Part shown: positions 1-49,439 of the stretch, one piece after another
How positions within the stretch are numbered: the first letter of the stretch is position 1
How the letters are laid out: each line of letters opens with the position of its first letter
Assembly (NCBI GenBank): GCA_002869885.2
Contig: NEWR02000018.1
Coordinates: 1-49,439, forward strand
Source: Nitrospira sp. CG24C
Lineage (GTDB): Bacteria; Nitrospirota; Nitrospiria; Nitrospirales; Nitrospiraceae
Direction: 5' to 3'
Length of the DNA: 49,439 nt
Translations under genes and position numbers: made by a program
The notes under the pieces: model-generated
The model's database searches: none
What the model saw: only the letters and a program-made list of their open reading frames with translations
What the model was told of the DNA's origin: nothing

Positions 1-32
1 ACCATCGACCCGAAAATCATCATCTTGCGCAT
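1..32 (-). CDS. 5' end of an unidentified gene (partial)
   Basis: Only the first ten or so codons are inside the window; on the minus strand they read MRKMMIFGSM and continue off the left edge. The start is supported by a strong ribosome binding site, AAGGAGGA on the minus strand (41-48), eight bases upstream of the ATG at 30-32. Too little is visible to name a product. The short basic, hydrophobic beginning would fit an N-terminal signal sequence, but that is a guess. Confidence 0.6.
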   Translation of the reverse strand, partial: MRKMMIFGSM

Positions 33-581
33 CAGTTTTTTCCTCCTTGCATTAGTCATAGTTTCCTGCCCCATCGGATGACGCCTTCGATCAGTCCATT
101 CGTTTGGATCAATCCTTTGGGCAACCGCTAGCCCTAGACGAACCGATTGAGCAACGGTCGTCTGCCCGTGGTTGCTACCCTCAGGACTCACCGAAAGACA
201 TTCTGACACTCGATCGCCGCGGGATACCCAAATTGGCGGTGTCGTTATTCTGCTCTATAAACGATCCACGATCTGGTCACAATTGCTCAGTATGTTGAAA
301 CCACCAGGACGGATAAGCCTTGCGGCTCTCGGCCTGACAGCCCCCGCCCTTCTTCTTCAGAAAAACGCCAGCACCTGGGCATATGGATATAGGTCCGGGT
401 TCATACCAGTGAGATGTTGACTCCGCTTATGGAGCGCCGTGACTTAAGCGGTTTATGTGGTCTATCAGGTTGGAGTTAAGCCGAGTGGACCAGACAGCCG
501 GGGAACCATACAGACCGGGCTTGTCTCAGACGCACGAACCATTGAATTTCAGGCATGCGTGCATGGTTTTTCCGCCGCCTC
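33..581. other. 549-bp gap without a recognisable gene
   Basis: The stretch lies between the start of the partial gene at the left edge and the 3' end of the broken DUF1207 gene. Short open frames on the plus strand (104-298, 172-420) lack plausible ribosome binding sites and have no recognisable protein features. A small hairpin with a 7-bp perfect stem (423-429 with 445-451) is present, without a T-run. The promoter of the leftmost gene must lie at its left end. I see nothing else. Confidence 0.5.
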
Positions 582-1577
582 TCAGAACGCCAGATAAAAA
601 CCGAGCCCTACAGTTTCGACCTTCTGCCCATAGAACTGCCCATAGGGATTGTTACCGTGATAGTAGTTGACGAGGATCCGGAAACGGTGAAGCGCTCCGG
701 CCCGCGCAAATTCCAGCCCGCCCACAACATTCGTGTTGAGGGTCCAATTCAATTACTCGAATGTTTTGAAGTCCGCCCCGAGGACCGGGGTCACGACGAG
801 AGGCCCACTCACGAATCGTTCAATGGGACCGCTGCTCCACGTCGGCCCTCGCAGTTCGACCCCTGCCTGTACTTTCAATCGGTCCAGGTTGGCCGGCTCG
901 CGATGCAGTAAGTATCCACCGCCGGCATACAGGCGGCCCCAGCCGCCAGGGACGTCGAGGGACAGAATCGCTTCTCCTTCTTCATAACTGTAATTCACCC
1001 GGCCGACTCCGGGATTATGGAGCACAAACTCATCGCCCAAGTGCGTGCTCTGATGGTAGAGCCGCACACGCGTCGAGAAAAGGCCACTGCGCCAGGACAC
1101 CGGAAAACCGACCACGTAGTCGGTATTGATGAGATCTGTGGACGGCGCGTTCATATCGAATTGAGAGAAGACTCCGGCAAGAAGCCCCACCTGCCAACCA
1201 TTGCACCCTTGTCGACGCGAATAGAATCCGAAGTTTTCTCCGAAACCGACCGATCCGACTGTGGCCGAAATCTTTGAGTCTCGGTTCCTCACGGCCTGTA
1301 AGGTCGCGAATGTCTGCGGCTGCTTCGGGTCCGCGAAGAGCGGACGGAAGACATCGCCATCGGGAAACGGGATACCCACCGTCGAGCCAGAGCCTTCCGC
1401 CGCAGAGGCCAGAGTGGTTGTCTCGTAGCGACAACCGACAGGAGGAGGGCCCTTCTCGCCCTCGGCTTCACCCGCCCGGGCCACAGACTCACCGGCCACC
1501 CACAGCACGACTCCTACCACCCACACCCAAGAGACCTTCACCAGAATATCTCGGATTTTATAGAGGCCCCACACCAT
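582..1577 (-). pseudogene. DUF1207-type outer-membrane protein, interrupted by an in-frame stop
   Basis: The first part encodes 274 residues: a signal peptide (about 1-35) and then the body of a DUF1207-like family, recognised by the PFPDGDVFRPLFADPK stretch and the final VLGADFKTFE. A TAA at 753-755 ends the frame there. The same frame reads on without another stop to a TGA at 582-584, adding about 56 residues (LNWTLNTNVVGGLEFA then YYHGNNPYGQF and a final GFYLAF). These look like the normal C-terminal strands of this family, ending in an aromatic residue as outer-membrane barrels do. One nonsense change therefore explains the break. The start at 1577 is preceded by GGGGGAG on the minus strand. 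The family's function is unknown to me. Sequencing error, recent mutation and readthrough are all possible. Confidence 0.8.
753..755 (-). other. In-frame TAA inside the DUF1207-like gene
   Basis: The TTA at 753-755 is a TAA codon in the frame of the gene that starts at 1577. Both sides of it are in register and both sides look like the same protein family, so this is a point nonsense change, not a frameshift. Confidence 0.8.
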
Positions 1578-1691
1578 ACTCTCCCCCTTTCTTCAAGCTA
1601 CTTGCGCAACCCCCTGACGATTGCTGACTCTTTTTTCTGTCCGCCATGGGCCTTAGGAGCGTCGCGCCGACTTTCACAACCTGATGGCTCA

Positions 1692-2864
1692 TCATTGGAA
1701 CTGTCTCCTAAATCGCCACATGCCGAAGCCGAATAGCGAGCCGCCCAACAACCCCATGGCGAGGACATGCCCCCAGAGCTCCTTCAACCCGTTTCCCTTC
1801 AAGAGGATCCCATACACGACGTCGATGAAATAACGGAGCGGCGACAAGGTCATGAGATATTGCACCCAGGGCGGCATCGCTTCCATCGGCGATGTCACGC
1901 CTGAAAGCATCAGCATGGGGGCTATCAGGAGGAGGGTCAGGAGACCGACCTGCGACTGGTTCTTGGTGATCGTCGCGGCAAATAAACCCATGCCGGCGGT
2001 CGTGAACACAAACAGGGCGGTCAGGGAAAATAAGAGAACCAGATTGCCTCTGATCGGCACGCCGAAAATCGGCTGCATGACCCCGAAGAGGGCCACCGCC
2101 ATCGCACAGAGGATCACCACCGTCATGGCCAATACCTTCGGCAGCATGATGAGCAGGGGTGTCAGGGGCGAAACCAGCAACTGCTCGATGGTGCCTCGCT
2201 CCTTTTCTCTCACCAGCGCCGTCGCAGGGAGCAGCATTGCAAAGATGGTGATCATGCGAAGGAGATGCGAGATGGATTCGAACCAGGTTTCATTCTGGTC
2301 CGGGTTGTACCAGACTCGATGGTCGCTCACGATGACCGGCAGATTCTGTGAAGCCTCTGCTGATCCTCCGAAACGCGCCAGCGACGCCTCCTGGCCGAAC
2401 TGCGCCACGATCCGCGCCGCGTAGCTTGCCGCGGACAGACCCTGCGGAGAGTTCGTGGTGTCCACCAACAATTGCACTGCCGTGGGCTCCCCGGCGGCGA
2501 GCTGTTCATGAAACCGGGGGGGAATATCCAGGACTGCCGACACCGTCCCTCGATCTAGCCGATACTGCCCCTCATTGGATGAGCTGAGCTCTCCTGCAAA
2601 GCTGAAGAACGGCGGCTGAAACTTATGAATCAAGTCGCGCGAGGAGAAGCTGTGGTCGGCGTCATACACCGAAATGTTCGCATTGTGGAGCTGCGACTTC
2701 AGCCCGTTCCCTGAAATATAGACTGAGAGGGTGAAGGAATAGATGAGAAACACCACAATAGGCACATCCCTGAACAGCTGAATCAGTTCCTTGCGGGTCA
2801 TGACCATGAGCCGTCCCCACCAGATGGCCGCGCGTTTCGACCTGGGCACGCCCGAGACGATCAT
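1692..2864 (-). CDS. ABC-2 type transporter permease (YbhR-like)
   Basis: A 390-residue inner-membrane subunit of an ABC-2 exporter. After a basic N-terminus (MTRKELIQLFRD) there is one membrane segment, a large periplasmic domain (about 60-210), and a C-terminal half with five or so hydrophobic segments. The stretch ALVREKERGTIEQLLVSPL matches the conserved cytoplasmic coupling segment of the family. The start chosen is the ATG at 2864, which overlaps the stop of the upstream permease as ATGA. The open frame extends further upstream to 3245, but that part lies inside the upstream gene in another frame and is not credible. It is the last gene of a three-gene exporter operon. The substrate is unknown; relatives such as E. 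coli YbhFSR export cationic drugs. Confidence 0.9.
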   Translation of the reverse strand: MIVSGVPRSKRAAIWWGRLMVMTRKELIQLFRDVPIVVFLIYSFTLSVYISGNGLKSQLHNANISVYDADHSFSSRDLIHKFQPPFFSFAGELSSSNEGQYRLDRGTVSAVLDIPPRFHEQLAAGEPTAVQLLVDTTNSPQGLSAASYAARIVAQFGQEASLARFGGSAEASQNLPVIVSDHRVWYNPDQNETWFESISHLLRMITIFAMLLPATALVREKERGTIEQLLVSPLTPLLIMLPKVLAMTVVILCAMAVALFGVMQPIFGVPIRGNLVLLFSLTALFVFTTAGMGLFAATITKNQSQVGLLTLLLIAPMLMLSGVTSPMEAMPPWVQYLMTLSPLRYFIDVVYGILLKGNGLKELWGHVLAMGLLGGSLFGFGMWRFRRQFQ

Positions 2865-4015
2865 GATCGCGGCCTCTTGGTAAACAAGCGGTAGGCCACG
2901 AGTCGCAACAGCGCGGCATACAAGGCCAGGGCGAGCATATCCGCCCATAACACATTCATCCCGACGCCTTTGAGAAACGTCCCCCGCACGATATTCGTGT
3001 AATACATGCCGGGAAAGAGATGGGCCTGAACCTGGGCACCGGGACTGAGAGAAGAGACCGGCACGATCAATCCGGAGAACAGAATCGTCGGCAAGGTACA
3101 GAGCACCATCGTGATGATCAGCGCGGCGACTTGGGTACTGACCATCAAAGACACCAGCAACCCGATCCCGGTACTCGTCAGCACAAAGATCAACGACGAC
3201 AGCAGGAAGAGGCCGAAACTGCCTTTGAACGGCACCTGAAACCACAACGTAGCCAATAACCAGAGCAGCAAGGCATTCACGAATGAAATAGCCACATAGG
3301 GGGTCAACTTCCCGGTGAGAAACTCAATCTTGCTGACGGTGGAGCTATAGATATTGTAGATCGACCCGGTCTCTTTCTCCCGCACGATCCCCAGCGCCGT
3401 CAGCAAGGGCGGAGCCAACATCAGCGAGAACATGATGAGCGCCGGCACGATGGACCAGGCACTCCGCACCTCTTCGTTGTACAGGTACCGCACTTCCAGG
3501 CGGATCGGTTGAACCAGGGTCTTCGCCTGCTCTCTGGACAAGCCGCGCGTCCGCGCCACATAGTCCGCAAGCAACTCTCCGCTCAATGCGCTATTAATCG
3601 CGAGGACATAGCCCTTCGTGATGTCGGTCCGGAGGGGAAAGGTCCCGTCGATCAAGGTCTGGACATGGGCCGGCTGTCCTGCCAGGAGGCGCTCTCCAAA
3701 TTTCTCCGGAACTACGATGACGGCTCGCGCCTTGCCGCTAAGCAGCCAGGCATCCGCTTCAGTTTCACTCGTCAGCGACCCTTTAAAGTCGAAGTACCGG
3801 GACTCGGTGAATCGATACAGATAGTCACGACTCAATGCACTGTGGTCCCGATCCACCACGACCAAGGGAATGTGCTCCACGTCCAACACCAGGCCATAGC
3901 CGAACACCAGCATCCAGAGGACCGGCAGGAGAAAAGCCAGGAGCAGAAAGATCCGATCCCGCACGGTCTCACGCCATTCTTTGAAGGCCACGGCCTTGAT
4001 CCGACGAAAGTTCAT
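2861..4015 (-). CDS. ABC-2 type transporter permease (YbhS-like)
   Basis: A 384-residue permease of the same family as the downstream gene. It has an N-terminal membrane segment after MNFRRIKAVAFKEWRE, a long periplasmic loop (about 45-190), and five hydrophobic segments from about residue 195. The typical ALGIVREKETGSIYN coupling stretch precedes the third segment. Its start overlaps the 3' end of the dual-ATPase gene by four bases and its own stop overlaps the next permease start, so the three genes are translationally coupled. With the other permease it should form a heterodimeric pore. In many relatives a HlyD-type adaptor gene is in the same operon; none is present here. Confidence 0.92.
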   Translation of the reverse strand: MNFRRIKAVAFKEWRETVRDRIFLLLAFLLPVLWMLVFGYGLVLDVEHIPLVVVDRDHSALSRDYLYRFTESRYFDFKGSLTSETEADAWLLSGKARAVIVVPEKFGERLLAGQPAHVQTLIDGTFPLRTDITKGYVLAINSALSGELLADYVARTRGLSREQAKTLVQPIRLEVRYLYNEEVRSAWSIVPALIMFSLMLAPPLLTALGIVREKETGSIYNIYSSTVSKIEFLTGKLTPYVAISFVNALLLWLLATLWFQVPFKGSFGLFLLSSLIFVLTSTGIGLLVSLMVSTQVAALIITMVLCTLPTILFSGLIVPVSSLSPGAQVQAHLFPGMYYTNIVRGTFLKGVGMNVLWADMLALALYAALLRLVAYRLFTKRPRS

Positions 4016-6024
4016 GCGGCCACTCCCGTCGTCTGCTTCCGTTCCTGTTTTTCCAATTCCATCACGCGGTAGACGAATACGTCTTCAAGGCTTAGCGGAC
4101 GGGTCTTGATCGACTGCACCACGCCCTGGCTGGCGGCACAAATCTCCCGGATCCGCGGTTCGTCTCCTTCAGGGTCGTGAGAGAGGAGGTGCAATTTGGT
4201 GCCGAACAATGCCACGCCTGCAAAGCCGGCCAGCTCCAGTTCGTTGATCGCAGGCGCTGGACGATCGACCGTCAGTTCCACTAACCGGCCTGCTTCCGTT
4301 TCGACCTGACGTTTCATCTCGGACGGGGAACCTTCCGAGACGATCCGTCCGGCAAACATCAAGGCCAGTTTGTCGCAATGCTCCGCCTCGCTCATATAAT
4401 GGGTCGTCACCATAATCGCCACACCTTCCTCTCGCGCCAACACCGACAAGATGTCCCAGAAGTGGCGCCTCCCGATGGGATCGACACCGGAAGTCGGTTC
4501 ATCGAGAAACAGGACGCGTGGTTGGTGGACGAGCGCGCAGCCGAGCGCCAATCGCTGGCGAACTCCCATCGGCAGCCGACTGGTCAAGCTCGACTCGTAT
4601 CCTTTCAAGCCGGCCATCGACAGGATCCACTCAAGCCGTGTGGTAGTCGCCGGCCGATTAAGGCCATAGATCCCGGCGAAGAGCCGGATATTTTCCTCCA
4701 CGGTTAAATCAAGGTAGAGTGAAAAGGCTTGAGACATATAGCCGATCCGTTCCTTGATGGCCCCGCCCGCGGTCTTCATGTCCGCCCCCGCGACCCATCC
4801 TTCTCCCCCGGTCGGTGGCATGAGGCCGTTCAACATCTTGATGACGGTCGTCTTCCCTGCTCCGTTGGCCCCGAGGAGGCCGAAGATTTCCCCCGACTTC
4901 ACCTGAAAACTCACACGGTCCACCGCGCGAAAGGCGCCAAAGTCGCGAATGAGTCCCTTGGCTTCAATGGCCAATCCGTGATTCGCCGCCAAGGCCGTGA
5001 CGCGAGGCATCTCGGCGGACGGTGGTTGATCTGCCTGCCGAAGCAAGAGTGCGACGAAGACATCCTCAAGCTCCGGCTCATCGACTCGAAGGTGCACGGG
5101 CCTGATATCACCCAGGCTCGATGTGATCGATTGCATCGCGGAGGCGTGAATGGTCTCCTCCGTGAAGACGTGAAGCAGGGAACCCAGCGCCTCAACCTGC
5201 TTATACTGTGTCTTGAGCCGGGCAATGGCCTCCATTTGCGGTGTCGCTTCAAAGGTCACCATCAAGCCAGGGACCAACGCTTGAACTTCCGCCGGCGTAC
5301 CCGATGCCACCACCTTGCCGCTCGATAAGAATGAGAGCCGATGAAAGCGTGCGGCCTCGTCCATGTAGGCCGTTGACACTAACGCCGTCATACCGCGTTC
5401 CCGCAGCAACTCGGCGAGAATGGTCCAGAAATCACGCCGCGATACCGGATCGACACCGGTCGTCGGTTCATCGAGAATCGCCAATTCCGGCTCGTGAATC
5501 AGCGTGCAAATCAACCCCAGCTTCTGCTTCATCCCACCGGAGAGCTTCTTCATCGCCCGGTTGCGAAACTTGTCAAGCCGCGTCATGGCAAGAAAACGGG
5601 CCTTTCGTTCAATAAGCGCAGGCTCCGGCACCAGCCTGAGCCGCGCAAAGAAGTCGATGTTTTCTTCCACCGAGAGATCGGGATACAGATTCAGTCCGAG
5701 GCCTTGCGGCAGAAAACCCAGTTGCTGTTTCACTTGCTCGGCGGCCCGCTCCGAGTCGATCAACGTCCCGAAGACCTCGACCGCGCCTTCGTCATAGGTC
5801 AACACCCCGGCAATCGCCTTCATCAGACTGCTCTTGCCCGCCCCATCCGGCCCAATCAAGCCGTAAATCTCTCCTCGCTTAATCTCCAAATCCACACCTT
5901 GCACCGCCACGTGCTTCTTGTAGCGCTTGACGAAGCCAAGAACTCGAACGATAGGTTCTGCAAGTTCCATCGCTAGCAGGCCACCTGTTGCCCCTATTTC
6001 GTGCGTGCTGGAAACTTCTGCCAT
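4012..6024 (-). CDS. Fused dual ABC-transporter ATPase (YbhF-like)
   Basis: A 670-residue protein with two complete nucleotide-binding domains in tandem. Domain 1 (about 25-260) has Walker A GPDGAGKSS, signature LSGGMKQK and Walker B LAILDEPTTGVD. Domain 2 (about 350-600) has Walker A GANGAGKTT, a degenerate signature (LPMGVRQRLALG in place of LSGGQ) and Walker B LFLDEPTSGVD. This asymmetry is usual in YbhF-type proteins. It powers the two permeases encoded just downstream, with four-base overlaps. The ATG at 6024 is followed by a 20-residue non-conserved leader; a later ATG at the MELAEPIVRV stretch is a possible alternative start. The operon promoter must lie in or just beyond the inverted-repeat element that begins at 6035. 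Confidence 0.95.
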   Translation of the reverse strand: MAEVSSTHEIGATGGLLAMELAEPIVRVLGFVKRYKKHVAVQGVDLEIKRGEIYGLIGPDGAGKSSLMKAIAGVLTYDEGAVEVFGTLIDSERAAEQVKQQLGFLPQGLGLNLYPDLSVEENIDFFARLRLVPEPALIERKARFLAMTRLDKFRNRAMKKLSGGMKQKLGLICTLIHEPELAILDEPTTGVDPVSRRDFWTILAELLRERGMTALVSTAYMDEAARFHRLSFLSSGKVVASGTPAEVQALVPGLMVTFEATPQMEAIARLKTQYKQVEALGSLLHVFTEETIHASAMQSITSSLGDIRPVHLRVDEPELEDVFVALLLRQADQPPSAEMPRVTALAANHGLAIEAKGLIRDFGAFRAVDRVSFQVKSGEIFGLLGANGAGKTTVIKMLNGLMPPTGGEGWVAGADMKTAGGAIKERIGYMSQAFSLYLDLTVEENIRLFAGIYGLNRPATTTRLEWILSMAGLKGYESSLTSRLPMGVRQRLALGCALVHQPRVLFLDEPTSGVDPIGRRHFWDILSVLAREEGVAIMVTTHYMSEAEHCDKLALMFAGRIVSEGSPSEMKRQVETEAGRLVELTVDRPAPAINELELAGFAGVALFGTKLHLLSHDPEGDEPRIREICAASQGVVQSIKTRPLSLEDVFVYRVMELEKQERKQTTGVAA

Positions 6025-6034
6025 TATGGAGCCC

Positions 6035-6230
6035 CTAGCCCGCGTGATTCATGAACACTTCTGATGCAATCGCCGATCCACTGCTACGACAAGCCTTCGG
6101 TCGGCGGGCTCGCCCCTCGGACCCTCAACGTACTGCACGAGTACGCTTCAGATCCTCAGGGCTCTACGCGCCGCTCTCGCGACGCGGCTCAGCGATTTCG
6201 CGACGAACCGTCATGAATCATGCGGGCTAG
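6035..6230. repeat. MITE-like element with 20-bp inverted ends
   Basis: The ends 6035-6054 and 6211-6230 are inverted copies of each other with one mismatch in 20 (CTAGCCCGCGTGATTCATGA against its complement). The 196-bp interior encodes nothing recognisable and is rich in smaller palindromic GC segments. If the outer CTAG on both sides is a target duplication, the true terminal repeat is 16 bp, which is the pattern left by IS5-group transposases (YTAR target). That assignment is inference; only the inverted repeat is seen directly. It sits in the promoter region of the dual-ATPase exporter operon, 11 bases from its start codon. Confidence 0.7.
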
Positions 6231-6291
6231 ACTGTACCGGAGGAAGAGACGCGCTGCAAGAAGAGCGAGCAGGTGAAGTAGTCGCCGGGGG

Positions 6292-6993
6292 TTAGCGGGT
6301 GAGGGTGCCTATTTTTCTCGGAGTTCCGTGAAAAGCCTTCTTCGGCAAGTACCCAAGTTCATCCAGGCGCAGCTCTTTGACATGCCGCATCACATGATCG
6401 CTGAGATCTGTCTGCATGGATGCTTCCTGCTGCGAGGCGGAACCTTTTACTAGCGTGAAAGGCAGTTCATCCTTCCAGAGCAGTCGGCCATCGCGAGCTA
6501 TCAGGTATAGATAGAGACGACGTGAGTCCTCTGATTTCCACCCCCAGTCGCTCGGATGCGAGGGTGAACCGACAGCAACGCGACTGACGAGAACGGTATC
6601 GACACTGAGGCTCCGCGTGACTTCCTTGGCCAGGGTACTGCGATCAATCTCTTCTGTCTTTGCCGAACGTGGATCGGTCACGGTGACTCCTGCCGCAACG
6701 CTCACCGGCGTTTCGACACGCAACGCGGTCTCCTCCTGCAACAGGGCAGCAAGCCGCGCGCCCATCTCTGGATCGCCCTCAACCGGAAGGACTGCCACGC
6801 TCGTCACCTTCAAATTAGGAACAGCAGCACTCGATTGATCCTGCTTCGCCACCCATGATTGCTCAAACGGCTCAAAGGTCACGTTACTTCCCCTCATTGA
6901 ATCCACTGCTACCGCTGCCACCCACGCTCCTGCAAAGCACCCTTGCAGCAGGAGGGATCCACTCACGACCAGACTGAGGGTTATGACACGCAT
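6292..6993 (-). CDS. Hypothetical lipoprotein
   Basis: With the start at 6993 this is 233 residues, beginning with a clear lipoprotein signal (MRVITLSLVV... LLLQGC, lipidated Cys about residue 19). The mature part has no motif I can name. A stretch around VTSVAVLPVEGDPEMGARL resembles small outer-membrane lipoproteins that assemble a variable-size complex (the GNA1162/LpoB type), but I would not assign it. The frame is open back to 7254; I prefer 6993 because it places the signal peptide at the N-terminus, though its ribosome binding site is weak. It is followed by a 61-bp spacer and then the MITE-like element. Confidence 0.7.
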   Translation of the reverse strand: MRVITLSLVVSGSLLLQGCFAGAWVAAVAVDSMRGSNVTFEPFEQSWVAKQDQSSAAVPNLKVTSVAVLPVEGDPEMGARLAALLQEETALRVETPVSVAAGVTVTDPRSAKTEEIDRSTLAKEVTRSLSVDTVLVSRVAVGSPSHPSDWGWKSEDSRRLYLYLIARDGRLLWKDELPFTLVKGSASQQEASMQTDLSDHVMRHVKELRLDELGYLPKKAFHGTPRKIGTLTR

Positions 6994-7379
6994 ACAATCC
7001 CGTCGGCTACCGCTTTGGGCCATCCCTAGATCACAGGCTTTTGTCATAGAGGCGAGTTGCATGAAAAGATGCTTCCGCAAGAGAAGTGCCGTACAAAAAC
7101 GAGCCTCGCACAGCATCTCCAACCTGTCGAGTTCTTTACTATTATCGACAGACCAGTGGAAATAGAGCCTATCAATCGCGCTGAATGAAAGTATGAAAGA
7201 GACAATTCGGCGGACAGGATTGAACGGGACAGAAAAGAGCGTATGGGACCCCAAGAGGACTGGGCGAAGCTGAAACTCCTACTTGAACCGATTGAACCAA
7301 TTCTTGATGTCGCAGCAAGGGATCGGTGCTCGTGGATATTATTGGACCAACTGACACCAATCCCGGTCAAGCCATCGCG
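6994..7379. other. 386-bp gap between two minus-strand genes
   Basis: It separates the CxxC protein gene from the lipoprotein gene. The lipoprotein reading frame stays open through part of it, but the translation is arginine- and serine-rich with no family look and precedes a perfect lipoprotein signal, so I treat it as untranslated. I see no convincing promoter, hairpin or repeat. Confidence 0.4.
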
Positions 7380-7595
7380 TTATGCGACACGACGGAGCCG
7401 CGGCACAGCCATTTTTTTCTCGATCAATTGTGTAGCTCCTGACTGTTGGATCATGCGATGTTTCTGAATGATCGGATCGACAATGTTCCCGCAGGATACA
7501 CATCGCCACCCTTTCATCCACATTGGAATACTGCTCTCCCGTATATCGATCAAATTATCTGCCACCATGAACCCGTCACATCTCATGCAATGCAT
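7380..7595 (-). CDS. Small CxxC/CxxC protein, probable zinc ribbon
   Basis: A 71-residue protein with two CxxC pairs: CMRC at residues 3-6 and CVSC about 27 residues further on, the spacing expected of a single zinc ribbon. Between and after them are MVADNLIDIRES and PIIQKHRMIQQ. The start at 7595 is fixed by GAGGAGGG on the minus strand four bases upstream. I recall near-identical short proteins from Nitrospira genomes, but the function is unknown. The final 15 residues are basic. It is monocistronic, with long gaps on both sides. A role in nucleic-acid or protein binding is only a guess from the zinc ribbon. Confidence 0.75.
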   Translation of the reverse strand: MHCMRCDGFMVADNLIDIRESSIPMWMKGWRCVSCGNIVDPIIQKHRMIQQSGATQLIEKKMAVPRLRRVA

Positions 7596-7890
7596 GGAAC
7601 CCTCCTCTCGTTAACACTGGAGCCTGTCACCACGACACCGCGCCCAATCACTTTCTAAGCCTAGCAGACCTGCGGCTAACCGCTTGCCTGTCTAGAGAGC
7701 AATCGCGATGCCACGGGAGTCGTTGCGACTGCTTGCGTGTTTTCGCAGTGAATCGTAGAGTGCAGACGAACAGCATTCGCCCTAAATCGCTTCTAGATGT
7801 CACACATTGGCCCCATGCGGCAAAAATGATCTGGATTACAAGCGATAGCCTAAATGGGAACAGTCCCCTGTGGCCGATTGAAAGCAAGTT
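7596..7890. other. 295-bp divergent intergenic region
   Basis: This region separates the minus-strand CxxC gene from the plus-strand NFACT gene, so it must hold both promoters. I see no long inverted repeats and no convincing sigma-70 pair on either strand. Confidence 0.3.
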
Positions 7891-9336
7891 GTGGCACTGA
7901 CCGCGACAGAAATTGCGAAGGTGATGGATGAATGTGCTCCGGCCTTGACCGGAGGCTGGATCCAAAAAATTTACCAGCCGGCAGATCATACCGTGGTGTT
8001 GGAGATTCGCACGCCGGGACAGACGCACCGACTCCTCATTTCATGCCACCCTGAAACCGCCCGGCTCCACGTCATCACGGCGGCCTTTCAAAATCCGCCG
8101 ACGCCTCCACCCTTCTGCCAATTCCTCCGCGCCCATCTACAGGGAGCTCGCATCGATCAGATCGAACAGATTCAAGGAGACCGGATCGTTCAGTTTGCTC
8201 TGACCGCTAAAGAAGGTCCCGGCAGGTTGGTCGCAGAACTCACCGGAAAGACGTCGAATCTCCTCGTACTCGACGAGACAGGCCATATTCGACGAGACCT
8301 GAACAGGATGAACGATCGTGTGGGACAGCTGTACGTTCCCCCCTCTCACCAGCAACGAGAACGAGGCGCCACCGACCAATCGCGGTTCAGCCAGAACATC
8401 TCAGAAGCCCCATTTCCTCTGTCGGCTGCCGTCGAAGCCCATTACTTCACGGCGGAAGCTACTTCTGTTGTCGAGACCGTGCGGAACACCAGGGCGGGGA
8501 TTCTGAGAAAATCCATCAAGAAGCTCCGCCGCCGTATTGAGGCATGGCACGAAGACCTCGCAAAGGCAGAAAAATACAAGAACTACGATCGCTATGGCGA
8601 ACTGATCAAAGCAAACCTCGGAACCATACGTAAGGGTCAGACCGACGTAACTGTAGTGGATTATTTCGATGAGGAGCTTCCCAACCTGACGATCCCACTC
8701 GACCAAGCCAAAACTCCCCAGGGCAATATGGACGACTACTTCAGGAAACATCGGAAGCAGCTTGCGGCAGAGCGGGAGCTGCGGCCACGTATTCAAGAAG
8801 GGCAGAAAGAATTAGGGACTCTTCGCCAGGAAATGACTGCGATTGAACAGGGAACCTGGCAGCCGCCCGACAAACCTCATCTCACCGCTGAGCGGCCTTT
8901 CCCGCGGACAGGCAAAAGAAAAGATCGCCAGGAACAACGCCAAAGCCCCTTCCGCCGCTTCACTTCATCGGATGGTTTGGCGATTTATGTCGGAAGAAAC
9001 GCGCGTGAGAACGATGAGCTGACGTTCGGCCTCGCCAAAAGCGATGACCTCTGGTTGCATGCTCGGGGCACTCCCGGTTCCCATGTGGTGGTGCGCCTCG
9101 AAAAAGGAGCCGACATACCCCCCGAAACCTTACGCGATGCAGCGACGCTGGCGCTGCTCTACAGCGACTTGAAGAAAAGCGGCAAAGGTGACGTCATCTA
9201 CACGAGACGCAAGTGGGTCAAGAAGGCGAAGGGCCAAGCGCCAGGGGCCGTCATCGTCACCCAGGAGAAATCACTGCATGTGAGTTTGGAAAAGAAACGA
9301 TTGGATGCGCTCAAGGCTCGATCAGCGCACGAGTAA
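7891..9336 (+). CDS. NFACT family protein (RqcH/Rqc2-like, fibronectin-binding A homologue)
   Basis: A 481-residue protein with the NFACT layout: an N-terminal domain (about 1-190) starting LTATEIAKVMDE, a long helical coiled-coil middle (about 195-325) with KSIKKLRRRIEAW, and a C-terminal NFACT-R/DUF814 domain (about 350-470) with DDLWLHARGTPGSHVV and KKSGKGDVIYTRRKWVKK. Homologues (bacterial RqcH, eukaryotic Rqc2) bind stalled 50S subunits and add C-terminal alanine tails to nascent chains for degradation. It is somewhat shorter than the usual 550-580 residues. The start is GTG at 7891 with only a weak upstream purine stretch. The ribosome-rescue role here is inferred from the family. Confidence 0.88.
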   Translation: MALTATEIAKVMDECAPALTGGWIQKIYQPADHTVVLEIRTPGQTHRLLISCHPETARLHVITAAFQNPPTPPPFCQFLRAHLQGARIDQIEQIQGDRIVQFALTAKEGPGRLVAELTGKTSNLLVLDETGHIRRDLNRMNDRVGQLYVPPSHQQRERGATDQSRFSQNISEAPFPLSAAVEAHYFTAEATSVVETVRNTRAGILRKSIKKLRRRIEAWHEDLAKAEKYKNYDRYGELIKANLGTIRKGQTDVTVVDYFDEELPNLTIPLDQAKTPQGNMDDYFRKHRKQLAAERELRPRIQEGQKELGTLRQEMTAIEQGTWQPPDKPHLTAERPFPRTGKRKDRQEQRQSPFRRFTSSDGLAIYVGRNARENDELTFGLAKSDDLWLHARGTPGSHVVVRLEKGADIPPETLRDAATLALLYSDLKKSGKGDVIYTRRKWVKKAKGQAPGAVIVTQEKSLHVSLEKKRLDALKARSAHE

Positions 9337-9497
9337 TTGTTCGAATTGCCCCCGCCTTTCCACTCATTCCCTAACCGTCCTACAGGACCCATATATGAGC
9401 CCTCCTCGTCTCTCTCTACTATTCATGCTGTCAGAAACGTAGATTATCTCGCCATGGATGCTACCCGGTACTATGCTGCAGGAAGGATACCCACACT

Positions 9498-10013
9498 ATG
9501 TCAGGACAGCAGAACGTTGCGCCTCAATCCCAGTCGCCCACCATCCTGGTGGTCGATGACGAGCCCACCATCACGAAGCTGTGCAAGGAAATACTTCAGC
9601 AGGCAGGCTTTTCGGTCCTCGATGCCGATGGCAGTTCAGAGGCACTCAAAATCTGCACACAGCACGAAGGGTCTATCGATCTACTGCTCACAGACCTCAT
9701 CCTCCCTCCTCCAGGCTTTCAATTGGCCTCAAGCTCCAATCAATTCCCCCATGTACATGGCCACGAGCTGGCCATCCGCGCGCTCCGCATACGGAAAGAC
9801 CTGCGAATAATCCTCATGTCCGGCAATATCGACAAGGACTTGGCAGGGTACGGCATACGCCAGGGCAGTCTCCCATTTCTCCCCAAACCGTTTGAGATCC
9901 AAGCCCTGGTGACGCTCGTGCGACAGGTTCTCAAAGCGTCTCCGCCTTCGATCGAGAGTCTGACGGCTGGCCATCCCGAAACTCCAACGGTCGGGGATGG
10001 GTGGGTTGATTAG
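9498..10013 (+). CDS. Stand-alone response regulator receiver protein with a loop insertion
   Basis: A 171-residue single receiver domain: acidic pocket VVDDE (about 18-22), phosphoacceptor Asp66 in LLLTDLILP, the Ser in LMSGN, and the conserved Lys in LPKPF. There is no output domain, only a 30-residue low-complexity tail. Its unusual feature is about 17 extra residues between the phosphorylation site and the usual GxEL helix (PPGFQLASSSNQFPHVHGHEL). I recall the same insertion in other Nitrospira receivers. The start is supported by AGGAAGG shortly upstream. No kinase gene is adjacent, so the partner is unknown. It converges with the RRM gene across a 111-bp gap. Confidence 0.88.
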   Translation: MSGQQNVAPQSQSPTILVVDDEPTITKLCKEILQQAGFSVLDADGSSEALKICTQHEGSIDLLLTDLILPPPGFQLASSSNQFPHVHGHELAIRALRIRKDLRIILMSGNIDKDLAGYGIRQGSLPFLPKPFEIQALVTLVRQVLKASPPSIESLTAGHPETPTVGDGWVD

Positions 10014-10124
10014 CTGGTCTTGCGCGTGAAGCGTATTTCGTTCCGGAGTCGGACACATCATGCTTCGCGCCGGCTTCCAGCGCTTCACGAGATACTCTTC
10101 ACTCTTCACATTCTCGAGTACAGA

Positions 10125-10454
10125 CTACCAGCGATCGCGCTTACCGCCGCCGGCGCCGCCACGGCCACCACCGCCCCCACCAAATCCACCACCGCCGGTG
10201 CGAGGCTCCTGAGGGCGCGCTTCATTCACCGTTAAGGTCCGGCCACCCATTTCTGCACCATTGAGAGCGGTAATAGCCGCCTGCGCTTCTGTATCCGAAG
10301 ACATTTCGACGAAGCCGAAGCCACGCGACTGTCCTGTAAACTTATCCGTGATGATCCGCGCGGAAGCGACAGCGCCGTGCCGCCCGAACAGATCGCTCAA
10401 CTCCTGCTCAGTCGCCGAGTAGGGCAACCCACCGACATAGATCTTTGAACCCAT
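10125..10454 (-). CDS. Glycine-rich RRM RNA-binding protein
   Basis: A 109-residue protein made of one RNA-recognition motif (about 1-80) and a glycine-rich tail (GGGGFGGGGGGRGG, about 88-103). RNP2 is KIYVGGLP (4-11) and RNP1 is SRGFGFVEM (about 44-52), with the aromatic residues that stack on RNA present in both. This matches the bacterial and cyanobacterial Rbp family of small RNA chaperones, often cold-induced. The start is set by AAGGAGGAACCCC directly before the ATG. The 250-bp leader upstream contains a nested hairpin (see that entry), which would suit post-transcriptional control. Confidence 0.92.
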   Translation of the reverse strand: MGSKIYVGGLPYSATEQELSDLFGRHGAVASARIITDKFTGQSRGFGFVEMSSDTEAQAAITALNGAEMGGRTLTVNEARPQEPRTGGGGFGGGGGGRGGAGGGKRDRW

Positions 10455-10545
10455 CTGGGGTTCCTCCTTATGAGTATGAAGATATTGTCTTGTGCGCGAG
10501 GAACGGGGAAGGAGCGGGCCGAAGACGCGAACAATGCGGCGACTT

Positions 10546-10599
10546 AGGTCTGCCTTCCGACGAGATTCCCGGGCAAGGCAACATCGATGCTGCAGACCT
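10546..10599. promoter_or_regulatory. Nested hairpin in the leader of the RRM gene
   Basis: An 8-bp perfect inverted repeat (10546-10553 with 10592-10599, AGGTCTGC/GCAGACCT) can fold, with a smaller inner alternative 10552-10556/10575-10579. It lies about 90 bases upstream of the RRM start codon on the transcribed strand. Small RRM genes are often controlled by their leaders; a regulatory role here is inference. Confidence 0.35.
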
Positions 10600-10704
10600 G
10601 AATGTTTCGCTCCACTTCACCGCCAGGCCCCTGCAATAAGGTGGACTTTTAGGCTATCACAGCCTTTTTTAAAATGGCAATCCGAGTCCTAACTCCCACT
10701 CAGG

Positions 10705-11496
10705 TTACTCCCCGATACGCACCAGCAACCCCCGTTCCCTGCATAGCTCGAACATCCAATGGAAGACGGCAATGACCAGACCGAGAAGCACTAGGTTGAG
10801 ACCAGTCGCCCACCCAAGATGAGTAATCGGCTCGGCAGAGGTGCTGAGCACGGCGCGCATCCCTTCAAACACATGGGCTGCAGGATTTGCCCAAGCAATG
10901 ACCTGTAACCACCCCGGGAGCACTTCCATCGGATAAAATACACAGGAGATCGGCTGAAACAGGAATACCATGCTCCAAGCCAAGACTTCAGCCTCCTGAC
11001 CAAACCGCATGATGAGGGCCGTGGTCAGCACCCCGATAATCCATCCCGTCAACACGAGATTCAAAACAAAGGGAATGAGCCACAACCCGAGCACAAAGAT
11101 ATTGTAAGAGTAAAATAGGCCTGCGCAGACAACCATGACGACAGAGACAGCCATGACTTTGAGGATACTCATGACCATGGTCGCGGCGAGAAACTCGCTC
11201 GGCTTGAGCGGACTGGCGAATAAGTTCATAAGATTTCTCGCCCAAATCTCCTCAAGGAATGAAATCGTGACTCCCTGCTGAGATCGGAACAGGATATCCC
11301 ACAGGATCAACGCCCCTATAAAGAACGTCACAGCCCCCGGAATCTGCCCCTGGAATTTCATGAGGTAGACTGTAATGAATCCCCAGATGACGAGGTCTAG
11401 AAACGGCCAATAGAAGATCTCCATCATACGCGGCAAGCTCCGCCGGTAGAGGTACAAATACCTCGTCACCAACGCATAGATACGATGCAGCTTCAT
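10705..11496 (-). CDS. ABC-2 type transporter permease
   Basis: A 263-residue, six-segment ABC-2 permease of the short (NodJ/YadH-like) type: MKLHRIYALVTRYLYLYRRS leads into a first membrane segment, and the stretch QGVTISFLEEIWARNLMNLFASPLKP precedes the central segments. The frame is open to 11535, but those 13 extra codons (MMTFDLMTFRLIP) are read from one arm of a hairpin repeat, so I start at the ATG at 11496. It pairs with the ATPase gene upstream at 11595-12323 to form a two-component exporter. The gap between the two genes holds the hairpin repeat at 11509-11584. The substrate is unknown. Confidence 0.9.
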   Translation of the reverse strand: MKLHRIYALVTRYLYLYRRSLPRMMEIFYWPFLDLVIWGFITVYLMKFQGQIPGAVTFFIGALILWDILFRSQQGVTISFLEEIWARNLMNLFASPLKPSEFLAATMVMSILKVMAVSVVMVVCAGLFYSYNIFVLGLWLIPFVLNLVLTGWIIGVLTTALIMRFGQEAEVLAWSMVFLFQPISCVFYPMEVLPGWLQVIAWANPAAHVFEGMRAVLSTSAEPITHLGWATGLNLVLLGLVIAVFHWMFELCRERGLLVRIGE

Positions 11497-11508
11497 AGGA
11501 ATCAGCCT

Positions 11509-11584
11509 GAAAGTCATCAAGTCAAATGTCATCAAGTCGCTAAGAAGTCTGAGGACTTTATGACCTGATGACGTTATGACTTTC
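11509..11584. repeat. Tandem-word hairpin (word around GTCATCAAGTC)
   Basis: The left arm 11509-11538 and right arm 11554-11584 are imperfect inverted copies. Each arm is itself a repeat of short words (GTCATCAAGTC on the left, GACNTNATGAC on the right). It lies between the ATPase and permease genes of one exporter and overlaps the false 5' extension of the permease frame. It has the same architecture as the other tandem-word hairpins in this window but a different word. Confidence 0.7.
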
Positions 11585-11594
11585 GACGGTTTTG

Positions 11595-12323
11595 TTATTT
11601 TTCCCGCGCCAACTTCACAAACACTTCTTCCAAGTCCGCCTGCCCGAACCGCGCCACAATCTCCTGCGCCGTCCCCTCCGCCACAATCTTTCCCCGCTGG
11701 AGGAAGATGATCCGATCCGACATCTCTTCCATCTCGTGCATATTATGAGACGAATAGAGCACACTCAGCCCTGACGATCGTCGCTCCTCTTTGAGGAAAC
11801 TCCGGATCTTTTGCGCGATATCGGGATCCAAACTCGCCGTCGGCTCATCGAGAAACAGAATCTTCGGTTCGGTCAAGAACGCCTTGGCTAACCCAAGACG
11901 AGTGCTTTGGCCGGAAGAGAGCTTGCGCGTCACTTTATGACGGAACTCCTCCATCTCAAGGCGCTTTACGATGTCGTCGACTCGCTCTTGGGTCTGAGAC
12001 AGGCCGTACAGCCGCGCAATTACCCAGAGGTTCTCTTCGACTGTGAGCGCCTGCGGCATGGCGACATAGGTCGAAGAAAAATTCACTCGCTGTAGGATCT
12101 CTTCGCGGTGAACCGCCAAGTCGAGTCCAAACATCTGAATGGAGCCGGCGGTCGGTGTCACCACCCCGAGCAACATCTGAATCGTGGTGGTTTTCCCTGC
12201 CCCGTTCGGGCCCAACAAACCAAGAATTTCACCCGGCCTGATGTCGAACGAAATGTCGTTGACGGCGACGAACTCGCCGAACCGTTTCACCAGATGTTGG
12301 ACGCGTAAGACGGGTATGGACAT
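11595..12323 (-). CDS. ABC transporter ATP-binding protein
   Basis: A 242-residue single nucleotide-binding domain. Walker A is GPNGAGKTT (about 38-46), the signature is LSSGQSTRLGL and Walker B is KILFLDEPTASLDP, followed by the D-loop and a switch His in SSHNMHE. It is the energising subunit for the ABC-2 permease encoded just downstream. The start at 12323 (MSIPVLRVQHLVKRFGE) is typical of the family. Upstream lies the tandem-word hairpin element of 12339-12469, which probably separates it from mobB. Confidence 0.94.
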   Translation of the reverse strand: MSIPVLRVQHLVKRFGEFVAVNDISFDIRPGEILGLLGPNGAGKTTTIQMLLGVVTPTAGSIQMFGLDLAVHREEILQRVNFSSTYVAMPQALTVEENLWVIARLYGLSQTQERVDDIVKRLEMEEFRHKVTRKLSSGQSTRLGLAKAFLTEPKILFLDEPTASLDPDIAQKIRSFLKEERRSSGLSVLYSSHNMHEMEEMSDRIIFLQRGKIVAEGTAQEIVARFGQADLEEVFVKLAREK

Positions 12324-12338
12324 GAGTGATCGGCGACT

Positions 12339-12469
12339 TAGCAGGATACCGAAACTGGTTTGTTTTGTTTATCTGGTTCATCTGGTCTGTCTGGTTTAAC
12401 CAAACAAACGAGATAAACCAAATAATGGTCTTCTTCTGTTGGCGGGCTTTTTCAGGATCCTATTAGGTT
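12339..12469. repeat. Tandem-word hairpin element A (TGGTTTGT/TCTGG words), inverted orientation
   Basis: A long imperfect hairpin centred at 12397. Pairing outward from that base, 21 of 26 positions in 12371-12396 match the right arm, and most of the failures are C-A. The arms are made of short words such as TCTGGT, TTTGTTT and their complements. To the right, the minus strand carries CCTGAAAAAGCCCGCCAA (about 12438-12456), the same box found in the copies at 21726 and 37060. Ends resembling TAGCAGGA are seen on both sides. It lies between mobB and the ABC ATPase gene. Confidence 0.75.
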
Positions 12470-12987
12470 GCCAGCCCCTGATCTGCACGAGACGGTGATC
12501 GTGGGAACTGCTTCATGATCAAGGCAGCCACGCCGGCGACATCGTCCAGCCCGAACAGCGGTACGGAGAGATCCACGGGCTTGTCCGATACCACCGCGAG
12601 CAGCCCTTCCGTAGAAATAGGAATTTCACCGATCTGCTCACGAACGATGACAATCTTCGGGTACCCTTCGTTTTTCCATCCTTCGGCAATGATCAGGTCA
12701 TACGTATGATCGAGAAATCGATCCCTCACTTCTTCAACCTTCATCTGATCGGACACATCGGCAAACATCGCCATGCTCCCCTTGGAGAGCACCATCACGC
12801 TGCTGGCACCAGCCCGCTTGTGGCGCCAGCTATCTTTCCCTTCCGTATCGAGATCAAACCCGTGTCCGGCATGCTTGACTGTCGCTACCTTGTAGCCGGC
12901 CCGGACCAACTCAGGAATCACGCGCTCAATCAGTGTGGTTTTCCCGCTGTTCGAGCGACCGACGAAGCAGAGAATAGGTACGGCCAT
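12463..12987 (-). CDS. mobB: Molybdopterin-guanine dinucleotide biosynthesis protein MobB
   Basis: A 174-residue GTP-binding protein with P-loop GRSNSGKTT (10-18), the VKHAGHGFDLDTEGKDSWRH region typical of MobB, and the AEGWKNEGYPKI stretch. MobB assists MobA in attaching GMP to molybdopterin, making the bis-MGD cofactor of DMSO-reductase-family enzymes. That family includes the nitrite oxidoreductase encoded at the right end of this window. It is transcribed just after moeA, 90 bases downstream, with a tandem-word hairpin in the gap. Length and motifs are complete. Confidence 0.93.
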   Translation of the reverse strand: MAVPILCFVGRSNSGKTTLIERVIPELVRAGYKVATVKHAGHGFDLDTEGKDSWRHKRAGASSVMVLSKGSMAMFADVSDQMKVEEVRDRFLDHTYDLIIAEGWKNEGYPKIVIVREQIGEIPISTEGLLAVVSDKPVDLSVPLFGLDDVAGVAALIMKQFPRSPSRADQGLAT

Positions 12988-12994
12988 CGGTGGA

Positions 12995-13070
12995 GATGGT
13001 CAATGGTCAATGGTCAATGGTGGACAAAAATGATTCCTGCCATCGACTAGTGACTGATGACCATTGACCT
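12995..13070. repeat. Tandem-word hairpin (GGTCAAT x3)
   Basis: Three exact copies of the heptamer GGTCAAT run at 12998-13018. Their complement appears once at 13058-13069, giving a 12-bp perfect stem (12998-13009 with 13058-13069). The word TGACTGATGACC just before the right arm looks like a decayed repeat unit. It fills the short gap between moeA and mobB. Confidence 0.7.
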
Positions 13071-13077
13071 CCCTTCT

Positions 13078-14379
13078 CTATGAGCAACAGGACGGACGGT
13101 TGGGACCGGTGCGAATATGCTCGGAATGGCTGGCCCAGGCTTCTCCGCTCAACAGTTGAACCGAGACCAGGTCTCCCTGGTTTACTCGTTCAACTTCGAC
13201 CGGGATATCGATCAAACAATTGGCTTTCACCATAGAAGTCAATATCCCGGACCCTTGCGCGCCGGTCGTGCGAACCTTGAAGACCCCTTCTTCTCTTGTG
13301 AGCACACCACGTAGAAAGTGGCGACGATCCGTCCGTTTGGAAAACTTCTCTTGGAAGATCGCCTGCACGACCGGTCGACCATAGCTCCGGTGCCCGCTCA
13401 TTTTAAGCATGGCAGGCCGCACCAGCTGTTCGAATGTCACCATGGAGGACACGGGATTCCCTGGCAAACCGAAGGCCAACTTACCCTGAATCTTGCCGAA
13501 TGCGAGTGGCTGCCCAGGCCTGATCGCCAACTTCCAGAAATTCATTTCTGCGCCCAGTTCGTGGAAGACCGCCTTCGTGAAATCGTAGTCACCCATCGAC
13601 ACACCGCCGGACAGCACCAGAATATCCGCCGTCAGACCATGCGAAATCTTTTCCTTCAAGGCAGCTGGAGTATCCCTCGCAATCCCCAGCAATAGGGGAA
13701 TGCCACCCGCCTCCTGCACCGCTGCCGCAATCCCATAGCTGTTGGAATTGATGATTTTCTCATCGCTGAACCGCTCGTCCAAGTCTGCCAGTTCATCGCC
13801 GGTCGAAAGGATCGCCACGCGGGGCCGTTGATAGGCAAAGATGAACGACTTGGCAAGGATCGCCAGCATCCCCGCTTCACCAGATCGAATCTGGGTCCTC
13901 TTTGCGATGATGCACTCACCCTTCTTCACATCTTCGCCTTGAGGCCGAATGTTGGCGCCTTGCTGTTCCGGCTTAAAGACGCGAACGGAATCAGGTGTAT
14001 GCTCAGTGTCTTCAACCTTCAAAACCGTGTCCGCTCCCTTCGGGAGGGGAGCCCCGGTCATGATGCGAATCGCCTGTCCCGCGCCGACGGATTTCGAAGG
14101 CATCTTGCCTGCAGCCACATCTTCGATCACTGTGAGCGTGACCGTTTTCTGAATGGCATGTTCCTGCTTGATATCCTCCCACCTCACCGCAAACCCATCC
14201 ATCGCGCTGTTGTCCCAGGGCGGATTATCCCGTTCCGCCACAATGTCCTCTCCGAGGACACGGCCAAGGGCATCGAGGATAGAAATCTTCTCCAAACCCA
14301 GCGTCGGCGTGGACTCCAATACGATCCGTTGCGCCTCTTCCAGCTGCGTAAGCCCCTCTGTCGCCTGTGTCGCTTTCAC
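13078..14379 (-). CDS. moeA: Molybdopterin molybdenumtransferase MoeA
   Basis: A 433-residue protein with the MoeA layout: DNPPWDNSAMDGFAVR near the N-terminus, the IMTGAPLPKGADTV segment, and the central MoCF domain with LSTGDEL, SNSYG and VLSGGVSMGDYDF. Then come the LAFGLPGNPVS motif and a C-terminal beta-barrel domain. MoeA inserts molybdate into adenylylated molybdopterin, the last common step of cofactor synthesis. It sits between the Mrp-type ATPase gene (13 bases upstream) and mobB, and the same array continues upstream with tatC. The start at 14379 is the family-typical MKATQATEGLTQLEEAQ. Confidence 0.95.
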   Translation of the reverse strand: MKATQATEGLTQLEEAQRIVLESTPTLGLEKISILDALGRVLGEDIVAERDNPPWDNSAMDGFAVRWEDIKQEHAIQKTVTLTVIEDVAAGKMPSKSVGAGQAIRIMTGAPLPKGADTVLKVEDTEHTPDSVRVFKPEQQGANIRPQGEDVKKGECIIAKRTQIRSGEAGMLAILAKSFIFAYQRPRVAILSTGDELADLDERFSDEKIINSNSYGIAAAVQEAGGIPLLLGIARDTPAALKEKISHGLTADILVLSGGVSMGDYDFTKAVFHELGAEMNFWKLAIRPGQPLAFGKIQGKLAFGLPGNPVSSMVTFEQLVRPAMLKMSGHRSYGRPVVQAIFQEKFSKRTDRRHFLRGVLTREEGVFKVRTTGAQGSGILTSMVKANCLIDIPVEVERVNQGDLVSVQLLSGEAWASHSEHIRTGPNRPSCCS

Positions 14380-14392
14380 CCTCTCTCCTTCA

Positions 14393-15346
14393 TCAATGCG
14401 CCTGCGGGGACGCGATCTTTACCAGCGACCCGCGCTTCTTGCAGAACGCTTCGACCTTATTCGCAATCTCGTGATAACACTCAGCCGTGGCCGTGTCGGA
14501 ATTGAACATCGCAAAGGGCTCACCGGCATCGGATTGGATCACGACATCGGGATCGAGCGGGATGCGTCCGAGGAAGGGCACGCCCATATCCATCGCAGAC
14601 GCTTCCCCGCCGCCCTTACGGAACACCTCAATATGGTTGTGACAATGGGGGCACTCCAGCCCGCTCATGTTCTCGATGATCCCAATGATCGGGACTTCGC
14701 TGTCCTTACAGAACGTCACCGACTTGCGGGAATCCAACAAGGCCACTTCCTGCGGCGTCGTCACGATGACCGCGCCGCTGACATTGCCGAGCAAATCGAT
14801 GGTCGTCACCGATTCGTTGCCGGTTCCCGGAGGCAAATCGACAAATAAAAAATTAAGATCCTGCCACTCGACCCCGCCCAAGAGCTGGTTGATGAACTCA
14901 TACTTGTACGCATCGCGCCAGATAATCGGATCGTCCGAGTTCTGTAACAAGAAAGACATCGAGGCGATCTTGAGGTTGTACGCCTGAAACGGGATAATCC
15001 CGCCTGAGCTGCTGATCTTGAGTTTCTGCCCTTCGGCCCCCACCATCTTGGGAATATTCGGGCCATGGATGTCCATGTCGCAGATACCGACGTGCCACCC
15101 TTTGAGCGCAAGACTCACGGCAAGGTTCGTCGTACAGGTGCTTTTCCCAACCCCCCCCTTGTTGCTCATGATGAGCACTTTGTATTCGATCCGCTCCATC
15201 CGTTTGGCCACCAGCCAACGACTGTGCCCCTCCTTGTCCTTCTGGCAGGTTTCGTTTTCATCGCAGATCGCGCAGGCCCACATGTAAACGCAGGCATCGC
15301 TGCCACCGGAGCTAGGAGGTTGAATGACGTTCAATTCACGAGCCAT
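14393..15346 (-). CDS. Mrp/NBP35-family Fe-S carrier ATPase
   Basis: A 317-residue deviant-Walker P-loop protein: SNKGGVGKST (about 60-69), DMDIHGPNIPK, and LFVDLPPGTGNES as switch and Walker B. It has an N-terminal cysteine cluster (CAICDENETC, about 25-34) and a CPHC pair about residue 235, which are the expected Fe-S-binding cysteines. Mrp/ApbC/NBP35 proteins hold and transfer Fe-S clusters. The N-terminal cysteine extension makes it closer to NBP35 than to short Mrp. It lies 13 bases from moeA and follows tatC, which fits a set of genes serving exported Mo/Fe-S enzymes. That link is inference. Confidence 0.92.
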   Translation of the reverse strand: MARELNVIQPPSSGGSDACVYMWACAICDENETCQKDKEGHSRWLVAKRMERIEYKVLIMSNKGGVGKSTCTTNLAVSLALKGWHVGICDMDIHGPNIPKMVGAEGQKLKISSSGGIIPFQAYNLKIASMSFLLQNSDDPIIWRDAYKYEFINQLLGGVEWQDLNFLFVDLPPGTGNESVTTIDLLGNVSGAVIVTTPQEVALLDSRKSVTFCKDSEVPIIGIIENMSGLECPHCHNHIEVFRKGGGEASAMDMGVPFLGRIPLDPDVVIQSDAGEPFAMFNSDTATAECYHEIANKVEAFCKKRGSLVKIASPQAH

Positions 15347-15391
15347 GTATCTTCTTTCTGTAAATCGTTACACCCGATCTTCGCGTTCTCG

Positions 15392-16336
15392 TCATCGCCG
15401 TCGATCTGTCGGCACACCGACGTAGTCGCTGTCTCCCACGTTAGGGATACCCACCGACGGCGCCTTGCCGTTTCCTGCCGCCGCGGTAGCCATGGCCGGC
15501 ATGCCTGCCCCCTCCTCCGCCGGCTTCTTTTTGTTGAAAAACCCTGCGCTGATGATCCCGACTTCGTAAAAGATATACATTGGCAGGGCCATCAAACATT
15601 GGTTGAAGGGATCGGGCGTCGGAGTGAGAACCGCCGCAAAGATAAACGATCCCAGCAGAGCCCACTTACGATATCGTTTGAGAAACGGCGCATCGACCCA
15701 CCCAAACTTCGCCATGAGGGTGATCGCGAGCGGGACTTCGAAAATCAGCCCGAAGACCATGAGGAACCACAGTGCAAATCCGACGTACTGCGCGATGGAG
15801 ATCTGCGGGACAAAGCCGGCGTTGACGCCATAGGAAATCAAAAAATTCAGCGCAAACGGAAGCACGAAGAAAAATGAAAAACTCACCCCTGCGTAAAATG
15901 CCACGGCGCTCAAGAGCACAAACGGCCCGACAAATCGCCGTTCCTGCGCATGGAGCCCCGGCACGACGAATTGCCAGACTTCGAACAATAGATAGGGGGT
16001 CACACCGACGAGAGCAAAGAGCCCGGCTACCTTGACGTTTTGCCATAATGCTTCTGCCGGCGCGAGAAAGACCAACGGAACGGTCGCCAGATCGGTCGGC
16101 ACCCACGACAGGGAGCCAGGCATAAACATGTTTTGGAGCGGGATGCGAAGCCACTTAACCAGCGTGTCGGCAAAGAAAAATGTGCCGACAAACACCACGG
16201 CGATGATGATCACCGCGCGCGTCAGCCTGACCTGGAGCTCCACGAGGTGCTCCATTACCGGCATTTTCTTATCTTCCAGCGGCTTAAAGATCGTGTCTTG
16301 CAGCCACTGGTTCAGCGAATTCAGGCCGTTGGACAT
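15392..16336 (-). CDS. tatC: Sec-independent protein translocase TatC
   Basis: A 314-residue integral membrane protein with six hydrophobic segments. The conserved N-terminal MPVMEHLVELQVRLTRAV (residues about 25-42) is the twin-arginine signal-binding face. LLFEVWQFVVPGLHAQERRF and the LIFEVPLAITLMAKFGWV stretch are also family-typical. It is longer than usual (about 250) because of a 20-residue N-terminal leader and a roughly 45-residue proline/alanine-rich tail after the last membrane segment. TatC recognises and exports folded cofactor-containing proteins. The nxrA product in this window carries such a signal. Confidence 0.95.
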   Translation of the reverse strand: MSNGLNSLNQWLQDTIFKPLEDKKMPVMEHLVELQVRLTRAVIIIAVVFVGTFFFADTLVKWLRIPLQNMFMPGSLSWVPTDLATVPLVFLAPAEALWQNVKVAGLFALVGVTPYLLFEVWQFVVPGLHAQERRFVGPFVLLSAVAFYAGVSFSFFFVLPFALNFLISYGVNAGFVPQISIAQYVGFALWFLMVFGLIFEVPLAITLMAKFGWVDAPFLKRYRKWALLGSFIFAAVLTPTPDPFNQCLMALPMYIFYEVGIISAGFFNKKKPAEEGAGMPAMATAAAGNGKAPSVGIPNVGDSDYVGVPTDRRR

Positions 16337-16364
16337 ACGATCCGTTCATCCGATGGTTAGCTGC

Positions 16365-16387
16365 GACCGCTCGGATGCCGAGCGGTC
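16365..16387 (-). terminator. Perfect 10-bp hairpin between htrA and tatC
   Basis: GACCGCTCGG at 16365-16374 pairs exactly with CCGAGCGGTC at 16378-16387 across a three-base loop. It follows the protease stop codon on the minus strand. There is no T-run after it, so it may be a Rho-assisted terminator or an mRNA stabilising or processing hairpin. Confidence 0.5.
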
Positions 16388-16406
16388 ACAGCCAGCGTCA
16401 TACCTG

Positions 16407-17918
16407 TTACTTGGGATTGACCGCGACAAACAGGTTGTTCCCCTGTCGACTCAGGAGCAGGACAGCCAACTCGTCTTTTTTCAACTTACTCGAAGCTTTC
16501 TGATAGTCGTCAAGAGTCTTCACGACTTCGTGGTTCACTTCCTGAATCACGTCGCCGCGCTGTAGACCCGCCGCTTCCGCAGAGCCGCCGCCCTCGACCG
16601 ACATGACGACGACACCCGTCATTTTTGCCGGGATGTTCAATTGACTCATCGTAGCCGCATCCAACCCCTGCACTCGAAGGGAAGCCAAGACATTATCTGG
16701 CAGCTTTACCGTCTCAACTGGCTCCTTGGGAGCTGACGGCTCCTTTTTTGCCAACATTTCATCCGTCGGTCGCTCCGCCACCTTCACGGAGATAGTCTGC
16801 TCCTTGCCGTCTCGCAACACCTTTACCTGGGCATCCTTGCCGACCATTGTGCGCGCGACGAGATTACGCAACTGACTCACGTTTTGGACTTCTTTCCCGT
16901 TGAACGCAATCACTACATCGCCGCGCTTCACACCCGCAGCATGGGAAGGGCCATTCTCATTCACATCGCTGATGAGTACCCCTTTGCGCTGCTCCGGAAG
17001 CTTGAAGGACTTGGCCAAGGCCGGCGTGATCTCTTGAATCGCCACACCCATCCAACCACGCACGACTTTGCCGGTCTTCTGCAGACTGTCAACGATATCC
17101 AGCGCAATGCTGCTGGGAATGGCAAAGCCGATTCCCTCCGACCCGCCGGTCCTTGAGAAGATGGCCGTATTGATCCCGATGAGTTCTCCATGCAGATTGA
17201 CCAGCGCCCCGCCGGAATTTCCCGGATTAATTGCTGCGTCGGTCTGGATGAAATCTTCATAGTCTGCAATGCCGACGTTCCCGCGTCCTAAAGCGCTGAT
17301 GATGCCCAGAGTCACGGTTGAACTCAATCCGAACGGGCTGCCGACTGCCAATACAAGGTCGCCGACCTGTAATTTCTCATACTCAGCCCATTTTAAGGCT
17401 GGGAGGTTCTTCGCCTCGATCTTGACCACAGCTAAATCTGTCTTCGGATCCGTCCCCACCACTTTCGCGCTGAATTCCCGTCGATCACTGAGCGTAACCG
17501 TGATCTGCGTGGCGCCTTCAACCACGTGGTTGTTGGTCACAATAAATCCGTTCGGATCAAAAATGACACCGGATCCTGCGCTTTGATCTGGGCGGCCATG
17601 CCCCGGAGGCATCGGCGGAGGGGTCGGAAGTTCACCACCTGGCGCTTCTTCACCCGGAGGTCCACCAAAGGGACCTGGCGGCATCGGCGCTCTTCGGCCT
17701 CGTCCCCCGCCTTCCCCACCCCCAGTCACCGCAATATTCACCACCGCCGGCGTGACCTGTTTGACGATCTCTGAGAATCCTTGTGTCAGTCCGGCTGAAG
17801 CCCCAGCGGCAAAAGCTGTGGGCTCACTCGGCAGGACAGCAAACGCGAAGGCACTCATGACCAGACCGATACTTGCGACAAGACTTCGGACATTCCCCCC
17901 CTGACTCCGCGTGACCAT
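16407..17918 (-). CDS. Periplasmic serine protease, DegP/HtrA family
   Basis: A 503-residue S1C protease. It has an Ala-rich signal peptide (about 1-38), a protease domain with the triad His131 (TNNHVV), Asp161 ([11 protein letters not shown]) and Ser235 (NPGNSGG), and two PDZ domains (about 300-390 and 410-500). A 45-residue proline/glycine-rich insertion (about 68-112) precedes the catalytic core. HtrA proteins degrade or refold damaged periplasmic and outer-membrane proteins. The open frame starts at 17999, but the ATG at 17918 has GGAGGAA at ideal spacing and begins the signal peptide, so I use it. Confidence 0.94.
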
Positions 17919-18033
17919 AACTGCGTTCCTCCACAGGGTTAACCGACGAGACACCCAGATGAACGGCACATTGTACACTATCCCTTCCCAGGCCTTCAAA
18001 GACTAATGACTAATAATCCCACCGGACAGGCTC

Positions 18034-18813
18034 CTAGGAACCGGTTCTCCGAGCCCGCGCCTCGGATTCTACTATCCCGAGCCAAGAATTCTGGAGCTTC
18101 AGGAGCAACCGCTTAGCTGCTTGCTCAAAGGACACAATACGGAGCGTGTTCGGCGCACCCTCGTACGTTGGCGGCCAGATTCGCCGCTCATCCTGAGGGC
18201 GCAGATAAACAGCCGGATACCATTGATTAATCCCTGGCGCGCTCGGACGATCCAGTGTGCCCCAGCTCCGCCCCTCAGCCTGCATCAAGGTCTGGTTGTA
18301 TTTCAGATCCAACAGGGCAAATTCCAGCAACGACCAGTTATCTCGACGAAACCCAGGTTGCGCATGCGTGGTTAATCTCAAAAAAAGCGTCACGGGATAT
18401 TCCTGTTCAGTGCTGGAGACGACCACGATGGCCAGATAATCGAGCCCCCGTTGCCGGCCCAGTTCTGCGAACTGGGCCCAATCCCCATACGGCTTCGGTC
18501 TGATATGGCCGGCTGAGATCACCTCTGTTATCGCCACAGGAATCACACGATCGAGGCCCTGTTGTAGGTTCGCTCCAAGGCGAACAAGCGCCTCATCCGG
18601 CAGATTCGGAGCCGCAGCTGGCTCTGCCGTATCCGACACCACAACAAGCCCTGTCTGTAATGGGCGCTGATTGATCCGCCTGAAAGCGTCGTCGGAGGTC
18701 TTGTGCTCTGAGGAAACATAATCGCCAATCCGTGCCGGTGGAATGGCTGAGGCACAAGACACCAAGAAAACCATACCGAGCAGGAGACTGACTTGATTGA
18801 GCAATTGGCGCAT
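18034..18813 (-). CDS. Hypothetical lipoprotein
   Basis: A 259-residue protein with a lipobox (MVFLVSCAS, Cys about residue 20). The mature part has no motif I can name. It contains regions such as GLDYLAIVVVSSTEQEYP and RLYLRPQDERRIWPP-like aromatic stretches, and reads as an alpha/beta periplasmic domain. It is transcribed towards htrA with a 115-bp gap and is divergent from the GT2 gene. It could be an envelope-stress or assembly lipoprotein, but nothing in the sequence proves this. Confidence 0.7.
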   Translation of the reverse strand: MRQLLNQVSLLLGMVFLVSCASAIPPARIGDYVSSEHKTSDDAFRRINQRPLQTGLVVVSDTAEPAAAPNLPDEALVRLGANLQQGLDRVIPVAITEVISAGHIRPKPYGDWAQFAELGRQRGLDYLAIVVVSSTEQEYPVTLFLRLTTHAQPGFRRDNWSLLEFALLDLKYNQTLMQAEGRSWGTLDRPSAPGINQWYPAVYLRPQDERRIWPPTYEGAPNTLRIVSFEQAAKRLLLKLQNSWLGIVESEARARRTGS

Positions 18814-19006
18814 TCTCAGTCTCCGGGAGGTTCAAGCCTGCCCGTCACTGCAAGCCACTTTTTTGTACGTTGGCCTCCCGTCAGCGGATCTGTCAAGTCC
18901 GGTGAAGCCCTCCGCTTGCATTCCCGCCTGGGGCTCGTTACCATCGTCGATCTGGGCTCTAGTCTGACGCCGTCTGTTCGGTTTACAGCAAAGAGGGTGG
19001 TTAGCT

Positions 19007-19822
19007 ATGCCCTGCCAAAGCGCCTCAGGTTCCATCCAATGGTCGATCGTCGTTCCGGCTCATAACGAAGCTGATCGTATTCTTCCTCATCTTCAAAGCA
19101 TCACCACATTCTTGCGGGACCGAGAACAGCCCTTTGAAATCCTCGTGGTCGACGACGGCAGCACCGATGATACGGCCACCGTCGTTGAGACCCTCGCCTC
19201 TTCGACCCCGGAGATTCAATTACTCCGGGCTCCACTGCGCCAAGGCAAGGGCGCAGCCGTACGACGAGGGATGAGCGCAGCCATCGGACGATTACAGTTA
19301 TTTACTGATGCGGACGGCGCCACGCCGATTCAGGAACTCACCAGGCTCGAACAGGCCGTGGTTGAGGGCGCCGACGTGGCTATCGGATCGCGCTCACTCG
19401 CCTCCCGGTTGCCGGACTATGCAGTCCAGACTCGCTGGTATCGGACCATTTTGAGCTACCTGTTCAACACACTCATCCAGGAGAGAGGCCTCAGCGGAAT
19501 CGCCGACACACAATGTGGATTCAAACTGTTCCGTCAAACTGTGGCAGCGGACCTCTTTGGCGTCGCTACCATCGACGGCTACGGCTTCGACGTCGAACTG
19601 CTCTATGTCGCGCAACAACGCGGATACCGCATCGCAGAAATTCCGGTGAATTGGGCCCATCAACCAGGCTCAAAATTTCGGGTCATCAGAGATGGGTTTG
19701 CTATGCTGCGCGAATTGGCTGTGATCCGACAGAACTGGGCCAAGGGCTACTACGCTTCTCCGTCCCCGTCGCAGAATTTCCATCCCACTACAGCCGATCG
19801 AGCCGGACTCCCGCTGCAATGA
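19007..19822 (+). CDS. Family 2 glycosyltransferase, polyprenyl-phosphate glycosyltransferase type
   Basis: A 271-residue GT2 enzyme. SIVVPAHNEADRI opens the nucleotide-sugar domain, VVDDGSTDDT follows, TDADGATP carries the metal-binding DxD-like motif, and DTQCGFKLFR is typical of dolichyl/undecaprenyl-phosphate glucosyl- or mannosyltransferases. No membrane segment follows the catalytic domain, unlike ArnC/GtrB types. It probably makes a lipid-linked sugar donor for envelope glycans or protein glycosylation; the acceptor is unknown. The next gene starts ten bases downstream, so the two may be co-transcribed. Confidence 0.88.
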   Translation: MPCQSASGSIQWSIVVPAHNEADRILPHLQSITTFLRDREQPFEILVVDDGSTDDTATVVETLASSTPEIQLLRAPLRQGKGAAVRRGMSAAIGRLQLFTDADGATPIQELTRLEQAVVEGADVAIGSRSLASRLPDYAVQTRWYRTILSYLFNTLIQERGLSGIADTQCGFKLFRQTVAADLFGVATIDGYGFDVELLYVAQQRGYRIAEIPVNWAHQPGSKFRVIRDGFAMLRELAVIRQNWAKGYYASPSPSQNFHPTTADRAGLPLQ

Positions 19823-19832
19823 AGCTCCCCGC

Positions 19833-21728
19833 ATGATAGCCGAGCATAACACACAAAATTGGCGAGAAAAGCTCGACTGGCGATGGACCATCCTCATGGG
19901 TCTTCTCCTCACAGTGGGCGTACTGTCGGGATGCGAGAAACTGGCTTCACCATTTCAGCGAACTCTCTTGCCGGATATGGGTCCGCGTCTGGCCAACTCC
20001 GTCAAGCTGACCTTCGACCCCTCCTTCACCAATCTCAAAATGCAGTACATCGATGGATGCAATAGCCCCCACGAGCTCAATGTAGGGGAAGAAGTCGAAT
20101 CGATCATGATTGACGCGGCCTCTCAAAATTTTACGGCCGTCACCATCACCGGTGGAGTCCCCGCACAGATCCCGCCCGACAAAGAGATCATGGTCACACT
20201 TCAACGCTCAGACCTCAAACTTTGGGCTGATAATGTCTATGATCGAGTGCCTGCAGACATCACCCTCGAAACGCTCCTAACCTTCAAGGATACTACGGGG
20301 AAAGAGCTTGGCCGACAGACCCTGTCCATCGCGCACAACCAACGGCTTATCCTGGAACCGAGCAACCGCCGATGCGATTACGGCAATATACAAGAGTTTG
20401 TGCATGACGCTGGGATTGCCCTCTCGACACAATTCATCCGCGCCGTCCGTACCCAATTGGCAGCGACGAGCGGCCCCACTCCTGCATCGATGGAAAGAGC
20501 GCCAACTCAGTCTGCTCCACCGATGGCAACTATGCAGGCCAAAGGCACTTTGTCGGCAATCTCATTTAAGGCCACTGTGCTGGATGAGAACAGCGATTTG
20601 GTCTTTGAGGGAGGCGAGCGCATTCGGGTACGCATCGACCTCATGAACGGAGGAGAGCAGGAACTACTGGGTGCCACGGCTACCTTGACAGGAACCGCCT
20701 CACTGCTCGCCCAATTTCCTACAACCTCCCTTGCAATAGGACGGCTGCACCCTGGCCAATCCCGCTCAATCGAATTTGCGGCGACCTTGCCGCAGTCCGT
20801 CCAACAACAAAAGGCCGAGATTCACGTAACCATCTCTGATTCAGGAACCACCCGTATTCCGCCGCCAGTTCAAACCCTGGCCCTGTCCATCCACCCTAGC
20901 AACATCAAGACCGACGACGTGGATCACATCCCTGCTATGACCACCGGATTCCAACAGCCCCACACCTACTTGCTCTCAATCGGGATCGGATCCTATCGAG
21001 ACCAGCAAATCCTCTCCCGCAAGTTCGCTTCCTTGGATGCTGCGATAGTCTCAAGCTATTTTCAGTCCCTTGGTGGGGTGCCAGCCTCCAATATTCGTCT
21101 GCTACAAGATTGGAAGGCGATACGCTCGGATATTGATGAAGCGCTGTTGGATTGGCTGCCGCCTCATATGAACAGGGATGCGGTCGTTATTGTCTACTTT
21201 GCCGGTCTTGCTTCGGTCTCTTCGACGGGAGAGACATTCCTGGTCCCATACGATGGGACTGCCACGACTGCCTCGCGGTCGTATCCGCTCAAAAATTTGG
21301 AGACAGCGCTGGCCCGCTTGAAAGCAAAACAGACGGTGTTTTTGTTCGATGGCGTAGTGTCGCGTATGGGGCCAGATAACAAAACCAAGACCATCCTTCC
21401 CCAATGGAATCCCACAGGAGGCTCAACCCTCCATGTCATCGGGCTCAGCGGCATCGGGCAAGGGTTGGAGGACGACCAGCATCGGCATGGCCTGTTCACC
21501 TACTATCTGCTGCGGGCGCTGCGCGGTGAAGCCGACACCAATCGGGACGGCGACGTGACACTCGGCGAAACCGTAGCCTATCTCAGCCAGAAAGTGCGCT
21601 GGGCTTCCAAGACCTACATGAACCAGGAGCAACGCCCGTTTGCTGTGCCAGCGATCAGCCCAATCGATCCCTCGGCTGCCTTGATATTGACCAAGGTTGC
21701 TGCGATCCAGGGCACCGAAGCCCATTAG
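19833..21728 (+). CDS. Lipoprotein with a caspase-like domain lacking catalytic His and Cys
   Basis: A 631-residue protein with a lipoprotein-like leader (GVLSGCEK, Cys about 34). It has a beta-rich middle (about 40-360, including a CARDB-like stretch with ENSDLVFEGGERIRVRIDL). The C-terminal domain (about 370-620) has the fold order of peptidase C14: HTYLLSIGIGSYRD, SNIRLL, VIVYFAGLAS, FLVPYDG and TVFLFDG. Where active caspase relatives have GHG and D-x-C-H/x-S-G, this has G-Leu459-A and Asp506-G-Val508-V-S. Both catalytic positions are lost, implying a pseudo-enzyme. A calcium-loop-like DTNRDGDVTLGE (568-579) follows. Its stop codon lies within the first bases of a hairpin repeat. Confidence 0.82.
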   Translation: MIAEHNTQNWREKLDWRWTILMGLLLTVGVLSGCEKLASPFQRTLLPDMGPRLANSVKLTFDPSFTNLKMQYIDGCNSPHELNVGEEVESIMIDAASQNFTAVTITGGVPAQIPPDKEIMVTLQRSDLKLWADNVYDRVPADITLETLLTFKDTTGKELGRQTLSIAHNQRLILEPSNRRCDYGNIQEFVHDAGIALSTQFIRAVRTQLAATSGPTPASMERAPTQSAPPMATMQAKGTLSAISFKATVLDENSDLVFEGGERIRVRIDLMNGGEQELLGATATLTGTASLLAQFPTTSLAIGRLHPGQSRSIEFAATLPQSVQQQKAEIHVTISDSGTTRIPPPVQTLALSIHPSNIKTDDVDHIPAMTTGFQQPHTYLLSIGIGSYRDQQILSRKFASLDAAIVSSYFQSLGGVPASNIRLLQDWKAIRSDIDEALLDWLPPHMNRDAVVIVYFAGLASVSSTGETFLVPYDGTATTASRSYPLKNLETALARLKAKQTVFLFDGVVSRMGPDNKTKTILPQWNPTGGSTLHVIGLSGIGQGLEDDQHRHGLFTYYLLRALRGEADTNRDGDVTLGETVAYLSQKVRWASKTYMNQEQRPFAVPAISPIDPSAALILTKVAAIQGTEAH

Positions 21729-21830
21729 CAGGCTGCTGAAAAAGCCCGCCAGCGGAAACAAACTGTTATTTGGTTTGTCTTGTTTATTTGGTTGAACCAG
21801 ACTAACCAGATGGACCACATCAACCGGATA
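21726..21830. repeat. Tandem-word hairpin element B (TGGTTTGT words)
   Basis: The element opens with TAGCAGGCTGCTGAAAAAG (from 21726), overlapping the stop codon of the preceding gene, and continues CCCGCCAGC. A hairpin follows whose arms meet at about 21795 (TTTGGTTGAACCA), with words TTTGGTTTGTC on the left and AACCAGA on the right. Pairing is strong at the apex and degrades outward. It matches the copies at 12339 and 37060 in order and wording. Confidence 0.75.
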
Positions 21831-21866
21831 AAAAAAGAGGGTGGAGGATTCGATCCTCCACCCTCT
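21830..21866 (-). terminator. Strong Rho-independent terminator of the cytochrome c gene
   Basis: A 14-bp perfect stem (21836-21849 with 21853-21866) with a three-base loop is followed on the minus strand by a run of T residues (21830-21835). It lies 22 bases downstream of the cytochrome stop codon and directly abuts the repeat element at 21726-21830. Confidence 0.92.
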
Positions 21867-21888
21867 TGAACCTACAGATGCGACGAAA

Positions 21889-22335
21889 CTACTCGGCTTT
21901 GCAGAAGGTCCGCTCGTAGTTGATGATCGTCCAGGCTTCCTCTTCAGTGATAATCGCTGGGGTCAAGGAGATCATGCCTGTGCCGACACTCCCGTTCTTG
22001 ATCACCCAGAAGAGCTCACCATCTTTCCGCTTCTTATGGAATTTGCAATTTGTGAAATCGCGGGGGCTCGGGTTCAGAACCTTCCCGGCCTCGCCCTGGC
22101 CATCCCCGTTCTTACCATGGCAATTGAAGCAAGTCCCCTTACCCTCATACAGTGCCTTTCCTTTGGCAATGTTCTCAGGGGTTGCAGCAACCGGATTCTT
22201 CATGGCCTTTGCGTCAGCCATCTGATCAGCTGGAACGCGGGACTTGAGCGGATCCTTTTCCTCGGCTCCGACCACTGAGGCCGACAGCATCAATAGCGCG
22301 GCACTGATTCCCAGAAACTTAGCAAAATGCCCCAT
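21889..22335 (-). CDS. Small periplasmic c-type cytochrome
   Basis: A 148-residue class I cytochrome c with a signal peptide (about 1-24, ending SVVGAEE) and one haem site CFNCH (Cys69, Cys72, His73). A likely distal ligand is Met121 in SVGTGMISLTP. Two further cysteines (97 and 145) are unusual and could form a disulphide. The frame is open to 22380, but the ATG at 22335 follows AAGGAGGAAG and starts the signal peptide. It is monocistronic with its own terminator. A periplasmic electron-carrier role, perhaps between NXR and the terminal oxidase, is plausible in a nitrite oxidiser but is inference. Confidence 0.92.
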   Translation of the reverse strand: MGHFAKFLGISAALLMLSASVVGAEEKDPLKSRVPADQMADAKAMKNPVAATPENIAKGKALYEGKGTCFNCHGKNGDGQGEAGKVLNPSPRDFTNCKFHKKRKDGELFWVIKNGSVGTGMISLTPAIITEEEAWTIINYERTFCKAE

Positions 22336-22865
22336 CAGACTTCCTCCTTTGTGTTTAACCACCGCACGTGAACTCGGCATTGGGCCGCTGGCTTATATGA
22401 TCCATATCGAAGCGACAAAACGCGGGCGAATATAACAATGGCCTTCCACTCATGTCAAGCAATCCAACGTGCTATCGGAAGGTTTCCCTACTCCGTAACT
22501 CTTTCGCTTCACGATCCCGTTTCCGACTCATGCTCACTTCCGCTCCGACGGATTTCGTTCAGCCCTAACCAAATACATATCAAGGCTCATGCCAGAATCC
22601 CCTCACGGTGAGATACGATATTTCCGCTAGTTAGGGTATGTATGATCAACGGATATCTAGGAAGCTTCAAAAGGGTGGCGCCATTGTGCCTCAACTCCTG
22701 CCGCAGCGCCCCATTCCTCGATATCACCCAGGTCTGTCTGGTTCATCTGGTTAGTTTCGTTCGACTAAACAGACGAGACATACCGAATAGACCAGACAGA
22801 CCTGGGTTATCCCAGATGCGAGGCCATAAAAGTTCTGCTGTGTGAAATGGTTGTTCCGCAGCCTG
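22336..22865. other. 530-bp gap holding a long hairpin
   Basis: The gap lies between the cytochrome gene start and the 3' end of rodZ. It contains the cytochrome leader and promoter region on its left, and the hairpin element at 22727-22806 on its right, followed by CCGCAGCCTGTTAAC next to the rodZ stop codon. No open frame is credible. Confidence 0.5.
22727..22806. repeat. Tandem-word hairpin element C (GGTCTGTCTGG words)
   Basis: The outer 16 bp are a perfect inverted repeat (CCCAGGTCTGTCTGGT at 22727-22742, complement at 22791-22806). The inner arms use TCTGGTT and ACCAGAC-like words with mismatches. A second small stem CTGGG/CCCAG follows at 22802-22814. It lacks the GCTGAAAAAG box seen in other copies but shares the words and the downstream CAGCCTG end. 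Confidence 0.8.
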
Positions 22866-23807
22866 TTAACGTTTAATGACGATGTCGCGCGCAACTTTGC
22901 CACTCGGGCCGAAGGGCTTTTGAGGTTTGCCATTGAGTTCGGCCTTGACCCCCCCCGCGTTACCGAGCGTCAGGATAAACTGGTCCTGACCTTTCCATGT
23001 AGCCTTTTCTCCTGGCCGCAGCAAGGCTTCTTGGGGGCTGCCCCCATCGATCTGAATGACGACCCAACTCAGCTCTATCGCCTCAAGGTCCAGTGCCAAC
23101 TGTCCCTCTGTTGTTCCAGACCCTTCGAGTGAAATCCCTCCCAGCGGTCCGTCGGTCGCCAGCGACGAAGGAGCTGGAGCCACCGGCTTCGGCACAGCCG
23201 AAGCTGTGGATACTGGGCTGGTCACTGGCTCAACGTTATCTCCCACGCTCACCTTGGCTGATACGACAGGGGCCTCGCTCGGTTTGGTATTGGGAGCAGG
23301 CTGGTCTTGAGGAACCGTTTCGGTTTGATGGCTCAGCGGCGCGTCCTGAGATTCTGGAGCCGGTGCAGTGGTCCGTTTCGATCCTGAAGATGGAAGGTCC
23401 GAGCTCGAACGATGGACCAAGAGCGACGACTGTTCCCGGCTTAGGAGAAAGATGAGTGCAAGAATCGCAATGCCGATCGCAATCGCGACGGCCTTTCGGT
23501 TAGCTTGACGCTTTCGCTCTTCTTCCGCCTGCCTGATTTTTAAACGCTCCCGCTCAACTTGCTTGTCGTAATAGGAGCCGGCTGACTGAGCGAATCGGTG
23601 GATCGCATCCTCTTCATCGAGCCCAAGTGACCGAGCATAGGACCGGACAAAGCCTCGCGCAAACACCTGATCGGGCAGCTTGGCGAAGTTCCCATCTTCC
23701 AGCGCCTTCACAAAATCGGTTCGAATCCGCGTCTTCGAGGCGACTTCGTCGATGGTGAGCCCCTTGGTCTCGCGCACCTGCTTGAAAAATTCACCGATTG
23801 ATTCCAT
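22866..23807 (-). CDS. RodZ-like cytoskeletal/HTH membrane protein
   Basis: A 313-residue protein with an N-terminal XRE-type helix-turn-helix (about 1-70, starting MESIGEFFKQVRETKGLTIDEVASKT) and a basic juxtamembrane coiled stretch (ERLKIRQAEEERKRQ). One membrane segment follows (about 106-124), then a Pro/Ser/Thr/Val-rich periplasmic linker and a C-terminal DUF4115-like beta domain with SWVVIQIDGGSPQEALLRPGE. This is the RodZ plan; RodZ links MreB to the cell-wall elongation machinery. It ends the long minus-strand array that begins with tolQ and lies ten bases after the TPR lipoprotein gene. Confidence 0.85.
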   Translation of the reverse strand: MESIGEFFKQVRETKGLTIDEVASKTRIRTDFVKALEDGNFAKLPDQVFARGFVRSYARSLGLDEEDAIHRFAQSAGSYYDKQVERERLKIRQAEEERKRQANRKAVAIAIGIAILALIFLLSREQSSLLVHRSSSDLPSSGSKRTTAPAPESQDAPLSHQTETVPQDQPAPNTKPSEAPVVSAKVSVGDNVEPVTSPVSTASAVPKPVAPAPSSLATDGPLGGISLEGSGTTEGQLALDLEAIELSWVVIQIDGGSPQEALLRPGEKATWKGQDQFILTLGNAGGVKAELNGKPQKPFGPSGKVARDIVIKR

Positions 23808-23817
23808 GGGTGTCTCT

Positions 23818-24507
23818 CTACGGCTTGAGCCGTGTCAGCAATTCCTTCGCAGCTGCGGCATACTCACCGCCCTTATCGAGTGTCGTCACCTTCGTCAGCG
23901 TTTCCTTTGAGCGTCGTTCGAACCCCAGCTTGTAATACGCCCGCCCCAACTCTAAGTGTAATAGAGCCGGAGGAACATTGGGCGGATTGACCACTAAGGC
24001 ATCCTCAAACGCTTCCATGGCACCCTGAAAATTACCCTCGTGAGCCAGGATCCGACCGAGATGGAATCGAGCCAGGTCCGGCGTTGCGTATAAGGGATTG
24101 GTCAGCGCCTGACGGAATGCGGCGATCGCTTCGGTCCACCGCTCCTGTTTCTCTAAAACCTGGCCCAGATAGGTGTAGGCTTCCGAGTAACTGTCATCCA
24201 ATTTTGTCGCTGCCGTGAATTCCTCCTCAGCATGAACTAATTTACCCTGCAGCGCCAGAATGTGGCCGAGCCCGTATCGTGCTTCTTTATTGTTGGGATC
24301 GAGCTTCACTGCCTTCTGGAACGACACAAAGGCCTTCTGCTGATCGTACTCCAGGCTCGCGATGCCTTCCTGATAATAGCCTTTGGATTTTTGAGCCGAA
24401 CCTTCCGATGTGGCACAGCCGGACAACCATCCGATCAACAGGGCCGACACCAGCAACGGACAGGCCAATGGTCGAATAATTGAACCGGCACAGCGAATCG
24501 GCATCAT
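23818..24507 (-). CDS. TPR-repeat lipoprotein (PilF/PilW-like)
   Basis: A 229-residue protein with a lipobox (LIGWLSGCAT, Cys about residue 31) and about four to five tetratricopeptide repeats (AFVSFQKAVKLDPNNKEARYGLGH, EEFTAATKLDDSYSEAYTYLGQ, AIAAFRQAL, and others). This is the architecture of the outer-membrane pilotin-like PilF/PilW proteins, but any TPR scaffold lipoprotein would look the same. Its start overlaps the stop of the PfkB kinase gene by four bases (ATGA), and rodZ follows ten bases later. Confidence 0.82.
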   Translation of the reverse strand: MMPIRCAGSIIRPLACPLLVSALLIGWLSGCATSEGSAQKSKGYYQEGIASLEYDQQKAFVSFQKAVKLDPNNKEARYGLGHILALQGKLVHAEEEFTAATKLDDSYSEAYTYLGQVLEKQERWTEAIAAFRQALTNPLYATPDLARFHLGRILAHEGNFQGAMEAFEDALVVNPPNVPPALLHLELGRAYYKLGFERRSKETLTKVTTLDKGGEYAAAAKELLTRLKP

Positions 24508-25418
24508 GAAATGTCCTCAAAATGGGTCAACCGCTTAAAGGCTCGAAACCGTTCCTGAACTTCTTTGTAATCCAGGATTCGCAAACGGTCAAGACTAAAG
24601 GCTTCTACGGTAAATGACGCCATCACGCTCCCGAAGATAATCGCTTGCTTGAACGCCTCCAGCGAACGATCGCCGGTGGCCGTCAGATGGCCCAGGAAGC
24701 CGCCGGCGAAGGTATCCCCCGCACCGGTTGGATCGCGCACATCTTCAAGCGGAAAGGCCGGAGCCCCGAACACCTGCTTCTCGTTGAACATCAAGACCCC
24801 ATACTCCCCACGTTTGATGATGAGATGCTTGGGGCCGCGCGCGAGTACTTTTTTCGCAACCTTCACCAGATTCGAATCTTCACCGAGCGCACGGGCTTCT
24901 CCATCGTTAATGATCAGAATATCGACCTGCTCCAAGACCCGCCACAACGCGTCCCGTTTGCCATTGATCCAAAAGTTCATCGTATCGCACGCGACCAGCG
25001 GCGGACGCGAAAGCTTCTGCAGCACATCCAACTGAAGCTCCGGATCGATATTACCCAAGAACAAGAGATCCGGGGATCGATAGGCATCGGGAATCCGTGG
25101 CCGAAACGTTTCGAATACGTTGAGTTTCGTATCGAGTGTGCGCGCTTCGTTCAACTGGTGGGTGTATTCCCCTTTCCAGCGAAAGGTCGCCCCGGGCCTC
25201 CGCTCCAACCCGGTGACATCGATGCCACGGCTCTTGAGAAAATCCAGGTGTTGCGGAGGAAAATCTTCCCCCACGACTGCAATGAGATCCACGCTGGTAA
25301 AATAGCTGGCCGCAGTTGAAAAAAATGTGGCCGAACCTCCAAGGACCTCGCTGACCTCCCCGAAAGGCGTTTTCACCGTATCGAGCGCAACCGATCCGAC
25401 GACAAGCAACTTCCCCAT
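24504..25418 (-). CDS. PfkB-family carbohydrate/nucleoside kinase
   Basis: A 304-residue ribokinase-fold enzyme. It has the N-terminal LLVVGSVALDTV, the LGGSATFFSTAASYF substrate region, and the C-terminal DPTGAGDTFAGGFLGHL motif that holds the catalytic Asp and the anion hole. The substrate cannot be read from sequence. It starts three bases after the methylthioadenosine phosphorylase gene, so a role in nucleoside or methylthioribose-type salvage is reasonable but unproven. It overlaps the TPR gene downstream by four bases. Confidence 0.9.
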   Translation of the reverse strand: MGKLLVVGSVALDTVKTPFGEVSEVLGGSATFFSTAASYFTSVDLIAVVGEDFPPQHLDFLKSRGIDVTGLERRPGATFRWKGEYTHQLNEARTLDTKLNVFETFRPRIPDAYRSPDLLFLGNIDPELQLDVLQKLSRPPLVACDTMNFWINGKRDALWRVLEQVDILIINDGEARALGEDSNLVKVAKKVLARGPKHLIIKRGEYGVLMFNEKQVFGAPAFPLEDVRDPTGAGDTFAGGFLGHLTATGDRSLEAFKQAIIFGSVMASFTVEAFSLDRLRILDYKEVQERFRAFKRLTHFEDIS

Positions 25419-25421
25419 AGC

Positions 25422-26324
25422 TCACCGAACCCCTTTCTTCTTCGCCGGAACAACCCGGTCCATCAACAAGGCCAGCTTCCGTCTGGTCAAGGCAGGCATT
25501 CGATCCGGCGCCGTAATAATGGCATCCTGCAACGCACGCTGACAGGAACAGGCCTTGGCGTCGGCCACCGCACCAATCGCCATCCGTAGCAGCTGTTTGG
25601 CGAGCGTGACATTCTGGCGTAGAGTGGTCAAGATCGACTCGACGGTGACGGCCTGTTCTGTCTCATGCCAACAGTCGTAGTCGGTTGCTAAGGCCACCGT
25701 GGCATAACAGAGTTCTGCCTCACGTGCGAGCTTGGCCTCGGGAAGATTCGTCATCCCGATCACACTCACACCCCACTGGCGATATAACCGAGATTCCCCT
25801 TTGGTCGAAAACTGCGGACCTTCGATGCAGAGATAGACGCCGCCCTGATGGACAGTGGCGCCGACCGTGCGAGCCGCACCCGACAATACCGCACCGAGCG
25901 AGGGGCAGACCGGGTCGCCGAACGCCACATGGGCGACAATCCCTCCCTCAAAGAAGGTCGACACCCGCCGTTTGGTGAGATCGATAAACTGATCCGGCAA
26001 CACCACGTCACCGGGCTTGATCGACTCCTTCATACTGCCGACTGCACTCACAGAAATCACCCGGCTCACCCCGATCGACTTGAGGGCGTATATATTCGCG
26101 CGATAGTTGATTTCGGAAGGATTGATCCGATGTCCACGCCCATGCCGCGAGAGAAAGGCAATACGAACCCCTTCCAACTCACCCAGTACCACTGTGTCGG
26201 AAGGAGATCCAAAGGGGGTCTTGACCGAAAGTTCCTTGACCTTCCGAAGGCCCTCGATGTCGTATAACCCACTGCCGCCGATAATCCCGATGTCTGCGCG
26301 CACTGCCTGCCCCTGTCGTGTCAT
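25422..26324 (-). CDS. mtnP: S-methyl-5'-thioadenosine phosphorylase
   Basis: A 300-residue member of the MTAP/PNP-2 family. It has IGIIGGSGLYDIEGL (phosphate loop), the FLSRHGRGHRINPSEINYRAN motif, VSAVGSMKE, GMTNLPEAKLAREAELCYAT and ATDYDCWHE. It cleaves methylthioadenosine, a by-product of polyamine and other AdoMet pathways, to adenine and methylthioribose-1-phosphate. The MTNLPEA rather than MTSxPEA wording leaves purine-nucleoside preference open. It sits nine bases after miaA. The start at 26324 is reasonable. Confidence 0.93.
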   Translation of the reverse strand: MTRQGQAVRADIGIIGGSGLYDIEGLRKVKELSVKTPFGSPSDTVVLGELEGVRIAFLSRHGRGHRINPSEINYRANIYALKSIGVSRVISVSAVGSMKESIKPGDVVLPDQFIDLTKRRVSTFFEGGIVAHVAFGDPVCPSLGAVLSGAARTVGATVHQGGVYLCIEGPQFSTKGESRLYRQWGVSVIGMTNLPEAKLAREAELCYATVALATDYDCWHETEQAVTVESILTTLRQNVTLAKQLLRMAIGAVADAKACSCQRALQDAIITAPDRMPALTRRKLALLMDRVVPAKKKGVR

Positions 26325-26333
26325 CCCTCATCC

Positions 26334-27335
26334 TCAAGTAAGTATGTTGAGAAATCGATCTATCTGTTCAATCACCCGTGTAGTCGTATGCGGTACAGGT
26401 TCCGACTCCTCGATCATCAGCCACTGAATCCCCGGCTCCTTTCGAAACCAGGTCATTTGCCGTTTGGAAAAATGTCTCGTGTCCCGCTTGAACCGCCGAA
26501 CCATTTCAGCCGCGTCATACTCGCCGGCCAAGTGCTCAGCCACCTGCCGATAACCCAACCCTTTCATCGCCGCGCTGTCGCGCCGATATCCCTGAGCCAG
26601 GAGTTGCTTCGTCTCTTCTATCAACCCATGAGCCAGCTGCCAATCAATCCGCCCTTCGATACGCCGGTACAGCATATCGCGGTCTCGGTTCAATCCGATC
26701 ATCAAGGTTGCAAAGGGCCGTTCAGCAAATCCATGCTCCTGTTGAAACTCCGACATCCGACGACCGGATAACTGGTACACCTCCAACGCGCGGATCACTT
26801 TTGATTCGTCGCGTGGGTGCAACCGCGCCGCAATCACAGGGTCGACATCCACAAGCCTCGCGTAGAGACGATCATACCCTTGGTCCTCCGCCTCCTGCCG
26901 CAATGTCTTCCGCATAATCGGATCGGCCTGTGGCGCATCGCACAAGCCCTTGAGGAGGGTCCGCACGTAAAGCCCTGTACCACCCACGACCAGGGGAAGG
27001 CGGCAGTCCCGATAGAGACGCTCGATCTCATCGATCGCCTGGCGGCGATACAATCCTGCATTAAACGATTCGTCAGGATCGACAAGATCGATCAGCCGAT
27101 GGGGAACCGCCTGGCGCTCCTCTGAGGCCGGCTTATCCGTTCCAACATCCATACCACGATAGACTTGCCGTGAGTCCGCCGTGAGCACCTCGGTCTCGAA
27201 AGCCTTGGCAACCTCGACCGCGATGCGGCTCTTCCCTACCGCGGTCGGTCCCACTATCACGACCACAGGCTTGGCCAAGACCTGCGTCTCGGAAAGACGC
27301 CGCGTCGCACTCGCTGGAATGGCCATCACGTCCAT
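26334..27335 (-). CDS. miaA: tRNA dimethylallyltransferase
   Basis: A 333-residue protein with P-loop GPTAVGKSR (about 28-36), the substrate motif DSRQVYRGMDVGTDKP, PHRLIDLVDPDESFNAGLY, VVGGTGLYVRTLLKG and a final KRDTRHFSKRQMTWFR. MiaA adds a dimethylallyl group to A37 of tRNAs reading UNN codons. Its 5' end overlaps the 3' end of mutL by ten bases, the mutL-miaA order also known from other bacteria. The first ATG (27335) and the ATG three codons later are both possible starts. Confidence 0.96.
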   Translation of the reverse strand: MDVMAIPASATRRLSETQVLAKPVVVIVGPTAVGKSRIAVEVAKAFETEVLTADSRQVYRGMDVGTDKPASEERQAVPHRLIDLVDPDESFNAGLYRRQAIDEIERLYRDCRLPLVVGGTGLYVRTLLKGLCDAPQADPIMRKTLRQEAEDQGYDRLYARLVDVDPVIAARLHPRDESKVIRALEVYQLSGRRMSEFQQEHGFAERPFATLMIGLNRDRDMLYRRIEGRIDWQLAHGLIEETKQLLAQGYRRDSAAMKGLGYRQVAEHLAGEYDAAEMVRRFKRDTRHFSKRQMTWFRKEPGIQWLMIEESEPVPHTTTRVIEQIDRFLNILT

Positions 27336-29143
27336 CCAACCCGACCGAACAGCTTGGCAAGCTCATCTGTTGAGAGACGAAACGCCGTGCGGCGCCCATG
27401 CGGGCAGGTCATAATCAACCCTTCTTGAACCCAGTCATAAATCAGCTGTTGAATTTCAGGAAGGGCCAAGGCACGTCCGGCCCGCACTGCTCCATGACAA
27501 GCGAGCGAAGCCAATACAGGTTGAACCCGCAGTTCCAGAGACGATGCGCTGTCCCACTCTGTTAAATCGTCGAGTAGATCCTGTACCAAGCCAGCCGCAT
27601 CCACCTTGCCGAGGCCGACCGGCACCCCGCGAATCGCGATGGCTGTGGCGCCAAATGGTTCAATCAGGAGGCCGAGTTTCTCCAAATCATCACAGCGTTT
27701 GAGCAATAGCATGCACTGCGCCGCGGACAGCTCGATCGGCTCAGGAATCAACAGCGGCTGCGAGGGAATCTCCCGGCCCTGCCACCCTCGCCAAAGCCGT
27801 TGGAAGAGAACGCGTTCGTGCGCCGTATGTTGATCGACCACTTGCAGCTCTTCACCCACCTGCGCCACAAGATAGGTCCGGAGGATTTGGCCGAGCGGCA
27901 CGATCTCGGGTTTCTCTGCCTGTCGATATACCGAAGCTGCCTCGTGGGCAAAGGCCAACTGAGCTCCCTCAACGTTGCCGGACAGCGACACCCTGTCGCT
28001 GCCATTGGCCAAAGAGTCCTGCCTGCGAGCTGAGAGGGAGGCGTCCGGGTGAGAATCCGGGCGTGATGAAGTCTGCCGCTCGTCCGTAGGAACAAACTCC
28101 GGCGCCGCCTGCGAGAGACCCAGCACGACCTTCCGCTCGGAACCGCCGAGTGCATGACGGACCGACTGCCGCACCAACTGATGAAGCGATTCCGTTTCCG
28201 CGAACCGCACTTCCTTTTTCGTGGGATGTACGTTGACATCGAGCCGGTCCGGTTCGATGTCAAGAAAGAGCACGAACGTCGGGTGAGACCCTTTTGGAAG
28301 AAACGATCCATACCCTTCCATGACCGCATGAAACACGGTCGCATTGCGGATAGGGCGCCGGTTCACAAACAATTCCTGCGGCATTTTCGAGGATCGCGCA
28401 TGGACAGGATCGACCATCACGCCACGGATCGACAATCCTCCCATCCTGCCTCGGACCTCAATGGTCCGATCGAGAAACGCCTGGCGAAATACTTGGAGGA
28501 TTCGATCGCGATCCGCTGTCACGGCGGGATAGTTGAGAATCTCCTGTCCGTTATGGGTCAGGCGAAAATGCACTGATGGCCAGGCGAGACCTGCAAGTTG
28601 CACGACATGGCTGATATGGGAGAATTCGGTCGTGGTCGACTTGAGAAATTTCTTTCTGGCCGGTTGATTGAAAAAGAGGTTGGAGACTTCGATCCTGGTG
28701 CCTGGCACGGGTGGCGCATCCACGATAGGGCCACCCGCTCCTGCGACTAAGGCGAGCTGTGATCCCACCCCATCCTGCCGGGCCGCAGTCGCCACCAGCA
28801 CATGGGAGACAGACGCGATGCTCGGTAACGCCTCGCCGCGAAAACCCATCGTCGTCACCGAGGCCAGATCCCGGTCGGACCTGAGCTTACTGGTTGCATG
28901 CCGCTCAAAAGCACGAGGAAGGTCGGCTCGGCTGATTCCCTCGCCATCGTCCGTGACTCGAATGAGGGCCAGCCCACCGTCCTTCACATCGACCGTGATA
29001 TGCAAGCCCCCCGCATCGAGACTGTTTTCCAGCAACTCTTTGACGACGGCGGCAGGACGCTCAATGACCTCGCCGGCTGCGATGCGGCTGACTACGTCAT
29101 CCGGAAGGACATGGATCTTGGCGGAGCAACTGGCGGCGGGCAT
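27326..29143 (-). CDS. mutL: DNA mismatch repair protein MutL
   Basis: A 605-residue protein. The GHKL ATPase domain (about 8-340) has VSRIAAGEVIERPAAV, ELLENSLDAG, DDGEGI, RHATSKL and TMGFRGEALPSI. After a serine-rich linker (about 345-420) comes the C-terminal dimerisation domain. This contains DQHTAHERVLFQ (437-448), ACHGAVRAG and CPHGR, the metal-site motifs of endonuclease-type MutL. The canonical motif is DQHA(x2)E(x4)E; here the last Glu is Gln448 and the Ala is Thr440, so nicking activity is uncertain. It forms an operon with miaA. Confidence 0.96.
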   Translation of the reverse strand: MPAASCSAKIHVLPDDVVSRIAAGEVIERPAAVVKELLENSLDAGGLHITVDVKDGGLALIRVTDDGEGISRADLPRAFERHATSKLRSDRDLASVTTMGFRGEALPSIASVSHVLVATAARQDGVGSQLALVAGAGGPIVDAPPVPGTRIEVSNLFFNQPARKKFLKSTTTEFSHISHVVQLAGLAWPSVHFRLTHNGQEILNYPAVTADRDRILQVFRQAFLDRTIEVRGRMGGLSIRGVMVDPVHARSSKMPQELFVNRRPIRNATVFHAVMEGYGSFLPKGSHPTFVLFLDIEPDRLDVNVHPTKKEVRFAETESLHQLVRQSVRHALGGSERKVVLGLSQAAPEFVPTDERQTSSRPDSHPDASLSARRQDSLANGSDRVSLSGNVEGAQLAFAHEAASVYRQAEKPEIVPLGQILRTYLVAQVGEELQVVDQHTAHERVLFQRLWRGWQGREIPSQPLLIPEPIELSAAQCMLLLKRCDDLEKLGLLIEPFGATAIAIRGVPVGLGKVDAAGLVQDLLDDLTEWDSASSLELRVQPVLASLACHGAVRAGRALALPEIQQLIYDWVQEGLIMTCPHGRRTAFRLSTDELAKLFGRVGWT

Positions 29144-29209
29144 GAAACTAGACTCCAGGGAATGTCAAAAACAATGGAGCCACCACGAGCCGTCTCGATG
29201 GCCGTGCGA

Positions 29210-30016
29210 TCATCGAATTTCAGCCAGCTTATTCTTAGCCAACTTCGCTTCGTCCGACGTTGGGAATTCTTCGATGACCCGTTTGAGGTTCTTCTTCGAT
29301 TTGGCGAGATCTCCGGTTTCTCCCGCCGCGAGCCCCGATTTAAAAAGCGCCGCCGGCACCTTCTCGTTTCCCGGATACTCCGTCGAAAGATACTCGAATG
29401 ATTGTATCGCGCGCACATAATCTTTCTGCTGGTAAGAAGACTCGCCTAACCAGTAGTAGGCATTCGGCGTCAGCGACGTCCCGGGAAAGTCCTTCACAAA
29501 TCGCTGAAAACCCGCCACGGCAAGATCGTATTTTCCATTGAGGTAGTCATTGTACGCCAGATTGAACGCCGACGTCGGGGTAATCATGGGAACACCTGGC
29601 ATTGCCGGCGACGCATCTGAGGGGGAAGCAGACTTCTGTGGTTTTGAGGGACGAGTGGGATCGACTTGAGATGGCTCTATCTTAGGCAGAACCGGAACAC
29701 CCATTGCTTCGTCTGATTTAGCCAACCGGTTCTCTAGCCTTTGGATCCGCGCAGATAGTTCATCGAGCCTTGGATCGATTTTCTGTCTGGCAGATTCAGT
29801 ATCCTTCATCCGCTCCAGCGACTCCAAGCGCCGTTGCAACGCATCCAGCCGCTTTTGATCTTGATCCTGAGACTTCGCGACCGTCGCCAAGTGATCACGC
29901 ACTTCCACAAAATCCGCGTGGTTGGCACATCCGGAGAGCCATACCATCGCCCCAGCCATGAGAATGGCCAACCCCCTTGAGCCCATGTTCTTGTGCATCA
30001 CAGTTAAGGCCTTCAC
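29210..30016 (-). CDS. cpoB: Tol-Pal associated periplasmic protein CpoB (YbgF)
   Basis: A 268-residue protein with a signal/lipobox-like leader (MVWLSGCANH), an N-terminal coiled-coil trimerisation stretch (about 30-90), a linker, and three TPR repeats of the YbgF type (about 145-265: AFNLAYNDYLNGKYDLAVAGF, YYWLGESSYQQKDYVRAIQSF, and others). CpoB coordinates peptidoglycan synthesis with outer-membrane constriction through TolA and PBP1B. The GTG at 30016 overlaps the upstream stop (GTGA). An ATG six codons later (29998) has AAGG upstream and is the alternative start. Lipidation at the Cys would be unusual for CpoB. Confidence 0.88.
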   Translation of the reverse strand: MKALTVMHKNMGSRGLAILMAGAMVWLSGCANHADFVEVRDHLATVAKSQDQDQKRLDALQRRLESLERMKDTESARQKIDPRLDELSARIQRLENRLAKSDEAMGVPVLPKIEPSQVDPTRPSKPQKSASPSDASPAMPGVPMITPTSAFNLAYNDYLNGKYDLAVAGFQRFVKDFPGTSLTPNAYYWLGESSYQQKDYVRAIQSFEYLSTEYPGNEKVPAALFKSGLAAGETGDLAKSKKNLKRVIEEFPTSDEAKLAKNKLAEIR

Positions 30017-30954
30017 CTCTCAGCCCTTTCGGTCTCAGACACAGGCGCCACTGTCGATCGCTGGGCCGGCTTCGTGGTTGACTGACGTGTCGCTCCCTTG
30101 TTTCCCCCTCGTAGATGAGCATCCTGCGCGACTCGATCAACGGCTTTGGAGAGAGCATCCAGACGATGGTCCTGCTCATTGAGGCGGGCAGCGAGCTTCT
30201 GCGCAATAGAGGTGACACTCGTACTGACTTCGCCCAAGTGACTTGTCACTGCTTTGCTCTCCTGCTCCCCCTGACTCACCTTTTCGCTCAATCCGGTTAG
30301 TGACTCTCTGAATGCCGTGAGGGACTGACTGAATTGTGCGAATTTTGCCGACAACTGTTCGGCCCGCGCCTGGTTATCCGCCAGCGCCTTATGCTGCTCA
30401 TCCAGACGTGTATCGAGGCTTTTAGCAAGTCCGCTGTTCGTCTTATGCACGACCTCGATGATCTCCTTTCGGATCGTTTCCATCTGCCGGCTCACGTCGT
30501 CAAGACGAGCGTTCACATCAATACGGAGCTGATCGCGATCTTGCTTATTTTTGACATCTTGCGCATTGAGGCTTTCGCGTACCTGATTGTAACGAGTTGT
30601 GCCATCCACCTCCAGCTTGCCGGCCAACTGTTCGAGCCGTTTGGTTTGTTGCTCAAGCTGGAGAGAGCGCTGCTTGAAATCTTCCTGCTTGGACTGAAGC
30701 TCCTGAGCTTGATGCAACGCCCGCTCCAACTCGCCGCGCAGCTGGGGCAACTCCTGTTCCCGAAGCACTGAAATCTCCTGACTCTGGCGCGCGCGAGTCT
30801 GCGCCGACTCGTCGCTCGACTGCTTGATCCGCTGCTGAAGATTCTTTTCTGTCTGTTTGAGATCAGACTGTTGGGCAACACAGCCTGTCGACAACAAAAC
30901 ATAGGCTACACAGATCGTCGCCCAAGTTCCATTTGTATTCGAACCGTTCCACAT
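30013..30954 (-). CDS. Coiled-coil lipoprotein in the Tol-Pal operon
   Basis: A 313-residue protein with a lipobox (LLSTGCVAQ, Cys about residue 25). It is followed by some 250 residues of almost unbroken heptad-like, Gln/Glu/Arg/Lys-rich helix (KQTEKNLQQRIKQSSDES, LQLEQQTKRLEQLAGKL, and so on) and a basic, threonine-rich tail. The ATG at 30954 has AGGTG six bases upstream and begins the signal peptide; the frame extends to 30990. It lies between pal and cpoB and overlaps cpoB by four bases, so it is probably part of the Tol-Pal system. I do not know a named family. A long outer-membrane-anchored rod spanning the periplasm is the simplest reading. Confidence 0.82.
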   Translation of the reverse strand: MWNGSNTNGTWATICVAYVLLSTGCVAQQSDLKQTEKNLQQRIKQSSDESAQTRARQSQEISVLREQELPQLRGELERALHQAQELQSKQEDFKQRSLQLEQQTKRLEQLAGKLEVDGTTRYNQVRESLNAQDVKNKQDRDQLRIDVNARLDDVSRQMETIRKEIIEVVHKTNSGLAKSLDTRLDEQHKALADNQARAEQLSAKFAQFSQSLTAFRESLTGLSEKVSQGEQESKAVTSHLGEVSTSVTSIAQKLAARLNEQDHRLDALSKAVDRVAQDAHLRGGNKGATRQSTTKPAQRSTVAPVSETERAER

Positions 30955-31083
30955 TTTTGCACCTACGTATGATGCAGCTCCCCACCGCAAGCTACATGGT
31001 CTTTGGTGAAGGGCAACAAAGGAATCCCCGGCTCTCTCTTTACGGACTGCAAAATCGCACCCGGCGTGATAGAAATACGCCGC

Positions 31084-31758
31084 CTACTTTCCGGACTTTA
31101 TCAAAATGCGTCCTCGCCTATTCTGCTGATAGCACGACTCCGCATGCTCATTGCAGGACGGCCGCTCTTTCCCATACGACACCACGGACAGGCGATTGGC
31201 AGCAACACCGAGTTCGACCAGATAGTTCCGGGCGGCTTTCGCCCGTTTTTCCCCGAGTACAAAGTTGTAAGCGACGGTTCCGCGCTCATCACAATGCCCT
31301 TCGACCTTGACCAGCGCATTCGGATTGGACTTCATCCACTCCGCATCGTGACTTAACGATTGACGCCCTTCCTCGGAAATCACCCAGCTATCGTAGCCAA
31401 AAAACACATCTCGCAAACCTGCTGCAGCTGAAGCGGCCTGCTCGGCCCTGCTGATCTCGTCCATTTGTCGCCCGGCACTGCCAGATGGGTCCTCCTTGGC
31501 CAGCATCGTACCACTGCCCAAACGCTCTTCCGAAGGGTTCTTGTCGAGGCCCCGAAGCCCGCCACCACCAGACTGAACGCCGGTGTCCGGGAAGCTGCCG
31601 ACACCGGACTTGGAACCATCTGCTCCTCCCTTCGCCATCCCTTGAGTGGACTGGGAGTCTCCGCCGGATTGTACGGATTTTTTTGAGCAGCCAGGCATAC
31701 TAATCAATGCTATGCCCATCACCAGCACCGAGCCACATGTCCAGAGCGTCTTATTCAT
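31084..31758 (-). CDS. pal: Peptidoglycan-associated lipoprotein Pal (OmpA-like)
   Basis: A 224-residue lipoprotein (lipobox SMPGC, Cys24) with a glycine/serine-rich linker (about 30-100) and a C-terminal OmpA-like domain. The domain has VFFGYDSWVISEEGRQSL, VKVEGHCDERGT, and LGEKRAKAARNYLVELGV, the residues that bind diaminopimelate of peptidoglycan. Pal anchors the outer membrane to the wall and is released or moved by TolB. The start at 31758 has AAGGAGA upstream. It follows tolB by 79 bases and is followed by the coiled-coil lipoprotein. Confidence 0.95.
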   Translation of the reverse strand: MNKTLWTCGSVLVMGIALISMPGCSKKSVQSGGDSQSTQGMAKGGADGSKSGVGSFPDTGVQSGGGGLRGLDKNPSEERLGSGTMLAKEDPSGSAGRQMDEISRAEQAASAAAGLRDVFFGYDSWVISEEGRQSLSHDAEWMKSNPNALVKVEGHCDERGTVAYNFVLGEKRAKAARNYLVELGVAANRLSVVSYGKERPSCNEHAESCYQQNRRGRILIKSGK

Positions 31759-31837
31759 ACATCTTTCTCCTTTCCCTAGGTTAGCCATCTTGATCATTTA
31801 CTTGCCTTCATAATCCGGTACGGTCAACATGTCATCG

Positions 31838-33178
31838 TCACGATGCTGGAGACCAGGAAGGCGCACTGTTGTGCGTCCCCTGGAAGGTAAGCCGTTCTCT
31901 GCCCTTCCCATCGACATCGATCATATAAATGTGGCTCTTTCCATCGGCTGTCGAACTGAACGCCAGATGCCGGCCATCCGGCGACCAGGAGGGCGAATCG
32001 TCGACACCTGGGCCCGTTGTCAACTGCATTCGCTTCTGTCCGTCCGGCGAGATGATACACAGCTTGTACTCTCTATGTGTCCGGCATACATAGGCAATCC
32101 AGTTCCCGCGCGGCGACCACACTGGCGCCGCGTTGTAATCTCCTTCAAATGTCAGGCGGCGCACGTTCGATCCGTCTGAACTCATCAAGAACAGTTGCGG
32201 TCCGCCACCCCGATCCGACACAAATACCAGCTCTCTCCCGTTCGGAGACCAGGAAGGAGACAAGTCACCGGACGGATTCACCGTCAAGCGTTGGATGGCT
32301 TTCGTCCTGGTATCCAACCGATAGAGTTCAGAATTGCCTTCGTAACTGGAGGCAAACGCCAGGAAGTTTCCATCAGGAGACAGTGCCGGAGTGATATTCA
32401 GCCCTCCAAAAGAAATCACCGTCCATCGCTTGCCCGTCGCCAACTCAATCATGTCGATATCCTGTGCATTGCGATTGCGATAGGCGGTGAAGATCAGGAA
32501 TCGTCGATCCGGAGACCATTGCGGCATGAGGTTCAGAAACCCATCGGCAGTGAGTTGGCGCGTATCGTAGCCATCATAATCCATCACGAACAATTCGCGG
32601 GCAGTTCCCTGTTGAGCCACATAGGCGATCTTCGTTCGCGCAATGCCTGGCTCGCCCGTGTAACGAAACACCAGTTCGTCGGCAAAGCGGTGCGCCATTT
32701 GCCGCACAACCGAGGGCGATCCCGCGTAGCGCTTTCCCCCTACGACTTCATCGCTTCCGCTGTCATAGACGAAGCCTTCCATATTCACATCGGATTGATC
32801 ACCCACCGCTTTCCAGGTTGCGGTTCCCCAGACCAAGACTGAGACACCCTTCTCAGCCGCCTGTTTAAATACAGCCTTAGAGCCAGCCCCCTTCCCATTG
32901 CGAACATCTGCCATTTGAATACCGAGACCGGGCAAATCCACCAAATCAAAGACCAGGGACCGTCTCACATCATGTTTGAGGACTTCTTCGATCCTCCCCG
33001 CCAACCAATCGGAGCCTCCCGTGTTTGCTATCTCCGCAACACCCAGGGAAATCTTTTGGAAGTCGGGGCGGGTAGCTTCGAGAAATACATCCGCAGCCCC
33101 GGATTCCAGAATACCGACAGCTCCCGCCAACAGCAGGGCTCCTCCGAGCCAGGCACTGATCAATCTCATCTGTGTCAT
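31838..33178 (-). CDS. tolB: Tol-Pal system beta-propeller protein TolB
   Basis: A 446-residue periplasmic protein with a signal peptide (about 1-28), an N-terminal TolB domain (about 30-170) and a six-bladed propeller. The propeller repeats are clear: PQWSPDRRFLIFTAYR, PALSPDGNFLAFASS, PSWSPNGRELVFVSD, PVWSPRGNWIAYVC and PSWSPDGRHLAFSS. TolB binds Pal and is regulated by TolA. Its ATG overlaps the tolA stop by four bases. Length and repeats are complete. Confidence 0.97.
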   Translation of the reverse strand: MTQMRLISAWLGGALLLAGAVGILESGAADVFLEATRPDFQKISLGVAEIANTGGSDWLAGRIEEVLKHDVRRSLVFDLVDLPGLGIQMADVRNGKGAGSKAVFKQAAEKGVSVLVWGTATWKAVGDQSDVNMEGFVYDSGSDEVVGGKRYAGSPSVVRQMAHRFADELVFRYTGEPGIARTKIAYVAQQGTARELFVMDYDGYDTRQLTADGFLNLMPQWSPDRRFLIFTAYRNRNAQDIDMIELATGKRWTVISFGGLNITPALSPDGNFLAFASSYEGNSELYRLDTRTKAIQRLTVNPSGDLSPSWSPNGRELVFVSDRGGGPQLFLMSSDGSNVRRLTFEGDYNAAPVWSPRGNWIAYVCRTHREYKLCIISPDGQKRMQLTTGPGVDDSPSWSPDGRHLAFSSTADGKSHIYMIDVDGKGRERLTFQGTHNSAPSWSPAS

Positions 33179-34137
33179 CCGGCCGACTCTCCGACTCGAA
33201 ATACCATTTCTACATCTTTATAACTGTCTGCCATATCTGCTGGAAACACGGGCAGCACTCGCGGCCGCAGCACAGCGCGCTGACCCGCCATATCAAAATA
33301 GGCATTCCCTGACGACTGTTGCACGACCACGTCTTTGATGATTCCATCCCGTTGAAGCCGAAACTTGACGATCATCGTATAGCTTTGCCCCGTCATATCG
33401 ACCGGAGGCGGCTCCCACTGGCTGCTGATAATGGACTGCACGCGAGCCCAGTAAGGATTCGACCCAGCCGTACCGGAAATTCTTAAGGTCGTTTCAGGGG
33501 TCTTGACCACCGGGGTTTTCGCCTCTTGCTGAGGCACCGGCTTAACCGACATCTCGCCCGGCTTCACCTCTTTCGGGATATCCAGTTTGGCCGCAGGCCG
33601 AACCTGTTTGATCTTTTTCAGCTCTTCTTCTAGCTCACGATTCAGATCCTCACTTACCGTCGACCGCTGCGGAATCTTTGCAACCGGGTCTTGCCCCACA
33701 TCTGGGACAGATGGGATATTGAGCATCTTCGCCGCCTGTTGGGGCTGAGCTGCCATTTTTTTTGCAGGGCTCAGTTCTCCAAACTTCGGCGCATCCGGTG
33801 GAAGCTGAAGATCCTGCAATATATCCCTTCTCTTCTCGCCTATTGGAGGCGCGGCAGAAGGGGCTGGACCGGGGGCCGCTGAATTGACTACCGGCGCCGG
33901 TGCCGGCTTTGCCGGTTCTGTTTGCTTCACAGGCGTCGAGAGACTGACCAGCGACACTTCCACAGACGTCAAAGGCCGTTCACCTTTTTGCGGAAGCCGA
34001 AGCCCGACCGCCACGAGCAAGACGACTATATGAAGGACGAGCGACAGCACCACCGTGCGTTTGAGCCGAGCGGACAGCCTCGATCGATCGTCCCGATTGA
34101 ACCACGCATCTGACAGGACCGACGCCTGGGATACCAT
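33175..34137 (-). CDS. tolA: TolA/TonB-type energy-transducing protein
   Basis: A 320-residue protein with a short cytoplasmic N-terminus and one membrane segment (about 29-46, VVLSLVLHIVVLLVAVGL). A proline/alanine/lysine-rich periplasmic linker (about 60-230) and a C-terminal TonB/TolA-like domain (NPYWARVQSIISSQWEPPP, IVKFRLQRDGIIKDVVVQQSSGN) follow. It links the TolQ/R motor in the inner membrane to TolB and Pal. The linker is proline-rich rather than the long alanine helix of E. coli TolA, so the protein is intermediate between TolA and TonB in style; position in the operon favours tolA. Confidence 0.9.
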   Translation of the reverse strand: MVSQASVLSDAWFNRDDRSRLSARLKRTVVLSLVLHIVVLLVAVGLRLPQKGERPLTSVEVSLVSLSTPVKQTEPAKPAPAPVVNSAAPGPAPSAAPPIGEKRRDILQDLQLPPDAPKFGELSPAKKMAAQPQQAAKMLNIPSVPDVGQDPVAKIPQRSTVSEDLNRELEEELKKIKQVRPAAKLDIPKEVKPGEMSVKPVPQQEAKTPVVKTPETTLRISGTAGSNPYWARVQSIISSQWEPPPVDMTGQSYTMIVKFRLQRDGIIKDVVVQQSSGNAYFDMAGQRAVLRPRVLPVFPADMADSYKDVEMVFRVGESAG

Positions 34138-34166
34138 AACAATCCCGCCCCCTCACGCACGTTGCA

Positions 34167-34619
34167 TCAACTTTTCCGCGGCGGGAGACGAGGAGGATCC
34201 AACGCCCCCACGCGTTCTGGACCGATCGGTTCCGTGACCATCCCGATCTTTTCAATCCCGGCTTTTTTGACGCCATCCATGACTTGCACCACCACGCCGT
34301 AAGGCACGTCGCGATCGGCCCTGAGATACAGCGACACATCGGGATTATCCCGTTTCAAGAATTTCAATTTCTGTTCCAACTGAGCCACCCCGATCGGATC
34401 CTTGTCGAGATACAGACGCTGATCCTTTTCAATTGTGAGTACCGTGCGCATTTCCGGCTTAATCGAATTCGTGGCAGAAGTCGGTAACTTGATGTCCATC
34501 CCCCGATACAGCATCGGGGCGGTAACCATAAAAATTATCAAGAGGACGAGGACCACATCGACGAGAGGGATAACGTTGATTTCCGCTAAAAACCGGCGAT
34601 GACGGAGTTCAAGGCTCAT
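34167..34619 (-). CDS. tolR: Biopolymer transport protein TolR/ExbD
   Basis: A 150-residue protein with a short N-terminus, one membrane segment (about 14-34, INVIPLVDVVLVLLIIFMVT, with the conserved proton-path Asp in PLVDV) and a periplasmic domain with DVSLYLRADRDVPYGVVVQVMDGVKKAG. With TolQ it forms the proton-driven motor of the Tol system. Its start overlaps the tolQ stop by four bases. The C-terminus ends in a basic proline-rich stretch. Confidence 0.95.
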   Translation of the reverse strand: MSLELRHRRFLAEINVIPLVDVVLVLLIIFMVTAPMLYRGMDIKLPTSATNSIKPEMRTVLTIEKDQRLYLDKDPIGVAQLEQKLKFLKRDNPDVSLYLRADRDVPYGVVVQVMDGVKKAGIEKIGMVTEPIGPERVGALDPPRLPPRKS

Positions 34620-35323
34620 CCTTGAACTCCGACCGGAACTGGTTTCGTCTTCGATACGGTGGCGGTCGAGAGGGAGGCCAAGATTTCAATAGTGACTGAA
34701 TCCAATCGGAATGCAGTGTTTCGAATCCGAGTAAGGAAGTAATTATAGGCAATGACCGCTGGGATAGCGGTGAACAGACCTGCTGCCGTCGCGATGAGGG
34801 CCTCCGCAACGCCGGGAGCGACAGCAGAAATACTGGCAGTCCCCTGGGTGCCGATCTCACGAAATGCATCGATGATTCCCATCACGGTCCCAAGCAGTCC
34901 GATAAACGGAGTAATATTCCCCGTTGTGGCAAGGAAGGGAAGATAGCTCTCAAGGCGTGAGAGTTGGCTTTGCGCAAGATGGGAGGCCGTCCGCTCCACC
35001 ACATGCCGATCAACCGGTCCCGATCCGTTACTACCCCTCCCCTCGGCTGACCCAGCCCCCACACGTTCCATGACCCCTTCGAATACACATGCGCTGGGGC
35101 TTCCTTCAATTCGTCCAGCTTGCCGATACAGCTCACCGAGATCCCGTGCTTTCACGAGAATAGCCAGGAACCGCTTGTCCTCCTGATCTGCCACCCGAAA
35201 TACTCGCCATTTGGAGAAAATAATGGCCCACGAGATGACTGAGAATATCAACAGGAGCAAGAGCACGATCTTGGAAACTGAGCCGAGTGAGCCCAGCACT
35301 CCGGTTAGACCTGTTTGAAACAT
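34616..35323 (-). CDS. tolQ: Tol-Pal motor subunit TolQ/ExbB
   Basis: A 235-residue protein with three membrane segments (about 16-36, 130-155 and 170-195). It has the family motif YLPFLATTGNITPFIGLLGTVMGI and a second conserved stretch VAEALIATAAGLFTAIPAVIAYN. It forms the channel of the TolQR motor. It is the first gene of the Tol operon; upstream are an E-type hairpin repeat at about 35353 and two tRNA genes. Confidence 0.95.
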   Translation of the reverse strand: MFQTGLTGVLGSLGSVSKIVLLLLLIFSVISWAIIFSKWRVFRVADQEDKRFLAILVKARDLGELYRQAGRIEGSPSACVFEGVMERVGAGSAEGRGSNGSGPVDRHVVERTASHLAQSQLSRLESYLPFLATTGNITPFIGLLGTVMGIIDAFREIGTQGTASISAVAPGVAEALIATAAGLFTAIPAVIAYNYFLTRIRNTAFRLDSVTIEILASLSTATVSKTKPVPVGVQG

Positions 35324-35625
35324 ACGGCGACGACCTTTCCCGGTTCTAGAAGAATGCTGAAAAAGTCCCCGGGGGCTTTCCGAGGATTAAGGCTGAGGTC
35401 AAGGCTGAGAAAAAAAGAGTCCGATCCTTTTCTCAGCCTTGACCTCAACCTACATCAGAGATTGCGCACTCATTAGCGCAGCCTTACGAAGCAGCCGGCG
35501 CGCGGTTCTCCTCTTGTCCTAGAATCGCAAACTGTTGAATTTCCACTGTACCACAATAATTTCCTGCACCCTGCTAGGGAGCAATCACAGTTCTGCTTAC
35601 AGAGTTTAGCAAACTCAGAGGAAAT
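35324..35625. other. 302-bp gap with a GCTGAAAAAG box and a perfect hairpin
   Basis: This is the leader region of the Tol operon. It holds the hairpin element described at 35355-35451; the rest, up to the tRNA-Asp 3' end, shows no feature I can support. The minus-strand frame across 35473-35670 runs into the tRNA and is not a gene. Confidence 0.5.
35355..35451. repeat. Tandem-word hairpin element E (AAGGCTGAG/GTCAAGGCTGAG words)
   Basis: TGCTGAAAAAGTCC (from 35355) is followed by a hairpin with a 19-bp perfect stem (35395-35413 with 35428-35446, loop 14). It extends to about 24 bp with one mismatch. The arms repeat the word AAGGCTGAG with GGTC spacers. The box is the same one that begins the elements at 21726 and 37060, but the word in the stem is unrelated. 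Confidence 0.85.
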
Positions 35626-35702
35626 TGGCGGGGCCGACGGGATTTGAACCCGCGACCTCCAGATTGACAATCTGGCGTCCTAACCAGCTGAACGACGGCC
35701 CC
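35626..35702 (-). tRNA. tRNA-Asp (GTC)
   Basis: A 77-base tRNA on the minus strand. Acceptor stem GGGGCCG pairs with CGGCCCC, the anticodon loop TTGTCAA carries GTC between CCAGA/TCTGG stems, and the T-loop is GGTTCAAATCC. The 3' CCA is encoded (35626-35628). Confidence 0.96.
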
Positions 35703-35824
35703 TCGAACACAATTTATAGCGGAAGATGTGAATGACAAGACTATATCTAGCGGTTGGTCCCGTCTACAATTTCATCATTTTCGTTCAACTGTCCGTTCTG
35801 CTCCCAGTGAACCAGCTTTGGTCC

Positions 35825-35900
35825 TGGTAGGCGGAACAGGGATCGAACCTGTGACCTCTGCCTTGTAAGGGCAGCGCTCTCCCAACTGAGCTATCCGCCC
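35825..35900 (-). tRNA. tRNA-Val (TAC)
   Basis: A 76-base tRNA on the minus strand. Acceptor GGGCGGA pairs with TCCGCCT, D-arm GCTCAGTTGGGAGAGC is canonical, the anticodon loop CTTACAA carries TAC, and the T-loop is GGTTCGATCCC. The CCA end is encoded. It lies 122 bases upstream of tRNA-Asp on the same strand, so the two may share a transcript. Confidence 0.96.
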
Positions 35901-36026
35901 GATTTCCTTAGCAACGTGGGTGGATGCTACCAACTCCACCTGCCCATGTCAATCGAATCTCGCGCGCTTCTTGCCGCATTTGGCCCCTGCACATTTTGCT
36001 CAAAGTGAGTCGCGCGTCCTCATGGG

Positions 36027-36944
36027 TTATGTTTTTTTGCCCCCGCGCAAGCCCACTCGGGGAAAATATTTATCATGCACCCGCTTGAGCCGTCCCCGTT
36101 CAATATGCGTATAGATCTGCGTCGTCGCGATATTCGCATGTCCGAGCATAACCTGAACAGATCGAAGATCCGCGCCGCCTTCGAGCAGATGCGTCGCAAA
36201 CGAATGCCGGAGCATGTGAGGCGAAATGACCCGTGTCATTCCTGCTCGCCGTGCACGGCGTTGCAGCAACTTCCAAAAGGCTTGCCGCGTCAACGGCCCG
36301 CCCCGCCTCGATACGAACAGATACCGTGAAGCCCGCTTTTTGAGAAGCCGTGGCCGCGCCTCTTCCACATACTGCTGCAGCAACTGCCTGGCCCCCTCGC
36401 CCATTGGCACAAGCCGCTGCTTCGCGCCCTTACCCGTGACCCGGAGGTACCCGACATCAAGATTGGCCTGCGCAATTTCGGCCATCACCAATTCCGATAC
36501 GCGAAGCCCTGTCGCATAGAGCAACTCCACCATTGCTCGATCACGCAAATCTTCGGGGGTTGAGACTGGCGCCAGATCCAGCAATGATGTGACGTCATGC
36601 TGCGACAATGTTTTCGGCAGTCGAACGCCGCGCGATATCGGCGCCAGACCGACGGTTGGATTCACCTCGATCATCCGTTCCCGCGTCAAAAAACGGAGCC
36701 ATCCGCGAATAGCCGAGAGGCAGCGTAGAGAAGAGGCGCGAGACAGCCGCGCCTCGTGCAAGGAGCGGAGAAATCCCGTCAACGTCTTCTGCGATAAAGC
36801 CCCGATCGGCGCAACACCGGTTCGATGCAAGTAGGAGTGGAATTTACTCAAGTCGCGGCGGTAGGCTTCAACCGTATTGACGGAAAGACCACCCTCCACT
36901 CGGAGATGGCTCAAATATCGCTCAGCCAGCGGATCCAGCATCAT
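36027..36944 (-). CDS. Tyrosine recombinase XerC/XerD
   Basis: A 305-residue site-specific recombinase. It has an N-terminal SAM-like core-binding domain (about 1-90, YLSHLRVEGGLSVNTVEAYRRDL) and a catalytic domain with Arg in ATGLRVSEL, Lys in GKGAKQRLVP, HMLRHSFATH, LGHANIATTQIYTH and the final Tyr. All catalytic residues are present. Length and lack of phage-type domains point to a housekeeping chromosome-dimer resolvase, closest to XerD. The frame opens at a TTG (36980), but the ATG pair at 36944/36941 gives the normal length. Its neighbours are the two tRNA genes downstream. Confidence 0.92.
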   Translation of the reverse strand: MMLDPLAERYLSHLRVEGGLSVNTVEAYRRDLSKFHSYLHRTGVAPIGALSQKTLTGFLRSLHEARLSRASSLRCLSAIRGWLRFLTRERMIEVNPTVGLAPISRGVRLPKTLSQHDVTSLLDLAPVSTPEDLRDRAMVELLYATGLRVSELVMAEIAQANLDVGYLRVTGKGAKQRLVPMGEGARQLLQQYVEEARPRLLKKRASRYLFVSRRGGPLTRQAFWKLLQRRARRAGMTRVISPHMLRHSFATHLLEGGADLRSVQVMLGHANIATTQIYTHIERGRLKRVHDKYFPRVGLRGGKKT

Positions 36945-37289
36945 CTGTGCGATGATAGCCAAACGCTCGGATGAACACAACGAAGGCTATCGGGGTTTAC
37001 CTTGACACCCCGACAGGATTTCCGATAGTAGTCACATGCGAATGACAAAGCCCTCAGACCTCCCGCAGGATGCTGAAAAAGTCCGCCAGCGTGAGAAGGC
37101 CGTTATTGGGTTTGTTTGGTCTGTTTCGTTTGTTTGGTTGAATGAAACCAACCAACTAAACCAAATCAACCAGATAAACAAAACAAACCAGTTTGAGCAT
37201 CCTACGGCTATTTTGTCATCAGCGCCATTGGTGAGATCCCAACGGTGTTTTTATATAAACCGAGGTTTCCCACAGCCTGCTAGGAGCTC
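36945..37289. other. 345-bp divergent gap filled mostly by a repeat element
   Basis: It separates the minus-strand recombinase from the plus-strand TPR/PBP gene. Nearly all of it from 37060 to 37283 is the hairpin element described separately. The left 100 bases must hold the recombinase promoter; I could not pick out a convincing one. Confidence 0.45.
37060..37283. repeat. Tandem-word hairpin element D (TTTGTTTGG words), longest copy
   Basis: The element starts GCAGGATGCTGAAAAAGTCC (37060) and GCCAGC. A hairpin follows with its apex at about 37141-37147; the left arm is built from TTTGGT, CTGTTTCG and TTTGTTTGG, the right from AACCAACC, AAACC and AACAAAACAAACC. About 18 of the innermost 27 pairs are Watson-Crick. 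It ends CACAGCCTGCTAG (37271-37283), an imperfect inverse of the start, so the whole copy has inverted ends like a mobile element. The ribosome binding site of the next gene lies at its right edge. Confidence 0.75.
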
Positions 37290-39272
37290 ATGGCCCGCCT
37301 GTTGATATCTTTGTTCTCACATCGCACGCACATCCTTTCTGCACGCTGGTGCCTGTCCTTTATCCTTGTCTGGAGCATCCTTGGGCCAATCACTGCGTTC
37401 GAGTTCAATTCGCCCGTCTATGCAGAAACAGGATCCGCCAGCCCTGCGAGTCATCCCACGCTGAAGCAGGCGAAGCGCTTGATCGACGCAGGCCAGGCGG
37501 AAGAAGCCATCACCACGCTCCGCCGCTTTCTGGCCACCTCCCCGAAGCCCGAGCTGCTCGACGACACCTATCTACTTCTCGGAGCAGCCCTGCACAACGC
37601 AAAGCAATATATGGACGCCTTAAAATACTTGCAGCAACTGCAGACTGAGTTCCCCGACTCAGAGGTGACAGAGCGAGGCAAGTTGATGCAGGCCCGAGTC
37701 CACGCAGCGATGGGGAACCTCGATCTGGCCTTGCCGATATTGACGGGCCTGCGCAATCTTTCCAAAGATGACAGCACGAAACGAGAAGCCCTGCGGCTGA
37801 GCGGCGATTTCTACGCGCAAAAAAAGGACGCGACCCGCGCCATACAGGCGTGGCTCGATGAAGTGGCCTTGGGAACCGACGACCAAGCGGAAGACGTGCG
37901 AACCCGCATTCGCGATCTAGCCAGCCAAACGTCCGACAAAAAAGCCCTCGATCAAATCCGAGACACCTTTCCTCGCAGTTTTCCCGGTGATCTCGCGTCC
38001 CTCCGACTCATCGACCTCTACGTCGCCCGAGGAGAAGAACACCAGGCCATCCGGCAGATCCAGCAATTTCTCATGAATTTCCCGACCCACCCACAATCAG
38101 AGAAAACCTCGGAACTCCTCACCACACTCCAAGCTAAACTCAAATCTAACCAGTTTTTCATCGCCGCGGTTCTGCCGCTTTCAGGGAAACTCGCCCCCTT
38201 TGCCGGTGAAGTTCTCAGCGGGATTCAGCTGGCGGTTGAAGCCAATAGAGACCGGACAGGGAGCGCGTCGGTCGGTCTTATCGTCAAAGATTTGGAATCG
38301 GACTACGCCTCGTTTTTAGACGATTTTTCCGAGCTGCTGAATAACGATCGCCCTCTCGCCGTGATCGGTCCCCTCCTCTCGAAAAATCTGCCGGTCATGG
38401 CTGAACTCGCCGAACGGGCTCACATCCCGTTGATCACGCCCGCGGCGACCTTCCCCAACGTCAGACGACTCGGCAACTATGTGTTCAGTACGGCGCTCAC
38501 CTATCAACTGCAAGCCAAACGAATCGCGTCCTATGCCATCAAGGAGCAAGGCTTTCGCCGATTCTGCATCCTGCACCCCGACACCACCTATGGCCGCGAG
38601 TTGGCCCGGCTCTTTGCCCAGGAAGTGCGCCAACATGAAGGGGAAGTGATCGCCGTTGAGTCGTACAAAGAGGGCGAAGCCGACGTGAGCGCGCAACTCA
38701 AACGCATGAAGGCAGAGGACCTCAAGCGATATGGCTTATCCGTGCCGCTCGATCAAACGAAACTGACCGGGAAATTGACAAAGCTGGACAAGAAAATTTT
38801 CTACACACCGGGTTTCGATGCGATCTTCATTCCAGGCCGCGCAGCCGACGCCGGCATCATCACCTCCCAGCTCAATTTCCACGACATGAAAGTGCCCTTC
38901 CTCGGCACAAATGGATGGAATTCGCAGGATTTCGCCCGCACAGACGATTCGTCGATCGATGGAGCCGTGTTCGTCGACGGCTTCTTTGTGGACAGCCCCA
39001 TGCCTACGGTGCAGGATTTTGTGGCCCGGTATAAAAAACGTTTCCAAACCAACCCGACACTCTTTGCGATCCAGGGTTACGATGCCGCGAAATTGGTGCT
39101 CGACGCGGTTCGACAAGGCGCCTCCTCCGGCGAATCCGTCCACGACCAGCTGCTGACACAGCCGGATCTCTCTTCCCTTACGGGACCGGCAGCGTTTGGA
39201 CCGGACGGAACATTGAATCGTCCGCTCTTCCTCATACAAATCAAAAAAGGCCGATTTCAACAGGTGAACTAA
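37290..39272 (+). CDS. TPR plus periplasmic-binding-fold protein (LpoA-like / ABC substrate-binding type)
   Basis: A 660-residue exported protein with a signal peptide (about 1-45). Helical TPR-type repeats follow (about 55-270: AKRLIDAGQAEEAITTLRRFL, DTYLLLGAALHNAKQYMDAL, and others), then a type I periplasmic-binding domain (about 288-655) with IAAVLPLSGKLAPFAGEVLSG, VIGPLLSKNLPV, ITPAATFPNVRRLGNYVFS and AIQGYDAAKLVLDAVRQ. TPR followed by this fold is the plan of LpoA, the outer-membrane activator of PBP1A, though no lipobox is seen here. A free-standing branched-chain-amino-acid-type receptor is the alternative. The start ATG follows TAGGAG. The next gene begins five bases downstream. Confidence 0.82.
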   Translation: MARLLISLFSHRTHILSARWCLSFILVWSILGPITAFEFNSPVYAETGSASPASHPTLKQAKRLIDAGQAEEAITTLRRFLATSPKPELLDDTYLLLGAALHNAKQYMDALKYLQQLQTEFPDSEVTERGKLMQARVHAAMGNLDLALPILTGLRNLSKDDSTKREALRLSGDFYAQKKDATRAIQAWLDEVALGTDDQAEDVRTRIRDLASQTSDKKALDQIRDTFPRSFPGDLASLRLIDLYVARGEEHQAIRQIQQFLMNFPTHPQSEKTSELLTTLQAKLKSNQFFIAAVLPLSGKLAPFAGEVLSGIQLAVEANRDRTGSASVGLIVKDLESDYASFLDDFSELLNNDRPLAVIGPLLSKNLPVMAELAERAHIPLITPAATFPNVRRLGNYVFSTALTYQLQAKRIASYAIKEQGFRRFCILHPDTTYGRELARLFAQEVRQHEGEVIAVESYKEGEADVSAQLKRMKAEDLKRYGLSVPLDQTKLTGKLTKLDKKIFYTPGFDAIFIPGRAADAGIITSQLNFHDMKVPFLGTNGWNSQDFARTDDSSIDGAVFVDGFFVDSPMPTVQDFVARYKKRFQTNPTLFAIQGYDAAKLVLDAVRQGASSGESVHDQLLTQPDLSSLTGPAAFGPDGTLNRPLFLIQIKKGRFQQVN

Positions 39273-39277
39273 CCCGC

Positions 39278-40021
39278 ATGAACTCCTTACCGCAAATCCT
39301 CCACACGATTTCCTATATGGCGCTCCCGCTCCTCTTCGCCATGGTATTGCACGAATATGCCCATGGCTGGGTCGCCAATCGGTGCGGCGATCCAACCGCC
39401 AAACTCCAAGGCCGGCTTACCATGAATCCGCTGGCACACATCGATCCGTTCGGAACCGTCATCCTGCCGCTCCTGTGTCTGCTGATGCCGGGAGGATTCT
39501 TGCTTGGCTGGGCCAAGCCGGTCCCGGTCGACCCGCGCCTTATGCACCAACCACGTCGAGACATGGCGCTCGTCGCGGCGGCAGGGCCGGCCATGAATCT
39601 CGTGCTGGCCGTCGGCAGTGCGCTCCTCTTGGCGCTCCTCCTGTCGATCGATTCCATGATCAGTGACTACTGGTCCAAATCGGGCGAGAGTTTGCCCCCG
39701 GACACGTGGCGCCAAATGTTTCTCCGGCCGATCGCCGTGATGTTGCGCTACTCCGTCTTGATTAATGTACTCTTGATGCTGTTCAATCTGCTGCCGCTCC
39801 CTCCCTTGGATGGCGGGAGAATACTCACGAGCCTCCTCCCAGACACTGCGGCAATGGCGCTCAGGCGTGTGGAACCTTACGGCATGTTTATCCTGATGGG
39901 GCTGATCATATTGGACCCGCAGATCCATGTAATCCATACCATCACGGGCACCTTGACCCACAGTCTCACGAATTCAATTCTCTCTACCGCCATCGGTCTT
40001 GGAGCAGATAACACACCATGA
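39278..40021 (+). CDS. Site-2 protease-like membrane metallopeptidase (M50 family)
   Basis: A 247-residue membrane protein. The zinc site HEYAH (His25, Glu26, His29) lies in the first hydrophobic segment, and the third ligand is in LLPLPPLDGGRIL near residue 185. This matches the short, minimal M50 proteases without PDZ domains (YwhC-like). Such enzymes cleave transmembrane helices, but no substrate is suggested here. It is in a tight run: five bases after the preceding gene, and overlapping trpS by four (ATGA). Confidence 0.93.
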   Translation: MNSLPQILHTISYMALPLLFAMVLHEYAHGWVANRCGDPTAKLQGRLTMNPLAHIDPFGTVILPLLCLLMPGGFLLGWAKPVPVDPRLMHQPRRDMALVAAAGPAMNLVLAVGSALLLALLLSIDSMISDYWSKSGESLPPDTWRQMFLRPIAVMLRYSVLINVLLMLFNLLPLPPLDGGRILTSLLPDTAAMALRRVEPYGMFILMGLIILDPQIHVIHTITGTLTHSLTNSILSTAIGLGADNTP

Positions 40022-41010
40022 CCATACCCAGGAAACGAGTCCTCAGCGGCATGCAGCCAAGCGGACTGATGCATCTCGGCAACCATCTGGGCGCATTGGA
40101 AAACTGGAAATCCCTTCAAGACCAGTACGAATGCTATTTTTTCGTTGCCGATTGGCATGCCCTCTCGACCAACTACGCCGACACCAGCCGTATCCGCGAG
40201 TTCTCCCGTGAACTGCTCATCGATTGGCTCGCCGCCGGCATTGATCCTAAACGGTCCACTGTGTTCATCCAGTCCCGCATCCCTGAACATGCGGTCTTGC
40301 ATCTATTGCTCTCGATGATGACTCCCATTTCATGGCTGGAGCGCAATCCGACGTACAAAGAAAAGCAGGAAGAAATTAAAGAGAAAGACCTCAGCACCTA
40401 CGGGTTCCTCGGCTACCCGGTTCTGCAGGCCGCCGATATCTTGTTGTACAAACCCGATTTCGTGCCGGTGGGGAAAGACCAGCTCCCCCATCTCGAACTC
40501 ACCAGGGAACTGGCCCGACGATTCAACGACATCTACAAGACACAGGTCTTCCCTGAGCCCAAAGAACATCTGACGAAGTTTCCCAAGGTGATGGGCACCG
40601 ATGGCCGAAAAATGAGCAAAAGCTATGGCAACACCATCAATCTCTCGGATGCCGAACCGGTCGTTCGCCAGAAGCTCAAAACCATGGTGACCGATCCGGC
40701 GCGCGTGCGCCGAAACGATCCGGGCAATCCCGACGTCTGTCCGGTATACGATTTTCACAAAATCTATTCGCCGCAGGCGACGCAGGACCAGATCAACAAG
40801 GATTGTCGAACCGCGACCATCGGCTGCATCGATTGCAAAAAATCCGTCGCCGACCGAATTGTCGAACGCCTGACACCGGTGTGGGATGCGCGCGGGCGCC
40901 TGAGCAAAGACTCCTCATACCTGAACGACATCATGACAGAGGGCAGCAACAGGGCCGGCGAAGTCGCCAAAGCGACGCTGCATGATGTAACCGAGGCGAT
41001 GAAGATTTAG
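40018..41010 (+). CDS. trpS: Tryptophan-tRNA ligase
   Basis: A 330-residue class I aminoacyl-tRNA synthetase. The HIGH-like element is PSGLMHLGNHLGAL (about 14-27), KMSKS is present in DGRKMSKSYGNT (about 200), and QAADILLYKPDFVPVGKDQ is typical of TrpS. A conserved C-terminal cysteine-containing stretch (CRTATIGCIDCKK) is also present. It is translationally coupled to the M50 protease gene. A strong hairpin follows 40 bases downstream. Confidence 0.97.
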   Translation: MTIPRKRVLSGMQPSGLMHLGNHLGALENWKSLQDQYECYFFVADWHALSTNYADTSRIREFSRELLIDWLAAGIDPKRSTVFIQSRIPEHAVLHLLLSMMTPISWLERNPTYKEKQEEIKEKDLSTYGFLGYPVLQAADILLYKPDFVPVGKDQLPHLELTRELARRFNDIYKTQVFPEPKEHLTKFPKVMGTDGRKMSKSYGNTINLSDAEPVVRQKLKTMVTDPARVRRNDPGNPDVCPVYDFHKIYSPQATQDQINKDCRTATIGCIDCKKSVADRIVERLTPVWDARGRLSKDSSYLNDIMTEGSNRAGEVAKATLHDVTEAMKI

Positions 41011-41051
41011 CCGGGTGCCCTTCCTGCTCGCAGCAATGTGGAGGGGATGAA

Positions 41052-41132
41052 GGCTGATGATCTTCTGTGCTCGCGCAACGCGCGGTCGCGGACTCCCCTC
41101 GTTGGACGCGCGCAGTGGAAGATCAATCAGCC
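41052..41132 (+). terminator. Long hairpin downstream of trpS
   Basis: GGCTGATGATCTTC (41052-41065) pairs with GAAGATCAATCAGCC (41118-41132) with a one-base bulge. The 52-base interior is rich in self-complementary CGCG words (CTCGCGCAACGCGCGG, GGACGCGCGCAG). It starts 42 bases after the trpS stop. There is no T-run, so it is terminator-like rather than proven. Confidence 0.45.
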
Positions 41133-41146
41133 CCCACCCCTAGAGA

Positions 41147-41316
41147 GATAACGAGCAAGCTTGGAGGGAGCATCTATATCGTTCGATGCGCGCAGTAAGG
41201 GCAGCCTCGGCCACTCCCTCCAAGACAGGCGTAAGAAACCGGAAGGCCCTCGCCAGGACAAATGGCACGTCTCTGAGTGCCATTCACAATTTTCACCAGC
41301 CCACCGGCTCGTTATC
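41147..41316 (+). ncRNA. Candidate multi-branched structured RNA
   Basis: A perfect 10-bp closing helix (41147-41156 with 41307-41316, GATAACGAGC/GCTCGTTATC) encloses a perfect 11-bp helix (41160-41170 with 41214-41224) and a perfect 8-bp helix (41261-41268 with 41277-41284). The first helix begins four bases inside the closing one, as in a multi-way junction. No known RNA family (RNase P, tmRNA, SRP, 6S, common riboswitches) fits by its conserved bases. The strand is unproven. Whether it is an independent RNA, the leader of the FG-GAP gene or part of a repeat is unknown. Confidence 0.4.
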
Positions 41317-41605
41317 GGCAACCTCAAGTTCAGTCACCCGCCGTCTTGACGCCGACGCATTTGTCCCTTCTTCTTTCCCCCTGAGGCACTGCACTGCAAC
41401 TTCCCACCCTGACCATTTTGATCTGACAAGCCGTACCATCAAATGTTACGCGCAGGAAATCTGCCTGTAACATTGCCCCCCTAACGAGGGATTGTGGGAG
41501 GCAGTCTACAAAATTTACACTACGTTATCTTTTCGTTGGATAGCCCCAAGGAGTGTTCGTCCTGCTTGCAGTGCTACCTCGATTCCTCACATTAAGGAAC
41601 TGACC

Positions 41606-43153
41606 ATGGAGACGCTCACATCGGCGAAGGGGACCATACCGTTTCACAGTCCTACCAACAGAGGGACTTGGCGTCAGGTCTTGTGTCTGCTGACGCTGGC
41701 CGCGCTGAGCCTCACCATAAATGCCTGCGGGGGCGGAAACGATTCTCCTCAGACCGCGCGACAGATTGTGGCCCAGCTCGTACAGCAGGGCTATCTCAAG
41801 GCCTCCAATACCGAGGCCGGTGACGGATTTGGGTACAGCCTTGCACTCGCCGGCGACACCCTGGTCGTGGGGGCGCCTGGCGAGGCCAGTGCCGCGACTG
41901 GAATCAATGGCACGCAAGGGGACAACAGCGCTGTGAATAGCGGCGCGGTCTACATCTTCACCCGTACGAACGGAGTCTGGAGCCAGCAGGCCTATCTGAA
42001 AGCCTCCAATACTGAAGCCGATGACGTGTTTGGGTGGAGCCTCGCGCTCGCCGGTGAGACCCTGGTCGTGGGGGCGCCTGGCGAGGCCAGTGCCGATGGC
42101 GACCAAACGGACAACAGCGCCCAGGACAGTGGTGCGGTCTATGTCTTCACCCGTACGAACGGAGTCTGGAGCCAGCAGGCCTATGTGAAGGCTTCCAATA
42201 CCGGGGCCGGTGACCTATTCGGTATCAGCATCGCAGTCGCTGGCGACACCTTGGCCGTGGGAGCATTTTTCGAGGCCAGTGCCGCGACTGGAGTCAATGG
42301 CCCGGAAGCAGATAACAGCGCCCCAGGGAGTGGCGCGGTCTATGTCTTCACCCGCACGGGCAGCGACTGGAGCCAGCAGGCCTACGTGAAGGCCTCCAAT
42401 ACCGAAGCCAATGACGGATTTGGGGAGAGCGTCGCGCTCACCGGCGACACTCTGGCCGTGGGAGCGACTGGCGAGGCCAGTGCCGCAACCGGGGTGGATG
42501 GCGACGAGACGGACAACAGCGCCGTGGAAAGCGGGGCGGTCTATGTCTTCACCCGCACGGGCAGCACCTGGACCCAGCAGGCCTATGTGAAGGCCTCCAA
42601 TACTGAGGGCTTAGATTGGTTCGGATACAGTGTCGCGCTCGCGGAAGACACCCTGGCAGTGGGGGCGCTTTTCGAAGCCAGTGCCGCGACCGGGATTAAT
42701 GGCAATCAAGGGAACAACAGCGCCCCAGCGAGCGGCGCTACCTATGTCTTCACCCTCACGAACGGGGTCTGGAGTCAGCAGGCCTATGTGAAGGCCTCCA
42801 ATCCCGGGGGATTTGACCTGTTCGGCAGCAGCATCGCACTCACCGGAAACACCTTGGCCGTGGGGGCGTTTGGTGAAGCCAGCGCCAATGGCAACCAGAC
42901 GGACAACAGCGCACCGGAGAGTGGCGCCGCCTATGTCTTTACGCGCACGGGCAGCGACTGGAACCAGCAGGCCTATGTGAAGGCCTCCAATACCGGGAGC
43001 TTTGACCTGTTCGGCAGCAGCATCGCACTCGCCGGTGACACCCTGATCGTAGGGGCATTTTTTGAAGCCAGTGCCGCGACCGGGGTTAATGGCAATCAGG
43101 GGGATAACAGCGCCCCGGACAGCGGCGCTGCCTATGTCTTCTCACTGCAGTAA
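41606..43153 (+). CDS. FG-GAP seven-repeat beta-propeller lipoprotein
   Basis: A 515-residue lipoprotein (lipobox TINAC, Cys41, then GGG). Seven near-identical repeats follow, each starting Y-L/V-KASN and containing FG-x-S-x-AL, DTL-x-VGA, EASA, DNSA, SGA-x-YVFT and GVWSQQA or a variant. Seven FG-GAP repeats is the number of blades in integrin-type propellers. Repeat starts at DNA level (TAT/TAC of the first residue) are 41792, 41993, 42182, 42383, 42584, 42785 and 42974, so units are 201 or 189 bp. The start ATG at 41606 has AAGGA at good spacing; the frame is open from 41492. Probably surface-exposed and adhesive or ligand-binding; that is inference. Confidence 0.88.
   Translation: METLTSAKGTIPFHSPTNRGTWRQVLCLLTLAALSLTINACGGGNDSPQTARQIVAQLVQQGYLKASNTEAGDGFGYSLALAGDTLVVGAPGEASAATGINGTQGDNSAVNSGAVYIFTRTNGVWSQQAYLKASNTEADDVFGWSLALAGETLVVGAPGEASADGDQTDNSAQDSGAVYVFTRTNGVWSQQAYVKASNTGAGDLFGISIAVAGDTLAVGAFFEASAATGVNGPEADNSAPGSGAVYVFTRTGSDWSQQAYVKASNTEANDGFGESVALTGDTLAVGATGEASAATGVDGDETDNSAVESGAVYVFTRTGSTWTQQAYVKASNTEGLDWFGYSVALAEDTLAVGALFEASAATGINGNQGNNSAPASGATYVFTLTNGVWSQQAYVKASNPGGFDLFGSSIALTGNTLAVGAFGEASANGNQTDNSAPESGAAYVFTRTGSDWNQQAYVKASNTGSFDLFGSSIALAGDTLIVGAFFEASAATGVNGNQGDNSAPDSGAAYVFSLQ
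41792..43150 (+). repeat. Seven tandem 189/201-bp coding repeats
   Basis: Unit lengths are 201, 189, 201, 201, 201 and 189 bp, with a final truncated unit of about 177 bp before the stop codon. The 12-bp difference is a four-residue deletion in the ATGxxG segment (units 2 and 6). High DNA identity between units implies recent expansion or gene conversion, and a risk of assembly collapse. Confidence 0.9.
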
Positions 43154-43193
43154 GACAAAAGGGAGGGAGGCTCAGCGCCACGACCTGTGACCA

Positions 43194-43838
43194 CTACCCT
43201 CCTCGTCTGGCGATCAGGTTAATCCACCGCCCCTTACGTTCCTGGTTAGTCACCACTCGTAGCGAAATGATTTTCCACCCTGCTCCGCGAACCGCACGAG
43301 CGAGTTCGTCCTTTTTCCAGCGGGCAAAATAGCGCCCTGGAACCCATCCGTCAGTCACAAGACGGCTCTTCACGCCATAGGTCAACGTCGCAGCGAACAG
43401 GCCACCTGGACGGACAAGCTTACAGATGTCGGCCAGGATGCGGCGCGCCTCCGGTTTTGGAAGATGCATCAAAGAGGCGGCGGCCCAGATTCCATCGAAC
43501 GACATTGTCTGAAAGGGAAGGTCGCGGAGGTCGGCGCGGATCAGCGGTAGTAATGGGTATCGACGGCGCCCCATTAAGAGCAACGCACTTGTCCGATCCA
43601 AGCCCACGACACGATACCCGCGCCGGTCGAGATCGCCCGCATCCTTGCTTCCTCCACAGCCGAAATCCAACAGGCGCGCACCGGCAGGAAAGCACTGGAG
43701 CCATTCGACCAACAACGGTGGCCGGCGATGCCGTCGCCGGTTCCAGCGGGCGACGCACTCCTTGGCCGACCGTTCGTACGCATCGATCGTCTGCAAGACA
43801 AATTGAGTTGTGTTATCGTGAGCCAAATCAGCCTGCAT
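43194..43838 (-). CDS. Class I SAM-dependent methyltransferase
   Basis: A 214-residue protein with motif I LLDFGCGGSKDA (about 56-67), motif II around VVGLDRT, motif III LIRADLRDLPF, SFDGIWAAASLMHLPK and LVRPGGLFAATLTYG. The C-terminus is basic. The substrate is not evident; this size and motif set is shared by many small-molecule and lipid methyltransferases. It converges with the FG-GAP gene (40-bp gap) and diverges from the small secreted protein gene. Confidence 0.88.
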   Translation of the reverse strand: MQADLAHDNTTQFVLQTIDAYERSAKECVARWNRRRHRRPPLLVEWLQCFPAGARLLDFGCGGSKDAGDLDRRGYRVVGLDRTSALLLMGRRRYPLLPLIRADLRDLPFQTMSFDGIWAAASLMHLPKPEARRILADICKLVRPGGLFAATLTYGVKSRLVTDGWVPGRYFARWKKDELARAVRGAGWKIISLRVVTNQERKGRWINLIARRGG

Positions 43839-43882
43839 TATTTATGATGGTTCATCAAAAAATCGTCTCAACCGGCCAGGCC

Positions 43883-43965
43883 AGAGGCACGAGGCTAGTG
43901 GCAAGAGGGAAGAGCCATGCATTCGACGGGACTTCTTCGCCCCTTGCCTCTGGCCCCGCGCCTCT
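43883..43965. repeat. Tandem-word hairpin (GAGGC words)
   Basis: Arms of 23 bases, 43883-43905 and 43943-43965, are complementary at 19 positions; three of the four mismatches are G-T compatible. The left arm reads as repeats of GAGGC/GGCAAG words, the right as their complement. It lies in the divergent region between the methyltransferase and the small secreted protein gene. Same architecture as the other hairpins, different word. Confidence 0.72.
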
Positions 43966-44048
43966 CGCCCAAACATTGGCAATTACAGTAGCAGTCCTCA
44001 AGAATATTGCGGACTAGAATGACCTATCATGCCGCGAGTAGACCTACA

Positions 44049-44345
44049 ATGACTGCATTGGCCTTGGCATTCATCCTCCTGGGAATAAGCTGGAGCACCG
44101 CATGGGCAGCCGATCCTCCCTGCGACAAGTACCCCATTGTGATACAGACCAAATGTGCGGCGCTCTGGAAGTCGCTGAACCAGGAAGATGGCCCCACGAT
44201 CTCTCAATTCGGACTGGACCAGCTGAAGCGGCGTGAGGAAGGAAAAATCAACGCTGAGCAACATCTCGGAGAAAACATGGCCTTCATTAAGCAGTCCACC
44301 GAGAAGCGTCTCGAACGATTGAAACAGCGCATGGAAAAAGAGTAA
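44049..44345 (+). CDS. Small secreted protein, coiled-coil rich
   Basis: With the start at 44049 this is 98 residues: a signal peptide (MTALALAFILLGISWSTAWA) and a mature part with two cysteines (PPCDKYPIVIQTKCAALW). A charged helix ending KRLERLKQRMEKE follows. The frame is open to 44007 and an ATG at 44019 is an alternative, but 44049 starts the signal peptide directly. I do not recognise a family. It lies 137 bases upstream of the two-component genes on the same strand, so a sensory-accessory role is possible but unproven. Confidence 0.6.
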   Translation: MTALALAFILLGISWSTAWAADPPCDKYPIVIQTKCAALWKSLNQEDGPTISQFGLDQLKRREEGKINAEQHLGENMAFIKQSTEKRLERLKQRMEKE

Positions 44346-44482
44346 CGCATCGCTTCGATGGGTTCAACCCACTGCAACATCCCTTAGCCTATATACTCAG
44401 GTGTTTTAGATTACAGGGCCACTTAGTCGATGTCTGACCGTTGTCCTTGAGTGCCGCTCAGGAGTGAGGAGCAGCATAACCC

Positions 44483-45166
44483 ATGCGAATACTGTTGGTT
44501 GAAGACGATCTGAACCTCGCGCAGTTCATCCGCAAAGGGTTGAAGGAGGAACAGTATGCGGTGGACTTCGCGGCCGATGGCGAAGAAGGGTTGGCCTTGG
44601 CCTTGGCAAATCCTTACGATCTTTTGATCCTCGACATCATGTTGCCTAAGCTCGATGGCCTCACGCTCTGCCGCCGCGTCCGGGCCGCGGGAAACGGGAC
44701 TCCGGTCCTGTTGTTGACCGCGCGCAATACCCTGGAGACCAAGGTCTCCGGTTTCGATACAGGTGCGGACCAATTTTTACCGAAGCCGTTCGCTTTCGTC
44801 GAGCTCCTGGCTCGAGTCCGGGCCTTGCTGCGCCGGGGAGGCCCACAACAATTGATCCGCCTCAAAGCAGCCGACCTGGAGTTGGATCCGGCTTCTCACC
44901 GCGTGTGGCGAGCCGGGCAAGAAATTCCGCTGACAAATAAAGAATATGCCCTCCTGGAGTTCCTCTTACGAAACAAGAATCGGGTGTTGACGCGAACGGC
45001 GATCATCGAGCATGTGTGGGACATCAGTTATGACCCCATGACGAACATCGTGGACGCCCATATCCGGGCTCTCCGCGCGAAGATCGACCGGGATTTTTCA
45101 CCCCAGTTGATCGCCACGGTACGCGGTGCCGGGTACATGCTGGAGGAGGCGGAATCGCCCACATGA
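44483..45166 (+). CDS. OmpR/PhoB-family response regulator
   Basis: A 227-residue regulator: receiver domain (1-118) with VEDD, phosphoacceptor Asp51 (LLILDIMLP), Thr in LLTA and Lys101 in LPKPF, and a C-terminal winged-helix domain (about 125-222) with LTNKEYALLEFLLRN and DAHIRALRAKID. The closest well-known relatives are CusR/CopR/QseB-type regulators. The ribosome binding site GGAG precedes it. It overlaps the sensor kinase gene by four bases (ATGA). OmpR-type proteins bind tandem heptamers with an 11-bp period, exactly what is found downstream in front of nxrA. Confidence 0.94.
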   Translation: MRILLVEDDLNLAQFIRKGLKEEQYAVDFAADGEEGLALALANPYDLLILDIMLPKLDGLTLCRRVRAAGNGTPVLLLTARNTLETKVSGFDTGADQFLPKPFAFVELLARVRALLRRGGPQQLIRLKAADLELDPASHRVWRAGQEIPLTNKEYALLEFLLRNKNRVLTRTAIIEHVWDISYDPMTNIVDAHIRALRAKIDRDFSPQLIATVRGAGYMLEEAESPT

Positions 45167-46596
45167 AGTCCCTGCATAGTTTGATCCGCCAGTCTGCGCT
45201 CATTCTGATGGCAGCGCTGCTCCTGGTCTTTTCTGTTCTGACCTACGCCGGAGGCGATGCCTTGTTGCACCGCTTTGTGGATGGCAGGCTGTTCGGGTTG
45301 GCGGAGACGATGGCCATGATCCTTGAGCAGCACCCCAACATTATCGAGAGTTCCAGTGAGGAATATGCGCGTGCAGCTGAGTTGATTCGAGACAAAAATG
45401 AAGAGCGCGAGGTGACCCATTCGCTTCGGATCTTTTCCCCAGATGGCCGACTGGTCTGGAATAGTCCCAACGCGGTGGCACAGACGCCGGTTCCCGATCA
45501 CGTATTCGAACAAGTCCGCCGTGGGAACAGCCTGTATAAAACCGCCGAGACATTGGATGGCAGGTGGCCGGTGCGACAGTTTTTCGTTCCGATTCCCCGG
45601 CAGGGCCCGGTACGGCACGTTCTGCAGGCCGAGGCATCACTGCTCCTATACCGGGAAACACTTATCGGTCTCGTGCTCCTACTGACCCTTGGATCGGGGA
45701 TCATCCTTTTCGTTGCCTGGATAGGCAGTGGGTGGCTAGCCAAGAAAGTGCTGACTCCGATCGAGGTCTTGAGTACCGGCGCTGAAACGATATCCGAAGC
45801 AGACCTGGGGAAACGACTCACTCTGGATTCACCTTACCCGGAATTCCATCGGCTCACCCAGTCGTTCAACTCCGTGATGGATCGGTTCCAACGGAGCGGC
45901 GAAACTCAGCGGAGGTTTTGCGACATAGCCGCCCACGAAATGAAGACCCCCTTGACCATCCTGCAGGGAAACTTGGATGTCGCGCTCCTGAAAGCCAGAA
46001 CCACGGAAGAATATCGCGAAGCCCTCCTCAACAATCTTGAGCAGGTCGGGCGGCTGATTGCCTTGACCCGTTCCCTGTTGACCCTTGCGAACTTTACGAG
46101 CGGCAAGCCTCCCGTTCACCTCGTGCCACTCGCCCTAGAACCCTTGATTCAAGATCTGATAGAAGAACTGACCCTGCTTGCCGATGACCGCAGAATCACC
46201 TTGTCGTTTGAATCCCAATCGGTGCCACCCATTCTCGGCGATGCACAGTGGATCAAGCAGGCGTTGATCAACCTCCTTGACAACGCGCTGCACTACACAC
46301 CGGCTGGTGGAGTCGTGACTGTCCGCTTACAGGCTGTCAGAGACGAGGTCACTGTGGCTGTCGAGGATACGGGCCATGGGATCGAACCGGAACATCTTCC
46401 CCATCTCTTCGAGCGGTTTTATCGAACCGATTGGGCTAGGGCGAAAGAGGCAGGAGGTACCGGACTTGGGCTGCCTATCGTCAAGGAAATCGTGGAGGCC
46501 CACGGCGGGACCGTTTCGGTCACAAGCCAAGTCGAGAAGGGCTCGGTCTTTACCCTGCGGTTGCCGGTTTCAACACACCAGACGATTCCTGCATAG
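45163..46596 (+). CDS. Membrane sensor histidine kinase
   Basis: A 477-residue kinase. It has two membrane segments (about 10-32 and 165-188) around a periplasmic sensor region of about 130 residues, and a HAMP linker (SGWLAKKVLTPIEVLSTGAETI). The HisKA domain has His258 in AAHEMKTPLT and the HATPase domain has the N-box LINLLDNALHYTP, G1 VEDTGHGIEPEHL, F-box FERFYR and G2 GGTGLGLPIV. The layout is that of CusS/heavy-metal-type sensors, but the sensor region gives no ligand clue. It is the cognate kinase of the response regulator it overlaps. The next gene, 266 bases further, is nxrA. Confidence 0.94.
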   Translation: MKSLHSLIRQSALILMAALLLVFSVLTYAGGDALLHRFVDGRLFGLAETMAMILEQHPNIIESSSEEYARAAELIRDKNEEREVTHSLRIFSPDGRLVWNSPNAVAQTPVPDHVFEQVRRGNSLYKTAETLDGRWPVRQFFVPIPRQGPVRHVLQAEASLLLYRETLIGLVLLLTLGSGIILFVAWIGSGWLAKKVLTPIEVLSTGAETISEADLGKRLTLDSPYPEFHRLTQSFNSVMDRFQRSGETQRRFCDIAAHEMKTPLTILQGNLDVALLKARTTEEYREALLNNLEQVGRLIALTRSLLTLANFTSGKPPVHLVPLALEPLIQDLIEELTLLADDRRITLSFESQSVPPILGDAQWIKQALINLLDNALHYTPAGGVVTVRLQAVRDEVTVAVEDTGHGIEPEHLPHLFERFYRTDWARAKEAGGTGLGLPIVKEIVEAHGGTVSVTSQVEKGSVFTLRLPVSTHQTIPA

Positions 46597-46636
46597 TTTG
46601 CCAAGGGTCTGATCTAGGACTTTGACCCCTATCGTA

Positions 46637-46667
46637 CGGTGCAATCGCACCGCGCACATGTCTGTGC
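46637..46667 (+). terminator. Two small adjacent hairpins after the kinase gene
   Basis: CGGTGC/GCACCG (46637-46642 with 46647-46652) is followed immediately by GCACA/TGTGC (46654-46658 with 46663-46667). There is no T-run. They lie between the kinase stop codon and the regulator-box array and could end the two-component transcript. Confidence 0.35.
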
Positions 46668-46695
46668 TCCGCCGCCCCGGGATCATGAAGATTTC

Positions 46696-46746
46696 TTCAT
46701 GACCCCTTCATCATCCCTTCATGACCTCTTCATCAAACGATCATGT
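46696..46746 (+). promoter_or_regulatory. Five heptamers at 11-bp spacing, probable OmpR/PhoB-type regulator binding array
   Basis: Heptamers start at exactly 11-bp steps: TTCATGA 46696-46702, TTCATCA 46707-46713, TTCATGA 46718-46724, TTCATCA 46729-46735 and ATCATGT 46740-46746. The four-base spacers (CCCC, TCCC, CCTC, AACG) are not conserved beyond being pyrimidine-rich, so the signal is in the heptamers. OmpR/PhoB-family regulators bind tandem heptamers one helical turn apart. The array ends 8 bp before a -10-like hexamer, as in activated promoters of this class. Confidence 0.75.
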
Positions 46747-46754
46747 GACAGAGC

Positions 46755-46760
46755 TAGAGT
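46755..46760 (+). promoter_or_regulatory. Candidate -10 hexamer of the nxrA promoter
   Basis: TAGAGT lies 8 bp after the last heptamer, with no separate good -35 element, the pattern of regulator-dependent promoters in which the bound activator replaces -35 contacts. It would place transcription start near 46767 and leave a leader of about 95 bases before the nxrA ATG. Confidence 0.4.
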
Positions 46761-46851
46761 AGCTGCCAACGGCTGAGATAGCAGCATTAAAGCTCTCCTT
46801 GTTAAGAGTTTAGAGATATCGCGTGGACTGATTGAAGCCCTCAACTGTAGG

Positions 46852-46857
46852 AGGTGT
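46852..46857 (+). promoter_or_regulatory. Ribosome binding site of nxrA
   Basis: GGAGGT at 46852-46857, inside TAGGAGGTGTGACC, lies five bases before the ATG at 46863. This is close to an ideal Shine-Dalgarno match, fitting a highly expressed gene. Confidence 0.85.
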
Positions 46858-46862
46858 GACCC

Positions 46863-49439
46863 ATGTTCTTATCACGGAGGCAGTTCTTAAAAGTCACAGC
46901 AGGGACGGTCGCCGCAGTGGCCGTCGCGGACAGAGTTCTGGCGTTGACCGCACTCCAGCCGGTCATTGAAGTCGGGAATCCACTGGGGGACTATCCGGAC
47001 CGGTCCTGGGAACGCGTGTATCACGACCAGTACCGCTACGATTCGTCCTTTACCTGGGTCTGTTCTCCGAATGACACCCATGCCTGCCGCGTCCGGGCTT
47101 TCGTCCGCAACGGCATCGTCATGCGAGTCGAGCAGAACTACGACCATCAAACCTATGAGGACCTCTATGGCAACCGCGGCACCTTTGCCCATAATCCCCG
47201 GATGTGCTTGAAGGGGTTTACCTTCCATCGCCGGGTCTATGGCCCCTATCGGTTGAAAGGGCCGTTGATGCGCAAAGGGTGGAAGGAGTGGATGGACGCC
47301 GGTTCGCCGGAGCTCACGTCGGAAACGAAGCGCAAGTACAAATTCGACAGCCGTTTCCTCGATGATATGTTGCGCGTGTCTTGGGACACGGCCTTTACCT
47401 ATGCGGCCAAGGCCATGATCATTATCGCCACGCGCTACAGTGGGGAAGCCGGGGCTCGTCGGCTGCGCGAGCAGGGGTATGCGCCGGAAATGATCGAGAT
47501 GATGAAGGGCGCGGGCACCCGCACGTTCAAGCATCGTGCTGGGATGCCGGTCCTCGGGATCATCGGCAAGATGGGGAACACCCGAATGAACGGTGGGGTC
47601 AATGCGCTGTTAGACAGCTGGATCCGGAAGGTCGGCCCGGAGCAAGCCCAGGGCGGCCGCTATTGGTCGAACTATACCTGGCACGGCGACCAGAACCCGT
47701 CGCATCCTTGGATATTCGGCGTCCAGGGGTCTGACTGCGACCTTTCCGATATGCGTTTCTCCAAACTCAACACCAGTTGGGGGAAGAACTTCGTTGAAAA
47801 CAAGATGCCGGAAGCCCACTGGAAGTTGGAATGTATCGAACGGGGCGCCAGGATCGTGGTCATCACGCCGGAATATAATCCCACCGCCTATCGGGCGGAC
47901 TACTGGATGCCGCTCCGCCCCGCGTCGGACGGTGCGATTTTCTTGGGCGCCATGAAGATCATCGTCGATGAGAATATGCACGACGTCGACTTCCTGAAGG
48001 GCTACACGGATTCGCCCATGCTCGTCCGTACCGACACCTTGCAGTTCCTCGACCCACGCGATGTGATTGCCGACTATAAGTTTCCGGACTTCTCCAACAG
48101 CTACTCGGGCCGGGTGCAGTCCCTCAAGCCGGCACAGGTTGAGAGGCTCGGCGGGATGATGGTCTGGGACCTCAACAAGAAACAGGCGGTCCCGCTGCAC
48201 CGTGAACTGGTCGGCTGGCACTATCAGAACAGCGGGATCGACGCCGCCCTGACCGGGACCTATCGCGTGAAGCTGCTCAATGGGCGAGAAGTCGATGCGA
48301 TGCCGGTCTGGCAGATGTACATGGTCCACTTCCAGGATTACGATCTGGACACCGTCCATCAGATCTGCCGGACGCCGAAGGATCTGCTGGTCCGGTGGGC
48401 GCGGGATTCCGGTTCGATCAAGCCCGCCGCGATTCATAACGGCGAAGGGACCTGTCACTATTTCCATCAAACCATCAACTCCCGCGGCGCCGCGATGGTG
48501 CTCATCGCCACCGGCAACGTGGGCAAGTTCGGCACCGGGCAACATACCTGGGCCGGCAACTACAAGGCCGGAACATGGACAGCCACGCCCTGGTCTGGTG
48601 CGGGCATAGCGGTGCACACAGGGGAAGATCCCTTCAACATCACCCTGGATCCGAACGCGCACGGCAAGGAAATCAAGACCGCCTCGTATTACTACGGCGA
48701 AGAGGTCGGCTACTGGAACCATGGCGACACGGCCCTGATTGTCAACACGCCGAAGTACGGACGCAAGGTGTTTACGGGCAAGACGCACATGCCGACCCCG
48801 AGCAAATTCCGGTGGGTCGTCAACGTGAACGTGCTCAATAACGCCAAGCACCACTACGACATGGTCAAGAACGTCGATCCGAACATTGAGACCCTGATCA
48901 CACAGGACGTTGAGATGACCTCGGACATCAACCACAACGATATCGCCTTCGCCGCAAACACCTGGATGGAGTTCACCTATCCCGAAATGACGGTGACAGT
49001 GTCCAATCCCTGGGTACAGATTTGGAAGGGCGGGATCCGGCCCCTGTACGATACCCGCAATGACCTCGATACCTTTGCCGGCGTCGCGGCGAAGTTGTCG
49101 GACATGACCGGCGACCAGCGGATGAAAGACTACTTCAAGTTCGTCTTCGAAAACCGGGTCGATGTCTATGCCCAGCGAATGCTCGATGCCTCCAGCACCT
49201 TCTACGGCTACAGCGCCGACGTCATGCTGAAGTCGGAAAAGGGCTGGATGGTCATGGTCCGCACCTATCCACGCGTGCCTTTCTGGGAAGAGACGAACGA
49301 GTCAAAGCCCATGTGGACCAGGACCGGCCGGTTCGAAAACTACCGGACCGAACCGGAGGCGATCGAATACGGCGAGAACTTCATCTCGCACCGAGAGGGC
49401 ACGGAAGCGACCCCCTATCTGCCGAATGCCATCATGACC
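46863..49439 (+). CDS. nxrA: Nitrite oxidoreductase alpha subunit (3' end beyond the window)
   Basis: 859 codons are present without a stop; the family is about 1,150 residues long. The protein opens with a twin-arginine leader (SRRQFLK, Arg5-Arg6). The [4Fe-4S] site near the N-terminus reads C67-SPN-D71-THA-C75 with a further Cys at 115. The YTWHGDQNP stretch carries the likely Mo ligand Asp276. Regions such as GEAGARRLREQGYAPEMIEMMKG, DLNKKQAVPLHRE and NNAKHHYDMVKNVDPNIE match Nitrospira-type NxrA as I remember it. It is the catalytic Mo-bis-MGD subunit that oxidises nitrite to nitrate on the periplasmic side; NxrB should follow. Upstream is the two-component system and its candidate binding array. 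Confidence 0.95.
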   Translation, partial: MFLSRRQFLKVTAGTVAAVAVADRVLALTALQPVIEVGNPLGDYPDRSWERVYHDQYRYDSSFTWVCSPNDTHACRVRAFVRNGIVMRVEQNYDHQTYEDLYGNRGTFAHNPRMCLKGFTFHRRVYGPYRLKGPLMRKGWKEWMDAGSPELTSETKRKYKFDSRFLDDMLRVSWDTAFTYAAKAMIIIATRYSGEAGARRLREQGYAPEMIEMMKGAGTRTFKHRAGMPVLGIIGKMGNTRMNGGVNALLDSWIRKVGPEQAQGGRYWSNYTWHGDQNPSHPWIFGVQGSDCDLSDMRFSKLNTSWGKNFVENKMPEAHWKLECIERGARIVVITPEYNPTAYRADYWMPLRPASDGAIFLGAMKIIVDENMHDVDFLKGYTDSPMLVRTDTLQFLDPRDVIADYKFPDFSNSYSGRVQSLKPAQVERLGGMMVWDLNKKQAVPLHRELVGWHYQNSGIDAALTGTYRVKLLNGREVDAMPVWQMYMVHFQDYDLDTVHQICRTPKDLLVRWARDSGSIKPAAIHNGEGTCHYFHQTINSRGAAMVLIATGNVGKFGTGQHTWAGNYKAGTWTATPWSGAGIAVHTGEDPFNITLDPNAHGKEIKTASYYYGEEVGYWNHGDTALIVNTPKYGRKVFTGKTHMPTPSKFRWVVNVNVLNNAKHHYDMVKNVDPNIETLITQDVEMTSDINHNDIAFAANTWMEFTYPEMTVTVSNPWVQIWKGGIRPLYDTRNDLDTFAGVAAKLSDMTGDQRMKDYFKFVFENRVDVYAQRMLDASSTFYGYSADVMLKSEKGWMVMVRTYPRVPFWEETNESKPMWTRTGRFENYRTEPEAIEYGENFISHREGTEATPYLPNAIMT

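Follow-up and report, generated by a model that had tools for sequence, protein, structure and literature searches.

The window analysed here is the whole 49,439-nucleotide stretch of contig NEWR02000018.1 from Nitrospira sp. CG24C. Towards its end, genes for a response regulator and a sensor histidine kinase are followed on the same strand by an array of short repeats and a copy of nxrA, the nitrite oxidoreductase gene at which the contig sequence breaks off (Table 1). Pfam domains bear out the first-pass annotation in placing an OmpR-family regulator and its kinase just upstream of the array and in the same direction. The closest named subfamily for both proteins is that of the CopR/CusR/SilR heavy-metal systems (TIGR01387/TIGR01386), although neither reaches the curated cut-off: the regulator scores 253.2 bits against TIGR01387 (cut-off 279.2) and the kinase 256.6 bits against TIGR01386 (cut-off 292.55). 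Within the regulator, the segment MTNIVDxHIRALRxKxD, our candidate for the recognition helix, is nearly identical across the nine regulators compared, including a more distant metal-type one.

The five heptamers of the array all lie where they had initially been placed, at steps of 11 bp, and the -10-like hexamer that had been proposed to follow them is likewise present as TAGAGT. The first direct box begins 100 bp past the kinase stop and faces an inverted copy of itself, and ATCATGTGA is a frequent last box among the corresponding elements of relatives. Tandem direct half-sites that are one helical turn apart and abut a -10 correspond to the layout of an OmpR/PhoB-type promoter. Since TAGAGT stands 8 bp after box 5, a transcript start near 46767 is the natural prediction. 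A consensus scan of the array promoter found no sigma-70 -35/-10 pair on the plus strand; the minus strand has one.

Table 1. Features of the regulator-kinase-nxrA region, in coordinates of the window
Feature	Position	Strand	Basis and remarks
OmpR/PhoB-family response regulator, CopR/CusR-like	44483..45166	+	receiver PF00072 and winged-helix PF00486 (Trans_reg_C), above cut-off
Sensor histidine kinase of the pair (HAMP, HisKA, HATPase_c)	45163..46596	+	Pfam; 4-bp overlap with regulator gene
Inverted box TCATGAA (TTCATGA on minus strand), facing box 1	46683..46689	-	sequence; conserved in cassette alignment
Direct box 1, TTCATGA	46696..46702	+	sequence
Direct box 2, TTCATCA	46707..46713	+	sequence
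Direct box 3, TTCATGA	46718..46724	+	sequence
Direct box 4, TTCATCA	46729..46735	+	sequence
Direct box 5, ATCATGT, promoter-proximal	46740..46746	+	sequence, cassette alignment
22-bp unit, two tandem copies	46696..46717 and 46718..46739	+	tandem repeat finder, period 22; box 5 additional
-10-like hexamer TAGAGT	46755..46760	+	8 bp past box 5, 15 nt from last-box start
nxrA-type leader up to start codon	46821..46862	+	largely common to nxrA copies with other promoter
nxrA	46863..49439	+	859 aa in the window, then 100-N scaffold gap, then nxrB C-terminus

The exact dyad TTCATSA-N4-TTCATSA occurs three times in the 2.99-Mb genome, each time within the array, and a reversed control pattern has no match in the same genome. 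When one mismatch to TTCATSA was allowed, the longest chain of boxes at 11-bp steps in the intergenic region comprised four boxes, compared with a maximum of two among 20,000 mononucleotide shuffles of this region, none of which contained a four-box chain. At zero, one and two mismatches, the longest real chains had 4, 4 and 5 boxes; when the window was shuffled 30 times within 500-bp blocks, the longest had 1, 2 and 3. The array is not unique in its length: four TTCAT boxes at 11-bp steps are found in 10 of 175 Nitrospira-family genomes, CG24C included. Eight such four-box arrays that were opened (L293-L300), all from genus g14, each precede another lipoprotein-like gene, and all eight have TANNNT 15 nt from the last box.

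A scan of 32 genomes of the genus with the pattern TTCATN6TTCATN7TCAT returned 26 matches in 18 genomes and none for the reversed control. The alignment reveals a conserved cassette in which an inverted box is combined with direct TTCAT boxes, as a rule three, at 11-bp spacing, and TANNNT follows at 15 nt counted from where the last box starts. The TA of the hexamer is invariant in all 21 aligned cassettes, and of 22 three-box matches located downstream of the kinase, 21 have TANNNT at this offset of 15. For a profile that excludes the CG24C genome, we used these 21 cassettes of 60 bases each, i.e., the 26 distinct stretches minus three from the CG24C array, a deviating site in genome G002 and one duplicate over 60 bases. 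This profile still detects the CG24C site (E 4.6e-8; E 1.8e-4 for the promoter-proximal part), and no second strong match was present in the CG24C genome (G000) among the best 150 of 1380 candidates scored, the next one elsewhere having E 0.042. Across the family, matches at E 1e-4 occur in at least 114 of 175 genomes and in 5 of 22 genera, in a search that scored fewer candidates and applied stricter filters than the single-genome search; the boxes define a candidate regulon of this breadth. Together, conservation and layout support the boxes as a conserved promoter element that is predicted to be of the OmpR/PhoB type.

The profile also bears on how the CG24C array may have acquired its additional boxes. 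Unaltered, the site reaches 25.8 bits with the start fixed at 46682 and 33.5 bits in its best register, whereas removal of 22 bp raises the score to 72.9 bits, which falls within the leave-one-out range of the 21 profile cassettes (25.3 to 83.8 bits). Deleting 11 bp or 33 bp yields 32.1 and 28.1 bits, respectively. The best reading of these scores is that the CG24C array represents a usual three-box cassette that would have grown to five boxes via a 22-bp tandem duplication.

To relate the cassette to the two-component system, we collected 60 loci with relatives of the kinase, of which 53 are close (L228-L280; 52 with the regulator at hand) and seven unrelated. Of these, 51 offer at least 300 nt after the kinase stop; on the plus strand and at E 0.01, a cassette lies no more than 1.6 kb beyond the stop in 46 of the 51 and no more than 300 nt beyond it in 37. 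The five loci in which no cassette was found within 1.6 kb are L229, L239, L253, L271 and L274. Loci L228-L235 come from genomes that supplied profile sites, and L278 matches a position in genome G009, which supplied a different site; for L236-L280 alone, the count within 1.6 kb is 39 of 43. None of the seven unrelated kinase loci carries a cassette. Conversely, genes related to the regulator or the kinase lie no more than about 1.5 kb from the cassette match in 11 of 14 loci newly obtained in the family search (L186-L199). At the genome level, a regulator of at least 69% identity goes with the strict motif, which is present in 14 of the 15 genomes that encode such a regulator versus 4 of 17 without one (Fisher p 7.7e-5, relatedness ignored). 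The four genomes with the motif and no detected regulator are G002, in which the site has no inverted box and lies in another regulator-rich locus, G009, which retains part of the kinase (L278), and G010 and G011, whose assemblies are fragmented (90% and 79% complete). In G006, the regulator is present and the strict motif absent. A paralogue of the regulator with 51-54% identity also occurs in genomes without a cassette match (G013, G014, G025, G030). Because the cassette falls within 1.6 kb after the kinase in so many loci and the putative recognition helix is conserved, the neighbouring regulator-kinase pair is the strongest candidate for binding the boxes. In four relatives (G004, G012, G015, G023), a cassette is also located upstream of the regulator gene, which suggests autoregulation there; the profile search found none upstream of the regulator's own gene in CG24C.

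Conservation of the array in front of other nxrA genes had been set beforehand as a check of the initial proposal that this pair directly controls nxrA. This expectation failed, as only 2 of 42 nxrA sources, CG24C and G018, carry the cassette in front of the gene; L219 and L220, also among the 42, comprise just 68 and 34 nt before nxrA and could not show a cassette. Starts of nxrA were located in at least 136 of the 175 family genomes, and comparison by eye of these starts with the cassette places revealed no third case among the matches listed. Of the initial proposal, a conserved OmpR/PhoB-type element linked to the pair stands; a control element specific to nxrA is rejected on the count of 2 in 42. 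Direct control of the nxrA copy remains plausible in this lineage and one relative, and we do not propose it as a rule for nxrA, because the same cassette precedes other genes in relatives and so few nxrA sources have it.

What most nxrA copies carry instead is an element resembling a sigma-54 promoter. We scored GG-N10-GC elements against the 12 positions of the sigma-54 consensus in 33 loci, two of which were dropped as they had no nxrA start, leaving 31 upstream regions, 29 of them without the array. At least 8 of 12 positions matched in 28 of the 29 array-free regions (G009 reached 7), and at least 9 of 12 in 21 of the 31 regions versus 1.67 expected from shuffles. The two array-bearing nxrA copies have no such element, their best score being 6 of 12; in the 260 bp upstream of nxrA in the window, this best match lies within the leader. 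On contig C2, the second nxrA copy of CG24C carries the sigma-54-like element 144 bp ahead of its start. Near the ribosome-binding site, the nxrA leader is retained in both array copies. A 41-nt leader stretch is 75.6% alike between CG24C and G018, a weak match (E 0.094) that is absent at that length from the other fetched loci. A conserved RNA hairpin was rejected, since the fold of 46767-46880 is no better than that of shuffles (z 0.41), and we therefore claim sequence likeness alone. Published accounts describe sigma-54-dependent regulators preceding most nxr loci and nxrAB_1 of N. moscoviensis without a regulator nearby (PMC6606698, PMC7522533), and one nxr cluster of N. moscoviensis, or a conserved nxrC cluster, is said there to hold another two-component system (PMC12342949). 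A search of the open-licence literature found no paper on control of nxrA of the kind considered here.

The nxrA reading frame in the window is truncated at 49439 by a 100-N scaffold gap (L084, 6441-6540) that begins there, 2.7 kb downstream of the array; the assembly lacks the end of nxrA and most of nxrB. The last residues of NxrB follow the gap, and the array thus seems to head an nxrAB pair. Interpretation of the 949-aa frame as a truncated pseudogene was ruled out on the same grounds, as the frame enters the gap and the NxrB C-terminus follows it. In line with a Nitrospira NxrA, the protein matches the molybdopterin oxidoreductase family PF00384 above cut-off, and its TAT_signal score (21.7 bits) is slightly under the cut-off of 22.7. 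Because the score against TIGR03479 is far below the cut-off (256.1 of 984.75 bits), the name nitrite oxidoreductase rests on near-identity to nxrA copies that are followed by nxrB and on their length of 1145 aa, which matches a published nxrA of 3,438 bp (PMC7522533).

In G018, nxrA (L078, 3503-6069) stands behind a second cassette, lacks about 97 nt and changes frame, which may be real or an assembly fault. Interruptions in this part of the gene occur in the nxrA copies of G019 and G002 as well, again either genuine or due to assembly. In an nxrA tree, the CG24C array copy is placed beside a sigma-54-type copy from G031, and the G018 copy elsewhere within the same larger clade. Gene order downstream of the cassette also differs between the two. 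In CG24C, the cassette is followed by nxrA, nxrB and a 212-aa lipoprotein-like protein without a Pfam match, which is 79% identical to the product of the gene directly behind the kinase and the first cassette in G018. As gene order differs and the tree does not join the two array copies, the two cassette-nxrA junctions may stem either from one old capture common to both, with later gene conversion, or from two captures.

In relatives, cassettes stand before genes for RND pumps, carbonic anhydrase, a lipoprotein-like protein and a nucleotidyltransferase. We sampled ten proteins whose genes lie no further than about 1.8 kb behind a cassette or, in CG24C, behind nxrAB. Nine of these have Pfam matches, namely to an AcrB-type pump, an outer-membrane efflux protein, carbonic anhydrase, an amino-acid permease, an S24-like protein, a nucleotidyltransferase, an NmrA-like protein, DUF2231 and a lone receiver domain. 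Their position behind cassettes suggests that these genes are regulatory targets. In G026, genes for a DUF2231 protein, efflux proteins and a CusA/CzcA pump (1169.5 bits against a cut-off of 701.45) follow the cassette, together with the gene of a regulator about 72% identical to that of CG24C, whose 283.2 bits pass the TIGR01387 cut-off.

Taken together, we consider it rather probable that the array is the control site of the adjacent CopR/CusR-like pair, which would act as an activator in the manner of PhoB, and that one nxrAB copy has been rewired to this pair while its cassette expanded from three to five boxes. In this mechanism, the regulator, once phosphorylated in response to its signal, would bind the TTCAT boxes head to tail on one face of the DNA. 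The last box would occupy the place of the -35 hexamer, so that the bound regulator would assist RNA polymerase at TAGAGT, by analogy with PhoB at Pho boxes. The cassette would be an old partner of the gene pair, kept just downstream of the kinase in most of the relatives examined, with the genes behind it varying by species. In CG24C and one relative, nxrA would have come to lie behind the cassette, keeping its own leader and losing the sigma-54-like element. Such a promoter swap would have moved one nitrite oxidoreductase operon to a new switch, with the second copy retaining the usual element, and the 22-bp duplication would be expected to raise cooperativity or occupancy.

The closest known systems each have some features in common with this arrangement. 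PhoB half-sites are spaced 11 bp apart within a TGTCA-like Pho box; like the Pho box of E. coli, the array consists of tandem direct repeats and covers the -35 region, and unlike it, the boxes read TTCATSA, an inverted box is added and cassettes contain three to five direct boxes. The boxes known for CusR are palindromic, in contrast to the tandem boxes of CG24C. CreB boxes (TTCAC-N6-TTCAC) have the same 11-bp tandem layout and a near-identical core, yet the CreB model scores the CG24C regulator at only 159.2 of 273, far under cut-off, and a literature search found no paper with a printed tandem-box parallel for CreB. Sigma-54-linked control of nxrAB in Nitrospira concerns the identical target operon, but the array copy in CG24C has a two-component cassette in place of the sigma-54-like element.

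Several other explanations have to be weighed against activation by the adjacent pair. That the repeats are a product of chance or a microsatellite without regulatory function is highly improbable: while the 22-bp tandem duplication does resemble slippage, the cassette is conserved in five genera at a constant step to the -10, and the observed array is beyond the reach of shuffles. OmpR-family proteins have their box architecture in common, which would permit a different regulator of this family to bind the boxes, and a first look at the CG24C genome gave 72 candidate regulator matches, though only two passed E 1e-60. We regard this as very unlikely in view of the association of the cassette with this particular pair, the conserved putative recognition helix and the arrangement in G026, where a cassette heads a gene run that ends in a regulator/kinase pair of this kind.

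An alternative that accepts both the cassette and its link to the two-component system holds that the nxrA behind it is an assembly chimera, with similar nxr copies attached to a flank that is not their own. One study describes nxr copies as highly similar and multi-copy NXR as a complication for assembly (PMC12342949), and the gap after nxrA, a further 100-N gap in the second nxrA copy on C2 and the broken frame in G018 would all fit such an error. However, no N separates the array from the nxrA start, a second species (G018) has the cassette with its first direct box 188 bp upstream of nxrA, and the leaders of both copies show the weak likeness described above, making a chimera distinctly unlikely. 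A last alternative concerns the direction of control. Boxes that overlap the -35 place would be compatible with blocking of polymerase, in which case the bound regulator would shut nxrAB off until a signal releases it. We judge repression unlikely, as the constant 15-nt step to the -10 fits an activator standing in for the -35, in the manner of the PhoB model (PMC3348028), and the lack of a plus-strand sigma-70 pair fits the same arrangement. According to PMC3348028 and PMC4415409, PhoB dimers bind direct repeats with their effector domains head to tail, at a site over the -35 region.

The CG24C genome encodes a protein of the AmoA/PmoA family (G000:C12:61881-62585, 305.9 bits), and the organism is therefore probably a complete ammonia oxidiser. 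A broader proposal, to which we give slightly less than an even chance, is that in this relative with an ammonia-oxidase-family gene nxrAB moved from sigma-54 to stress-type two-component control, with the operon as the sole recognisable genomic target, the extra boxes tuning the response and the two nxrA copies answering different signals. If true, two differently controlled copies would account in part for the retention of several near-identical nxr copies in Nitrospira, whose individual purpose and control the literature treats as an open question (PMC6606698). One nxrAB copy with a different promoter class offers a concrete, testable case, and the boxes provide a handle on the role of this common two-component system.

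The window contains further repeats at a distance from the array. Tandem repeats of 9 bp, AACCAAATA (with GGTTTGTTT nearby), occur at 12398-12425 and 37109-37191 and are possibly another regulator array. Perfect 7-bp ATGGTCA repeats (3.7 copies, 12996-13021) lie about 1.4 kb from 8/16-bp repeats (11511-11580), and a 201-bp repeat of about six copies (41783-43141) is located inside the reading frame 41492-43153.
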